From: Clostridia bacterium
Lineage (GTDB): Bacteria > Bacillota > Clostridia > Oscillospirales > CAG-272
Assembly (NCBI GenBank): GCA_017935225.1
Contig: JAGBIA010000029.1
Location: 1-41,952 of the forward strand
Direction of reading: 5' to 3'
Length of the DNA: 41,952 bases
Part shown: positions 1 to 41,952 of the stretch, piece by piece
Position numbering within the stretch: the first letter of the stretch is position 1
How the letters are laid out: each line of letters starts with the position of its first letter
Position numbers and translations under genes: made by a program
Notes under the pieces: model-generated
What the model was told of the DNA's origin: nothing
Databases searched by the model: none
What the model saw: only the letters and a program-made list of their open reading frames with translations

Positions 1-29
1 GAAGTACATTTTGTAACCGTAACGACATC

Positions 30-49
30 GGCGGGAGTAAACCCCCGCC
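30..49. repeat. GC-rich hairpin in left spacer
   Basis: Inverted repeat GGCGGG/CCCGCC with an 8-nt loop, in a gene-free stretch at the window edge. It could terminate a gene lying to the left or be a REP-like unit. There is no clear T-run. Confidence 0.45.
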
Positions 50-90
50 CTACCGGCAGATATAAAATTTTTTCGTTTGATTGACAGACC

Positions 91-257
91 AAACAAAGAT
101 TTAGATGTCGCTCTTCATAATTTAAAATCAAAGAAACACGCGGTAGCATAGCTGTCCGCGTGTTTCTTCCTCGCATTGATATTAAATTACAGATCGGGGA
201 TGTCGCTTTGGTTTACAGTATCCAAAATATCTTTAGGGAATATCGGTTCGAGTTACG
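91..257. repeat. Dispersed intergenic repeat A, copy 1 (structured)
   Basis: This spacer block matches a second copy at 23021-23173. Its core is a perfect 13-bp stem (131-143 with 156-168) and a 12-nt loop. The stem differs from that of copy 2 at two pairs, and both differences are compensatory: A-T becomes C-G and C-G becomes T-A. Downstream, both copies share GATGTCGCTTTGG, TTTAGGGAATATCGG and TCGAGTTACG. An open frame of 63 codons crosses the block but has no homologous look and is not a gene. The element may be a structured RNA, a MITE-like repeat or a terminator; outer boundaries are approximate. Confidence 0.7.
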
Positions 258-267
258 AAATCACCCT

Positions 268-324
268 ATACCAACCCCCATTCAAGTTCTTTGGCTCCAC
301 CTTTCTCGAAAGAAAGGTGGAAAA
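268..324. repeat. Dispersed repeat B, copy 1, with terminator-like hairpin
   Basis: This 57-nt block is nearly identical (one difference seen) to 5903-5959. It holds a perfect 10-bp stem CCACCTTTCT/AGAAAGGTGG closed by a CGAA tetraloop (297-320). It lies just past the stop of the minus-strand phosphoesterase gene, as copy 2 lies just past the stop of the minus-strand nuclease-like gene, so it may end minus-strand transcripts. Confidence 0.75.
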
Positions 325-351
325 CCGCGTCCTATTCCTGCTCCAAGCTAA

Positions 352-1176
352 CTAAACCAGCGTTATCTCGCGGGCGTAGCCGTGATAGCCGCCGTCGGTG
401 GTTATCTGAAGCGTGCCGCAGGGGAGTCTATCCTCGAAGTTGATATGCGTATGACCGGTGACGATCAGCTTGATCTGCGGCTCGCTGTTGATATACTCTA
501 TCGCACGCAGAGTCGCCTCGTCGGGCACTTGCTGACGAGATCTGTCAGGCGGATATTTGTCGGTGTACTCGCGCGGCGCGCCGGTAACATACGCGCACTT
601 GTTGCCGTTTGCAAGTATCTGATCCGCCTGCGCTTTTGTGAAGAGCGGGATGTGAAGACCAAGCACGATCGGATATCCGCGCGCCGCCTCGGCACGAAGC
701 AGCTCGATCTGTCCGTCGGTCATAAGATAATAGGAATCATCAAGCGTTACGAAGTTGACTCCGTCGATCACACGCGAATAGAAATAGAGGTTGTTGGGCA
801 GGTGGGGCGCGGAATATTTTATTCTCTCCCACTTGTATGCGTAATCCTCTATAGCCTTGCCGACGAAATGGCAGAAATCGTGATTTCCCGCCGCGTAGAT
901 GGTATCTGTGGGGAGAAGATATTTATCCGCAAAAGCAAAATTGCTCTCTGTATGCGCGTCAAGCAGATCTCCCGTGTTGAGCATCGTAAGTCCGTTCTCC
1001 TTGGCATACGCGCAAGTCTGATGGAAATACTCCTCAGCGTTCGAAAAATACTTAAATCTTCCGCGCTCGTCGCCCTCGTCGTCAAGCGCGATATGCGAAT
1101 CGGTAACGTGAAGCACTTTCACCTCGTGACCAAGTCCGATGTCTACCGTCGTCTTTAATATTTTAAGCTCTGGCAT
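352..1176 (-). CDS. Calcineurin-like metallophosphoesterase
   Basis: 274 residues. All motifs of the calcineurin-like phosphoesterase fold are visible in order: the D-x-H type motif in HVTDSHI near residue 25, GDLLDAH, GNHD, a single His in LGLHIPLF, and GHTHIN near the C-terminus. These bind a dinuclear metal centre that hydrolyses phosphomono- or diesters; the substrate cannot be read from sequence. No signal peptide or membrane segment is seen, so it is probably cytosolic. The start codon overlaps the stop of the upstream Asp-box gene by one base (TGATG), so the two are translationally coupled and probably act on the same compound. Repeat B lies directly downstream. Confidence 0.88.
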   Translation of the reverse strand: MPELKILKTTVDIGLGHEVKVLHVTDSHIALDDEGDERGRFKYFSNAEEYFHQTCAYAKENGLTMLNTGDLLDAHTESNFAFADKYLLPTDTIYAAGNHDFCHFVGKAIEDYAYKWERIKYSAPHLPNNLYFYSRVIDGVNFVTLDDSYYLMTDGQIELLRAEAARGYPIVLGLHIPLFTKAQADQILANGNKCAYVTGAPREYTDKYPPDRSRQQVPDEATLRAIEYINSEPQIKLIVTGHTHINFEDRLPCGTLQITTDGGYHGYAREITLV

Positions 1177-2309
1177 CAGTCAATTCTCCATTTCGTATAA
1201 AGGATCGAGGTGCGCAGATCGTCGCCGTAAGGCTGATAGTAAACTGTTACGAGCGATCCGTCGGCAAGCTCTGTAGTTGCAGGGTATCCGAGGTCGCCGT
1301 TGCGCGCCTCGGAGAGAATAAACTCCTCACTGAAGGTGCGGCAACCGTCATAGCTGACCACCGCGCGAATACCGAAAGGCGCGCTTCTTCTGCCGTAGGT
1401 GACGAGTATCGAACCGTCCTTGCGCAGAAGCAGATGAGGAGGCGAGCCGATCTTGCCAAGGCTCCAAAGCTCGCTCCAGGTCTTGCCGCCGTCCTTCGAA
1501 GAGGTGAAATATACGCCGAAATGATCGTACGCGGGATCGTCGTGCGCGCGGATCGCGACTATGATCTCGCCGTCGGGCGTCTCTACAAGGTGAGGCTCGC
1601 AGAGATCCTTGTTTGCCGCGCCGTTCTTGCCGGGGAGCTTGGATACGTACTCCCAGCTCTCGCCGCCGTCAAAGCTCTCGTAAAGGAAGAGAGCCTCTCT
1701 GTCCTCTACAGGTGTCGTATCGGCAGAGTCGTCAAAATCATTGCTGTATCTGTTGGGAAGTCCGGGGAATTCGCGACCGACGTAAAGAAGTCTGCCGCTG
1801 ACCGTCTTGACAGGTCCGTGAGGTGCGGAAACGACAGTCTTTATGGGGTCTCCCCAGGTCTTGCCGTAGTCGTTCGAAATTCTGATAAACGAGCCCGCTC
1901 TGTCCTGCTCGGGTGTGTAGGTCTTGTAAGCCTCAAGGAAGCCCTCAAGCAGAGGCTTGAACTCGTCCTCAGCATCGCCTACTATCCAATTTCTCCATAT
2001 ACCTTGATATATTACTGCAGGGTGATTGAACCAGGAGACGATCATTCGTCCGTTGCCAAGATAGGTAAGTCCTGCATCGCGATCGTCAAGCCAGGTGTCG
2101 TTTATGATGCTCGGTACGCTCCAGGTCTCGCCGCCGTCGGTCGACGTGAACATCAGATCCTTACCGAACGTACAAACGTGAGACGAGCGGTGTCCCGAGC
2201 AAGCAGCATAAAGCACGCCGTTCTCGTCCTGAGTCACGGTCGGCCACGCCTGATAGCGAAACGGCCCTTCGTTTACTCTGTATACAATTCCCTTTTTAAT
2301 TATCTTCAT
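1176..2309 (-). CDS. Cytosolic Asp-box (BNR) beta-propeller, sialidase superfamily
   Basis: 377 residues. Four Asp-boxes (S-x-D-x-G-x-x-W) lie near residues 56, 145, 212 and 270, for example STDGGETW and SFDGGESW. This spacing is typical of a six-bladed sialidase-type propeller. There is no signal peptide, so it should act on material already imported. A clear FRIP arginine motif was not found, so true sialidase activity is not claimed; many proteins of this fold are other glycosidases or lyases, or are uncharacterised. RBS AAGGAGG precedes the ATG, and a promoter lies at 2346-2374. It is the first gene of a two-gene operon with the phosphoesterase. Confidence 0.8.
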   Translation of the reverse strand: MKIIKKGIVYRVNEGPFRYQAWPTVTQDENGVLYAACSGHRSSHVCTFGKDLMFTSTDGGETWSVPSIINDTWLDDRDAGLTYLGNGRMIVSWFNHPAVIYQGIWRNWIVGDAEDEFKPLLEGFLEAYKTYTPEQDRAGSFIRISNDYGKTWGDPIKTVVSAPHGPVKTVSGRLLYVGREFPGLPNRYSNDFDDSADTTPVEDREALFLYESFDGGESWEYVSKLPGKNGAANKDLCEPHLVETPDGEIIVAIRAHDDPAYDHFGVYFTSSKDGGKTWSELWSLGKIGSPPHLLLRKDGSILVTYGRRSAPFGIRAVVSYDGCRTFSEEFILSEARNGDLGYPATTELADGSLVTVYYQPYGDDLRTSILYTKWRID

Positions 2310-2345
2310 AGTCTTTACCTCCTTTTCGGTAAGCTTGCTGATGCC

Positions 2346-2374
2346 ATTTTAACATACGCACCGCCAAATGTCAA
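2346..2374 (-). promoter_or_regulatory. Promoter of the Asp-box/phosphoesterase operon
   Basis: On the minus strand, TTGACA (2369-2374) and TAAAAT (2346-2351) are separated by 17 bp. Confidence 0.75.
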
Positions 2375-2428
2375 TACGAAAGCAAGATAATTTTATATAA
2401 ATAATAAAGTAAAAAAACGCTATGACTC

Positions 2429-2457
2429 TTGACATTTGCCAAAAGATGTGATATACT
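2429..2457 (+). promoter_or_regulatory. ileS promoter
   Basis: TTGACA (2429-2434), a 17-bp spacer and TATACT (2452-2457). Transcription would begin near 2464, leaving only about 50 nt before the ATG. That is too short for a T-box leader. Confidence 0.85.
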
Positions 2458-2512
2458 GTATTATCTATTAAAATGTGAAAGTATGTCAAAAACAGAAAGG
2501 ACAGAAAACGAT

Positions 2513-5500
2513 ATGCAGGATAAATTTGAAACAAAGTATCCCTTTGTGGAAAATGAAAAGGAAGTCCTCGGCTTCTGGAAGGAAAACGATTGCTTCCAGA
2601 AACTCAAGGCAAAGAACGCAAACGGCCCGAAGTACCGCTTCATCGACGGTCCTATCACGGCTAACAACCCCATGGGTATACATCACACCTGGGGACGTAC
2701 CCTCAAGGATACCTTCATCAAGTACAACGCTATGAAGGGTCGCGACACCCACTACCGCAACGGCTTTGACTCTCAGGGCCTTTGGGTCGAGGTAGAGGTC
2801 GAGAAGGAGCTTGGCTTTAAGACCAAGCACGATATCGAGGCTTACGGTCTTGATAAGTTTACCGAAAAGTGCATCGAGCGTGTAAAGAAGTTCTCGGGCG
2901 TTATCACTGAGCAGTCGATCAGACTCGGTCAGTGGATGGACTGGGATAACTCCTACTACACCTACACCGATGAAAATATTCAGGGCATCTGGACCTTCCT
3001 CAAGAAGTGCCACGAGGGCGGATGGATCCGTCAGGTCTATAAGCCTATGCCTTGGTGCTCGCGTTGCGGAACCTCGCTCTCCGAGCACGAAATGACCGGT
3101 TCTTATAAGGAGATCGAGCACGAGGCTGTATTCTTCAAGCTTCCCATCAAGGACACGAATGACTACATTCTCGTATGGACCACGACTCCCTGGACTCTCT
3201 CTGCTAACGTAGCTCTCGCGGTAAACCCCGAGATGACCTACGTAAGAATTCACGTTGCAGGTGAGGATAACAACTACGTTACCTCGCTCAACTACTATAA
3301 GCAGAAGTTTGAGAACAAAGAGGGTGTTGAGCTTCTCGCAACTATGAAGGGTACTGACCTCGCAGGACTCGAGTATGAGACCTGCTTCCCCGAGATCGAC
3401 GAGCAGAACTTTGCACACAAGATCGTCCTCTGGGACGAAGTTGCTGACGACGAGGGATGCGGAGTCGTTCACATCGCTCCCGGATGCGGTGCCGAGGACT
3501 TTGCTCTCGGTGAGTCTATTGGTCTTCCCAAGATCATCCCCGTTGACGAGTACGGTATCTTCTACAACGGCTTCTCCTTCCTCTCGGGTCTCGATGCGCA
3601 GGATTGCCGTCAGCTCGTATTCGACGAGCTCAAGAAGAGAAATAAGCTCTTCTACACACATAAGTATAAGCACAGCTACCCTGTCTGCTGGAGATGTAAG
3701 AAGGAGATCATCTTCCGTCTCGGCAAGGAATGGGCTATCGCTGTTGACGAGCTTCGTCCCCGCCTTATCGCAAACGCTAACAAGGTTCGTTGGGAGCCCG
3801 CATATCAGGGCAAGAGAATGCTCGACTGGCTTGAGAATATGTCGGACTGGAATATCTCGCGTAAGAGATTTTACGGTCTTCCCCTTCCCTTCTATCTCTG
3901 CGACTGCGGCGAGCTGACAGTTGTTGGCTCCAAGGACGAGCTTTACGAGCTCGCTGTCGACAAGTCCAAGGTAGACGCTATCCCCCATCTCCACCGTCCG
4001 TGGATCGACGACGTTCAGATCTGCTGCCCCAAGTGTAAAGCTGCGGTACAGAGAGTAACTCAGGTCGGCGACGTTTGGCTTGACGCGGGTATCGTTCCTT
4101 TCTCGACTCTCAAGTACCTCACTGATAAGGAATATTGGAAGCAGTACTTCCCCGCAGAGCACGTTCTCGAGATGAAGGAGCAGATCAGACTCTGGTTCTA
4201 CTCTATGCTCTTTATGAGCACCGTTCTCGTTGATGAGCCTCCCTACGAGAGAGTAAGCACGCACGGTATGGTAGTTTCCGAGGACGGAAGCCGCTTCTCC
4301 AAGACAGGATTTATGATCCGCTTCGACGAGGCTGCTGACATCATCGGTGCTGACGCATCGCGTTACATCTTCGCTTCCTCCTCGACCTCGACCGACGTAC
4401 GCTTCGGCTTTAACCTCGGTGAAGAGGCAAGAAGAAAGCTCCTCGCTTTCTGGAACCTCGAGACATTCTTCGCGACCTACGCTGATATCGACGATACCAA
4501 GGTAGACCTCTCGAAGCTCGATCCCGCAAAGCTCTGCCCGATCGACCGCTGGTTGCTCATCCGCACCAATAAGTTCATCAAGGAGACCAACGTTTATATG
4601 GCGGATTACTCCACCCGTGACGTCGTTACCCTCTTTGAGAGCTTTGTAAACGATATCTCCAACTTCTACATCCGTGTAAACCGCGGCCGTTTCTGGTCGA
4701 CCGAGAACAGCGAGGATAAGCAGAACGCGTATGCAGTTCTCTTCTACGCTATCAAGGCGATCACAGGAATTATGGCTCCCATCATTCCCTTTATGACCGA
4801 GTACACCTGGCAGAAGTTCATCAAGAGATACTCTGACGAAGAGACTCTTTCGGTATTCCTCTCGGATTACCCCGAGGTAGATCCCGCGCTTGATATTTCC
4901 GACGACCGCATCCTTGCAGACGTTGAGTGCGCAAGAGAGATGATCTCTCTCGGTCTCAAGCTCCGTAACGAGAAGCAGATCAAGATCCGCCAGCCTCTCT
5001 CGACTATGTACGTAAGTGCTACCGAGCAGAACGCGAACGCGATCGAGACCTTCGGCTCTGTTATTATGAGCGAGATGAATATCAACTCGATCGAACAGCT
5101 TACAGATACCTCCGCGCTTGAGTCCAACTTCCTCACCGTCAACTTCAAGGTTGCAGGACGCGTTCTCAAGAACCGCGCGAACGAGGTCAAGGCATTCCTC
5201 GGCGAGCTTGACGCGGCACGTCAGCAGGAGCTTTCGAACGCAGTCAAGGCAGGACAGAACATTTCTCTTCCCGAGCTTGAGCTCGAGGTAGAGCCCGACG
5301 TATTTACGCTCAACTCCAAGCCGCTTGACAACGTGGCTATCTACTCGAATAACGGCGAGTTCGTAGCACTTGATACCACCATCTCCGACGAGCTTGCAAG
5401 AGCGGGAATACTTCGTGATATCGTTCGTCAGTGTCAGGTATTCCGTAAGGCTGCAGGATTTGACGTAAGCGACCGCATCTATATCGCGTTCGAGACCGAG

Positions 5501-5650
5501 TCCGAGCTTATCAAGAGCATAATCGCAGAGAAGCAGGCTCAGCTCGAGTCTGACCTCCTCGCGACCTTCGAGGCTCCCGCAAACGTTGAGTACACCGGCA
5601 CGATCGACCTCGACGGCACGGTCATCACCGTTCAGCTTCAGAGAAAGTAA
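2513..5650 (+). CDS. ileS: Isoleucyl-tRNA synthetase
   Basis: 1045 residues from the ATG at 2513, chosen because AGAAAGGA lies about 11 nt upstream and the frame further upstream runs through the promoter. It charges tRNA-Ile in the cytosol. The class I HIGH motif appears as PMGIHH at residues 53-58, inside a conserved N-terminal block. The editing domain follows. Zinc-type Cys pairs are seen as CSRCG, CWRCKK and CCPKC. The KMSKS position near residue 593 reads RFSKT, which is degenerate. Overall it resembles the longer IleRS type related to archaeal and eukaryotic enzymes, often the mupirocin-tolerant form, more than the classical Firmicutes enzyme. Codon use is biased as in highly expressed genes. 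It is transcribed alone. Confidence 0.9.
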   Translation: MQDKFETKYPFVENEKEVLGFWKENDCFQKLKAKNANGPKYRFIDGPITANNPMGIHHTWGRTLKDTFIKYNAMKGRDTHYRNGFDSQGLWVEVEVEKELGFKTKHDIEAYGLDKFTEKCIERVKKFSGVITEQSIRLGQWMDWDNSYYTYTDENIQGIWTFLKKCHEGGWIRQVYKPMPWCSRCGTSLSEHEMTGSYKEIEHEAVFFKLPIKDTNDYILVWTTTPWTLSANVALAVNPEMTYVRIHVAGEDNNYVTSLNYYKQKFENKEGVELLATMKGTDLAGLEYETCFPEIDEQNFAHKIVLWDEVADDEGCGVVHIAPGCGAEDFALGESIGLPKIIPVDEYGIFYNGFSFLSGLDAQDCRQLVFDELKKRNKLFYTHKYKHSYPVCWRCKKEIIFRLGKEWAIAVDELRPRLIANANKVRWEPAYQGKRMLDWLENMSDWNISRKRFYGLPLPFYLCDCGELTVVGSKDELYELAVDKSKVDAIPHLHRPWIDDVQICCPKCKAAVQRVTQVGDVWLDAGIVPFSTLKYLTDKEYWKQYFPAEHVLEMKEQIRLWFYSMLFMSTVLVDEPPYERVSTHGMVVSEDGSRFSKTGFMIRFDEAADIIGADASRYIFASSSTSTDVRFGFNLGEEARRKLLAFWNLETFFATYADIDDTKVDLSKLDPAKLCPIDRWLLIRTNKFIKETNVYMADYSTRDVVTLFESFVNDISNFYIRVNRGRFWSTENSEDKQNAYAVLFYAIKAITGIMAPIIPFMTEYTWQKFIKRYSDEETLSVFLSDYPEVDPALDISDDRILADVECAREMISLGLKLRNEKQIKIRQPLSTMYVSATEQNANAIETFGSVIMSEMNINSIEQLTDTSALESNFLTVNFKVAGRVLKNRANEVKAFLGELDAARQQELSNAVKAGQNISLPELELEVEPDVFTLNSKPLDNVAIYSNNGEFVALDTTISDELARAGILRDIVRQCQVFRKAAGFDVSDRIYIAFETESELIKSIIAEKQAQLESDLLATFEAPANVEYTGTIDLDGTVITVQLQRK

Positions 5651-5661
5651 TCACAATAAAA

Positions 5662-5710
5662 TAACAGCAGAAAAGCACCTAAACCGCAAGGCTTGGGTGC
5701 TTTCTGTTAT
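5662..5710 (+). terminator. ileS terminator
   Basis: The hairpin pairs AGAAAAGCACC with GGTGCTTTCT, flanked by AACAG/CTGTT, 12 nt after the ileS stop. Confidence 0.7.
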
Positions 5711-5746
5711 GTTATACGATTATCATTAACTACATTTTTATTTACC

Positions 5747-5784
5747 ACTTTTCTCTTTGGCACGAAAGGCGCAAAGAGAAAAGT
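5747..5784. repeat. Inverted repeat in the ileS-downstream spacer
   Basis: A perfect 13-bp stem ACTTTTCTCTTTG/CAAAGAGAAAAGT surrounds a 12-nt loop. It is the first of several consecutive hairpins in the 322-nt gene-free region 5651-5972. Others are CGCTCG/CGAGCG near 5816-5831 and CAAACTTT/AAAGTTTG near 5858-5880. Confidence 0.7.
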
Positions 5785-5902
5785 TAGCAAAAGAGAAACG
5801 CCGTTTTAGGAGTTTCGCTCGTGCGCGAGCGACCAAGGCTCTGCCTTTGGAAACCGCAAACTTTTGAAAAAGTTTGATCAAAACTTTCCTGTGACGCTCC
5901 CA

Positions 5903-5959
5903 ATACCAACCCTCATTCAAGTTCTTTGGCTCCACCTTTCTCGAAAGAAAGGTGGAAAA
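5903..5959. repeat. Dispersed repeat B, copy 2
   Basis: Near-identical to 268-324 and in the same orientation. The 10-bp stem with CGAA loop is at 5932-5955, just downstream of the minus-strand nuclease-like gene. Confidence 0.75.
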
Positions 5960-5972
5960 TACAAAACACAAA

Positions 5973-6728
5973 CTAACTTCTATACCAAGCTCGGCGCCCC
6001 TCGGTGCGTTTGTCGATAAGACCGATATGAGAAAGGAGATTGAGTGCGGAATAGAGGTCTCTGCCGCGCAGACGGGTGTGCGGCTGATAGTCGGCAGCAG
6101 AGAATTCCTTACCGATAAGCTCGGCAGGCAAAAATTCCACGTAATCCGCGACCTCGCGAAGCTCGATCAGCTCGACGAGCTTGGTAGGAAAGACCTCGTT
6201 GTCGTACTTGCCGCTCTTGCGGTAGCGCACCGCCTCGGAATAGCGGTATTCCTCGACCTCGACGAGTGCGACAATGATAGAAAAGCGCGCGTGACCTATA
6301 AAATCGCGCAGATAGTAGAGCTTCGGCAGAATATCTTCAAGGTGCGCCCTCTTCGGCGAGGAACGCACGTAGGATATCTCGCCGCTCTCGCGGTCGGCGC
6401 GGATTATCTTCCGCTTGACCACAAGCGGATGCACCACGGTCACAAAATTGTCGGTCTCGTTCAGATAATAACCGATCTTATCGGTAAGCGGCGCAAATGA
6501 CGCGCACTGTATCTCGTAGATGTGCCCGTCGCAAAGCACGTCGGCGGTATAGCGACCGACCTTGATCTCAAAGAAATTCTCGTTGTCACAAAAGGTGCGC
6601 TTGAGCACCCGATGCAGCCGCTTTTCGTTGTATATGCCAATTCCCTCCTCGGCGGAGAGCCCCTTGACCGTGTAGGACTCTGCCGCCGCAAGAGTGGCAA
6701 ATCTTTCATAAAAATTGATCTCCGTCAC
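5973..6728 (-). CDS. Conserved hypothetical; PD-(D/E)XK nuclease-like with C-terminal winged helix
   Basis: 251 residues, starting at a GTG whose sequence overlaps the exporter stop (GTGA). Residues about 33-85 carry a pattern typical of a restriction-endonuclease-like core: a conserved NEKRLHRVLK helix, then GRYTADVL (Asp) and YEIQCA (Glu-x-Gln in place of E-x-K). The C-terminal 60 residues look like a winged helix, with LNLLSHIGLIDKR followed by an aromatic wing. I recognise it as a widespread uncharacterised Clostridia family; function is unknown. It is the last gene of the marR-exporter operon, though its link to export is unclear. Nuclease activity is an inference from fold-like motifs only. 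Confidence 0.6.
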   Translation of the reverse strand: MTEINFYERFATLAAAESYTVKGLSAEEGIGIYNEKRLHRVLKRTFCDNENFFEIKVGRYTADVLCDGHIYEIQCASFAPLTDKIGYYLNETDNFVTVVHPLVVKRKIIRADRESGEISYVRSSPKRAHLEDILPKLYYLRDFIGHARFSIIVALVEVEEYRYSEAVRYRKSGKYDNEVFPTKLVELIELREVADYVEFLPAELIGKEFSAADYQPHTRLRGRDLYSALNLLSHIGLIDKRTEGRRAWYRS

Positions 6729-8602
6729 GTCGCAATACCCGCAAACTGATTGGAATAGAGCTTGTGATACTCGCCGCCAAGCGCGAGCAGCTCCTCGTGG
6801 CTTCCCGCCTCGGCTACGCGACCGTCCTTTATTACAACGATCTTGTCCGCGTCGCGTATGGTCGAGAGTCGGTGCGCGATTATGAGCGAGGTGCGGTTCT
6901 CCATCAGCGCGACCATAGCCTGCTGAATGTGCATCTCGGTTCTCGTGTCAACGCTCGAGGTCGCCTCGTCGAGTATGAGTATCTTCGGATCAGCAAGCAC
7001 CGCGCGCGCGATCGAGAGAAGCTGTCGCTGTCCTTGCGAGAGATTGCTTCCCGACTCGGCAAGCATCGTGTCGTAGCCGTCGAGCAAACGCTCGATAAAG
7101 GTATCCGCCTTTGCAAGCGCCGCCGCGGCGCGCATCTCTTCGTCGCTCGCCTCAAGTCTGCCGTACTTTATGTTCGCCCTGATAGTGTCCGAGAAAAGCA
7201 CGGTATCCTGCAAAACTATAGCAATAGAGCGACGGAGCGTCTCCTTAGGTATCGTGGTAATATCTCTGCCGTCGATCGTGATAACGCCGCCGTCGACCTC
7301 GTAAAATCTCGTCAGCAGATTTACGACCGTAGTCTTGCCCGAACCTGTAGCACCGACGATCGCGATCTTCTGTCCCTTCTTGAGCCAGAGATCAAGTCCC
7401 TTGAGGACGGGCTCGCCCTCCTCATACGCAAAATCGATGTTCTCAAAGCGGATGTTGCCCTCGATCTCGCTCACGCGTACCTCTGCCGTGCCCTCGTCGA
7501 TCTCGTCCGCGCTGTCCATTATCTCAAATATACGCTCTGCGCCCGCGAGAGCCGTGAGTATCGACGCGTATTGGTTTGCGATCTCGTTTACGGGACGGGT
7601 GAATTTCTTGGAGTACTGAAGCATCGAGTGGATGTCACCAAGCATAAGCGAGGGAACGAGCGGATTGGGATTGAGCACGAAAAATCCGCCGAACGCCGCG
7701 ATAAGAACGTATTGGAAGTTACCAAGGAAGTTCATACACGGGCCCATGATCGAGCCCCAGACGCGTGCGAGGATACTGCTCTTCTTGAGCTCGCCGCTCG
7801 TCACGCCGAAGTCCTCTATCGCCTTTCCCTCCTTGCCGTACGCAACGACCGTCTTGTAAGAGGTGACCATCTCCTCGACCTGACCGTTGAGCGCGCCGAC
7901 GAGCTTTTGACGCTTGACGAAATATTTTCGCATAAATTTTGCAAGATTTGTGGATATTGCGATGGTCATAGGAATAGTGATGCAGGCGATAAGCGCCATT
8001 ATCCAGCTATAGTATACCATCATCGTGAAAGCTCCGATGAGCGTGAGTATGCTCGATATGAGCGAGGCTATCGACTGCGAGACCGCGTTTGAAACGTTCT
8101 CGACGTCGTTTGTCATTCTCGACATTATGTCACCGTGCTTGTGCGTGTCTGTGTACTTGATCGGGAGCTTGGAAATTTTCTTGAACAGATCGTTTCGCAT
8201 CATATAGACGGTGTTCTGCGAGAGCTTTGCCGCGATTATTCCCTGCGCGAGTCCAAGTCCTGCGCTGATGAGGAACAGAACACCCATCGCACCAAGGCAG
8301 AGGAACATCGTGTCAAGATCGACCGAAAGGCTTCCGTCCTCGGCGACCTTGATGGTGTTGATCGCCGCGCCCTGAAGCGCAGGGCCTGCGAGGTCAGAGA
8401 CCGTGACGGTCGCCATAATGCAGACCAGCGCGATGACGAGCAGCTTGCTCTTGCCTATGTACTTGAGCAGTCTGCCGAGTGTCTGAAGAGTGTTCTTCGG
8501 CTTTTCTCTGTTCACTCTCGCACCCATAGGTCCGCCGCCACCACCGCCGGGGCGGCGCATATCGGGCATCTTTGCCTGAGGTGCTTTTCTCTGATCATTC
8601 AT
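6725..8602 (-). CDS. Heterodimeric ABC exporter, catalytic-site subunit (TM288-like)
   Basis: 625 residues: a Gly-rich N-terminal tail, six membrane helices (about residues 50-340) and an ATPase domain. Walker A is GATGSGKT, Walker B is ILILDEATS with the catalytic Glu present, and the switch His lies in IAHRLS. Its ABC signature is LSQGQ rather than LSGGQ. This pairing is what is known for TM288/BmrD-type subunits, whose altered signature completes the partner's degenerate site. It would act in the cytoplasmic membrane as half of a drug or lipid exporter. It overlaps the partner gene by 8 bp and the downstream gene by 4 bp, indicating tight coupling. Confidence 0.9.
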   Translation of the reverse strand: MNDQRKAPQAKMPDMRRPGGGGGGPMGARVNREKPKNTLQTLGRLLKYIGKSKLLVIALVCIMATVTVSDLAGPALQGAAINTIKVAEDGSLSVDLDTMFLCLGAMGVLFLISAGLGLAQGIIAAKLSQNTVYMMRNDLFKKISKLPIKYTDTHKHGDIMSRMTNDVENVSNAVSQSIASLISSILTLIGAFTMMVYYSWIMALIACITIPMTIAISTNLAKFMRKYFVKRQKLVGALNGQVEEMVTSYKTVVAYGKEGKAIEDFGVTSGELKKSSILARVWGSIMGPCMNFLGNFQYVLIAAFGGFFVLNPNPLVPSLMLGDIHSMLQYSKKFTRPVNEIANQYASILTALAGAERIFEIMDSADEIDEGTAEVRVSEIEGNIRFENIDFAYEEGEPVLKGLDLWLKKGQKIAIVGATGSGKTTVVNLLTRFYEVDGGVITIDGRDITTIPKETLRRSIAIVLQDTVLFSDTIRANIKYGRLEASDEEMRAAAALAKADTFIERLLDGYDTMLAESGSNLSQGQRQLLSIARAVLADPKILILDEATSSVDTRTEMHIQQAMVALMENRTSLIIAHRLSTIRDADKIVVIKDGRVAEAGSHEELLALGGEYHKLYSNQFAGIAT

Positions 8603-10415
8603 TTACATCCACCTCCTTCTCGTCGGCGCCCTTCATCTGCGAGTTGTAGATATCGCGATAGGTCTCGCTCGTTCTCATAAGCTCGTAGTGCGAGCCGCAA
8701 TCCTTGATAGTTCCGTTCTCGATGACCGCAATTCGATCTGCCTCCTTGACGCTGGCGATCCTCTGCGCGATCATAATGACCGTCGAGCCGCTCAGCTCTT
8801 CGCGGAGCGCTTTGCGAAGTCTCGCCTCGGTAGCGAGATCGAGCGCAGAGGTCGCATCGTCGAGAATTATCATCTCGGGGCGACGGACGATAGCGCGCGC
8901 GATTGACATTCTCTGCTTTTGTCCGCCCGAGAGCGACGCGCCCTTCTCTGCTATGTAATCGTCAAATCCGCCCGAGAAGCTGTTGACGAAGTCCTCAGCC
9001 TGCGCGATCCTTGCCGCCGCGCGCACTTCCTCGTCGGTCGCGTCGGGCTTTCCCCAACGGATATTCTCCGCGATAGTTCCCGAGAAGAGCTCGCTCTTCT
9101 GCATAACGTAGGAGATGTTCGAGCGCAGAGCGGCGAGGTCGTATTCCTTTACGGGAATCCCGTTGACCAGCACCTCTCCCTCGGTCGCGTCGTAGAAGCG
9201 GAGTATCATATTCACAAGCGAAGTCTTGCCCGATCCCGTAGCACCGATGATCGCAAAGGTCTCGCCCTTCTTTATGTCAATATTTATATCGTGAAGGACG
9301 GGGCGACCTGTTGCGGAGGGGTATCTGAAGCTCACATTGCGGAAGGATACCGCGATATCCTCAGACTCTGCGACCTTGTCTCCCGATATGATCACGGGAT
9401 CTGCGTCAAGCACCTCGTTTACACGCTTGACCGATGCCATAGCGCGAGATACCGAGGTAAAGAGCATAGTTACCATCATTATCGACATGATTACCTGCGT
9501 TACGTATGTGACCGCCGCCATGATAGTTCCCGCGCTCATCTCGCTTCCCGCAACGTTTGCGATATCAAGACCGCCGATAAGTATTACCGCGATGATAGCC
9601 GCGTTCATCACCACCGTCAGCACGGGGTGCATTATCGCCATCATTTTCTGAACCTTCATATTGGTGTCGCGAAGCTCGCCGTTAGCCGTCTTGAAGCGTT
9701 CGAATTCGTGATCCTCGCGGACGTAAGCCTTGACCACTCTCGCACCCGTCACGTTCTCCTGAACTACCGAGTTGACGCGGTCGAGCTTTTGCTGGATCTT
9801 ACTGAATATCGGTACTGCGCGAGTCAGTACAAAGGTGAGCATCAGTGCCATTATCGGCAGAGCGCAGAGAAGCACGAAGCCGAATTTAACGTCGAGCGTG
9901 CAGAGCATTACCGTGCCGCCGATAAAGAACATCGGCGAACGCACGAGCATACGCAGAAGCATTTCGGTGAATTCTATTATCATCGTGACGTCGTTGGTCA
10001 TTCGTGTTACGAGCGAGCCCGTGGTGAATTTGTCGGTCTGCTCGATCGAGAGCGACATTACCTTTTTGTACGCGTCGCGGCGCAGATCGTCGCCAAGGCT
10101 CTGGGATGCCTTAGCCGCTGTGTAGGCGCAGAACACGCCGAAAAATCCGCCTATCAGCACCACAACGAGCATAAGTATTCCAAAGGTGAGTATGACCTGC
10201 ATCGAGCTGTAAGTACCCTCGCCGTAAAGCAAACGCATCACAGTCGAGCCGAGCTCGGACTCCGAGACGTCTCCCGCCGCGTTGATACCGTAGTCTACGA
10301 TGACCGTCATAAGCTTTGGCAAAAACAGATCCGCCATTACCTCGCCGATCATCAGCAAGGGCGAGATTATCGCAAGAAGCGCATATGGCTTCAGATATCG
10401 AAATACCGTTTTCAT
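8595..10415 (-). CDS. Heterodimeric ABC exporter, degenerate-site subunit (TM287-like)
   Basis: 606 residues: transmembrane domain (about 15-310) followed by an ATPase domain. Walker A is GATGSGKTS and the signature is a normal LSGGQ. Walker B ends IILDDATS, with Asp in place of the catalytic Glu, and the switch His is replaced by Gln (MIAQRIAS). These two substitutions are the hallmark of the degenerate nucleotide site in TM287/BmrC-like subunits, so it should work only together with the adjacent LSQGQ subunit. The start overlaps the end of the upstream marR gene (ATGA). Export substrate is unknown; the MarR-type regulator suggests induction by a toxic or antibiotic-like compound. Confidence 0.9.
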   Translation of the reverse strand: MKTVFRYLKPYALLAIISPLLMIGEVMADLFLPKLMTVIVDYGINAAGDVSESELGSTVMRLLYGEGTYSSMQVILTFGILMLVVVLIGGFFGVFCAYTAAKASQSLGDDLRRDAYKKVMSLSIEQTDKFTTGSLVTRMTNDVTMIIEFTEMLLRMLVRSPMFFIGGTVMLCTLDVKFGFVLLCALPIMALMLTFVLTRAVPIFSKIQQKLDRVNSVVQENVTGARVVKAYVREDHEFERFKTANGELRDTNMKVQKMMAIMHPVLTVVMNAAIIAVILIGGLDIANVAGSEMSAGTIMAAVTYVTQVIMSIMMVTMLFTSVSRAMASVKRVNEVLDADPVIISGDKVAESEDIAVSFRNVSFRYPSATGRPVLHDINIDIKKGETFAIIGATGSGKTSLVNMILRFYDATEGEVLVNGIPVKEYDLAALRSNISYVMQKSELFSGTIAENIRWGKPDATDEEVRAAARIAQAEDFVNSFSGGFDDYIAEKGASLSGGQKQRMSIARAIVRRPEMIILDDATSALDLATEARLRKALREELSGSTVIMIAQRIASVKEADRIAVIENGTIKDCGSHYELMRTSETYRDIYNSQMKGADEKEVDVNE

Positions 10416-10906
10416 TCTTCCTCCTCATTCTTCTGCTCGGATAGCAGATTTTCGCGTATTTTTCCAAGCAGAGTCATCAGCGTCGCCCTCTCGTCCTCGC
10501 TCAGTCCCTCGAGTGCCAGCTCGTCGGTCTGTCTTATCTTCTCAAGTCCGCATCTGTCGATCTCTCTTCCCTTTTGCGTAAGTCTTGCGCGAAGCTCACG
10601 CTTGTCCTCGGGGTTCTTAAATAGCTCGACTATCTCCTCGTCCTGCATCTTGCGCAGTATCACGCTGACCGTCGGCGGCCGCAGATGAGTCATCCCGACT
10701 ATCTCGCGCTGACTTGCTCCGTCGCTCATAGCCAGAGCTGACAGAACCAGCCGCGCGCCGTGCTGTGACATTACTCCCTCTATGTTCGCGCCTCTCACCC
10801 TCGCTCCCGTAAGCCTTGAGTTCTCGTGGCAGAGCTTGACGGGGTTACTTCCAAGCTCGCATCTGCGAGGCGGTGTCGGCATAGAAAAGCATTCTTTTTT
10901 TGCCAT
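10412..10906 (-). CDS. MarR-family transcriptional regulator
   Basis: 164 residues. The winged helix-turn-helix spans about residues 50-120: SQREIVGMTHLRPPTVSVIL is the recognition region, followed by the wing NPEDKRELRARLTQKG typical of MarR. Flanking helices would dimerise. It heads the operon marR, ABC, ABC, nuclease-like gene and overlaps the first exporter gene by 4 bp. The promoter upstream contains a palindrome covering the start region, so autorepression relieved by ligand is the likely mode. The N-terminal 35 residues are unusually basic and Cys-containing; a shorter protein starting at a later Met cannot be excluded. Confidence 0.88.
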   Translation of the reverse strand: MAKKECFSMPTPPRRCELGSNPVKLCHENSRLTGARVRGANIEGVMSQHGARLVLSALAMSDGASQREIVGMTHLRPPTVSVILRKMQDEEIVELFKNPEDKRELRARLTQKGREIDRCGLEKIRQTDELALEGLSEDERATLMTLLGKIRENLLSEQKNEEEE

Positions 10907-10934
10907 TTTTTATTCCTTTCGCCAAAATTTTAAA

Positions 10935-10956
10935 ATTAGTTAGTTACCTAAGTAAT
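10935..10956. promoter_or_regulatory. Probable MarR operator
   Basis: A 22-bp inverted repeat centred between 10945 and 10946, with 9 of 11 half-site positions matching (TTAGTTAGTT / ACCTAAGTAA core). It covers the transcription start region and touches the -10 hexamer, a repressor position. Confidence 0.65.
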
Positions 10957-10983
10957 TATATCTCACTCTGCCTTGTTTGTCAA
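10955..10983 (-). promoter_or_regulatory. Promoter of the marR-ABC operon
   Basis: On the minus strand, TTGACA (10978-10983), a 17-bp spacer and TATAAT (10955-10960), both perfect consensus. Confidence 0.88.
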
Positions 10984-11162
10984 TAGGCGCGCGCTATTTT
11001 GAGCGATATATAAAGGAATATTTTTTTACTGTTTTGATTTTAAATCCACTATTGAAACATATTTCAACGGTTGCTTTTTATCTTTTCGCAAATGCTAATA
11101 TTGTATCCGAAAATTTTCGGCATACTCCCGTTCTTTATCAAATTCAATAAAGAGGAAAAATT

Positions 11163-12332
11163 ATGAGAAGAAAATTCAAAAGATTTTGCACTCTGGCGCT
11201 CGCGCTTCTCCTGCTTAGTGCCCTGATCCCGTCAGGCAGAGAGAAGCTCACGGGCATAGCCGCCTCGGTCAGTGACGCGTTCTCGCACAGCTTTGACGCG
11301 GATGACTACAGAGCGGTCATGAGCGAGCCCGACGTGCTCACGGGCAGCAGCTACGCAACGCTGACCAAAAGCGAGCTGAGATCTCTGCGCCTCTACCCCG
11401 GCGGCACGCCCTTTGGCGTAAAGTTTATGACCGAGGGCGTGCTCGTAGTCGGTTTTTGCGACGTCGACACAAGCTCGGGGCGCGTAAATCCCTCGAGTAA
11501 CGCGGGACTCTCGGTGGGCGACCGCATAATCTCGCTCAACGGCAAGAGGATCTCAGGATCAGCCGAGCTCTCGCAGATAGTCGAGAGCAGCGCGGGCAAG
11601 AACATCTCGATCGTCTACCGCCGCGGCGGAAGTGAGCACACCGCAACTCTGACTCCTGCGTATTCTGTCAGCGAGGGATGCTACAAGACAGGCGCGTACG
11701 TTAAAGACAACGGCGCAGGCATCGGCACCGTGACCTATATCCTGCCAAACTCGCTTGAGTTTGGCGGACTCGGACACGGAATCTGCGAGGGCGACGGCGG
11801 TAAGCTCGTGCCCATCTCGCGAGGATCGGTGGTAAACGTCGGCATCGACGGAGTTGAAAAGGGCGAGTGCGGCAACCCCGGCGAGCTCCGCGGGCACTTC
11901 AAGTCGGGCAAGAGCGGCTCGCTTTTGCAGAACACCGACTGCGGTGTGTTCGGCGTGCTCGCAACACTCCCCGAAGGGCTCCCGAGCGAGCCGCTCTACC
12001 TTGGTCTGCGCGAGGACGTAAAGGAGGGGCGCGCGTATATCTGGTCAACGCTTGAAGGATGCACACCGAAAAAATACGAGATCGAGATATCGAACATCGA
12101 CCGAAGCGCCACCGCAGGCAAGTGCTTTACAGTAAAGGTCACGGATAAAAACCTCATCGCAACGAGCGGCGGCATCGTTCAGGGAATGAGCGGCTCGCCG
12201 ATCATCCAGAACGGCAAGCTCATCGGCGCGGTCACACACGTAATGATAAACGATCCGACAGCCGGCTACGGAATATTCATCGAGAATATGCTCGCGGCGG
12301 CAAACAGCCAAGTGCAGCCAAAGGCGGCGTAA
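11163..12332 (+). CDS. spoIVB: SpoIVB-type PDZ/S55 serine peptidase
   Basis: 389 residues. An N-terminal signal or anchor helix (about 8-25) is followed by a PDZ domain (about 95-165, with AGLSVGDRIISLNG) and an S55 peptidase domain. The catalytic His lies in GLGHG near residue 205 and the Ser in GMSGSP near residue 343. In known sporulators SpoIVB is secreted by the forespore and cleaves SpoIVFA to trigger sigma-K processing, so this marks the host as a spore former. RBS AGAGGAAA lies 4-5 nt before the ATG. The 250-nt spacer upstream has palindromes TTGAAA-N4-TTTCAA (11052-11067) and CCGAAAATTTTCGG (11107-11120). CATACTC at 11121 loosely resembles a forespore sigma -10, without a convincing -35. 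Confidence 0.92.
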   Translation: MRRKFKRFCTLALALLLLSALIPSGREKLTGIAASVSDAFSHSFDADDYRAVMSEPDVLTGSSYATLTKSELRSLRLYPGGTPFGVKFMTEGVLVVGFCDVDTSSGRVNPSSNAGLSVGDRIISLNGKRISGSAELSQIVESSAGKNISIVYRRGGSEHTATLTPAYSVSEGCYKTGAYVKDNGAGIGTVTYILPNSLEFGGLGHGICEGDGGKLVPISRGSVVNVGIDGVEKGECGNPGELRGHFKSGKSGSLLQNTDCGVFGVLATLPEGLPSEPLYLGLREDVKEGRAYIWSTLEGCTPKKYEIEISNIDRSATAGKCFTVKVTDKNLIATSGGIVQGMSGSPIIQNGKLIGAVTHVMINDPTAGYGIFIENMLAAANSQVQPKAA

Positions 12333-12347
12333 ACCTAACAAAAATAA

Positions 12348-12382
12348 TCCCTTATATAGCTCGCGTTGAGCTATATAAGGGA
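12348..12382. terminator. Bidirectional hairpin between spoIVB and doc
   Basis: A perfect 15-bp stem TCCCTTATATAGCTC/GAGCTATATAAGGGA closes a 5-nt loop between two convergent genes. The T-run is short and displaced. Confidence 0.7.
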
Positions 12383-12411
12383 CAAACTTTTTGCAAAAGA
12401 TTCTATTTAGG

Positions 12412-12789
12412 CTATGCCTCATTCTCCAAGATCCAATCGAGAAGCTCCTGATATTTCATCTCCCCAGCCGCGACGGCGAGACCGACACGAGCGACCTCTG
12501 CATTGGTGGGGCGGAGTTTGATGCCGTTTGTTTCAAGGAAGGTGAGTAGAACGTACATTCCTATTCTTTTATTTCCATCCACAAACGCGTGGTTGGATAT
12601 CAGCGCAAAGCCAAGCCGCGCGCCTTTTTCCTGCTTGGTAGGATATAATTCTTTTCCGTCAAAGGTCGCAAAAGCCGATTCGAGCGCGCTGTTTAGAAGC
12701 GTGATATCGCGCACGCTCGGGTCCCCGCCCGTTTCCTCTGTAATGAGCTTGTGCAACAAAAGCACCTTTTCCTGACTGAATTTGATCAT
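12412..12789 (-). CDS. doc: Doc-type Fic-fold toxin
   Basis: 125 residues. The Fic/Doc signature HAFVDGNKR lies near residues 67-75. The Doc form (H-x-F-x-D-G-N-K-R) is known to phosphorylate elongation factor EF-Tu and stop translation, unlike AMP-transferring Fic proteins. Length matches Doc (about 125). It overlaps the upstream antitoxin gene by 4 bp (ATGA), the usual phd-doc order with antitoxin first. All signature residues are intact, so the toxin should be active when not bound by Phd. Confidence 0.9.
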   Translation of the reverse strand: MIKFSQEKVLLLHKLITEETGGDPSVRDITLLNSALESAFATFDGKELYPTKQEKGARLGFALISNHAFVDGNKRIGMYVLLTFLETNGIKLRPTNAEVARVGLAVAAGEMKYQELLDWILENEA

Positions 12790-13028
12790 TTCGCAAGCTC
12801 CTCAAATGCAGGACGGTAGAGCTTGAGAATACGCGCCGCCACAAAGTCGATCTTTTCGTCGTCGGTCATTTCTATGGTAGTATCCTGCTCGAGATCCACC
12901 AGCTTATATTTTGGCTTGTTGTTCTTAAAAATATAGAGCTCCCCTTGCTTTTCGGTCATTTTCGCCACGCGCGAAAAATTCTGATTAGCCTCAGAGATCG
13001 AAACGATCTTTTTGGTATCCAAATTCAT
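12786..13028 (-). CDS. phd: Phd/YefM-family antitoxin
   Basis: 80 residues from the ATG at 13028, chosen because a GGGGGT ribosome site lies just upstream; an in-frame start at 13073 falls next to the promoter and is rejected. The N-terminal part (SISEANQNFSRVAKMTEKQG, then YIFKNNKPKYKLVD) matches the Phd/YefM DNA-binding fold. The C-terminal 30 residues would bind and neutralise Doc. It is co-transcribed with doc. An inverted repeat spanning the -35 box upstream is the likely autoregulatory site. Confidence 0.88.
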   Translation of the reverse strand: MNLDTKKIVSISEANQNFSRVAKMTEKQGELYIFKNNKPKYKLVDLEQDTTIEMTDDEKIDFVAARILKLYRPAFEELAK

Positions 13029-13061
13029 TATAACTACCCCCTTTTTTGAGATTACAATAAT

Positions 13062-13090
13062 ATTATACACCAATTTTAGGACATTGTCAA
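13062..13090 (-). promoter_or_regulatory. phd-doc promoter
   Basis: On the minus strand, TTGACA (13085-13090), 17 bp, TATAAT (13062-13067). Confidence 0.85.
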
Positions 13091-13099
13091 CCTAAAATT
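13072..13099. promoter_or_regulatory. phd-doc operator
   Basis: A perfect 9-bp inverted repeat AATTTTAGG / CCTAAAATT, spaced by 10 bp, straddles the -35 hexamer. Two half-sites one helical turn apart fit binding by a Phd dimer pair. Confidence 0.7.
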
Positions 13100-13105
13100 T
13101 GATTT

Positions 13106-14236
13106 TTATTTTTCAAAAATCACTCGGTTTATGAAAATACTGTTATCGCTGCCGTATTTCGCGCACGCGTCCCAGCCGTGCGGATCGTTCTGCATCCACT
13201 CAGCCGCGTAGATATAGCCCTCGCTCTCGGAATATGACTGACAGCCGAAGTTCCCGAGCCGCGCGCCGCGCTCGGCGACCGCTATCTGCTCGGTCGAGCG
13301 GATGACGCACATTCTCTCGGGATCGAATTCGGCGATAAAGAGCGGCGCGCGGTGGCGGAAGATGTGGTCGTTCACCCCCGCTCTGCGCGTGTAGACGAGC
13401 CAGAGTCTGCCGCCGCCCGTCAGCCAATGCTGCTGGGTATTGTAATTACCGAGGCTCGCGCCGTCGTCAAAGCAGAGCTCGCGCACGTCCTCGAAATGCA
13501 AGCCGTCAGAGCTTTTGGTAACAAATCCCGTCACGTCGTTGCGCAGGGTGAGGAAATATTCGTCCTTATGCTTTATTATCGACGGTTCGTCAAAGCCGCG
13601 CGGAACGTCAATGCTGAGCGCGCGCCCTATCTCGATCACGCGTATGCTCTCGCCGTCAAACGAGCAACGCATCACGGCGGCATCCGAGCAAGCGTCACCG
13701 CCTGCGCACTTTTCGTAGGAGCGGTAGTATATCGGGATAAGCAACTCGCCCGATTCGGTCTCGAGTATCTGCGAGCATCCCGCGCCTGCCGAGAAATATG
13801 CCGCCTCGTCGGGCATCTCGATGCTCTTCCATTCACCGAAATCTCCGCTCTCCCCGTCGTACACCGCATACGCGGTGCTCCTCGGGCGAGGATCCTTTAA
13901 TATTTTATTATCACTTCCATAGACTACGGTATGCCCCGTAAGAATGATCTTGCCGCTCTTTTGGTGGTAAAACGGAGTTGCGTCGCTCATCACCACACTG
14001 CTGCCGTCGGCAAAATATCTGCGAGCGAGATGCTTGCAAAGCTTGGGAGACGAGAAGCTCTTGCCGCCGTCATGCGTGAGCACCATCTCAATTCCGCTAA
14101 AGACGTCGCAACCCGAAATATCGAGCTTCTGCATCGTGATGATACCGAAGCCGCAGGGCATCATCAGCCCTCTCGCGTGTACGTAACAGCGGTCCTTTCC
14201 ACATTCCCATCTTACAGATCTGTTTTCTATTCTCAT
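13106..14236 (-). CDS. Asp-box-like beta-propeller protein beside AraC regulator
   Basis: 376 residues from the ATG at 14236, chosen for its GGAGGAT site and ATGA overlap with araC. The open frame continues upstream into araC and that part is not real. Weak Asp-boxes THDGGKSF (near residue 55) and SSDGLHF (near 245) and repeating beta-strand patterns suggest a sialidase-superfamily or related five/six-bladed propeller. No signal peptide is seen. Motifs such as FDEPSIIKHKDEYFLTLR resemble the conserved blade turn of this superfamily. Substrate is unknown. It is co-transcribed with the PocR-AraC regulator, so it belongs to the same regulon as the facing FAD/GRE genes. Confidence 0.68.
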   Translation of the reverse strand: MRIENRSVRWECGKDRCYVHARGLMMPCGFGIITMQKLDISGCDVFSGIEMVLTHDGGKSFSSPKLCKHLARRYFADGSSVVMSDATPFYHQKSGKIILTGHTVVYGSDNKILKDPRPRSTAYAVYDGESGDFGEWKSIEMPDEAAYFSAGAGCSQILETESGELLIPIYYRSYEKCAGGDACSDAAVMRCSFDGESIRVIEIGRALSIDVPRGFDEPSIIKHKDEYFLTLRNDVTGFVTKSSDGLHFEDVRELCFDDGASLGNYNTQQHWLTGGGRLWLVYTRRAGVNDHIFRHRAPLFIAEFDPERMCVIRSTEQIAVAERGARLGNFGCQSYSESEGYIYAAEWMQNDPHGWDACAKYGSDNSIFINRVIFEK

Positions 14237-15072
14237 TTTGATCCTCCCTTTCTGTACTCGCTCGGAGAGACTCCGACGCATCTTTTGAACACGCTTGCAA
14301 AATAGGTCGAGTCGCAAAATCCGACAGAGAGCGCGATCTCGGTCACGCTGAGAAGGGAATAGCGCAAAAGCGTTTTCGCATCCTCGATCCTCAGCTCGCA
14401 CAGATATTCGCGAAAGCTCTTGCCCGTGCTCCTTTTGAATCGGTGGCTTATCGACGAGCGACTGCAGGCAAATTCCCTGCATATATCATCGAGCGTGATA
14501 TTCCGCGTGTGGTACCGCTTTACGTAGCGTAGTATTTTGTCCATCTGCCCCTCTTCGAGTGTCGCACCGTCCTCGGCGCGCAGATATGCAAGCTCAAGCA
14601 TACTGCAAAGCGGCCGCAGTAGCGTATCGACGTATTCCTTTTGCGGCATATCTGCCTTGAGGCCCTGATACGCCTCGCGCAGTCTATCTTCGGGTATAAC
14701 GTAGTCTTCTGCCGTTTTTTTAATAAATGAGTCGGCATTCTCCGTGCGATATCCGCTGACCGAGATAAAGCCGACTGTCACGTGTCCGTTACTTATCGGG
14801 TAGACGTACTCCGAAACGCCCGCGAAGCACTTACCGCAAAACGAGCCCTCGCGGCAACGCTGACGCACCTTGCTCTGCCGTTCTATACAGTGCTTTTGCG
14901 CACGCTCGAAGGTCTTGATATAAACGCAATATGGATTGTCGTGAATATTGAAGGTGATAAGATCGCTAAGACTTATCAGCGACTCGTTGCCGTATGGGTG
15001 AAGCGTGAGCGAGAGTCCGCACTCGCTCCGCAGATACAGTATGTAATTTTTTATATCTTTTGTGTCGTACAT
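14233..15072 (-). CDS. AraC-family regulator with PocR-like sensory domain
   Basis: 279 residues from the ATG at 15072; AAGGAGAG sits just upstream, inside a longer in-frame GTG start that is rejected. Residues about 5-165 resemble the PocR sensory domain, with a Cys pair in FCGKC followed by a glycine-rich strand region VYPISNGHVTVGF. PocR domains are known to sense small diols or related compounds. Residues about 180-279 form two helix-turn-helix motifs of the AraC type (DDICREFACSRSSISHRFK and VTEIALSVGFCDSTYFASVF). It probably activates the divergent FAD oxidoreductase operon and perhaps the glycyl-radical genes, whose promoters lack good -35 boxes. Confidence 0.85.
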   Translation of the reverse strand: MYDTKDIKNYILYLRSECGLSLTLHPYGNESLISLSDLITFNIHDNPYCVYIKTFERAQKHCIERQSKVRQRCREGSFCGKCFAGVSEYVYPISNGHVTVGFISVSGYRTENADSFIKKTAEDYVIPEDRLREAYQGLKADMPQKEYVDTLLRPLCSMLELAYLRAEDGATLEEGQMDKILRYVKRYHTRNITLDDICREFACSRSSISHRFKRSTGKSFREYLCELRIEDAKTLLRYSLLSVTEIALSVGFCDSTYFASVFKRCVGVSPSEYRKGGSK

Positions 15073-15139
15073 AGTCTCTCCTTGCACGTTTTTACATAAA
15101 TACAGCGCATAATCTAAGGAATACAGACTGTTTTTGTGC

Positions 15140-15172
15140 TATCATTATACCATAAGCTTTAGGAGGTTTCAA
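15140..15172. promoter_or_regulatory. Overlapping divergent promoters, araC and FAD gene
   Basis: Minus strand, for araC: TTGAAA (15167-15172), 17 bp, TATAAT (15144-15149). Plus strand, for the FAD gene: extended -10 TGC-TATCAT (15137-15145) with no recognisable -35, as expected for an activator-dependent promoter. The araC -35 sits on the ribosome site and start of the FAD gene, so the two units interfere. Confidence 0.6.
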
Positions 15173-15173
15173 T

Positions 15174-16448
15174 ATGAAATACGAAATTGATCTGAAAATA
15201 AATTCGAGCTACGACGTTATCGTGGTAGGCTCGGGCCCTGCGGGAGTTGCGGCGGCTATCAGCGCGGGAAGGAACGGAGCAAGCACACTGCTTATCGAGA
15301 GCTGTGGCAGAGTTGGCGGCATCTCGACCTCGGGAATGATGAGTCATTTCACGGGCAGATGCGGAAATCCTCTCTACCGTGAGATACTGCAAAGATCCGC
15401 CGACAAGAACTATTTTGCGCCGGGCGAGGTAACGAAATACATAGATCCCGATATGCTCACGCTGACCTATATCGAGATGCTCGAGGAGGCGGGAGTAAAG
15501 ACTCTGCTCTACACCACATTCTGTGACGTTATGATGGATGGCGAGAAAGTCACGGGTATCATCTGTCACTCCAAGGACGGATTTTCTGCTTTTGGCGCAA
15601 AGACCGTCATCGACGCGAGCGGAGACGGCGACGTAACTTACAAGAGCGGCGCGGAATATATCAAGGGACGCGAGAGCGACGGCAAGATGCAGCCCGCAAC
15701 GCTGATGTTCAAGGTCGGCGGAGTTGATATGGAGCGCGCGGTATTCCCCGGCTCGTTTGAAACGCTCGTTCCCACCGAGCGCGGAGAGCTTCAGGCGCTC
15801 GCAAAAGAGATACTTCCCCACCCCGCAGGTCACGTTCTGCTCTACCGATCGACCATCCCCGGCATCGTAACCTGCAATATGACCAACGTAACCGATATCG
15901 ACGGCACTTCTGCCGAGGATCTGACGCGCGCGGAGACCGTATGCCGCAAGCAGATACCGCACATAGTCAAATTTCTGCGCGAGTACGTCCCGGGATACGA
16001 GAACTGCTATATCATAGGCTCCGCATCACTTATGGGAATTCGCGAGACAAGGCACTTCAAGGGAGTGAGCACCATAACCGAGCAGGAGATCTCTGCGGCA
16101 GTTCAGCACGAGGACGCGGTGGTGTTCGATGCACACTTCAATTTTGACGTCCACAACATCACGGGCGCAGGACTTGATAAGACGGGCTGCCAGAAAAACT
16201 TCAAGCAGAAAAACGGCTACACCATCCCCTACGGATGTCTCGTGCCCGAAAGGATAGACGGACTTCTGCTCTCGGGCAGAAATATCTCGGGCACGCATAT
16301 GGCGCACTCGAACTTCCGAGTAATGCCGATCTGCATCGGCATCGGCGAGGCTTGCGGAGTCGCGGCGGCGCTCGCATCGAAGAGCGGCAGACAACCGCGT
16401 GAGATCGATGCCGCAGAGATACGCGCGGTGATACTTAAAGAAATATGA
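15174..16448 (+). CDS. FAD-dependent oxidoreductase (FAD_oxidored-like)
   Basis: 424 residues. The N-terminal dinucleotide-binding motif VVGSGPAGVAAA is followed by the acidic residue in LLIESC and by GRVGGIS. A second FAD contact is seen in TVIDASGDGDV near residue 145, and the C-terminal FAD segment is LLLSGRNISGTHMAHSN. This layout fits the FAD-dependent dehydrogenase family that acts on polar substrates or reduces unsaturated acids. No signal sequence is present. RBS AGGAGG precedes the ATG. It overlaps the following M14-like gene by 4 bp and faces the PocR-AraC regulator. The substrate is not recognisable. Confidence 0.85.
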   Translation: MKYEIDLKINSSYDVIVVGSGPAGVAAAISAGRNGASTLLIESCGRVGGISTSGMMSHFTGRCGNPLYREILQRSADKNYFAPGEVTKYIDPDMLTLTYIEMLEEAGVKTLLYTTFCDVMMDGEKVTGIICHSKDGFSAFGAKTVIDASGDGDVTYKSGAEYIKGRESDGKMQPATLMFKVGGVDMERAVFPGSFETLVPTERGELQALAKEILPHPAGHVLLYRSTIPGIVTCNMTNVTDIDGTSAEDLTRAETVCRKQIPHIVKFLREYVPGYENCYIIGSASLMGIRETRHFKGVSTITEQEISAAVQHEDAVVFDAHFNFDVHNITGAGLDKTGCQKNFKQKNGYTIPYGCLVPERIDGLLLSGRNISGTHMAHSNFRVMPICIGIGEACGVAAALASKSGRQPREIDAAEIRAVILKEI

Positions 16449-17533
16449 TGAAAATTCACGGTGATTTTATCGGCGGAAACATCCGCGTAAGTGAGATATG
16501 CGGCGACAAAGTCCTGCTTCAAAACGAGCTTCGCGACACGGTCGGAGATTGGTTCTATTGGGCATTCTGCGTCGAGGGCGCAGAGGGGCGCGAGCTCTGC
16601 TTTGAGCTTGGTCAGAATCGCCTCGGCTACTTCGGGCCCGCCGTAAGCTACGACCTTTGCGAGTGGCATTGGCTCGGTGAGTGCGAGGGCGACTCCTTTG
16701 TCTACCGCTTTGGCGAGAACGAGAGGCGCGTGTATTTTGCGCATCATATGCTCTACCACCCTGCGCGCTTTTTCTTGCTCTGCCGGCGACTCGGTTTGCA
16801 GACAGACGAGCTCTGCAAGAGCCGCAAGGGGCGCAGCGTTCCCTGCCTCTGTATCGGTGAGGGTGAGCGCAGTATTATCTTTTGCGCGCGCCACCACGCT
16901 TGCGAGTCGACGGGCAGCTACGTTATGGAGGGCATTATCGAGGAGCTCGCAAGCTCTCCTATCAAGAACGCGCGCACTCTCTTCGTTCCGTTCGTCGACT
17001 TTGACGGAGTTCTCGACGGAGATCAGGGAAAAAGCCGCTATCCGCACGACCACAACCGCGACTATACAGACGAACCGCTCTACCCCGAGGTGCGCGCCAT
17101 CTGCGAGCACCGCGACAGGTACGGCTGTACGCTCGGCTTTGATCTTCATTCCCCTTGGCACAAGGGCGGAGTCAACGACAGGATCTTTGTCGTGCGCAAT
17201 ATGTGTGAAAAGACTCAACGATTTGACGAATTCTCGGCTCTGCTCGAGTCCGAGATCACCGAAAGCTCGATGAAATATTCGCACACCAACGATTTTCCGC
17301 CGCTCACCGCCTGGAATCAGCCGAGTGCGAATTTTGCCTATACGACAAACTCCCGCCCCGATTGCCGCCTCGCCTTCTCGCTTGAGAGCGCGTATTTCGG
17401 CACCGAGGACGATCGCGTATCTGACGCAAAGCTTGTCGAGCTCGGCAGATGCTTTGCAAGAGCGGTCAAAAAATACTTTTTGGAGGCAGATATTTGTAAC
17501 AAATTGTTAACACACTACTCTCTCGCTTTGTGA
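16445..17533 (+). CDS. M14-like zinc metallopeptidase/deacylase
   Basis: 362 residues. The M14 carboxypeptidase pattern is visible: H-x-x-E in RHHACESTGS near residue 148, then PHDHNRDY (the Arg/Asp region), then the third zinc ligand in GFDLHSPWH near residue 240. A Glu in SLESAYFG near 330 is the probable general base. The N-terminal 130 residues form a separate beta-rich domain like that of cytosolic M14 proteins of the AGBL/CCP group. No signal peptide is seen. Such enzymes remove C-terminal amino acids or cleave N-acyl/aminoacyl groups from small molecules. Coupled by ATGA overlap to the FAD oxidoreductase, it may release an amino acid from a conjugate. Confidence 0.78.
   Translation: MMKIHGDFIGGNIRVSEICGDKVLLQNELRDTVGDWFYWAFCVEGAEGRELCFELGQNRLGYFGPAVSYDLCEWHWLGECEGDSFVYRFGENERRVYFAHHMLYHPARFFLLCRRLGLQTDELCKSRKGRSVPCLCIGEGERSIIFCARHHACESTGSYVMEGIIEELASSPIKNARTLFVPFVDFDGVLDGDQGKSRYPHDHNRDYTDEPLYPEVRAICEHRDRYGCTLGFDLHSPWHKGGVNDRIFVVRNMCEKTQRFDEFSALLESEITESSMKYSHTNDFPPLTAWNQPSANFAYTTNSRPDCRLAFSLESAYFGTEDDRVSDAKLVELGRCFARAVKKYFLEADICNKLLTHYSLAL
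17497..17509. promoter_or_regulatory. Palindrome at the glycyl-radical gene promoter
   Basis: Perfect 13-bp palindrome TAACAAATTGTTA, centred about 43 bp before the predicted transcription start. This is a position where activators commonly bind. It lies inside the 3' end of the M14-like gene. Confidence 0.5.
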
Positions 17534-17539
17534 TATAAT
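17531..17539 (+). promoter_or_regulatory. Extended -10 promoter for the GRE operon
   Basis: TGATATAAT matches the extended -10 form TGnTATAAT. No -35 hexamer is recognisable 17 bp upstream. The site overlaps the stop of the preceding gene. Confidence 0.6.
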
Positions 17540-17561
17540 TAAAAAAACGGAGGTGGCGGAT

Positions 17562-19553
17562 ATGACTGATCACGAATTGTTTTTATCAATAAACGAGCCT
17601 TTTGCGGCAGGTCTTTTTGAGATTGAGGGCGCGTCGCCTATGATCCGATTTGCCAACGCGCTCAAGCGATTTTGGGAGAGCGCGGCTCTTCCGCCCTACG
17701 GGAGCGGCAGGCTCTATCCGTCGGGCAGAAATATATTCACTTTTTGCGGTGAGTACGCAATAAAGCCTCACAACTCCAACGTATTCGAGGTCAATTGGTC
17801 CCTGCTCTCGTCCAAGAGCGAGAGAGCCTGCGATATTATGCGCGCCGAGTACGACCTCGTCTTTAAATTCTACGGCAATCCGCACACGGTCGGAGGAATG
17901 GGATGGACTCACTCCTTCCCAAACTACACAAGAATTCTTCGCGACGGACTCTCTTCTTACGAAGAGAGAGTGAACGCGCTCGAGGATGGCGACTTCAAGC
18001 AGAGTCTGCTGATACTGCTTGAGGGAATAAAGCTCTACCACACGCGCTGTCTTGAGCATCTTAAGGAGCAGAATGCGCCGAGCGAGCTTATCTCGGTCCT
18101 GCAAAGGATGCCCTACGAGATACCGAAGAGCTTTTACGAAGCGCTAATCTCGCTCAACTTCTGCTATTATCTCGACGGCTGTGACGACATCGGTCCTATA
18201 GACCGCACGCTCCTGCCCTACTACAAAGGCGAGGACATCGACGAGCTTGTCGGGCTCTTCCGTGAATTTTTCAAAAACGTAGATCTCAACGACGGCTGGT
18301 CGGGCACGCTCGGACCTGACTACAACGAGCTGACACGCGCCGCTATCCGCGCGATAAAGAACGGACGGCGACCTAATCTTCAGCTACTTGTCAAAAAGGA
18401 TATGCCCGATTGGGTATGGCAGGAATGCGCCGACACGCTCTCAAGCAGTTGCGGTCAGCCTGCGTTTTACAACTATGAGCTATATACCGAGCGTCTGCGC
18501 CTGCTGATGCCCGACGTACCCGAGGAGGATATGCGCCGCATAGCCTTCGGCGGATGCACCGAGACTATGTTCGAGGGGCTCTCGAACGTCGGCTCGGACG
18601 ATGCGGGCATAAACACCGCGCTCGTGCTCTCGGACTATATGCGCCGCGAACTTGCGAACTGTGCCGACTATGAGGACTTCTATCTCGGCTATATAGGCGA
18701 GCTGAGGCGGGTTATCTCCGAGGTCGAGGACCTCGTCAACAAGTACCGCAGAACGCGTGCGCTCCACCGCCCCGCGCTCGTCAGGACGCTTCTCGTCGAC
18801 GACTGCATCGACACGCGCACCGAGTTCAACCGTGGCGGCGCAAGATACGTCTACAGCGTCATCAATATTGCGGGCGTTATCAACGTTATCGACTCGCTCT
18901 CGGTCATCCGCGAGCTGATATACGAAAAGAAGCTCTACAGTCCGACCGAGTTCATCTCGCTTATGGACGCGCGCGACCCCGACTTTTTGCACGAGGCAAA
19001 GAAGTGCGCTTCCTACGGCAACGACAACGACAGAGCCGACTTCATCGGTGAGCGGCTTATCTCGGATATCACCGCCGCGTTCGATCAGCGCGAATGCTTC
19101 CCGAGAGGAAAGTTCTATCCCGTTGCAAATCAGTTTACTACCTATGCCGACGCGGGCAGGAATATCCCTGCGACTCCCGACGGCAGAGGCGCGGGTGAGC
19201 CGCTCTGCGATTCGCTCGGCGCGATACACAACAACGACCGCAAGGGCGCGACCGCGCTTCTCAATTCGGTCGCAAAGCTCGGAGTCTGTAGAATAATCGG
19301 CACTCCGACCACCAACATCCGCATCTCCAAAAAACAGCTTGCTCCCACGCTCCCCTCGCTCGTAAAGACCTTTTTCTGTGCAGGCGGAATGCAGCTTCAG
19401 GTCTCGTGTCTGTCGCGCGAGGAGATACTCGACGCGATGGCTCACCCAGAAAAGTACAGCTCGCTCGTGGTAAGGATCGGCGGCTTCAGTGAATATTTCA
19501 CCCGCCTCTCGCCCGACCTTCAGCAGACCGTGCTTGAGAGAACGGAGCACTGA
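17562..19553 (+). CDS. Atypical glycyl-radical enzyme (PFL-like family, unknown substrate)
   Basis: 663 residues from the ATG at 17562; GGAGGTG lies 6 nt upstream and overlaps an in-frame GTG that is rejected. The glycyl-radical loop is RIGGF, with Gly641 22 residues from the C-terminus. The thiyl cysteine is Cys332 in GGCTET, which keeps the Cys-x-Glu of GCVE-type dehydratases rather than the Cys-Cys of true pyruvate formate-lyase. The protein is over 100 residues shorter than typical members (780-850), mainly at the N-terminus. It needs the activase encoded directly downstream. The reaction is unknown; a dehydratase or C-X bond eliminase is more likely than a formate-lyase. It would be oxygen-sensitive and cytosolic. 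Confidence 0.87.
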   Translation: MTDHELFLSINEPFAAGLFEIEGASPMIRFANALKRFWESAALPPYGSGRLYPSGRNIFTFCGEYAIKPHNSNVFEVNWSLLSSKSERACDIMRAEYDLVFKFYGNPHTVGGMGWTHSFPNYTRILRDGLSSYEERVNALEDGDFKQSLLILLEGIKLYHTRCLEHLKEQNAPSELISVLQRMPYEIPKSFYEALISLNFCYYLDGCDDIGPIDRTLLPYYKGEDIDELVGLFREFFKNVDLNDGWSGTLGPDYNELTRAAIRAIKNGRRPNLQLLVKKDMPDWVWQECADTLSSSCGQPAFYNYELYTERLRLLMPDVPEEDMRRIAFGGCTETMFEGLSNVGSDDAGINTALVLSDYMRRELANCADYEDFYLGYIGELRRVISEVEDLVNKYRRTRALHRPALVRTLLVDDCIDTRTEFNRGGARYVYSVINIAGVINVIDSLSVIRELIYEKKLYSPTEFISLMDARDPDFLHEAKKCASYGNDNDRADFIGERLISDITAAFDQRECFPRGKFYPVANQFTTYADAGRNIPATPDGRGAGEPLCDSLGAIHNNDRKGATALLNSVAKLGVCRIIGTPTTNIRISKKQLAPTLPSLVKTFFCAGGMQLQVSCLSREEILDAMAHPEKYSSLVVRIGGFSEYFTRLSPDLQQTVLERTEH

Positions 19554-19554
19554 T

Positions 19555-20400
19555 ATGTCGGGAACTCTGTTTAATATCCAAAGATTTTGCACCGACGACG
19601 GACCGGGAATTCGCACGACGGTATTCTTCAAGGGCTGTAATCTGCGCTGCGCGTGGTGCCACAACCCCGAGAGTCAGTTGAGAGACGTGCAGTTGATGTT
19701 CTTTGCCGACAAGTGCATAGGCTGCGGCAAATGCAGTGAAAAATGCCCGAACGCGCTCGAGAGCTGTCAGCTCTGCGGCAATTGCGCGCTCTATTGCCCC
19801 GAGGACGCAAGAGAGATCTGCGGGCGGGAATACAGCGCCGACGAGGTGATGGACGAGATACTCAAGGACAGAGCCTATTACGAAGCCTCGGGCGGAGGCG
19901 TGACCTTCTCGGGCGGCGAATGTATGCTGCAGATCGACTTCCTTTGCGAGCTGCTCAAGCTCTGCAAAGAAAATGGCATCCACACCTCAGTCGACACCGC
20001 GGGATGCGTGGAATACAGCCGCTTTGAGAAAATTCTCCCCTATACCGACCTCTTTTTGTACGATCTCAAATGCGCCGACGCGGATACGCACAAAAAGTAC
20101 GTGGGAGTCGACAACGCGCTAATACTTGAGAACCTCGGCAAGCTCTTTGACGCCAAAAAGGATATATGGATACGCATTCCCGTAATCCCTGCCGTCAACG
20201 ACACCGAACAAGAGATGCTCGCGCTCAGGCAGATCATATCCTCCCGCGGCAGACCGTCGCGCATCGAGCTTCTTCCCTATCACGCGATGGGCGAGCACAA
20301 ATACGCCGCGCTCGGAAGAGAAAAAGAGAGCTTCTCGGTGCCCTCGGACGAAAAGATGCAAATGTTAAGGAATATTTTTGATAACTACAATAATTGCTAA
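19555..20400 (+). CDS. Glycyl-radical enzyme activase (radical SAM)
   Basis: 281 residues from the ATG at 19555, one base after the GRE stop; the longer upstream frame overlaps the GRE gene and is rejected. The radical-SAM Cys motif GCNLRCAWC is at about residues 28-36. It is followed by a ferredoxin-like insert with two Cys clusters (CIGCGKCSEKC and CQLCGNCALYC) that would hold two further [4Fe-4S] centres. This insert is found in activases of dehydratase-type GREs and not in PflA. GGVTFSGGECMLQ matches the SAM-binding glycine-rich strand. It should abstract hydrogen from Gly641 of the upstream enzyme. Confidence 0.92.
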   Translation: MSGTLFNIQRFCTDDGPGIRTTVFFKGCNLRCAWCHNPESQLRDVQLMFFADKCIGCGKCSEKCPNALESCQLCGNCALYCPEDAREICGREYSADEVMDEILKDRAYYEASGGGVTFSGGECMLQIDFLCELLKLCKENGIHTSVDTAGCVEYSRFEKILPYTDLFLYDLKCADADTHKKYVGVDNALILENLGKLFDAKKDIWIRIPVIPAVNDTEQEMLALRQIISSRGRPSRIELLPYHAMGEHKYAALGREKESFSVPSDEKMQMLRNIFDNYNNC

Positions 20401-20412
20401 GTTTTTAAAGCC

Positions 20413-20547
20413 AAGCCTCCCTTGTGTAAAGGGAGGTGGCATTTTCGCAAGAAAATGACGGAGGGATTGTAAAAAAAGCAAAATTTTTAGTAAAAAACAA
20501 TCCCTCAGTCGCTTCGCGCCAGCTCCCTTTGCACAAGGGAGCCTTTT
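20413..20547. repeat. 135-bp imperfect palindromic element (MITE-like)
   Basis: The left arm (20413-20470) and right arm (20497-20547) are inverted copies sharing TCCCTTGTG, AAAGGGAG, TGGC and GAGGGATTGT, around an A/T-rich 26-nt centre. Each arm also folds into its own small hairpin (CTCCCTT/AAGGGAG). This unit resembles dispersed palindromes common in gut Clostridia spacers. It fills most of the space between the activase gene and the next promoter and could end the activase transcript. Confidence 0.75.
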
Positions 20548-20625
20548 GTTTTCTGTACATCGACGATAAAATAGGGTTATCGGTAAGCTGAGCGCTGGTA
20601 AATCACCTTTTTTGATGCAAAGCTG

Positions 20626-20654
20626 TTGACAAGGCTATAGAAAAAAGCTATAAT
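20626..20654 (+). promoter_or_regulatory. Promoter of the Asp-box/PfkB operon
   Basis: TTGACA (20626-20631), 17 bp, TATAAT (20649-20654), both perfect. Confidence 0.88.
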
Positions 20655-20684
20655 AAAATCAATACAGCGCAAAGGAGAAAGAAA

Positions 20685-22064
20685 ATGAGAGGTCATAAAT
20701 TCTGGAGCTACTCTCCATACCGCCCGTTTTTGTACGAGGTAGGAGACATATATATCTGCCGCGTCGTTCCAAGCATCAACTCGATCCACCTCGAATGGTT
20801 GCCTGCAGATAGCGTGAGCTACTCGGTCTTCGTCAGAGAGCGCGCGAGCGGTGAATTTATGCTTTGCGGCAGTACCGACGGAACTTGCTTTGATATAAGT
20901 GAGCTCAAGTCCGATACCGACTACGAATTTTTCATCTCGGCAGACGAAAAAAAGAGCCGCGTGCGGCTTGCAAGATGCGGCGAGTCGGTAGGAAGCGTAG
21001 TAAACTATCTCCACCCCGACGATACGTGCTACGCGTTCTCGGGCAGATATCTCTGCTCTCCTTCCTTCGTGCGCCATCCCGACGGCTATCTTTTAGCCTC
21101 GATGGATCTCTACGCGCACGCGCATCCGCAAAATCTGACGCTCATCTTCCGCTCGGACGACGAAGGCGAGAGCTGGCACTACGTCAGCGAGCTGATGCCG
21201 TGCTTCTGGGGCAAGATGTTTATACACAAGGGTGAGCTCTATATGCTCTCCTGCTCGACCGAGTACGGCGATCTGCTCATCGGAAAGTCGAGCGACGGCG
21301 GCAAGACCTTTTCTGCTCCCGCCTGCCTCATTCGCGGAGCGAACGGCAAAAACGGTAGCTGCGGCGTTCACAAAAATCCGCAGAATATCTTCAGCTTTGG
21401 CGGAAGACTGTACAATACGCTTGAATGGGGAAGCTGGGCAAACAAGGTCTACGGACACGCGGCTATGGTAATGTCCTGCGACGAGAATGCCGATCTGCTC
21501 GATCCTGAGAGCTGGAGCTTCTCCGAGCCCGCACCCTTCTCGCACTTCACCCCCGAGCTTGAAGGACTGCCGCAGAACACGATGACCATTGAGGGAACGC
21601 TTACGGTCGATCCCGAGGGTAAACTTATAAACATTATGCGCTTTGGCAAATTCAACACGGCTCTCGTCTACGAGGTGAACACGACCGACCACGACGCGCC
21701 TCTCAAATTCTCGCGGCTTATGGATTTTTCGGCAAACTACTCGAAGTTTATGATCAAGTACGACGAGCGTTCAGGCTACTACTACACGGTCTCAACGCGA
21801 GTCTATGACGAAAAGAAAACGAGCGCGCGCGACCTGCTCTCGCTGATGCGCTCGAAGGATCTGCGCACTTGGGAGGTAGTCTCCGATCTGTTCGACTATC
21901 GCGACCGCAACGACACTGCGCACGTCGGCTTTCAGTACGTGGATTTTGCGATCGAGGGCGAGGACCTGCTCTTCCTCTGCCGCACCGCGCTCAACGGCGC
22001 AAACAGCTACCACGACTCGAATTATTCGACCTTCCACAGAATAAAAAATTTCAGAAAAATATAA
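20685..22064 (+). CDS. Asp-box propeller protein with N-terminal Fn3-like domain
   Basis: 459 residues, RBS AAAGGAG. Residues about 25-98 look like a fibronectin type III domain (IHLEWLPADSVSYSVFVRE, then SELKSDTDYEFFI). The rest is a propeller with Asp-boxes SDDEGESW (about 157) and SSDGGKTF (about 202) and several blade-like repeats. No signal peptide is seen, which is odd for an Fn3-containing glycosidase-like protein and suggests cytosolic action or binding. It is followed 23 bp later by the PfkB kinase gene, presumably in one operon. Catalytic residues cannot be assigned. It could hydrolyse a glycoside whose sugar is then phosphorylated by the kinase. Confidence 0.72.
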   Translation: MRGHKFWSYSPYRPFLYEVGDIYICRVVPSINSIHLEWLPADSVSYSVFVRERASGEFMLCGSTDGTCFDISELKSDTDYEFFISADEKKSRVRLARCGESVGSVVNYLHPDDTCYAFSGRYLCSPSFVRHPDGYLLASMDLYAHAHPQNLTLIFRSDDEGESWHYVSELMPCFWGKMFIHKGELYMLSCSTEYGDLLIGKSSDGGKTFSAPACLIRGANGKNGSCGVHKNPQNIFSFGGRLYNTLEWGSWANKVYGHAAMVMSCDENADLLDPESWSFSEPAPFSHFTPELEGLPQNTMTIEGTLTVDPEGKLINIMRFGKFNTALVYEVNTTDHDAPLKFSRLMDFSANYSKFMIKYDERSGYYYTVSTRVYDEKKTSARDLLSLMRSKDLRTWEVVSDLFDYRDRNDTAHVGFQYVDFAIEGEDLLFLCRTALNGANSYHDSNYSTFHRIKNFRKI

Positions 22065-22087
22065 CAACTGCTATCAGGAGAAATGCT

Positions 22088-22951
22088 ATGAATACGATCG
22101 TCTGCTTTGGAGAGATCCTTTTTGACGTATACCCGACCGAAGCCTTTATCGGCGGCGCGCCGCTCAACTTTGCCGCGCATCTCTCACGTCACGGCGAGAG
22201 CGCGATGATGCTCTCGGCACTTGGCGAGGACGCGCTTGGCGCAAAGGCTCTCGGCTGGCTTGAGGAAAACAAAATAGACACTTCGCTTATCAAGCGCTCG
22301 GCTCTTCCCACGGGAAGATGCAACGTGACGATCGGTGAGAACGGTGTGCCGAGCTACGAGCTGCTCTGCGACGTTGCGTGGGACGAGATAAGCACCGACA
22401 TCTGCTCGCGCCGCTTTGACGCGCTCTATTTCGGCACGCTCGCGCTCCGCTCGGAGCATAACCGCGCCACGCTCGAGAGGCTGATCGCAAATAACGACTT
22501 TGGCGATATCTTCGTCGACGTCAACATCCGCAAGCCATTTTATTCTGTCGACTCGCTCGCCATCGCGCTCTCAAACGCGACGATCCTGAAGATCAGCGAC
22601 GAGGAGCTGCCCACCGTCGCGAGTCTTTTGGGCTTGAATTTCACCGATAACAAGGAATTCTGCGAGCTTCTCTGCGAGAAATTCGGCAATATCAAGCTGA
22701 TCGTCCTCACACTCGGCGCAAATGGTGCGCTCTGCTATGAGGCGAACACACAACAGCTCACAAACACCGCCGCACGCAAGGCAAATGTGGCATCGACGGT
22801 CGGCGCGGGCGACTCATTTTCGGCGGCTTTTTTGCATAAATATCTCGGCGGCTCTACGATCGAATCCTGCCTTGACTACGCATCCCGCCTCGCCGCCTTA
22901 GTCGTCTCGCACTACGAGGCAGTGCCGGATTACTCTCCCGAAGAAATATAA
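22088..22951 (+). CDS. PfkB-family carbohydrate kinase (fructokinase-like)
   Basis: 287 residues from the ATG at 22088, with AGGAG upstream; the longer frame runs back into the preceding gene. Family signatures are GGAPLNFAAHLSRHG near residue 23 and TVGAGDSFSAAFL near residue 238, whose Asp is the catalytic base. DVNIRKPFY is the substrate/ATP-lid region common in fructokinases. It would transfer phosphate from ATP to a free sugar in the cytosol, most likely a hexose such as fructose. It is second in the operon behind the Fn3/Asp-box gene. Repeat A copy 2 begins about 70 nt after its stop. Confidence 0.88.
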   Translation: MNTIVCFGEILFDVYPTEAFIGGAPLNFAAHLSRHGESAMMLSALGEDALGAKALGWLEENKIDTSLIKRSALPTGRCNVTIGENGVPSYELLCDVAWDEISTDICSRRFDALYFGTLALRSEHNRATLERLIANNDFGDIFVDVNIRKPFYSVDSLAIALSNATILKISDEELPTVASLLGLNFTDNKEFCELLCEKFGNIKLIVLTLGANGALCYEANTQQLTNTAARKANVASTVGAGDSFSAAFLHKYLGGSTIESCLDYASRLAALVVSHYEAVPDYSPEEI

Positions 22952-23020
22952 TTTTTTGCAATAATGAATGGCAAAAGCATATCACCGACAAGATAGATGT
23001 CGTTGCTTTGGCTAAAAACC

Positions 23021-23173
23021 GAACAAAGATTTATATAATTAAAATCAAAAGAAACCCGTGGTAGCCTGCTGTCCACGGGTTTCTTCCTCTCATTGTATCA
23101 AATTAACGATTTGGGATGTCGCTTTGGCTTACATTAACCCAAAGCCCTTTAGGGAATATCGGCTCGAGTTACG
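23021..23173. repeat. Dispersed intergenic repeat A, copy 2 (structured)
   Basis: Same orientation and order as 91-257. The stem is 23049-23061 with 23073-23085 (13 bp, 11-nt loop), carrying two compensatory pair changes relative to copy 1. A second hairpin CTTTGG/CCAAAG occurs downstream (about 23121-23145). It occupies the 301-nt spacer between two convergent genes (22952-23252), in which no gene is seen. Confidence 0.7.
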
Positions 23174-23200
23174 TACGCACTCAATAACAACACCGTAGAA

Positions 23201-23237
23201 AAGTTTTTTGCTTCTTTTTTTCAAAAAAGAAGAGAAA
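23201..23237. repeat. Dispersed hairpin repeat C, copy 1
   Basis: A 37-nt A/T-rich block containing CTTCTTTTTTT/AAAAAAGAAG. It is identical, on the opposite strand, to 41627-41663. Both copies lie just past the 3' end of a gene, so a terminator role is likely. Confidence 0.7.
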
Positions 23238-23252
23238 AAACCCCTTCATAAA

Positions 23253-24599
23253 CTAACAAAACGTCACGGTCGCGAGCGTGTCGGGCAAAAGCTCGATATA
23301 CCACCACTTGCCGCCTCTGAAATACTGCACCTGCGCCTTCTCGGGATTTGGATTTACCAGCATCAGCGCGGCGCTGCCGTCACTGTTCTCAACGAGCGTA
23401 CCGCAAAGAGCCTTCTGATCCTTGGGAAAGGCAAACATTCCGTAGCCGTTCTTGTCAAAGGTGAGCGCGCTGATGAGCGAGTCGGGCTTGACGTATTTTG
23501 CAAAATGCTCGAACGCCTTGTACTGACCGCTGAAAGAAAGCTCGCCGCTCAGTCGGTTTCTCGTCACGAGTCCGCCGCAGAAGAACGGTCCGATATTCGG
23601 TCCGCCCGTCTCGTCGAGCATCAGATTCCAGCCCGTGAAGGAGCAGTAGCGCGAGTTGAGGGTCTTTGACATCATAATTCCCCACTTGCACCAATCGTTG
23701 TCATAGTGGTCGTAGAGTCGCGGTCCCGCTTCTGTGAAATGCAGACGCAGACCGTTATATTTATCAATGAGGTACTCGGTCTGCTCGATGCTTCCGTCGT
23801 AGTAATGGAAGGCAACGCCGCCGATCTCCTCGCGCAGCTCGGGGTACTCAGAAAGCTGCCAATCGACCTTATCCGAGTATGCAAAGCTGTGGTCGTTCGG
23901 CCATATCTCGATATTCTCTAAGCCTCTCTCGCAAAGCTTCTTGCGAAGCGCGCACACGAACGCGACCTCGGTCTCGGGATTCCAGATGCACGCGGGCATC
24001 ATACCAAACTGCTGAGTTTCGGGCTCGTTCTGCGGTGTCAGAGCGCGTATTTTTATGCCGTGAGCCGCGTAAGCCTTGATGTATTTTACAAAATACTCTG
24101 CGTAGCACTCGACGTATTTCGCCCTCATATGTCCGCCGCACATCGATCCGCCCGTTTTCATCCATCCCGGAGGCGACCAGGGGGACGCGAAGAGATAAAG
24201 CTCGGGATTTACCGACAGTATCTCCTTTATCATCGGTATCACGTATTCCTCGTCGCGCGCGACCGAGAAATGCTCAAGCGCCTCGTCGCCCTCGACATCG
24301 TCGTAGCTGTAAAGCTCTGCGGAATAGTCGCTCGAGCCGATCGTCAGGCGCGCGACCGAAAGTCCGAGCCCGTCCTTGCCGTATATCTGCTCAAGCAGAG
24401 CGCGGCGCTCGCCACTCTCCATTTTGGCAAGATTGTAGCAGGAGCTTGCCGTGATAGCCACGCCAAAGCCCAAAAATCCGCTGTTTCTTTTTCCTTCAGC
24501 CGCCTTCGCGACCGCGGCACCACCCATATAGAGAGCTTCTCGGATCTCCACGGGAACGCATTCACCGTATTTATTGGTCGAATACTGAATTACCTTCAT
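23253..24599 (-). CDS. GH30-family glycoside hydrolase
   Basis: 448 residues. A GH30-like (beta/alpha)8 barrel is indicated by FGVAITASS at the N-terminus and FASPWSPPGWMK. The acid/base Glu192 lies in TPQNEPE, and the nucleophile Glu290 in HFTEAGPR. A small beta domain follows (about 380-448). GH30 enzymes are retaining glycosidases acting on glucosylceramide, beta-glucosides, beta-xylosides or fucosides. With no signal peptide this one should act on an imported substrate. It is the last gene of the HAD-GDPD-GH30 operon, 19 bp after the GDPD gene, which suggests a glycosylated glycerophospho-compound or a similar small glycoside as target. Confidence 0.9.
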   Translation of the reverse strand: MKVIQYSTNKYGECVPVEIREALYMGGAAVAKAAEGKRNSGFLGFGVAITASSCYNLAKMESGERRALLEQIYGKDGLGLSVARLTIGSSDYSAELYSYDDVEGDEALEHFSVARDEEYVIPMIKEILSVNPELYLFASPWSPPGWMKTGGSMCGGHMRAKYVECYAEYFVKYIKAYAAHGIKIRALTPQNEPETQQFGMMPACIWNPETEVAFVCALRKKLCERGLENIEIWPNDHSFAYSDKVDWQLSEYPELREEIGGVAFHYYDGSIEQTEYLIDKYNGLRLHFTEAGPRLYDHYDNDWCKWGIMMSKTLNSRYCSFTGWNLMLDETGGPNIGPFFCGGLVTRNRLSGELSFSGQYKAFEHFAKYVKPDSLISALTFDKNGYGMFAFPKDQKALCGTLVENSDGSAALMLVNPNPEKAQVQYFRGGKWWYIELLPDTLATVTFC

Positions 24600-24618
24600 T
24601 TTTCACCTCTTTGAGTGA

Positions 24619-25404
24619 TCAATCGTGGTAGCCTTTCTTGCGAAGAAGCTCAAGCACTACGTCGGGATTGTTGCAGGTGATAAGCTCCGCGCCGTTCGCG
24701 ATAGCAAGATCGACGGTCTCCTCGTCCTTTACCGACGCGCCCGCCCAAGGCTGAATTCCGCATCTGTCGATGTACTCAAAATCGCTCTTATTCGTGCTGA
24801 AAACACAGCTACAGTACGCGTAAGAATAGGGAAAGAGCGTCATATCCGTGCCAAGACAGGTGATCGGGAAGTAGACGTGAAGTCTGTACTTCATTCCGTA
24901 CTTTTTGTAGATGTACTCATGGAGCTTGCCGCTGAATGTGTTGATAACGCAACGCTCGGAGAGTCCGTTCTCGTCAAGAAGAGAAAGAACGCGGTCACAT
25001 ACCGAGTAAGAAAGCTCTTCTCTGCCGTCGGTGGGGTATTCCTTGAGCTCGATGTCGTAGGTCATCTCGGGCAGAGTGACCGCGAACTCTAAAAATTCCG
25101 CAAATGTAGGGATGCGCTGACCTGCAAACTCCGCGCCCTTCCACGAGCCTGCGTCAAGCGCGCGAAGCTCTGCGAGAGTGAGATCCTCGACCTTGCCCGC
25201 GCCGTTTGTGGTGCGGTCTACCGTTGCATCGTGGATGACGACCAGCTCGCCGTCCTTGGTGACACGCACGTCGATCTCGATCTGGTCAACGCCGAGCTCT
25301 GCCGCCGCTCTGTAGGCGATCATAGTGTTCTCGGGGTACTTTTCCGACCAACCGCGGTGCGCGGCAACGTAAATATTGTTCTTGCTCTGTCTCCAATAAT
25401 TCAT
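24619..25404 (-). CDS. Glycerophosphodiester phosphodiesterase
   Basis: 261 residues, UgpQ-like in length and lacking a signal peptide. Catalytic motifs are AHRG followed by PENT (residues about 15-27), the metal ligands in EIDVR, and the second His in VVIHDATVDRTTNG. IELKEYP supplies a further Glu. The enzyme hydrolyses glycerophosphodiesters to glycerol-3-phosphate and an alcohol in the cytosol. It is the middle gene of the HAD-GDPD-GH30 operon (27 bp and 19 bp spacers). Confidence 0.92.
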   Translation of the reverse strand: MNYWRQSKNNIYVAAHRGWSEKYPENTMIAYRAAAELGVDQIEIDVRVTKDGELVVIHDATVDRTTNGAGKVEDLTLAELRALDAGSWKGAEFAGQRIPTFAEFLEFAVTLPEMTYDIELKEYPTDGREELSYSVCDRVLSLLDENGLSERCVINTFSGKLHEYIYKKYGMKYRLHVYFPITCLGTDMTLFPYSYAYCSCVFSTNKSDFEYIDRCGIQPWAGASVKDEETVDLAIANGAELITCNNPDVVLELLRKKGYHD

Positions 25405-25431
25405 AACTTTTCTCCTTTATAAACTCAGAAA

Positions 25432-26148
25432 TTACAAAAGATCCTTAACGACCTCGGGAAAATCGAGGTAATTGTCGATGGTAAGATAGTTGAAATCCGA
25501 CTTGTAGACCGACTCGTCGTTGCCGCCAGGTCCGTAGTCGTCGCCGATATATACGACCTCGCTGTGAGCTATGCCGTGATCAGCGCAGTATTTAGAGAGC
25601 GCGTAAGCCTTGTCAAAGGGAAACGGCGCCATATCGAAAGATGAAGATCCGCCGACAAAGACGGTGTAGTCCGAGAACACCTTGCAGATGTCGTCGTAGA
25701 TCGCGCGGCGCTTGGATCTGTCGGGATCAAACGCGAGCTTGTCCTCTGCGCGTGCCTTAGTCCCGAGGATCGGGAAGGTTACGCAGCCCGAGCTGTGATA
25801 CTCGACGTTCTCACCCGCAAACTCACAAAAACCGTACTTTTCGCGCATGGCGGTCACGCGCTCTTCCATATGTGCGCGATCGCAGGGGCGCACCTCGTCA
25901 AAGACGATGTCGATCTCGCCGCTCTCTGCGTTGTACTCGGCGTACTGCATACCGTAGTTTCCGATAATATCGATCGGGAACTTTCCGAGCTGATTGAAAA
26001 TTCTGTGGCACATTCCCGCGCCGACCATCAGAAGCTTATATTTTTTAGAAAGCGCCTCAAGCACGGCTCTATGCTCGTCAGAGAGCGGAGTCTTGTGCTG
26101 TGTCAGCGTTCCGTCAAGGTCCATAGCTATAACTTTTATGTTTTCCAT
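25432..26148 (-). CDS. HAD-superfamily phosphatase (phosphomannomutase/SPP-like)
   Basis: 238 residues from the ATG at 26148, with GGAGG upstream; the longer frame starts inside the promoter region. HAD motif I is MDLDGTLT, with nucleophile Asp and acid/base Asp. Motif II is likely LLMVGAGM, and motif IV is YIGDDYGPGGND. The cap pattern and the FDMAPFPFDKAYAL region resemble class IIB HAD proteins such as eukaryotic-type phosphomannomutase and sucrose-phosphatase. It would dephosphorylate or isomerise a sugar phosphate. First gene of the GDPD/GH30 operon. Confidence 0.87.
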   Translation of the reverse strand: MENIKVIAMDLDGTLTQHKTPLSDEHRAVLEALSKKYKLLMVGAGMCHRIFNQLGKFPIDIIGNYGMQYAEYNAESGEIDIVFDEVRPCDRAHMEERVTAMREKYGFCEFAGENVEYHSSGCVTFPILGTKARAEDKLAFDPDRSKRRAIYDDICKVFSDYTVFVGGSSSFDMAPFPFDKAYALSKYCADHGIAHSEVVYIGDDYGPGGNDESVYKSDFNYLTIDNYLDFPEVVKDLL

Positions 26149-26175
26149 ACCTGCCTCCAAAGCTTTATTGACTTC

Positions 26176-26204
26176 ATTATAACACACAAGAAAGCAAAAA
26201 TCAA
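26176..26204 (-). promoter_or_regulatory. Promoter of the HAD-GDPD-GH30 operon
   Basis: On the minus strand, TTGATT (26199-26204), 17 bp, TATAAT (26176-26181). The start region lies 25-30 nt before the HAD gene. Confidence 0.8.
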
Positions 26205-26247
26205 TAATATTGAAAATTATTTTGTGCGAGATGCAGGATGTGCGCAA

Positions 26248-26778
26248 TCAGAGTGCCGCCGCCTTCTTTTTAGCGATACGCGGCATAATATCAAGTCGAA
26301 CTATTCCGACTAGGAGCGAGATAAGCGTGATCGCCTCGCATACAACGCCTGCAATAGAGAACACACTGTAGTTATAGATGAGCCAGCTCATGCTGGTAAC
26401 GAATATGATGCTTCTGACGACCGTAGTGTTTTTGTTACCGTACGCAACCGTGGAAAGCACCTTTGCAACAATGATCAGCACGCTCTTCGCGCCCTGCCAG
26501 GTCAGTATTCCGAAGATCACGAAGACGATCGAGAATATAACCGTCGCCACCGTTGTTTTCTTGCCCTTGGCAACCTGCTTTGAAAAGAGAATGTTTCTCA
26601 CGCAACCGATAATATTCATAGCACCGCCCGTGTACGCGCCGAGCATCAGATACTGAAACGCGAAGAGGATCTCGTTGAAGGTTCTGAAGCGCAGAATAGA
26701 GCTATGCTTTTTGCACTGAAAAGAGATGAGGCTCGCCAGAATTCCCAAGCCGCCTATACACTGTACTAATACGTCCAT
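26248..26778 (-). CDS. YgjV-family inner-membrane protein
   Basis: 176 residues from the ATG at 26778; AAGGAT lies 7 nt upstream, inside a longer GTG start that is rejected. Five to six hydrophobic helices are visible. The pattern CIGGLGILASLISFQCKKHSSIL and the region QYLMLGAYTGGAMNIIGCVRN match the YgjV (Imp-YgjV) family, whose function is unknown. It is divergent from deoR and shares overlapping promoters and operator-like sites with it, so it may be a target of that regulator, perhaps in sugar or metabolite transport. Confidence 0.8.
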   Translation of the reverse strand: MDVLVQCIGGLGILASLISFQCKKHSSILRFRTFNEILFAFQYLMLGAYTGGAMNIIGCVRNILFSKQVAKGKKTTVATVIFSIVFVIFGILTWQGAKSVLIIVAKVLSTVAYGNKNTTVVRSIIFVTSMSWLIYNYSVFSIAGVVCEAITLISLLVGIVRLDIMPRIAKKKAAAL

Positions 26779-26789
26779 ATTTTTTATCC

Positions 26790-26818
26790 TTGACACAGAT
26801 GATTTTTTCTGCTATAAT
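26790..26818 (+). promoter_or_regulatory. deoR-gene promoter
   Basis: TTGACA (26790-26795), 17 bp, TATAAT (26813-26818). On the other strand a TATAAT overlaps this -10, with a weak TTGCTT 17 bp away, probably for ygjV. Confidence 0.8.
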
Positions 26819-26834
26819 TATATCATTCAAACAG

Positions 26835-26873
26835 TTCGAAAGCAATACATGTTCGAAATGTTGTTAACGAACA
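26835..26873. promoter_or_regulatory. GlpR/DeoR-like operator cluster
   Basis: TTCGAA occurs at 26835-26840 and 26852-26857, 17 bp apart, and CGAACA at 26868-26873 within ATGTTGTTAACGAACA. This closely resembles the known GlpR half-site ATGTTCG / CGAACAT. It lies downstream of both divergent -10 boxes, as expected of repressor sites. Confidence 0.6.
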
Positions 26874-26898
26874 AATATTTGTGCAAAAGGAGACAAAA

Positions 26899-27594
26899 AT
26901 GGAAGGTCAAAGCAGAGAAAAGGACATATTGGACATTCTTTACGAAAGAGACAGAATATCGGTCGCGGAGCTTGCGAAAATTCTGTTCGTTTCCGAGATG
27001 ACGGTGCGCAGAGATCTGACCTCGCTTGAGAAAAAGGGAGTCATCAAAAGATACCGCGGCGGCGCAGTCTTAACGACAGTCAGCAACGAGATGCCGATCT
27101 CTCGCAGATTTTTCGTTGACGAGGACGAAAAGAAGGACCTCGGCAGACAAGCCGCAGAATTTCTCGCCGACTCTCAGACGGTCTACCTCGACAGCTCCTC
27201 GACCTGCCAATACATCATTCCGTATATGAACAAATTCAAGAATATCACGATCGTGACGAATTCGGTCAATTCCCTGCTCTACGCCGCAAAGCTGCAGATC
27301 CCCTGCATACTCCTTGGCGGAAAGTACTACGATCGCGATATGTGTCTGGTCGGGACGATCACCGAGCAGTACGCGGATCAGTTCAACGTGGATATTGCTT
27401 TTTTCTCGCCGCTCGGTATATCGGACGACGGAATAATCTCGGACGTCGATATCGAGCAAACGAGCGTGAGACGGATGATAATGAAGCACGCCAAAAGGAA
27501 GGTGTTTTTGTTTGAGCGCAACAAGCTCTCAAAGACCTACCCCTACACCCTGACGCGCAAGGATGAGGTCGACGATATCCTCTTTTCAAATTGA
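26899..27594 (+). CDS. DeoR/GlpR-family regulator
   Basis: 231 residues from the ATG at 26899, AAAGGAGA upstream. The N-terminal winged helix (about 6-60) contains ISVAELAKILFVSEMTVRRD, the family signature, then LEKKGVIKRYRGGAVL. The C-terminal domain (about 75-231) is the ribose-5-phosphate-isomerase-like sensor with DSSSTC and TNSVNSL, which bind sugar phosphates in this family. It probably represses its own gene and ygjV through the TTCGAA/CGAACA sites. The aldose epimerase gene starts 92 nt downstream with its own promoter. Confidence 0.9.
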   Translation: MEGQSREKDILDILYERDRISVAELAKILFVSEMTVRRDLTSLEKKGVIKRYRGGAVLTTVSNEMPISRRFFVDEDEKKDLGRQAAEFLADSQTVYLDSSSTCQYIIPYMNKFKNITIVTNSVNSLLYAAKLQIPCILLGGKYYDRDMCLVGTITEQYADQFNVDIAFFSPLGISDDGIISDVDIEQTSVRRMIMKHAKRKVFLFERNKLSKTYPYTLTRKDEVDDILFSN

Positions 27595-27601
27595 CGCCCC
27601 A

Positions 27602-27646
27602 TTTTTGCCCCAAACGCCAAAATAGCCTTGACAAACGGGGCAAAAA
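27602..27646. promoter_or_regulatory. Inverted repeat across the epimerase promoter
   Basis: A perfect 10-bp inverted repeat TTTTTGCCCC (27602-27611) / GGGGCAAAAA (27637-27646), separated by 25 bp that include the -35 box. It could be a looping operator or an attenuating deoR terminator. Confidence 0.45.
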
Positions 27647-27656
27647 AGTATATAAT
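27628..27656 (+). promoter_or_regulatory. Aldose epimerase promoter
   Basis: TTGACA (27628-27633), 17 bp, TATAAT (27651-27656), perfect consensus. Confidence 0.88.
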
Positions 27657-27686
27657 GTTCTTAATAAATTTTGTGAGGTAACTGTT

Positions 27687-28553
27687 ATGAATACAAATAT
27701 CAAAGACGTAATTTCGATAAAGTACGGCGATTGGGCTGCTCTCGTTTGCGCAAGACTCGGCGGCAACGTCATAGTTCTTGAACACAAGGGCCGCGACGTT
27801 CTCGTTCCGCTCGTTGACGAGGCACAGCTCAAGGTCAACCCCTATCTTCAGGGCTCGCCCATCCTCTTCCCCGCTAACCGTACCAATTTCGGCAAGTTCA
27901 CATTTGAGGGCAAGGAATACACCCTGCCGCTCAACGAGGATTGGTCGCAGTGCCACATCCACGGCTTCGTGCACACCCGCCCCTTCACTCTCGTGGAGCA
28001 GAAGGAAAACGAGGTGACTCTCAAGCTCGTTTACGATAAGATCGACGAGTGGTTCCCCTTTATGTGCGAGGTCTGGGTGACCTACACGCTTGATACGCGC
28101 GGATTTACCCAGAGCTATACTATCAAGAACATCGACACGCGCAATCTCCCCGTCGTTTTCTGTATGCACAGCACCTTCGTTGAACCCGAGCTCTTCGTTC
28201 TCCCGATCTCGATGCATCAGCAGAGAGTTGACGGCAGAGCAAACGGCAAGTACATTCCGCTCAATGCCAAGGAGCAGAGATACGTTACCGGAAGCGCATC
28301 GAAGGACGTTGACGTTGACGGCTACTATCTTGCAAGCGGCAGAGAAACGCAGATCGGCGATTATCTCTACAGCGTTTCCGAGCAGTTTGACCACTGGGTA
28401 CTCTACAACGGTCGCGGCAAGGGCGGATTTATCTGCATCGAGCCTCAGGCAGGTATGGTAAACGGACTCAACTACCCCGCTCCCGAGGGACACAGAGTCG
28501 TAGAGCCCGGCAAGTCGATCGATTTCTCGGCGACTATTTCTTACAATAAGTAA
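27687..28553 (+). CDS. Aldose 1-epimerase (GalM-like)
   Basis: 288 residues from the ATG at 27687, RBS GTGAGGT. The fold's substrate contacts are seen: FPANR near residue 62, HIHGFVH near residues 90-96, a second His in CMHSTF, and the catalytic Glu in CIEPQAG near residue 255. It interconverts alpha and beta anomers of a free aldose in the cytosol. Length and motifs fit the YihR/GalM-related family of Firmicutes. It has its own strong promoter and terminator, and codon use suggests good expression. It sits beside the DeoR-type regulator, which may control it. Confidence 0.87.
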   Translation: MNTNIKDVISIKYGDWAALVCARLGGNVIVLEHKGRDVLVPLVDEAQLKVNPYLQGSPILFPANRTNFGKFTFEGKEYTLPLNEDWSQCHIHGFVHTRPFTLVEQKENEVTLKLVYDKIDEWFPFMCEVWVTYTLDTRGFTQSYTIKNIDTRNLPVVFCMHSTFVEPELFVLPISMHQQRVDGRANGKYIPLNAKEQRYVTGSASKDVDVDGYYLASGRETQIGDYLYSVSEQFDHWVLYNGRGKGGFICIEPQAGMVNGLNYPAPEGHRVVEPGKSIDFSATISYNK

Positions 28554-28570
28554 TTTAATTTCATAAAACA

Positions 28571-28600
28571 AAAAAACACGAACCTCGGTTCGTGTTTTTT
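28571..28600. terminator. Bidirectional terminator, epimerase and recX
   Basis: The stem AAAAAACACGAAC/GTTCGTGTTTTTT with a CTCG loop has T-runs in both directions and lies between convergent genes. Confidence 0.9.
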
Positions 28601-28601
28601 A

Positions 28602-29258
28602 TTAGTCGTATATAGAAGACTTTTTATTCGCAACCGCGTTGATCGCGCTCTTTACCTCGGAGAGCGAATAGCCGTAGCGCGAGATCGAGGCGATCAGCTT
28701 CTGCATCGCGAGCTTATCGGTCGGGATGCACTTGCATTTGCTCTCGACGAGGCGCACGCAATTTTCCTCAAAATCGACGCCTGCGTCCTCAAGCGAGAAC
28801 ATCGCATCGTCGACCGCATCCTTGCCGTAACCCTTTGACGCAAGATGTGCGCGTATACGGCTCTCGCCCCAAAGCTTAGCGGCGCACCGCTCTGCCTCGC
28901 GGCGAGCGCTCGCGTCCTCGGCGATATATCCGCGTTCCTCTATCCTCTCTACCGCGATCGGCGCGATAGAGCGGTCGATGCCCTTTGAGATCAATTTCGA
29001 GGTCAGCATCCTTTTTGAGCACGCGCCGTATCCGAGTATCGCAAGACCTCGGCGGTAGGCGGTATATATCTCCGCCTCGCGCTCAAGCGTGTCGTAAAGC
29101 TCGCGCGAGCATTCGCCCTTTGAAAGTTCCAGCTCGATATAGGTCTCGCTCGGAATGACAAGCCGACGCTTCTCTCGTCTGTCGGCGGCGCGCATCTCGA
29201 TCGAGACGGCTATCTCGCTCTCGCCCGCCGCCGAGAGCGAGCATATTTCGATCTGCAT
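28602..29258 (-). CDS. recX: RecX regulator of RecA
   Basis: 218 residues. Three-helix repeats typical of RecX are visible, for example AILGYGACSKRMLTSKLISKG, then VERIEERGYI, then RIRAHLASKGYGKDAVDDAM. RecX binds RecA filaments and limits or modulates strand exchange. The start codon overlaps the recA stop by one base (TAATG), so translation is coupled. The N-terminal 65 residues form a beta-rich region like that of longer Firmicutes RecX proteins. Confidence 0.88.
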   Translation of the reverse strand: MQIEICSLSAAGESEIAVSIEMRAADRREKRRLVIPSETYIELELSKGECSRELYDTLEREAEIYTAYRRGLAILGYGACSKRMLTSKLISKGIDRSIAPIAVERIEERGYIAEDASARREAERCAAKLWGESRIRAHLASKGYGKDAVDDAMFSLEDAGVDFEENCVRLVESKCKCIPTDKLAMQKLIASISRYGYSLSEVKSAINAVANKKSSIYD

Positions 29259-30376
29259 TAAAGATCCTCTTCAATGGTGCGGATATCGAATTCGTCCTCG
29301 TCGTCCTCGTCGAGCTCGAATTCCTCAGCCGCCTCGGGAAGTGCGTCCTTCATGGCGCGGATCTTCGCATCAAGCTCTGCAAGAAGCTCGGGCTTGCTCT
29401 CGATGAGCTTGCGCACGTTGTCCTTACCCTGACCGATCCTCTCGCCCTCGTACGAGAACCAAGAGCCGCTCTTCTTGATGATATCAAGCGTGATCGCATA
29501 GTCGATGATCTCGCCCGAGCGCGAAATTCCCTTTCCGTAGAGTATATCGAACTCCGCGGTCTTGAAGGGGGGGGCTACCTTATTCTTAACTACCTTGCAA
29601 CGCACGCGGTTGCCGTAGATATCGTTGCCGTTCTTGAGCGTGTCGGTCTTGCGGACGTCTATTCTTACAGAAGAATAGAACTTGAGCGCGCGGCCGCCGG
29701 GAGTCGTCTCGGGGTTGCCGTACATAACGCCGACCTTCTCACGAAGCTGGTTGATGAACACGACTATGCTGTTGCTCTTGGAGATGATTGCCGAAAGCTT
29801 ACGCATAGCCTGCGACATAAGTCTCGCCTGAACGCCGACGGTCGCCTGTCCCATATCACCCTCGATCTCCTGTCTCGGCACAAGTGCCGCAACCGAGTCG
29901 ACGACTACGATGTCGACCGCGCCCGAGCGAACGAGCTGCTCGGTGATATTGAGCGCGTCCTCGCCGCAGTCGGGCTGAGAGACGAGCAGATTATTGATAT
30001 CAACGCCGAGAGCCTTTGCGTATACGGGATCGAGCGCGTGCTCCGCGTCGATGAACGCCGCCTCGCCGCCCGCCTTCTGAACCTCTGCAACGATGTGCAG
30101 AGCGACGGTGGTCTTACCCGAGGACTCAGGGCCAAAGATCTCTATAATTCTTCCTCTCGGAACTCCGCCGATGCCGAGTGCGAGATCAAGCGCGATCGAG
30201 CCGGTGCTGACTGCCTGAACTTCCATCTGCGCGTTGTCGCCAAGTCTCATTACCGAGCCTGCGCCGTGCTTCTTCTCTATCTGCGAGAGCGCAGTCGCAA
30301 GCGCCTTCTTTTTAGCCTCTGTATCGTTTGCGGGGATCGCCGATACATCAACCTTTTTCTTCTGTGCAGTTGCCAT
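29258..30376 (-). CDS. recA: Recombinase A
   Basis: 372 residues. Walker A is GPESSGKTT near residue 67, Walker B is [10 protein letters not shown], loop L1 contains EGDMG, and loop L2 [10 protein letters not shown] is followed by GNPETTPGG. The C-terminal tail is very acidic (a run rich in Glu and Asp after residue 350), as in many RecA proteins. It binds single-stranded DNA and drives homologous recombination and LexA cleavage. No LexA-type GAAC-N4-GTTC box was found at the promoter. A near-consensus promoter lies 60-90 nt upstream. Co-transcribed with recX. Confidence 0.98.
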
Positions 30377-30434
30377 TATAAATTACCTCGTAAAAATCAA
30401 ATTCCGATAACGGTAGTGTCCTGTCTTTGAGACC

Positions 30435-30463
30435 ATTATACACCCATTTCTCCTTCTTGTCAA
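30435..30463 (-). promoter_or_regulatory. recA promoter
   Basis: On the minus strand, TTGACA (30458-30463), 17 bp, TATAAT (30435-30440). Confidence 0.88.
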
Positions 30464-30556
30464 TAGCTTTTGCAAAAATATTTTTCCGATTTCGGAATTT
30501 TTTAAGATTTTTTTGAAGCTTTTAAAAAGTTGATAACTTTAAAATTCCGTTTTTTA

Positions 30557-30591
30557 TAAAAAACACCGCTCCGAGCGTGACTCGGAGCGGT
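30557..30591 (-). terminator. Terminator of the LRR/Asp-box operon
   Basis: ACCGCTCCGAG/CTCGGAGCGGT (11-bp stem) followed on the minus strand by GTTTTTT, just after the Asp-box gene stop. Confidence 0.9.
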
Positions 30592-30597
30592 ATGAGG

Positions 30598-31944
30598 TTA
30601 TTTTTCAACCGTTATCTCAACGGTAAGTATGCTCTTTCTCTTGACTCCGCTCTCGTCGGGGTAGTAAAAATCGCTGTAGGCAAGCAGAGCCTTGTTCTCG
30701 GCGATCGGCAGGATCGTGCAGTTGCAGCAGCTTCCCGCGTACTCCCAGAAATTCGGGCGCTCGGGAACTATATTGCCAAGTCCGCTTCTGTCGGCATCGG
30801 TCATTATCTCGAGTCCACCGTCCCACGTGTATCCCTCGTCGTCGCTCGCGTAGACGAAAATTCCGGGGCGAGTTATCACAGTAAGCGTCACGCCGCAGTC
30901 AAGTCTGAGAAGTTGCGGCAGCGCGCCGCGATCCTTGAAATACTCGGGTTTGCTCCAGCTCTTGCCGCCGTCGCTCGAGCGTGCAAGATAGGTTGGTCCC
31001 CACTCGGGAGTTCCGCCAAACACGCCGCAGGTGCGGAGCAGGCAGAGCATCGTTCCGTCTGACATAAATTCGATCGACGGCTCCGAAAATCCGTCGCGCA
31101 GATACGCGAAGTGATCCTTTTCGGCGTCGCCCTCGTATCTTATAAAGGAAACACACTCCCAGCTCTCGCCGTCGTCGGTCGACCTGAGGATATAAGCACC
31201 GCCCTTGCCGGTATAAGCGGCAGTCTCGGGATCGCTTCCCTCCTTGTATTCTGCAATCCAGAGAGTTTTTCCGTCAGGTCCGAGCTTTATGCGCGGTCCG
31301 CTGTAGAGTCCGGGTGAGGAGACGATAAGCGTCTTTTCCTCGCCCTTCCAGGAGTCGTAGACCACCTGCGGATCGTAAATTCTGACGAGTCGATGCTTCC
31401 AATCGACCTTTGCTTCGTATTCTTTCGGTGTACTCTCGCCCTTCTTCAAACGGGTAAAGAGCAGCCCCTTCGGGCAGATATCGTCGGGAAGTGAATCCAC
31501 GTAGTAAAGATTGTCAAATCCGCCGAACACGTTGGTCGAGATAGCCACGGGGAACGGAAGCGAGCTCGCGTCCTCACTCTTCTGAGGAAGAACTTCGTCG
31601 GTAGGTATGCGGTAGTTTCCGAACCACTTTGGCTGCTTCATACCCTTCACGCTCTTTGGTGGGAAGGCTCTCGGCATAAGCATATCGCCCTCTGCCGTCG
31701 CGTATCCCATCTTTGCAACATCCTCAGCCGTTGCGGCGACCCAGCTCTTGCCGTCGTCCTCGCTCTGGAGATAGGATTTTCCGCCGTCAATAGCAAACGG
31801 CGCGTCGTCCTCGCAGTGAATGGCGATCAGTATATTTCCGTCAACCGTTCTGTAAAGCCACGGAAATTGTACAAATCCCCAATGAAGCTCCTCGGGGCGT
31901 CCGCCCTGATAAACGAGCTGCGGTTTTCCCATAGTTATCTTCAT
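30598..31944 (-). CDS. Cytosolic Asp-box (BNR) propeller, sialidase superfamily
   Basis: 448 residues. Four clear Asp-boxes lie at about residues 61 (SEDDGKSW), 255 (STDDGESW), 323 (SSDGGKSW) and 367 (SDDEGYTW). The large gap between the first and second boxes holds an insertion of roughly 100 residues. A YRIP at residue 111 resembles the sialidase FRIP motif but lies after the first Asp-box rather than before it, so it is probably chance. No signal peptide is seen. A GGAGG site lies upstream. It is the last gene of an operon with the LRR lipoprotein and the small protein. Confidence 0.78.
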   Translation of the reverse strand: MKITMGKPQLVYQGGRPEELHWGFVQFPWLYRTVDGNILIAIHCEDDAPFAIDGGKSYLQSEDDGKSWVAATAEDVAKMGYATAEGDMLMPRAFPPKSVKGMKQPKWFGNYRIPTDEVLPQKSEDASSLPFPVAISTNVFGGFDNLYYVDSLPDDICPKGLLFTRLKKGESTPKEYEAKVDWKHRLVRIYDPQVVYDSWKGEEKTLIVSSPGLYSGPRIKLGPDGKTLWIAEYKEGSDPETAAYTGKGGAYILRSTDDGESWECVSFIRYEGDAEKDHFAYLRDGFSEPSIEFMSDGTMLCLLRTCGVFGGTPEWGPTYLARSSDGGKSWSKPEYFKDRGALPQLLRLDCGVTLTVITRPGIFVYASDDEGYTWDGGLEIMTDADRSGLGNIVPERPNFWEYAGSCCNCTILPIAENKALLAYSDFYYPDESGVKRKSILTVEITVEK

Positions 31945-31968
31945 TATATTATATACCTCCGATACAGG

Positions 31969-32178
31969 TCAGTTTTCTTCCTCGTAAGCCGAAATATCTA
32001 TCTTTTTGAGCTCCGCATCGGAAATTCTTCCCTTGGTCTTTTCGTAGTACGCAACGTTGTTTCTGACCATAAACGCGAACTGCGCGTTGGGATTTCTCTT
32101 CTCCTTCTCGCACACGAAAAGGAACTTGCGAAGCAGTTCCTCGGAGACCTTAAGCTCGAGATTCAGATTATTCTTCAT
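31969..32178 (-). CDS. Small hypothetical protein, possible ribbon-helix-helix fold
   Basis: 69 residues. The pattern is a short strand (LNLELKV) followed by two amphipathic helices (SEELLRKFLFVCEKEKR and AQFAFMVRNNVAYYEK), which is how small ribbon-helix-helix DNA-binding proteins look. I do not recognise a family. Its start overlaps the stop of the LRR lipoprotein gene by one base (TAATG), and the Asp-box gene follows after 24 bp, so it lies inside an operon and is very likely expressed. It could be a regulator of that operon. Confidence 0.65.
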   Translation of the reverse strand: MKNNLNLELKVSEELLRKFLFVCEKEKRNPNAQFAFMVRNNVAYYEKTKGRISDAELKKIDISAYEEEN

Positions 32179-33275
32179 TATTTCTTACCCTTTCCGTCCT
32201 TGTTCTTGCGAACCGTCATACTGTCCTTTGTGGTCCTCTTATCCGAACGGATGAGAAGGAACGCGCCGACCGCAATACCGATGATTACTACAACGAAAAT
32301 AACTATCGCAACAATAGTCATCACGTTAGGTCCGTCGTTCTCTTCCTCCTTGGGAGTGTCAACAACGGGAGCATCAGTCGCTTGCTCTTCCTCGTCCTCT
32401 ATCTTCTCATAGTCAAATTCAACCGTTATAGCCTCGCCCGTACCGGTGACGCTCTTGGTCGCCGCACCGACAAGCTTGTATCCCGAAACCTCAGGCGCCT
32501 CGATATCCTTTGTTGCGCCGACCTCAAGAAGAGCGGCTGCGGGGTTGGTATAGATCTCAGTTCCGTCTGCGTCCTTGCAAACTACCGTAACAAGCGAGGT
32601 CTGGAGCGACTTGATGCTGTCCTTTGTCATACCTGCACCCTCGAATGCGCTGTCGCTTACAGTCACACCCTCGCGGTTCATTCTCACGGTGTCAAGCTCC
32701 ACGCAATCCTTGAAGAGCCAATCTCCAAGCTCTGTGGGCTTTCCGTTGATAGTTGCTGCGTTGAGCTCACGACAGAACGCGAACGCACGCTCGCCGATCG
32801 TAGAAACGCTTGCGGGAAGTTCGATAGCAACGAGGCTCGCACATCCCTCAAAGGCACTCTCACCAACGCTCTCGAGTCCCTCGGAGAGCTCTACCTCCTC
32901 AAGAAGAGCGCAGAATGCGAATGCGCACTTGCCTATCTTCTTTACGTTCTCATCAAGCTCGACCTCCTCGAGTCTGATAAGTCCGTAAAATGCATAATCG
33001 CCGACCGACGTCACGGGTGCGCCCTCGGCTCTGAGTCTTACAGCCTCAATATAAGGTCTGATCGCTGCCCACGGAACGTCCTCAGAGCTCTCTGCGCTCG
33101 GCATATCGCCCGCGCCCGTTACTGTGAGCGTCTTTGTATCCTTTTTATAGCTCCAACTGAAATCTCCCCATTCGCCCTCCTCATCCTGAGCCGCTCCGCC
33201 CGAGCAGGCAACGAGACCTACGGCGAGCATAGCCACGGTCAGTATAAGTGCGATGATCTTAATAAACTTTTTCAT
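32178..33275 (-). CDS. Leucine-rich-repeat (BspA-like) lipoprotein with C-terminal membrane anchor
   Basis: 365 residues. A lipoprotein signal (MKKFIKIIALILTVAMLAV, then lipobox LVAC-S) is followed by four to five LRR_5/BspA-type repeats, about residues 85-215 (VTSVGDYAFYGL, IGKCAFAFC, VGESAFEGC and similar). A MucBP-like domain follows (about 228-292, with DADGTEIY and a Pro/Gly region). After an acidic linker comes a membrane helix (about 315-340) and a basic tail. Lipid anchor plus transmembrane helix is unusual. BspA-type repeats usually mediate adhesion or surface binding. First gene of the operon with the small protein and the Asp-box gene. Confidence 0.85.
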   Translation of the reverse strand: MKKFIKIIALILTVAMLAVGLVACSGGAAQDEEGEWGDFSWSYKKDTKTLTVTGAGDMPSAESSEDVPWAAIRPYIEAVRLRAEGAPVTSVGDYAFYGLIRLEEVELDENVKKIGKCAFAFCALLEEVELSEGLESVGESAFEGCASLVAIELPASVSTIGERAFAFCRELNAATINGKPTELGDWLFKDCVELDTVRMNREGVTVSDSAFEGAGMTKDSIKSLQTSLVTVVCKDADGTEIYTNPAAALLEVGATKDIEAPEVSGYKLVGAATKSVTGTGEAITVEFDYEKIEDEEEQATDAPVVDTPKEEENDGPNVMTIVAIVIFVVVIIGIAVGAFLLIRSDKRTTKDSMTVRKNKDGKGKK

Positions 33276-33314
33276 TTGAGTTTCCTTTCAAAAACTATCA
33301 TTTTTAAAATATAT

Positions 33315-33343
33315 ACTATATTCTACCACATTCTGCCGCACAA
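33315..33343 (-). promoter_or_regulatory. Promoter of the LRR lipoprotein operon
   Basis: On the minus strand, TTGTGC (33338-33343), 17 bp, TATAGT (33315-33320). The -35 is moderate. The rest of the 374-nt spacer 33276-33649 shows no gene. Confidence 0.6.
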
Positions 33344-33564
33344 AGCAAGAGATTTTAAAAAATGTTAATATTTTTACTTTTCAAAATCCTCATTATTTCT
33401 TCGCGGAGTTTCAACCCTCGAAAATCGCTTCCTCTCGGTACGTTTCAAAAAATCCAACCTTCAGCTTTGTATATTTCGGTTTTTCTTTTTAGATACTGCG
33501 ATGAAACAGCAGATTGACAATAGGGAAAAATGATGTAAAAAAACGAAATTATAAAGTTTGTATA

Positions 33565-33593
33565 TTGACAAATCAAATGCTATGTGATACATT
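33565..33593 (+). promoter_or_regulatory. Promoter of SBP 1
   Basis: TTGACA (33565-33570), 17 bp, TACATT (33588-33593). It lacks the TTGTGCA element found before SBPs 2-4. Confidence 0.7.
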
Positions 33594-33649
33594 TTAAATG
33601 TAGCATGGCGAGTGTTCATCGCTCCCAATATAGAAAAGGAGAAAAAATT

Positions 33650-35230
33650 ATGAAACTTTTCACAAGAATGCTTTCGCTTCTTCTCGTTCTTTGCTTCATC
33701 GGCATCTCTCTCATCGCTTGCGGCAACAAGCCCCAGAGTGATGAAACCGAAGCAACCGAGGGCAGCAACAAGGGAAACAGTGTCTCCGAAACAGATACAA
33801 ACATCTACGGCGAACCTTCCTTTACTACCCCTAACCAATATAATGACATCGACTTCGAAGGCGAAGAGCTTACCGTTCTTCTCCGTAACAACGAAGTTAC
33901 TCTCAGAGAGTGGTATAAGGAATCCCCCGAGGACGAGCTCGACGAGGCGGTCGCAATGAGAAACGTAGCCGTTGAAGAGACGCTCAACGTAAAGCTTGAC
34001 TATGAGATCTTCAACTATGGCGAGTGGAACGCAAGTACCGCTATGGTCAACGGTATGATCGTAGACGACGTAGTGCAGGACCTCCACTATTATGACATCG
34101 CTGTTCACTGGGCTCTCGCAGGTGGTTATGCAAGCATCAGAGACTGCAACGCTAACCTTCTCGACAAGGATACCTTCCCCTACTTCGACTTCAGCCTCCC
34201 CTGCTGGAACCAGTCCATCGTAGATACAACAGTCAACAACAGACTTCACCTCATCGCAGGCGATATCAACATTTCTCAGTTTGACTACGCCGTAGTTATC
34301 TGGTATAACAAGACACTCTACGACAAGAAGAAAGAAGCAACCGACCACAACGATATTCAGGATCTCGCTCTCGAGGGTATGTGGACCTACGAAGAGATGT
34401 ATCTGTGGGCAAACAAGCTTCAGGAAGACTCCAACGGTACTCCCGGCAATCAGGTAGACGATACTTACGGATTTGCAACGCTTATAAACGACAACTTCCA
34501 GCCCGTACCCAAGGATGCAGTTGCAGCAGCGTTCGACATCGATCTTCTCATTGAGAACCCCGACGGAACTCACTCCTATAACATTCTGGGCAATGAAAAG
34601 GCTGCAAAGGCACGTGATATGTGGATCAACCTTCTCGATGCTCCCGGCTCGGTAGACGATGCAAGCGTCAGCAATTTTGCCGCAGGCAAGTATCTCTTCT
34701 ATGCCAATATGATGTATCCCGGCAAGGATGAAAATATGACGATACGTGAGATGGAAGACAAGTACGGTCTGCTTCCTATGCCTAAGTACAATACAGAACA
34801 GGAGCAGTACTACACCGCAGCTTACGACGCATACTCGCTGATGTCGGTACTTGACCACGCAAAGAGCACCGTTCCCACCAAGGGCGATGCCATCTCCGCA
34901 TACCTCCAGCTCGCGACCGAGGAATCCTACACCTCCGTCCGCGGCTACTACTTCAACAGAATCGTTAAGCCGAAGTACTTCGGTCAGGACGACTCTCTCG
35001 GAACGGTTACAAAATCCGTAACACTGTTCGATATCATCATCAGCAATATCACCTTCGATTTCTGGACTATCTACTCCAATCAGCTTGGAGATCTGACGTG
35101 GGCTTGGAGAACCTCTCTCCTCCCCGACTGGAACAGCCTTGAGGCTGAGTATCTTTCAAGACAGACCGAGTTCGATCAGAAGCTTCTTGAGATGGATACT
35201 TGGTTCGGACTTATCGAATCTGAAGATTAA
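33650..35230 (+). CDS. Extracellular solute-binding lipoprotein 1 (ABC sugar-type)
   Basis: 526 residues from the ATG at 33650 (AAGGAG upstream). A lipoprotein signal ends in LIAC-G, so the mature protein is lipid-anchored outside the cell. A Ser/Thr/Glu-rich linker precedes a two-lobe binding domain of the family 1 type. Landmarks are GEELTVLLRNNE, REWYKESPEDELDEA, FPYFDFSLPCWNQ, the paired WYNKTLYD, and IPTKGDAISAYLQ-like helices. It is the first of four tandem paralogues and shares long blocks with SBPs 2 and 3. No permease or ATPase gene is nearby. The ligand is probably an oligosaccharide, by family resemblance only. Confidence 0.85.
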   Translation: MKLFTRMLSLLLVLCFIGISLIACGNKPQSDETEATEGSNKGNSVSETDTNIYGEPSFTTPNQYNDIDFEGEELTVLLRNNEVTLREWYKESPEDELDEAVAMRNVAVEETLNVKLDYEIFNYGEWNASTAMVNGMIVDDVVQDLHYYDIAVHWALAGGYASIRDCNANLLDKDTFPYFDFSLPCWNQSIVDTTVNNRLHLIAGDINISQFDYAVVIWYNKTLYDKKKEATDHNDIQDLALEGMWTYEEMYLWANKLQEDSNGTPGNQVDDTYGFATLINDNFQPVPKDAVAAAFDIDLLIENPDGTHSYNILGNEKAAKARDMWINLLDAPGSVDDASVSNFAAGKYLFYANMMYPGKDENMTIREMEDKYGLLPMPKYNTEQEQYYTAAYDAYSLMSVLDHAKSTVPTKGDAISAYLQLATEESYTSVRGYYFNRIVKPKYFGQDDSLGTVTKSVTLFDIIISNITFDFWTIYSNQLGDLTWAWRTSLLPDWNSLEAEYLSRQTEFDQKLLEMDTWFGLIESED

Positions 35231-35245
35231 CAGCCGAGTAATCTC

Positions 35246-35284
35246 CGCCCTATCTGTCGGAAACGACAGATAGGGCGATCTTTT
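35246..35284 (+). terminator. Terminator of SBP 1
   Basis: A perfect 14-bp stem CGCCCTATCTGTCG/CGACAGATAGGGCG with a GAAA loop, followed by ATCTTTTT. Confidence 0.93.
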
Positions 35285-35355
35285 TATCTGCATTTTACAT
35301 TTTATGGCAGTTTTCTCGGCTTTTTGAGCAATATTCCTCACAAAAAGGGCGAAAA

Positions 35356-35370
35356 TTGTGCAAGTTGCAC
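35356..35370. promoter_or_regulatory. TTGTGCA element upstream of SBP 2
   Basis: TTGTGCAAGTTGCAC, containing the palindrome GTGCAA-G-TTGCAC. It begins exactly 48 bp before the -35, the same distance as in SBPs 3 and 4. Confidence 0.55.
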
Positions 35371-35403
35371 TGTTGTTCCTGATATTTTTGTAAAATTTGC
35401 CTA

Positions 35404-35432
35404 TTGAAGTTTAGAGCGTTTTGTTATATAAT
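35404..35432 (+). promoter_or_regulatory. Promoter of SBP 2
   Basis: TTGAAG (35404-35409), 17 bp, TATAAT (35427-35432). It is preceded by TTTTTGT and TTGCCTA, also seen before SBPs 3 and 4. Confidence 0.8.
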
Positions 35433-35474
35433 ATATTAGCACCAATCCCCAAATTTTTAAAAAAGGAGAACACT

Positions 35475-37070
35475 ATGAAAATCTTAACAAGATCCATTTG
35501 CCTCCTCCTCGTTCTGTGCTTCCTTGGCGTTGCACTGATAGGATGTGACAACAAGCCCGGTGAAACAGGAACTGAGCCCGGTGAAAACAATGCTAACAAC
35601 AGTGGCAACAAGACTACTGAGTCCGACACCAATATTTACGGTGAGCCTTCTTTCACTACACCTCACGATTACAACGAATTCGATTTCGAAGGCGAAGAGC
35701 TTACCGTTCTTCTCCGTAACAATGAGGTTACTGTAAGAGAGTGGTACAAGGAGTCCCCTGAGGACGAGCTCGACGAGGCTGTTGCAATGAGAAACGCAGC
35801 AGTTGAGGAGACTCTTAACCTCGAGATCAACTACGAGATCATCAACTTTGCAGGCTGGTCTGAGTATATCTCCGGCTTCAACTCCATGATCATCGACGAC
35901 GTTATCCAGGATCTCCACTACTATGATATCGCTGTACACTGGGCTCTCGGCGCAGGTTACAAGGATATCAGAGACTGCAACGCTAACCTTCTCGACGAGG
36001 CGACCTTCCCCTACTTCGAGTTCTCGCTTCCCTGCTGGAACCAGTCTATCGTAGACACCGAAGTTAACGGCAGACTCCACCTCATCGCAGGTGACGTTAA
36101 CATCTCTCAGTTCGACTACGCGACTGTAGTTTGGTACAACAAGACCCTCTACGATCGTGAGAAGGAACCCACCGACCACAACGATATTCAGGACCTCGCT
36201 CTTGAGGGTCAGTGGACCTACGACGAGCTCTACATGTGGGCTAACAAGCTCGCTTCTGACTCCAACGGTACTGCAGGTTGGCAGGCAGACGATACTTACG
36301 GCTACGCTGAGCGCGCTGAGAACAAAAACACCCAGCCCGTTCCTAAGGACGCGATCGCTTCGGCATTCGACATCCACCTTCTCATCGAGAACCCCGACGG
36401 AACTCACTCCTACAACATTCTCGGTAACGAGAGAGCTGCAAACGCTCGTACTATGTGGATCAACCTCCACGAAGCAACCGGTACCTGGGATCAAGGCGGT
36501 AGCGTTAACAACTTCGCTTCCGGTAAGTACCTCTTCTGGGCAGCTGAGATGTATCCCGGTAAGGATGCAAACATGACCATCCGTGAGATGGATGACAAGT
36601 ACGGTCTGCTTCCTCTTCCTAAGTACGATCTTGACCAGGATCAGTACTACACCGCAGCTTACGACGGATATTCTCTTATGTCGGTTCTCGACCACAAGGA
36701 AAGCACCATTCCTACCAAGGGTGAGGCTATTTCCGCATACCTCCAGCTCGCAACCGAGGAATCCTACACCTCCGTTCGTGGCTACTACTTCAACAGAATC
36801 GTTAAGCCTAAGTACTTCGGTACTGACGACTCTCTCGGAACCGTTACCAAGTCGGTTCAGTTGTTCGATATCATCATCAACAACATCACCTTCGATTTCT
36901 GGACCATCTACTCCAACCAGCTCAACAACCTTACTTGGGCTTGGAGAACCTCTATCCTTGACGGCTACAACAGCCTCGAGGCTGACTACCTTGCAAATCA
37001 GGCAAAGTTTGACGACGGTCTCAAGTCTATGGACGCTTGGTTCGGTCTTATTGAGATTGAAGAGGAATAA
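35475..37070 (+). CDS. Extracellular solute-binding lipoprotein 2
   Basis: 531 residues from the ATG at 35475 (AAGGAG upstream; the longer frame starts at the -10 box). Lipobox LIGC-D. Domain layout is as in SBP 1: a charged linker, the GEPSFTTP strand, REWYKESPEDELDEA, then the two lobes ending near WFGLIEIEEE. Most sequence is shared with SBPs 1 and 3. Differences cluster around residues 135-165 and 280-300, which probably line the cleft or hinge. Codon use is strongly biased towards GGT, GCT, AAC and CTC, as in highly expressed genes. It has its own promoter and terminator, so it is monocistronic. Confidence 0.86.
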   Translation: MKILTRSICLLLVLCFLGVALIGCDNKPGETGTEPGENNANNSGNKTTESDTNIYGEPSFTTPHDYNEFDFEGEELTVLLRNNEVTVREWYKESPEDELDEAVAMRNAAVEETLNLEINYEIINFAGWSEYISGFNSMIIDDVIQDLHYYDIAVHWALGAGYKDIRDCNANLLDEATFPYFEFSLPCWNQSIVDTEVNGRLHLIAGDVNISQFDYATVVWYNKTLYDREKEPTDHNDIQDLALEGQWTYDELYMWANKLASDSNGTAGWQADDTYGYAERAENKNTQPVPKDAIASAFDIHLLIENPDGTHSYNILGNERAANARTMWINLHEATGTWDQGGSVNNFASGKYLFWAAEMYPGKDANMTIREMDDKYGLLPLPKYDLDQDQYYTAAYDGYSLMSVLDHKESTIPTKGEAISAYLQLATEESYTSVRGYYFNRIVKPKYFGTDDSLGTVTKSVQLFDIIINNITFDFWTIYSNQLNNLTWAWRTSILDGYNSLEADYLANQAKFDDGLKSMDAWFGLIEIEEE

Positions 37071-37102
37071 TCCAACAAATTAAAAGGTTCTAAGCCACAC
37101 CG

Positions 37103-37136
37103 CCACCCTGCTTTTCACAAGGCAGGGTGGTTTTTT
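37103..37136 (+). terminator. Terminator of SBP 2
   Basis: CCACCCTGC/GCAGGGTGG stem followed by TTTTTT. Confidence 0.93.
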
Positions 37137-37146
37137 GCCCCTTTTT

Positions 37147-37161
37147 TTGTGCAAAATGCAA
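37147..37161. promoter_or_regulatory. TTGTGCA element upstream of SBP 3
   Basis: TTGTGCAAAATGCAA begins exactly 48 bp before the -35 of SBP 3. Confidence 0.55.
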
Positions 37162-37194
37162 GAACTCACTATATAATTTTGTAGACTTTGCCAA

Positions 37195-37223
37195 TTGAAG
37201 TTTTATTGACTTTGTTGTATAAT
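37195..37223 (+). promoter_or_regulatory. Promoter of SBP 3
   Basis: TTGAAG (37195-37200), 17 bp, TATAAT (37218-37223). Confidence 0.8.
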
Positions 37224-37270
37224 TATAGTGCAGGATACACGACTGCATAAAACAAAAAAGGAGAAACACA

Positions 37271-38866
37271 ATGAAACTTTTTAAGAGAATAATCGCACTT
37301 ATGCTCGTTCTCTGTTTCGTAGGTCTTGCGCTCGTCGCTTGCGGTCCTAAACCCGGAAGTGATGAAAGCGGCACGGGTGAAAACAATTCCAATGGCAACA
37401 ACACCTCTACCGAGACCGAGACCAACATTTACGGCGAGCCCTCCTTCACTACCGCTATTCAGTATAACGACCTCGACTTCGAGGGTGAAGAACTCACCAT
37501 TCTTCTCCGTAACAATGAGGTTACTGTAAGAGAGTGGTATAAGGAATCCCCCGAAGACGAGCTTGACGAAGCAGTTGCAATGAGAAACGCAGCGGTTGAG
37601 GAAACTCTCAACGTAAACGTACACTATGAGATCGTCAGCTTCCCCGGTGACTTCCACCAGATGGCTGAAATGGCTAACGGTATGATCATCGACGACGTTG
37701 CCAGCGACCTCCACTACTATGACATCGCGGTTCACTTCGCTCTTATCGGCGGTTACGCAGATATCAGAGACTACAACGCAAATCTTCTCGATAAGGACAC
37801 CTTCCCCTACTTTGACTTCAGCCTCCCCTGCTGGAATCAGTCTATCGTAGACACCGCCGTTAACGACAGACTCCACCTTATCGCAGGTGACGTTAACATT
37901 TCTCAGTTCGACTACGCTGTCGTATTCTGGTACAACAAGACTCTTTACGATCGCGAAAAGGAAGCAACCGACCACAACGATATCCAGGACCTCGCACTTC
38001 AGGGTCAGTGGACCTATGACGAGCTTTATGCCTGGGCTAACAGACTCGCTTCTGACTCCAACGGTACTGCAGGCTGGCAGGCAGACGATACCTACGGCTA
38101 TGCAGAGATGCAGGCTAACAACAATACCCAGCCCGTTCCGAAGGATGCGATCGCTGCCGCATTCGACATCGACCTTCTTATCGAGAATCCCGACGGAACT
38201 CACGCTTTCAGCATCGTAGGTAACGAAAAGGCTGAGCAGGCACGTGAGATGTGGATAAAGCTCCATGAGGCATCCGGTACATACAGTGGCGGCGGTAGCG
38301 TTAACAACTTCGCTTCAGGTAAGTACCTCTTCTGGTCGGCTGAAATGTATCCCGGCAAGGATGCTAATATGGCAATTCGTGAAATGGACGATAAGTACGG
38401 TCTGCTTCCTATGCCTAAGTTCGACGTAGATCAGGAGCAGTACTACACCGCTTCCTACGACGGATATTCTCTTATGTCGGTTCTTGACCACGCAGAAAGC
38501 ACCATCCCCACCAAGGGTGACGTTGTTTCCGCGTTCCTCCAGCTCGCGACCGAGGAATCCTACACCTCCGTTCGTGGCTACTACTTTAACAGAATCGTCA
38601 AGCCGAAGTACTTCGGTACCGACGACTCTCTCGGAACCGTTACCAAGTCCGTAGAGCTGTTTGATATCATCATCAGCAATATCACATTCGACTTCTGGAC
38701 AATCTACGCACCTCAGCTCGGTCAGCTTACTTGGGTATGGAGAACTTCTCTCCTTCCCGATTGGAACACCATGGAGGCTCAGTATCTTTCCAGACAGGTA
38801 GAGCTTGACGAGGCTCTTAAATCGATGGACGTTTGGTTCGGTCTTATCGAGGACGAGGAAGAATAA
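37271..38866 (+). CDS. Extracellular solute-binding lipoprotein 3
   Basis: 531 residues, RBS AAGGAGAA. Signal peptide with lipobox LVAC-G. It is the closest relative of SBP 2, sharing the linker motif TETNIYGEPSFTT, the REWYKESPEDELDEA block, SLPCWNQSIVDT and the C-terminal RGYYFNRIVKPKYFG region. Local differences near residues 120-140 (VSFPGDFHQMAEM) and 290-330 suggest a changed ligand. Same cassette structure: own promoter, own terminator. It would capture a solute outside the membrane for an ABC importer encoded elsewhere. Confidence 0.86.
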   Translation: MKLFKRIIALMLVLCFVGLALVACGPKPGSDESGTGENNSNGNNTSTETETNIYGEPSFTTAIQYNDLDFEGEELTILLRNNEVTVREWYKESPEDELDEAVAMRNAAVEETLNVNVHYEIVSFPGDFHQMAEMANGMIIDDVASDLHYYDIAVHFALIGGYADIRDYNANLLDKDTFPYFDFSLPCWNQSIVDTAVNDRLHLIAGDVNISQFDYAVVFWYNKTLYDREKEATDHNDIQDLALQGQWTYDELYAWANRLASDSNGTAGWQADDTYGYAEMQANNNTQPVPKDAIAAAFDIDLLIENPDGTHAFSIVGNEKAEQAREMWIKLHEASGTYSGGGSVNNFASGKYLFWSAEMYPGKDANMAIREMDDKYGLLPMPKFDVDQEQYYTASYDGYSLMSVLDHAESTIPTKGDVVSAFLQLATEESYTSVRGYYFNRIVKPKYFGTDDSLGTVTKSVELFDIIISNITFDFWTIYAPQLGQLTWVWRTSLLPDWNTMEAQYLSRQVELDEALKSMDVWFGLIEDEEE

Positions 38867-38889
38867 TAATTCAATAGCATAAAAGCTCC

Positions 38890-38925
38890 CCCCCTGTTTT
38901 CCACAGAAAGCAGGGGGATTTGTTT
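38890..38925 (+). terminator. Terminator of SBP 3
   Basis: CCCCCTGTTTTC/GAAAGCAGGGGG (one G-T wobble) with a CACA loop, followed by ATTTGTTT. The T-tract runs into the TTGTGCA element of SBP 4. Confidence 0.85.
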
Positions 38926-38938
38926 GTGCAAAATGTGG
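38924..38938. promoter_or_regulatory. TTGTGCA element upstream of SBP 4
   Basis: TTGTGCAAAATGTGG begins exactly 48 bp before the -35 of SBP 4. Confidence 0.5.
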
Positions 38939-38971
38939 CAATAAGATGTATATTTTTGTTAGAATTGCCTA

Positions 38972-39000
38972 TTGATGTTTGATAAAAATTATTGTATAAT
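38972..39000 (+). promoter_or_regulatory. Promoter of SBP 4
   Basis: TTGATG (38972-38977), 17 bp, TATAAT (38995-39000). Confidence 0.8.
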
Positions 39001-39043
39001 ATAATGACGGAGTACCGTAAAAATTAAACAAAGGAGAAACACA

Positions 39044-40639
39044 ATGAAACTTTCCAAGAGAATACTCTCTCTTATGTTGGTTTTGTGCTTTATCGGACTC
39101 GCTCTCGTTGCTTGCGGACCTAAGCCCGGGAATGATGAGACCGGTGCAGGCGAAAACAACAACGGCGAAAGCAATAAGCCTACCGAGACAGAGACCAACA
39201 TCTACGGCGAACCTTCCTTCACCACTGCTATTCAGTATGAAGACCTCGACTTCGAAGGTGAGGAGCTTGTAATGCTTCTCAGAAACAACATCCAGAACAC
39301 AAGAGAATGGTACAAGGAGTCCCCCGAGGACGAGCTTGACGAGGCTATCGCGATGAGAAACGCGGCTGTTTGCGAGTCTCTCAATGTCGAGATCACCTTC
39401 GAGTTCCTCGACGGTAACGGAAGCGACCACACTGCTTACGTAAACGGACTTATGTCCTATATCTCTACCGACGTTCAGTCCGACCTCCACTACTACGATA
39501 TCGGTTGTAACTTCTCTTACTACACCACCTCTGCTCAGATCCGCGACTATGCGGCTAACTTCCTTGATGACACTCAGTTCCCCTACTTCGATTTCTCTCT
39601 TCCCTGCTGGAACCAGACTATAATCGAAGACACCACCTTTAACGGCAGACTCCACTACGTAGCAGGCGACTCCAACATTTCGATGTTCGACGCTGCTATG
39701 ATCATGTGGCACAACAAGACTCTTTACGACGAAAAGAAAGAGCCTACCGACTACGAAAACATGCAGGACCTTGCTCTTGATGGTAACTGGACCTATGACG
39801 AGCTCTACAAGTGGGCTAATATCTTCGACGACTCCAACGGTACTGCAGGCAAGCAGATCGACGATACCTACGGCTTCGGCGCGTACGGTCACAACCCCTG
39901 CCCCGCTGACTGTCTCCCTTACGCTTGGGACCTTACTCTCCTTGTTGAGAACAACGACCAGACCCACGAGTTCAACATCGTAGGTAACGACAAGGCAGAA
40001 GAAGCTCTCACCAGATACAGAAACCTTATGTCCGCTAACGGCTCTACTATGTCCGCAGGAATCAGCGCCAACACCGCTAACTTTGCTGCAGGTCACTACA
40101 TATTCTACAACGACAGACTTTTCTGGAACTATGAGCAGAATATGATGATTCGTGAGATGGACGACAAGTACGGTCTTCTTCCTATGCCTAAGTACGACAT
40201 TGATCAGGAGCAGTACGGCACCACCTCTCAGGACTACTACAACCTCTATATGATCATCGACCACTCAGAAAGCACCATTCCTACCAAGGGTGAGGCTATC
40301 TCTGCATTCCTCCAGCTCGCTAACGAAGAGTCCTACACCGGCGTTCGCGGTTACTACTTCAACCGCGTCATTAAGCCTAAGTTCTTCGGAACCGACGACT
40401 CTGAGGGTACTGTTACAAAGTCGGTCGCTCTGTTCGATATCATTATCTCCAACATCGAGTTCGACTTTATGACCATCTACTCTATGCCGCTTAACAACGT
40501 TAACCACCTCTGGAGATCCGCTTGCTACGGCACCGGCACTCTTGAGGGCGCATTCCTCGGAAAAGAAGCAACATTCAACGAAGCACTTATTTCGTGCGAC
40601 GTATGGCTCGGTCTTCGCAGCGAGGATGAACTCAATTAA
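39044..40639 (+). CDS. Extracellular solute-binding lipoprotein 4 (divergent paralogue)
   Basis: 531 residues, RBS AAGGAGAA. Lipobox LVAC-G. The signal, linker and start of the mature protein are nearly the same as in SBP 3, and the C-terminal RGYYFNR/FFGTDDS region is kept. The central part is clearly diverged: for example the region after residue 125 (DGNGSDHTAYVNG, then FSYYTTSAQIRDYAANF) and the section near residues 290-320 (GHNPCPADCLPYAWD, with two Cys). This pattern suggests a different ligand with conserved export and docking parts. Own promoter and terminator. Confidence 0.85.
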   Translation: MKLSKRILSLMLVLCFIGLALVACGPKPGNDETGAGENNNGESNKPTETETNIYGEPSFTTAIQYEDLDFEGEELVMLLRNNIQNTREWYKESPEDELDEAIAMRNAAVCESLNVEITFEFLDGNGSDHTAYVNGLMSYISTDVQSDLHYYDIGCNFSYYTTSAQIRDYAANFLDDTQFPYFDFSLPCWNQTIIEDTTFNGRLHYVAGDSNISMFDAAMIMWHNKTLYDEKKEPTDYENMQDLALDGNWTYDELYKWANIFDDSNGTAGKQIDDTYGFGAYGHNPCPADCLPYAWDLTLLVENNDQTHEFNIVGNDKAEEALTRYRNLMSANGSTMSAGISANTANFAAGHYIFYNDRLFWNYEQNMMIREMDDKYGLLPMPKYDIDQEQYGTTSQDYYNLYMIIDHSESTIPTKGEAISAFLQLANEESYTGVRGYYFNRVIKPKFFGTDDSEGTVTKSVALFDIIISNIEFDFMTIYSMPLNNVNHLWRSACYGTGTLEGAFLGKEATFNEALISCDVWLGLRSEDELN

Positions 40640-40653
40640 TCTATCATTTATAT

Positions 40654-40684
40654 CGCCTGCCCTTTTGGGCAGGCGAATTTTTCG
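40654..40684 (+). terminator. Terminator of SBP 4
   Basis: CGCCTGCCC/GGGCAGGCG with a TTTT loop, followed by AATTTTT. Confidence 0.93.
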
Positions 40685-40691
40685 TTTTTTA

Positions 40692-40720
40692 TTGACAAGT
40701 ACAGCCTTTAGTGATATAAT
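40692..40720 (+). promoter_or_regulatory. Promoter of the serine hydrolase gene
   Basis: TTGACA (40692-40697), 17 bp, TATAAT (40715-40720), perfect consensus. Confidence 0.88.
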
Positions 40721-40757
40721 ATATTTACATAATATTCCACTCATGGAGGATAACAAA

Positions 40758-41606
40758 ATGAATGAATTTCTTGAAAAACTTACTAAAATAGCCGAGGAAA
40801 ACAACATTCCTACTTATCATATTTCCGTGGCGACTAAGGATGGTATCGAGACCTCGAGACTCGTGCGCGGCAACCCCTGTCAGAACTCCTATTCGGTTGC
40901 AAAATTCTTCTGCGTCACCGCTATCGGTATGCTCTACGACGACGGAAAGATCACGCCCGAGGCAACCATCGGTGAGATCTTTGCAGACGAGCTTGCAGAG
41001 TACGGTATCGATCCTGCAGGATGGAACAAGGTAAAGCTCCACGACGTTATGCGCCACCGCATCGGCTACGAGCACGGTTTCCTTGATATCGATGTCGAGG
41101 ACATCACCAAGTACCCCACCGACGACTTCCTCAAGCTCGCGCTCTCCGCGCCCCTCGTTTACGAGCCCGGCGAGAAGTCGGTATACTCCGACGCGGCATT
41201 CTACCTCGTTTCCCGCGTAGTTACCAAGGTAAGCGGCGAGATGCTCGACGATTTCCTCTGGCCCCGACTCTTCTCCAAGATCGGCTGCCGCGAGGTCGCT
41301 TTCTCCAACTGTCCCCACGGCTATCCTATGGGCGCGACGGGTATCTACATCCGCACCTCCGATATGGTCAAGCTCGGCAGAATTTATCTTGACAAGGGTA
41401 TGTACAACGGTCAGCGCATCATCTCTGAGGAGTGGATCAAGATGGTTATCGAGAACCACTACGAGCTCAATCCCTGCGGAAGCGGCTACGCTAAGGGCGG
41501 TATGTGCGGTCAGAAGCTCTACGTCAACTTCGATAAGGACATCGCAGTCGCTTGGCATTCCTACGACACCAAGGGACTCACCGCTCCGCTCAACGAGCAG
41601 CTTTGA
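40758..41606 (+). CDS. Beta-lactamase-fold serine hydrolase
   Basis: 282 residues from the ATG at 40758, chosen for its GGAGG site and the strong promoter; the longer frame begins inside SBP 4. The catalytic S-x-x-K is SVAK near residue 50, and the second motif is YSD (for Tyr-x-Asn) near residue 141. The third motif is uncertain, perhaps HSYDTKG near the C-terminus. It belongs to the class C beta-lactamase/esterase/DD-peptidase superfamily. No signal peptide is visible, so it is more likely a cytosolic esterase or amidase than a secreted beta-lactamase. At 282 residues it is short for the family. Repeat C lies just downstream. Confidence 0.82.
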   Translation: MNEFLEKLTKIAEENNIPTYHISVATKDGIETSRLVRGNPCQNSYSVAKFFCVTAIGMLYDDGKITPEATIGEIFADELAEYGIDPAGWNKVKLHDVMRHRIGYEHGFLDIDVEDITKYPTDDFLKLALSAPLVYEPGEKSVYSDAAFYLVSRVVTKVSGEMLDDFLWPRLFSKIGCREVAFSNCPHGYPMGATGIYIRTSDMVKLGRIYLDKGMYNGQRIISEEWIKMVIENHYELNPCGSGYAKGGMCGQKLYVNFDKDIAVAWHSYDTKGLTAPLNEQL

Positions 41607-41626
41607 TAAAGTTAGCGTGTATTTTA

Positions 41627-41663
41627 TTTCTCTTCTTTTTTGAAAAAAAGAAGCAAAAAACTT
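41627..41663. repeat. Dispersed hairpin repeat C, copy 2 (inverted)
   Basis: Identical over 37 nt, in reverse orientation, to 23201-23237. CTTCTTTTTT/AAAAAAAGAAG hairpin 20 nt after the serine hydrolase stop. Confidence 0.7.
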
Positions 41664-41685
41664 TCCTGAATAACGCAAATAATCA

Positions 41686-41820
41686 AAACCACCGGTTCAA
41701 CCGGTGGTTTGCACAGCCCCTATAAGGGGCAAATACAGGCTTAACCCCTAAAAGGGGCACAGAAAGTTTGACATCGCATTACCATCTCCGGCAGCCGCTC
41801 ACGTGCGGCTGTCTTTTTTA
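41686..41820. mobile_element. End region of an IS200/IS605 element with subterminal hairpins
   Basis: Downstream of the partial transposase, three hairpins are stacked: a perfect palindrome AAACCACCGGTT-C-AACCGGTGGTTT (41686-41710), GCCCC-TATAA-GGGGC (41716-41730) and CCCCT-AAA-AGGGG (41745-41757). Subterminal hairpins are what Y1 transposases recognise. The exact outer end cannot be fixed from one copy; it probably lies near 41660-41686. Confidence 0.65.
41792..41820 (+). terminator. Inward-facing terminator at the IS end
   Basis: CAGCCGC/GCGGCTG followed by TCTTTTTT on the plus strand. It would stop outside transcription before it runs antisense into the transposase gene. Confidence 0.75.
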
Positions 41821-41823
41821 TGC

Positions 41824-41952
41824 CTACTTATTCTTGCCACCCGTAAACGGGTCGGTATATTCTTTTATGCTGATTTGATCGCTGGCGTAATCTTCCTCCA
41901 ACTGATTTTTGATGTACTCCGCTATCATCTTCTTGTTTTTGCCGACCGTATC
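41824..41952 (-). CDS. tnpA: IS200/IS605-family TnpA transposase, C-terminal 42 residues
   Basis: Partial, cut by the window edge. The minus strand reads DTVGKNKKMIAEYI, then NQLEEDY and IKEYTDPFTGG before a TAG stop. This matches the C-terminal tail known from Y1 (HUH) transposases of the IS200 type, where the DTVGKN segment follows the catalytic-tyrosine helix region. The catalytic His pair and Tyr lie outside the window. The frame is open to the edge, so nothing indicates a broken gene. Confidence 0.82.
   Translation of the reverse strand, partial: DTVGKNKKMIAEYIKNQLEEDYASDQISIKEYTDPFTGGKNK

Follow-up and report, generated by a model that had tools for sequence, protein, structure and literature searches.

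Glycyl radical enzymes (GREs) of the eliminase type, among them glycerol and propanediol dehydratases, CutC, HypD and IslA, carry a Cys-X-Glu (CXE) motif, a glycyl radical loop, a partner activase gene and a histidine aligned with His160 of HypD. In published work, CXE is given as conserved among GRE eliminases (PMC7077986, PMC8473560) and His160 as essential for HypD. E. coli YbiW and PflD are presented in a review as anhydrosugar-phosphate dehydratases, which is a precedent for sugar-acting GREs (PMC12441222). In E. coli, ybiW is located near fsaA, and pflD is flanked by frw PTS genes. Regarding regulation, PocR is known to control 1,2-propanediol and cobalamin genes, and in PocR-regulated systems the PocR sensory domain is fused to an AraC helix-turn-helix (HTH). 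Among the titles and abstract openings searched, mostly of papers outside subscription, none describes a cluster combining these elements with those reported below.

We analyzed a 41,952-nucleotide stretch of DNA from an uncultured gut Clostridia bacterium (hereafter the window), in which a GRE having all these eliminase features is clustered with a PocR-AraC regulator, a flavoenzyme and a predicted M14-like hydrolase (Table 1). Sequence evidence covers the genes and their coupling, the catalytic motifs, the clade and where it occurs, and its repeated association with partner genes. The six adjacent genes of a preliminary description were all recovered at or near the positions it gave, with intact catalytic motifs, and so was their coupling: the likely ATG of BNRa (14236) overlaps the regulator stop (ATGA), the M14-like gene overlaps the FAD gene by ATGA, and the activase begins 1 nt past the GRE stop. 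The two units, believed to face each other, run divergently (back to back), and the overlapping promoters proposed between them were not confirmed, a scan of 15060-15200 giving one promoter-like site only (15172-15144, minus strand, 11/12 matches), which lies on the regulator side, spans the FAD ribosome site and is at chance level, as shuffles average 0.7. By eye, a core of ~20 bp of the intergenic region is common to the window and locus L086, and an extended -10-like TGATATAAT stands ahead of the GRE. The inventory of six genes in 13106..20400 was correct but left out the sugar-type genes of the cluster and its kin, the plus-strand unit probably continuing beyond 20400, through BNRb and the PfkB-type kinase, to 22951. 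The GRE itself probably starts at ATG 17562 behind GGAGG, giving 663 aa.

Table 1. Features of the cluster and its borders (window positions)
Feature	Position	Strand	Remarks
Fic/Doc protein and antitoxin-like partner, beside cluster	12412..13073	-	PF02661
Asp-box protein BNRa	13106..14236	-	376 aa; probable sialidase-like beta-propeller
PocR-AraC transcriptional regulator	14233..15087	-	PF10114 + PF12833
Divergent intergenic region	15088..15173		single promoter-like site, regulator side, chance level
FAD-dependent oxidoreductase FAD1	15174..16448	+	PF12831 350.7 bits; GxGxxG
M14-like zinc hydrolase (predicted)	16445..17533	+	profile match to M14 structures; invariant catalytic residues
Junction, 1699 nt extra in L007 with second PF12831 gene	17490..17491		
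GRE, GCTE clade	17562..19553	+	Cys335, Glu337, His120, Gly644 (numbering of 666-aa ORF from 17553)
Radical-SAM GRE activase	19555..20400	+	TIGR02494 + Cys motifs
Long imperfect inverted repeat (MITE-like)	20405..20560		L007 has aldolase-like gene there
Second Asp-box protein BNRb	20685..22064	+	PF13088 below cut-off; two Asp boxes
PfkB-type sugar kinase	22088..22951	+	NCBIfam matches

Judged from its sequence, the GRE belongs to a distinct, uncharacterised clade from which most of the HypD and CutC pocket residues tested are absent. Its ORF (17553-19553) matches PF02901 (134.9 bits) and PF01228 (66.5 bits), the C-terminal glycyl radical domain with its radical Gly644. All 25 full-length members form a single clade (SH-aLRT 100; support 100/100 in a rerun with 14 members), and in 25/25 the Cys and Glu of the eliminase CXE motif, His120, the counterpart of HypD His160, and the radical Gly are invariant. 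Their Cys loop reads GCTE in 25/25, whereas four eliminase references have GC[VI]E; the enzyme is also about 100 aa or more shorter than eliminases (663 vs 765-831) and 19.7-23.3% identical to five reference GREs. The pocket columns round HypD 278-340 are mostly gapped or changed in the clade, except Asp339, which aligns with Asp247 and is kept in 13/25 members. YbiW and PflD have CXE and the aligned His in common with this GRE but form a separate branch in the trees. Since the GRE clusters with none of the known enzymes tested, the tight clustering that the preliminary description had named as counting against it was not found. The elimination chemistry suggested there is compatible with the active-site residues, and we regard it as likely. 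The adjoining activase carries CxxxCxxC and two ferredoxin-type Cys clusters and scores 335 bits on TIGR02494, above the cut-off of 174.35 (on a longer ORF from 19489); an activase is located beside the GRE in just 9/26 clade loci, several contigs ending early.

Regarding the other partners, the regulator matches PF10114 (37.3 bits) and HTH_18 (83.9 bits) and scores 76 bits on the PocR equivalog model (cut-off 500); no 1,2-propanediol catabolic or cobalamin family was found among the 27 window proteins Pfam-scanned, and no PTS family either. The M14-like protein has HxxE, H, NR and E in common with 4a37 and 4b6z, which we take to be bacterial cytosolic-carboxypeptidase-like M14 enzymes; unlike that class, it has no Pfam or NCBIfam match at E <= 0.01 and is clustered with FAD and GRE genes. 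A profile of 18 relatives matched only four bacterial M14 structures at E <= 0.001 (4b6z, 4a37, 3k2k, 3l2n), covering most of the length to 4b6z, and 18/18 relatives keep HxxE, H, NR and E unchanged, the zinc ligands and catalytic Glu (H151, E154, H235, E314) among them. The last 12 residues of the protein are encoded by sequence of the kind found upstream of the GRE in L007. Two relatives have, by eye, a C-terminal extension resembling a GNAT domain. A bile-salt link, prompted by an M14 gene adjoining a choloylglycine hydrolase, was rejected as confined to one locus (L087); the new bile-salt hydrolases of one published study are Amidohydro_3 proteins, the available part of that study making no mention of M14.

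Sugar-type genes surround this core. BNRa contains a single strict Asp box (THDGGKSF) and gave no Pfam or NCBIfam match at E <= 0.01 and no PDB match at E <= 1; it has orthologs in L007 (93% identity) and L008 (68%) and occurs in 6/177 genomes of the order, its own included. BNRb has two Asp boxes and relatives in L007 (93%) and L041 (35%). In a comparison with GH33-type sialidases, Asp boxes were seen in the two proteins, PF13088 being below cut-off for BNRb (29 bits vs 31.4) and without a match for BNRa. The PfkB-type kinase (89% identical in L007, 46% in L008) scores best on the 5-dehydro-2-deoxygluconokinase NCBIfam model (80.5 bits vs a cut-off of 300). In kin, aldolase-like and WbsX genes are found in L007, GH2 in L008 and L061, and GFO/IDH in L046 and L061. 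These genes point to a substrate derived from sugar no less than to a simple diol or a conjugate. However, when 134 GRE-neighbour proteins were compared with 131 control proteins by the 25 families listed for each set, carbohydrate families were not clearly enriched near the GRE (AP_endonuc_2, 2/134 vs 5/131); such genes are widespread in these genomes in any case, which weighs against the sugar reading. AraC HTH domains occurred in 10/134 vs at most 2/131, and an AraC gene lies within 2.5 kb of the GRE in 11/26 clade loci, the distance being no more than 110 bp in nine.

Among the genomes sampled, the clade is restricted to one order (18/394 genomes, and 0/397 other genomes across the phylum) and is recognisable by one motif. 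Two same-genus genomes have neither the GRE clade nor M14, and 8/20 M14-bearing genomes are without clade GRE. PF12831 lies near the GRE in 5/26 clade loci (the window, L007, L054, L056 and L062; three lineages) and M14 in 4/26 (two lineages), the third lineage (L054) having Amidohydro_3. A flavoenzyme, an amide-type hydrolase, a GRE and an AraC regulator thus recur together in three lineages, and the expected co-occurrence holds for the partners but not for the exact six-gene set. PF12831 genes being abundant (0-16 per genome), the PF12831-GRE link alone is modest; moreover, the flavoenzymes of the three lineages are 26-27% identical to FAD1, that of L054 being closer to FAD2 of L007 (37%), and with such divergence they may not catalyse the same step. 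As PF12831 was not detected in 21/26 loci nor M14 in 22/26, and few loci have an adjoining activase, the clade may cover several substrates. L007, a close kin (RecA 99%), has three additional genes inside the gene set. A sign of mobility is that the Fic/Doc protein and its partner are 90% and 86% identical in L086, from another family, where SpoIVB is only 44% identical. In the same-genus genomes, two ABC-transporter genes, a MarR gene and SpoIVB follow one another as they do here; this and the window RecA (88% and 84% vs two same-genus genomes, at most 79% vs any other genome listed) led us to reject a mis-binned contig. A phage origin was rejected, window 13000-23000 having no near DNA match among phage records, and the 140 plasmid records with GRE matches were all below 60% identity (eight listed, 24.7-26.0%).

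That the GRE is a mere divergent HypD, CutC or PFL ortholog has a negligible probability. The activase does score best on the HypD activase model (355 bits, under its cut-off of 425), and HypD His160 and Asp339 have counterparts, but model scores, trees and pocket residues led us to reject this: the GRE reaches 140 bits vs 1100 for HypD, 90 vs 1050 for CutC and 68 vs 994 for PFL, and the clade stem measures 1.24 and 1.29 changes per column in two trees. HypD Asp278, Ser334, Phe340, Tyr450 and Thr645 are unmatched (gap, gap, Gly248, Gly352, Phe528), in the most divergent stretch of the alignment, Asp292 being left unmapped. CutC Asp216, Phe395 and Tyr506, whose letters agree with the reference sequence used, face His120, Gly248 and Gly352, and the PflB Cys419-Cys420 site is replaced by Gly334-Cys335.

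A more serious alternative, which we nevertheless judge unlikely, is that gene transfer juxtaposed two independent units without a common pathway, PocR-FAD-M14 for conjugate processing and GRE-activase-BNRb-kinase for a sugar. An AraC-type regulator, FAD and M14 occur without an adjoining GRE in L086 (PocR-AraC) and L099 (AraC, no PocR match), the 16-kb contig of L008 carries GRE and BNRa but showed neither FAD nor M14, the -10-like element precedes the GRE, and the L007 gene separating the units is missing from the window. Against this, FAD, hydrolase and GRE meet in two further lineages (L056/L062 and L054) with diverged or different proteins, and by a rough estimate chance would bring M14 to a distance of four genes or fewer from the GRE in far less than one of the 26 loci. 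The route of the preliminary description, with amide deconjugation by M14, oxidation of the freed small diol-like molecule by FAD and elimination by the GRE, would make bystanders of the sugar genes and appears improbable; the PocR-type sensor, the conserved M14 catalytic residues and the amide-type hydrolase recurring beside FAD and GRE agree with it, but no microcompartment or aldehyde-dehydrogenase family was found among the 27 proteins scanned, and PfkB lies 23 nt after BNRb and is retained in L007 and L008. Its order of steps is conjecture.

In the route that we favour, a PocR-type sensor would bind substrate or product and switch on the divergent units. The activase would generate a radical on Gly644, to be transferred to Cys335, and Glu337, with His120, would handle a substrate hydroxyl as the group next to it is lost in a radical 1,2-elimination. 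The substrate may be released from an amide-type conjugate by the M14-like enzyme and/or from a glycoside by Asp-box and other hydrolases, the PF12831 flavoenzyme would perform a redox step, and the PfkB-type kinase (in kin also the aldolase-like enzyme) would channel the product. A sugar-derived compound would be the most likely substrate class, at a little short of even chances, and an amide-conjugate step is possible, if on the doubtful side.

Finally, the cluster probably helps the anaerobic breakdown of a compound, its role in inducible catabolism appears likely, and the chances are about even that it is a mobile island for inducible anaerobic catabolism, with an eliminase-type GRE clade at its core. 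Only tentatively, the GCTE clade may be a GRE eliminase family whose altered, opened active site takes a larger sugar-derived substrate in conjugated form (amide- or glycoside-type), acting in an undescribed radical route of degradation that one order of gut Clostridia exchanges horizontally. The clade is compact and its partner genes narrow the candidate assays; several GRE clades, once assigned, have revealed the gut metabolism of trimethylamine, hydrogen sulfide, skatole, hydroxyproline and anhydroglucitol.

All six genes reported in the preliminary description are present, and its finding is sustained in substance. The cluster lies between a Fic/antitoxin pair on one side and a GH30 gene on the other, with the first Asp-box gene (BNRa) and the PocR-AraC regulator on the minus strand and the FAD flavoenzyme (PF12831), M14-like zinc hydrolase, glycyl radical enzyme (GRE) and activase genes on the plus strand. 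The three gene couplings also hold: the regulator and BNRa genes overlap by ATGA, as do the FAD and M14-like genes, and the GRE stop is 1 nt from the activase start. The two units, which had been described as facing and meeting at overlapping promoters, proved to be divergent, back to back. Overlapping promoters were not borne out, as the scan gave a single promoter-like site, a chance-level count (shuffles average 0.7), located on the regulator side and extending across the FAD ribosome site. A core of ~20 bp in this divergent intergenic region, compared by eye, is common to L086, a locus from another family. The plus-strand unit probably goes on through the second Asp-box gene (BNRb) and then a PfkB-type sugar kinase. 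BNRa, with relatives in 6 of 177 genomes, had no match in Pfam or NCBIfam (E ≤ 0.01) or in PDB (E ≤ 1); it owes its name to one strict Asp box and to a longer relative that matches BNR_2 at a score under the cut-off. Three other Asp-box/BNR_2-type proteins are encoded in the 42-kb window.

Features of the cluster and its surroundings in the window
Feature	Position	Strand	Remark
Asp-box/BNR_2-type protein	1176-2309		
Fic/antitoxin pair	12412-13073		flank
BNRa	13106-14236 (start probable)	-	
PocR-AraC regulator	14233-15087	-	
FAD flavoenzyme (FAD1)	15174-16448	+	
M14-like hydrolase	16445-17533	+	
GRE	17562-19553 (start probable)	+	
Activase	19555-20400	+	
Inverted repeat, MITE-like	20405-20560		long, imperfect
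BNRb	20685-22064	+	probably in the + unit; BNR_2-type, below Pfam cut-off
PfkB-type sugar kinase	22088-22951	+	probably in the + unit; starts 23 nt after BNRb
Asp-box/BNR_2-type protein	30598-31944		below Pfam cut-off

As judged from alignments and trees, the GRE is a distinct clade. Its NCBIfam scores are well under the cut-offs (best 184.7 vs 678; HypD 140 vs 1100). Using as references E. coli YbiW, PflD and PflB together with two HypD and one CutC, these three over cut-off, the 25 clade members formed one side of a branch in a 48-row tree (SH-aLRT 100, stem 1.24), and a careful rerun limited to 14 sequences of the clade and 14 from outside it gave a support of 100/100 and a stem of 1.29. 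The motif at the catalytic cysteine, GCTE, is found in 25/25 members, the T position being V, I, Q, W, Y, N or M in other GREs where such a motif was found. Likewise, Cys335, Glu337, His120 and Gly644 are invariant in all 25, with the catalytic cysteine at 335 (666-aa ORF numbering) vs 419-474 in the eliminase references.

According to published structures, CXE is conserved in GRE eliminases (PMC7077986, PMC8473560) and HypD requires His160 and Glu436; the alignment gives the clade CXE and counterparts of both residues. Sugar-acting GREs have a precedent, since YbiW and PflD reportedly convert anhydrosugar phosphates to 1-deoxyfructose 6-phosphate (review PMC12441222). With these residues and this precedent, the clade GRE would be expected to perform radical elimination. 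HypD pocket residues 278 and 334 align to gaps in the clade GRE, 340 and 450 to Gly and 645 to Phe, while residue 339 is retained as Asp in 13/25 members; the pocket may thus be opened, as read from an alignment weak in exactly that region. The activase carries CxxxCxxC and two ferredoxin-type clusters.

Scanned against Pfam and NCBIfam, the M14-like protein gave no hit at E ≤ 0.01. A profile built from 18 relatives matched four bacterial M14 structures, and no others, at E ≤ 0.001, and 18/18 sequences keep HxxE, a later H, NR and the catalytic E unchanged. Two M14 proteins (L056:1723-3279 and L091:1700-3223) have a C-terminal extension resembling, by eye, a GNAT acetyltransferase, and in another locus (L087:6370-8459) the M14 gene is immediately 3' of a choloylglycine-hydrolase-family gene.

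With at most three candidates scored per genome and a threshold of E ≤ 1e-100, 18 of 394 genomes from the order contained the GRE clade, and a further one (G052) had a fragment at a contig edge; in a phylum-wide draw 1 of 398 contained it, the window's own genome. The M14 family (E ≤ 1e-15) occurs in 20/394 genomes, 12 having the clade GRE as well (~1 expected under independence, a comparison confounded by kinship) and eight lacking it. Three relatives are MAGs, with sources given for two (roe deer cecum and goat colon).

Of 26 clade loci, five (window, L007, L054, L056 and L062), representing three lineages, have a PF12831 gene no more than about four genes from the GRE, and the same loci except L054, representing two lineages, have an M14 gene that close. 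As PF12831 copies range from 0 to 16 per genome (19 genomes), we roughly estimate that chance would place a flavoenzyme near the GRE in about half a case, and M14 in far less. The L054 and L056 flavoenzymes are 26-27% identical to FAD1, that of L054 having the second FAD of L007 as its nearest match in this comparison (37%). L054 has an Amidohydro_3 protein as its hydrolase and, like the window, a PocR-AraC regulator. PF12831 adjoins M14, or is one gene off, in at least seven of 21 M14 loci (window, L007, L056, L062, L086, L091, L099). An AraC regulator is located ≤2.5 kb from the GRE in 11/26 loci (≤110 bp in nine), and AraC HTH domains were counted in 10/134 neighbour proteins vs at most 2/131 control proteins, being absent among the 25 control families listed. 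An activase was placed adjoining the GRE in 9/26 loci.

The island is variable even between close relatives. The genome of L007 has a RecA 99% identical to the window's, and DNA identity between the two copies is 92-94% across the four main aligned pieces; the L007 copy contains three extra genes, namely a second PF12831 between M14 and GRE (1699 nt, window junction 17490/17491), a DHDPS-like aldolase separating the activase from BNRb and, ahead of the kinase, a gene of WbsX type. The simplest reading is a deletion in the window's lineage at 17490/17491, where the M14 end appears altered, because the window M14 has a 12-residue tail running into sequence that in L007 sits upstream of the GRE, while M14 of L007 and of most aligned relatives stops near residue 350. 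The MITE-like repeat (DNA fold z -7.8) occupies the site of the L007 aldolase-like gene and has related copies in L056, L146 and L054. Beyond BNRa and adjoining it, L007 also carries a further GRE that does not belong to the GCTE clade and is accompanied by an activase of its own (L007:3-2755); in L008, another GRE adjoins the clade GRE.

In the two same-genus genomes, neither the GRE clade nor M14 was found. One of them (G386) keeps the flank to SpoIVB, with no cluster gene in the following 9 kb examined save a distant AraC-type gene, and in the other (G321) the contig ends within SpoIVB. In L086, PocR, FAD and M14 adjoin SpoIVB and the same Fic/antitoxin pair. The pair is 90% and 86% identical to the window's although SpoIVB is 44% identical, which points to horizontal exchange.

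Regarding the substrate, the closest relatives carry sugar-type genes (kinase, aldolase-like, WbsX, GH2), and some distant ones have GH2, GFO/IDH, SDR, GH28 and GH39 genes nearby. Control contigs from the same genome group, picked by number, are likewise rich in sugar genes, so that a sugar-derived substrate is only about as likely as not. For the PfkB-type kinase, every NCBIfam specificity model is far under cut-off. The proposed route of M14-dependent deconjugation, FAD-dependent oxidation and radical elimination stands as one possible order among several. What the sequences do support as real is a predicted eliminase-type GRE of an uncharacterised clade, with its motifs intact, sitting in a variable, probably mobile catabolic island.
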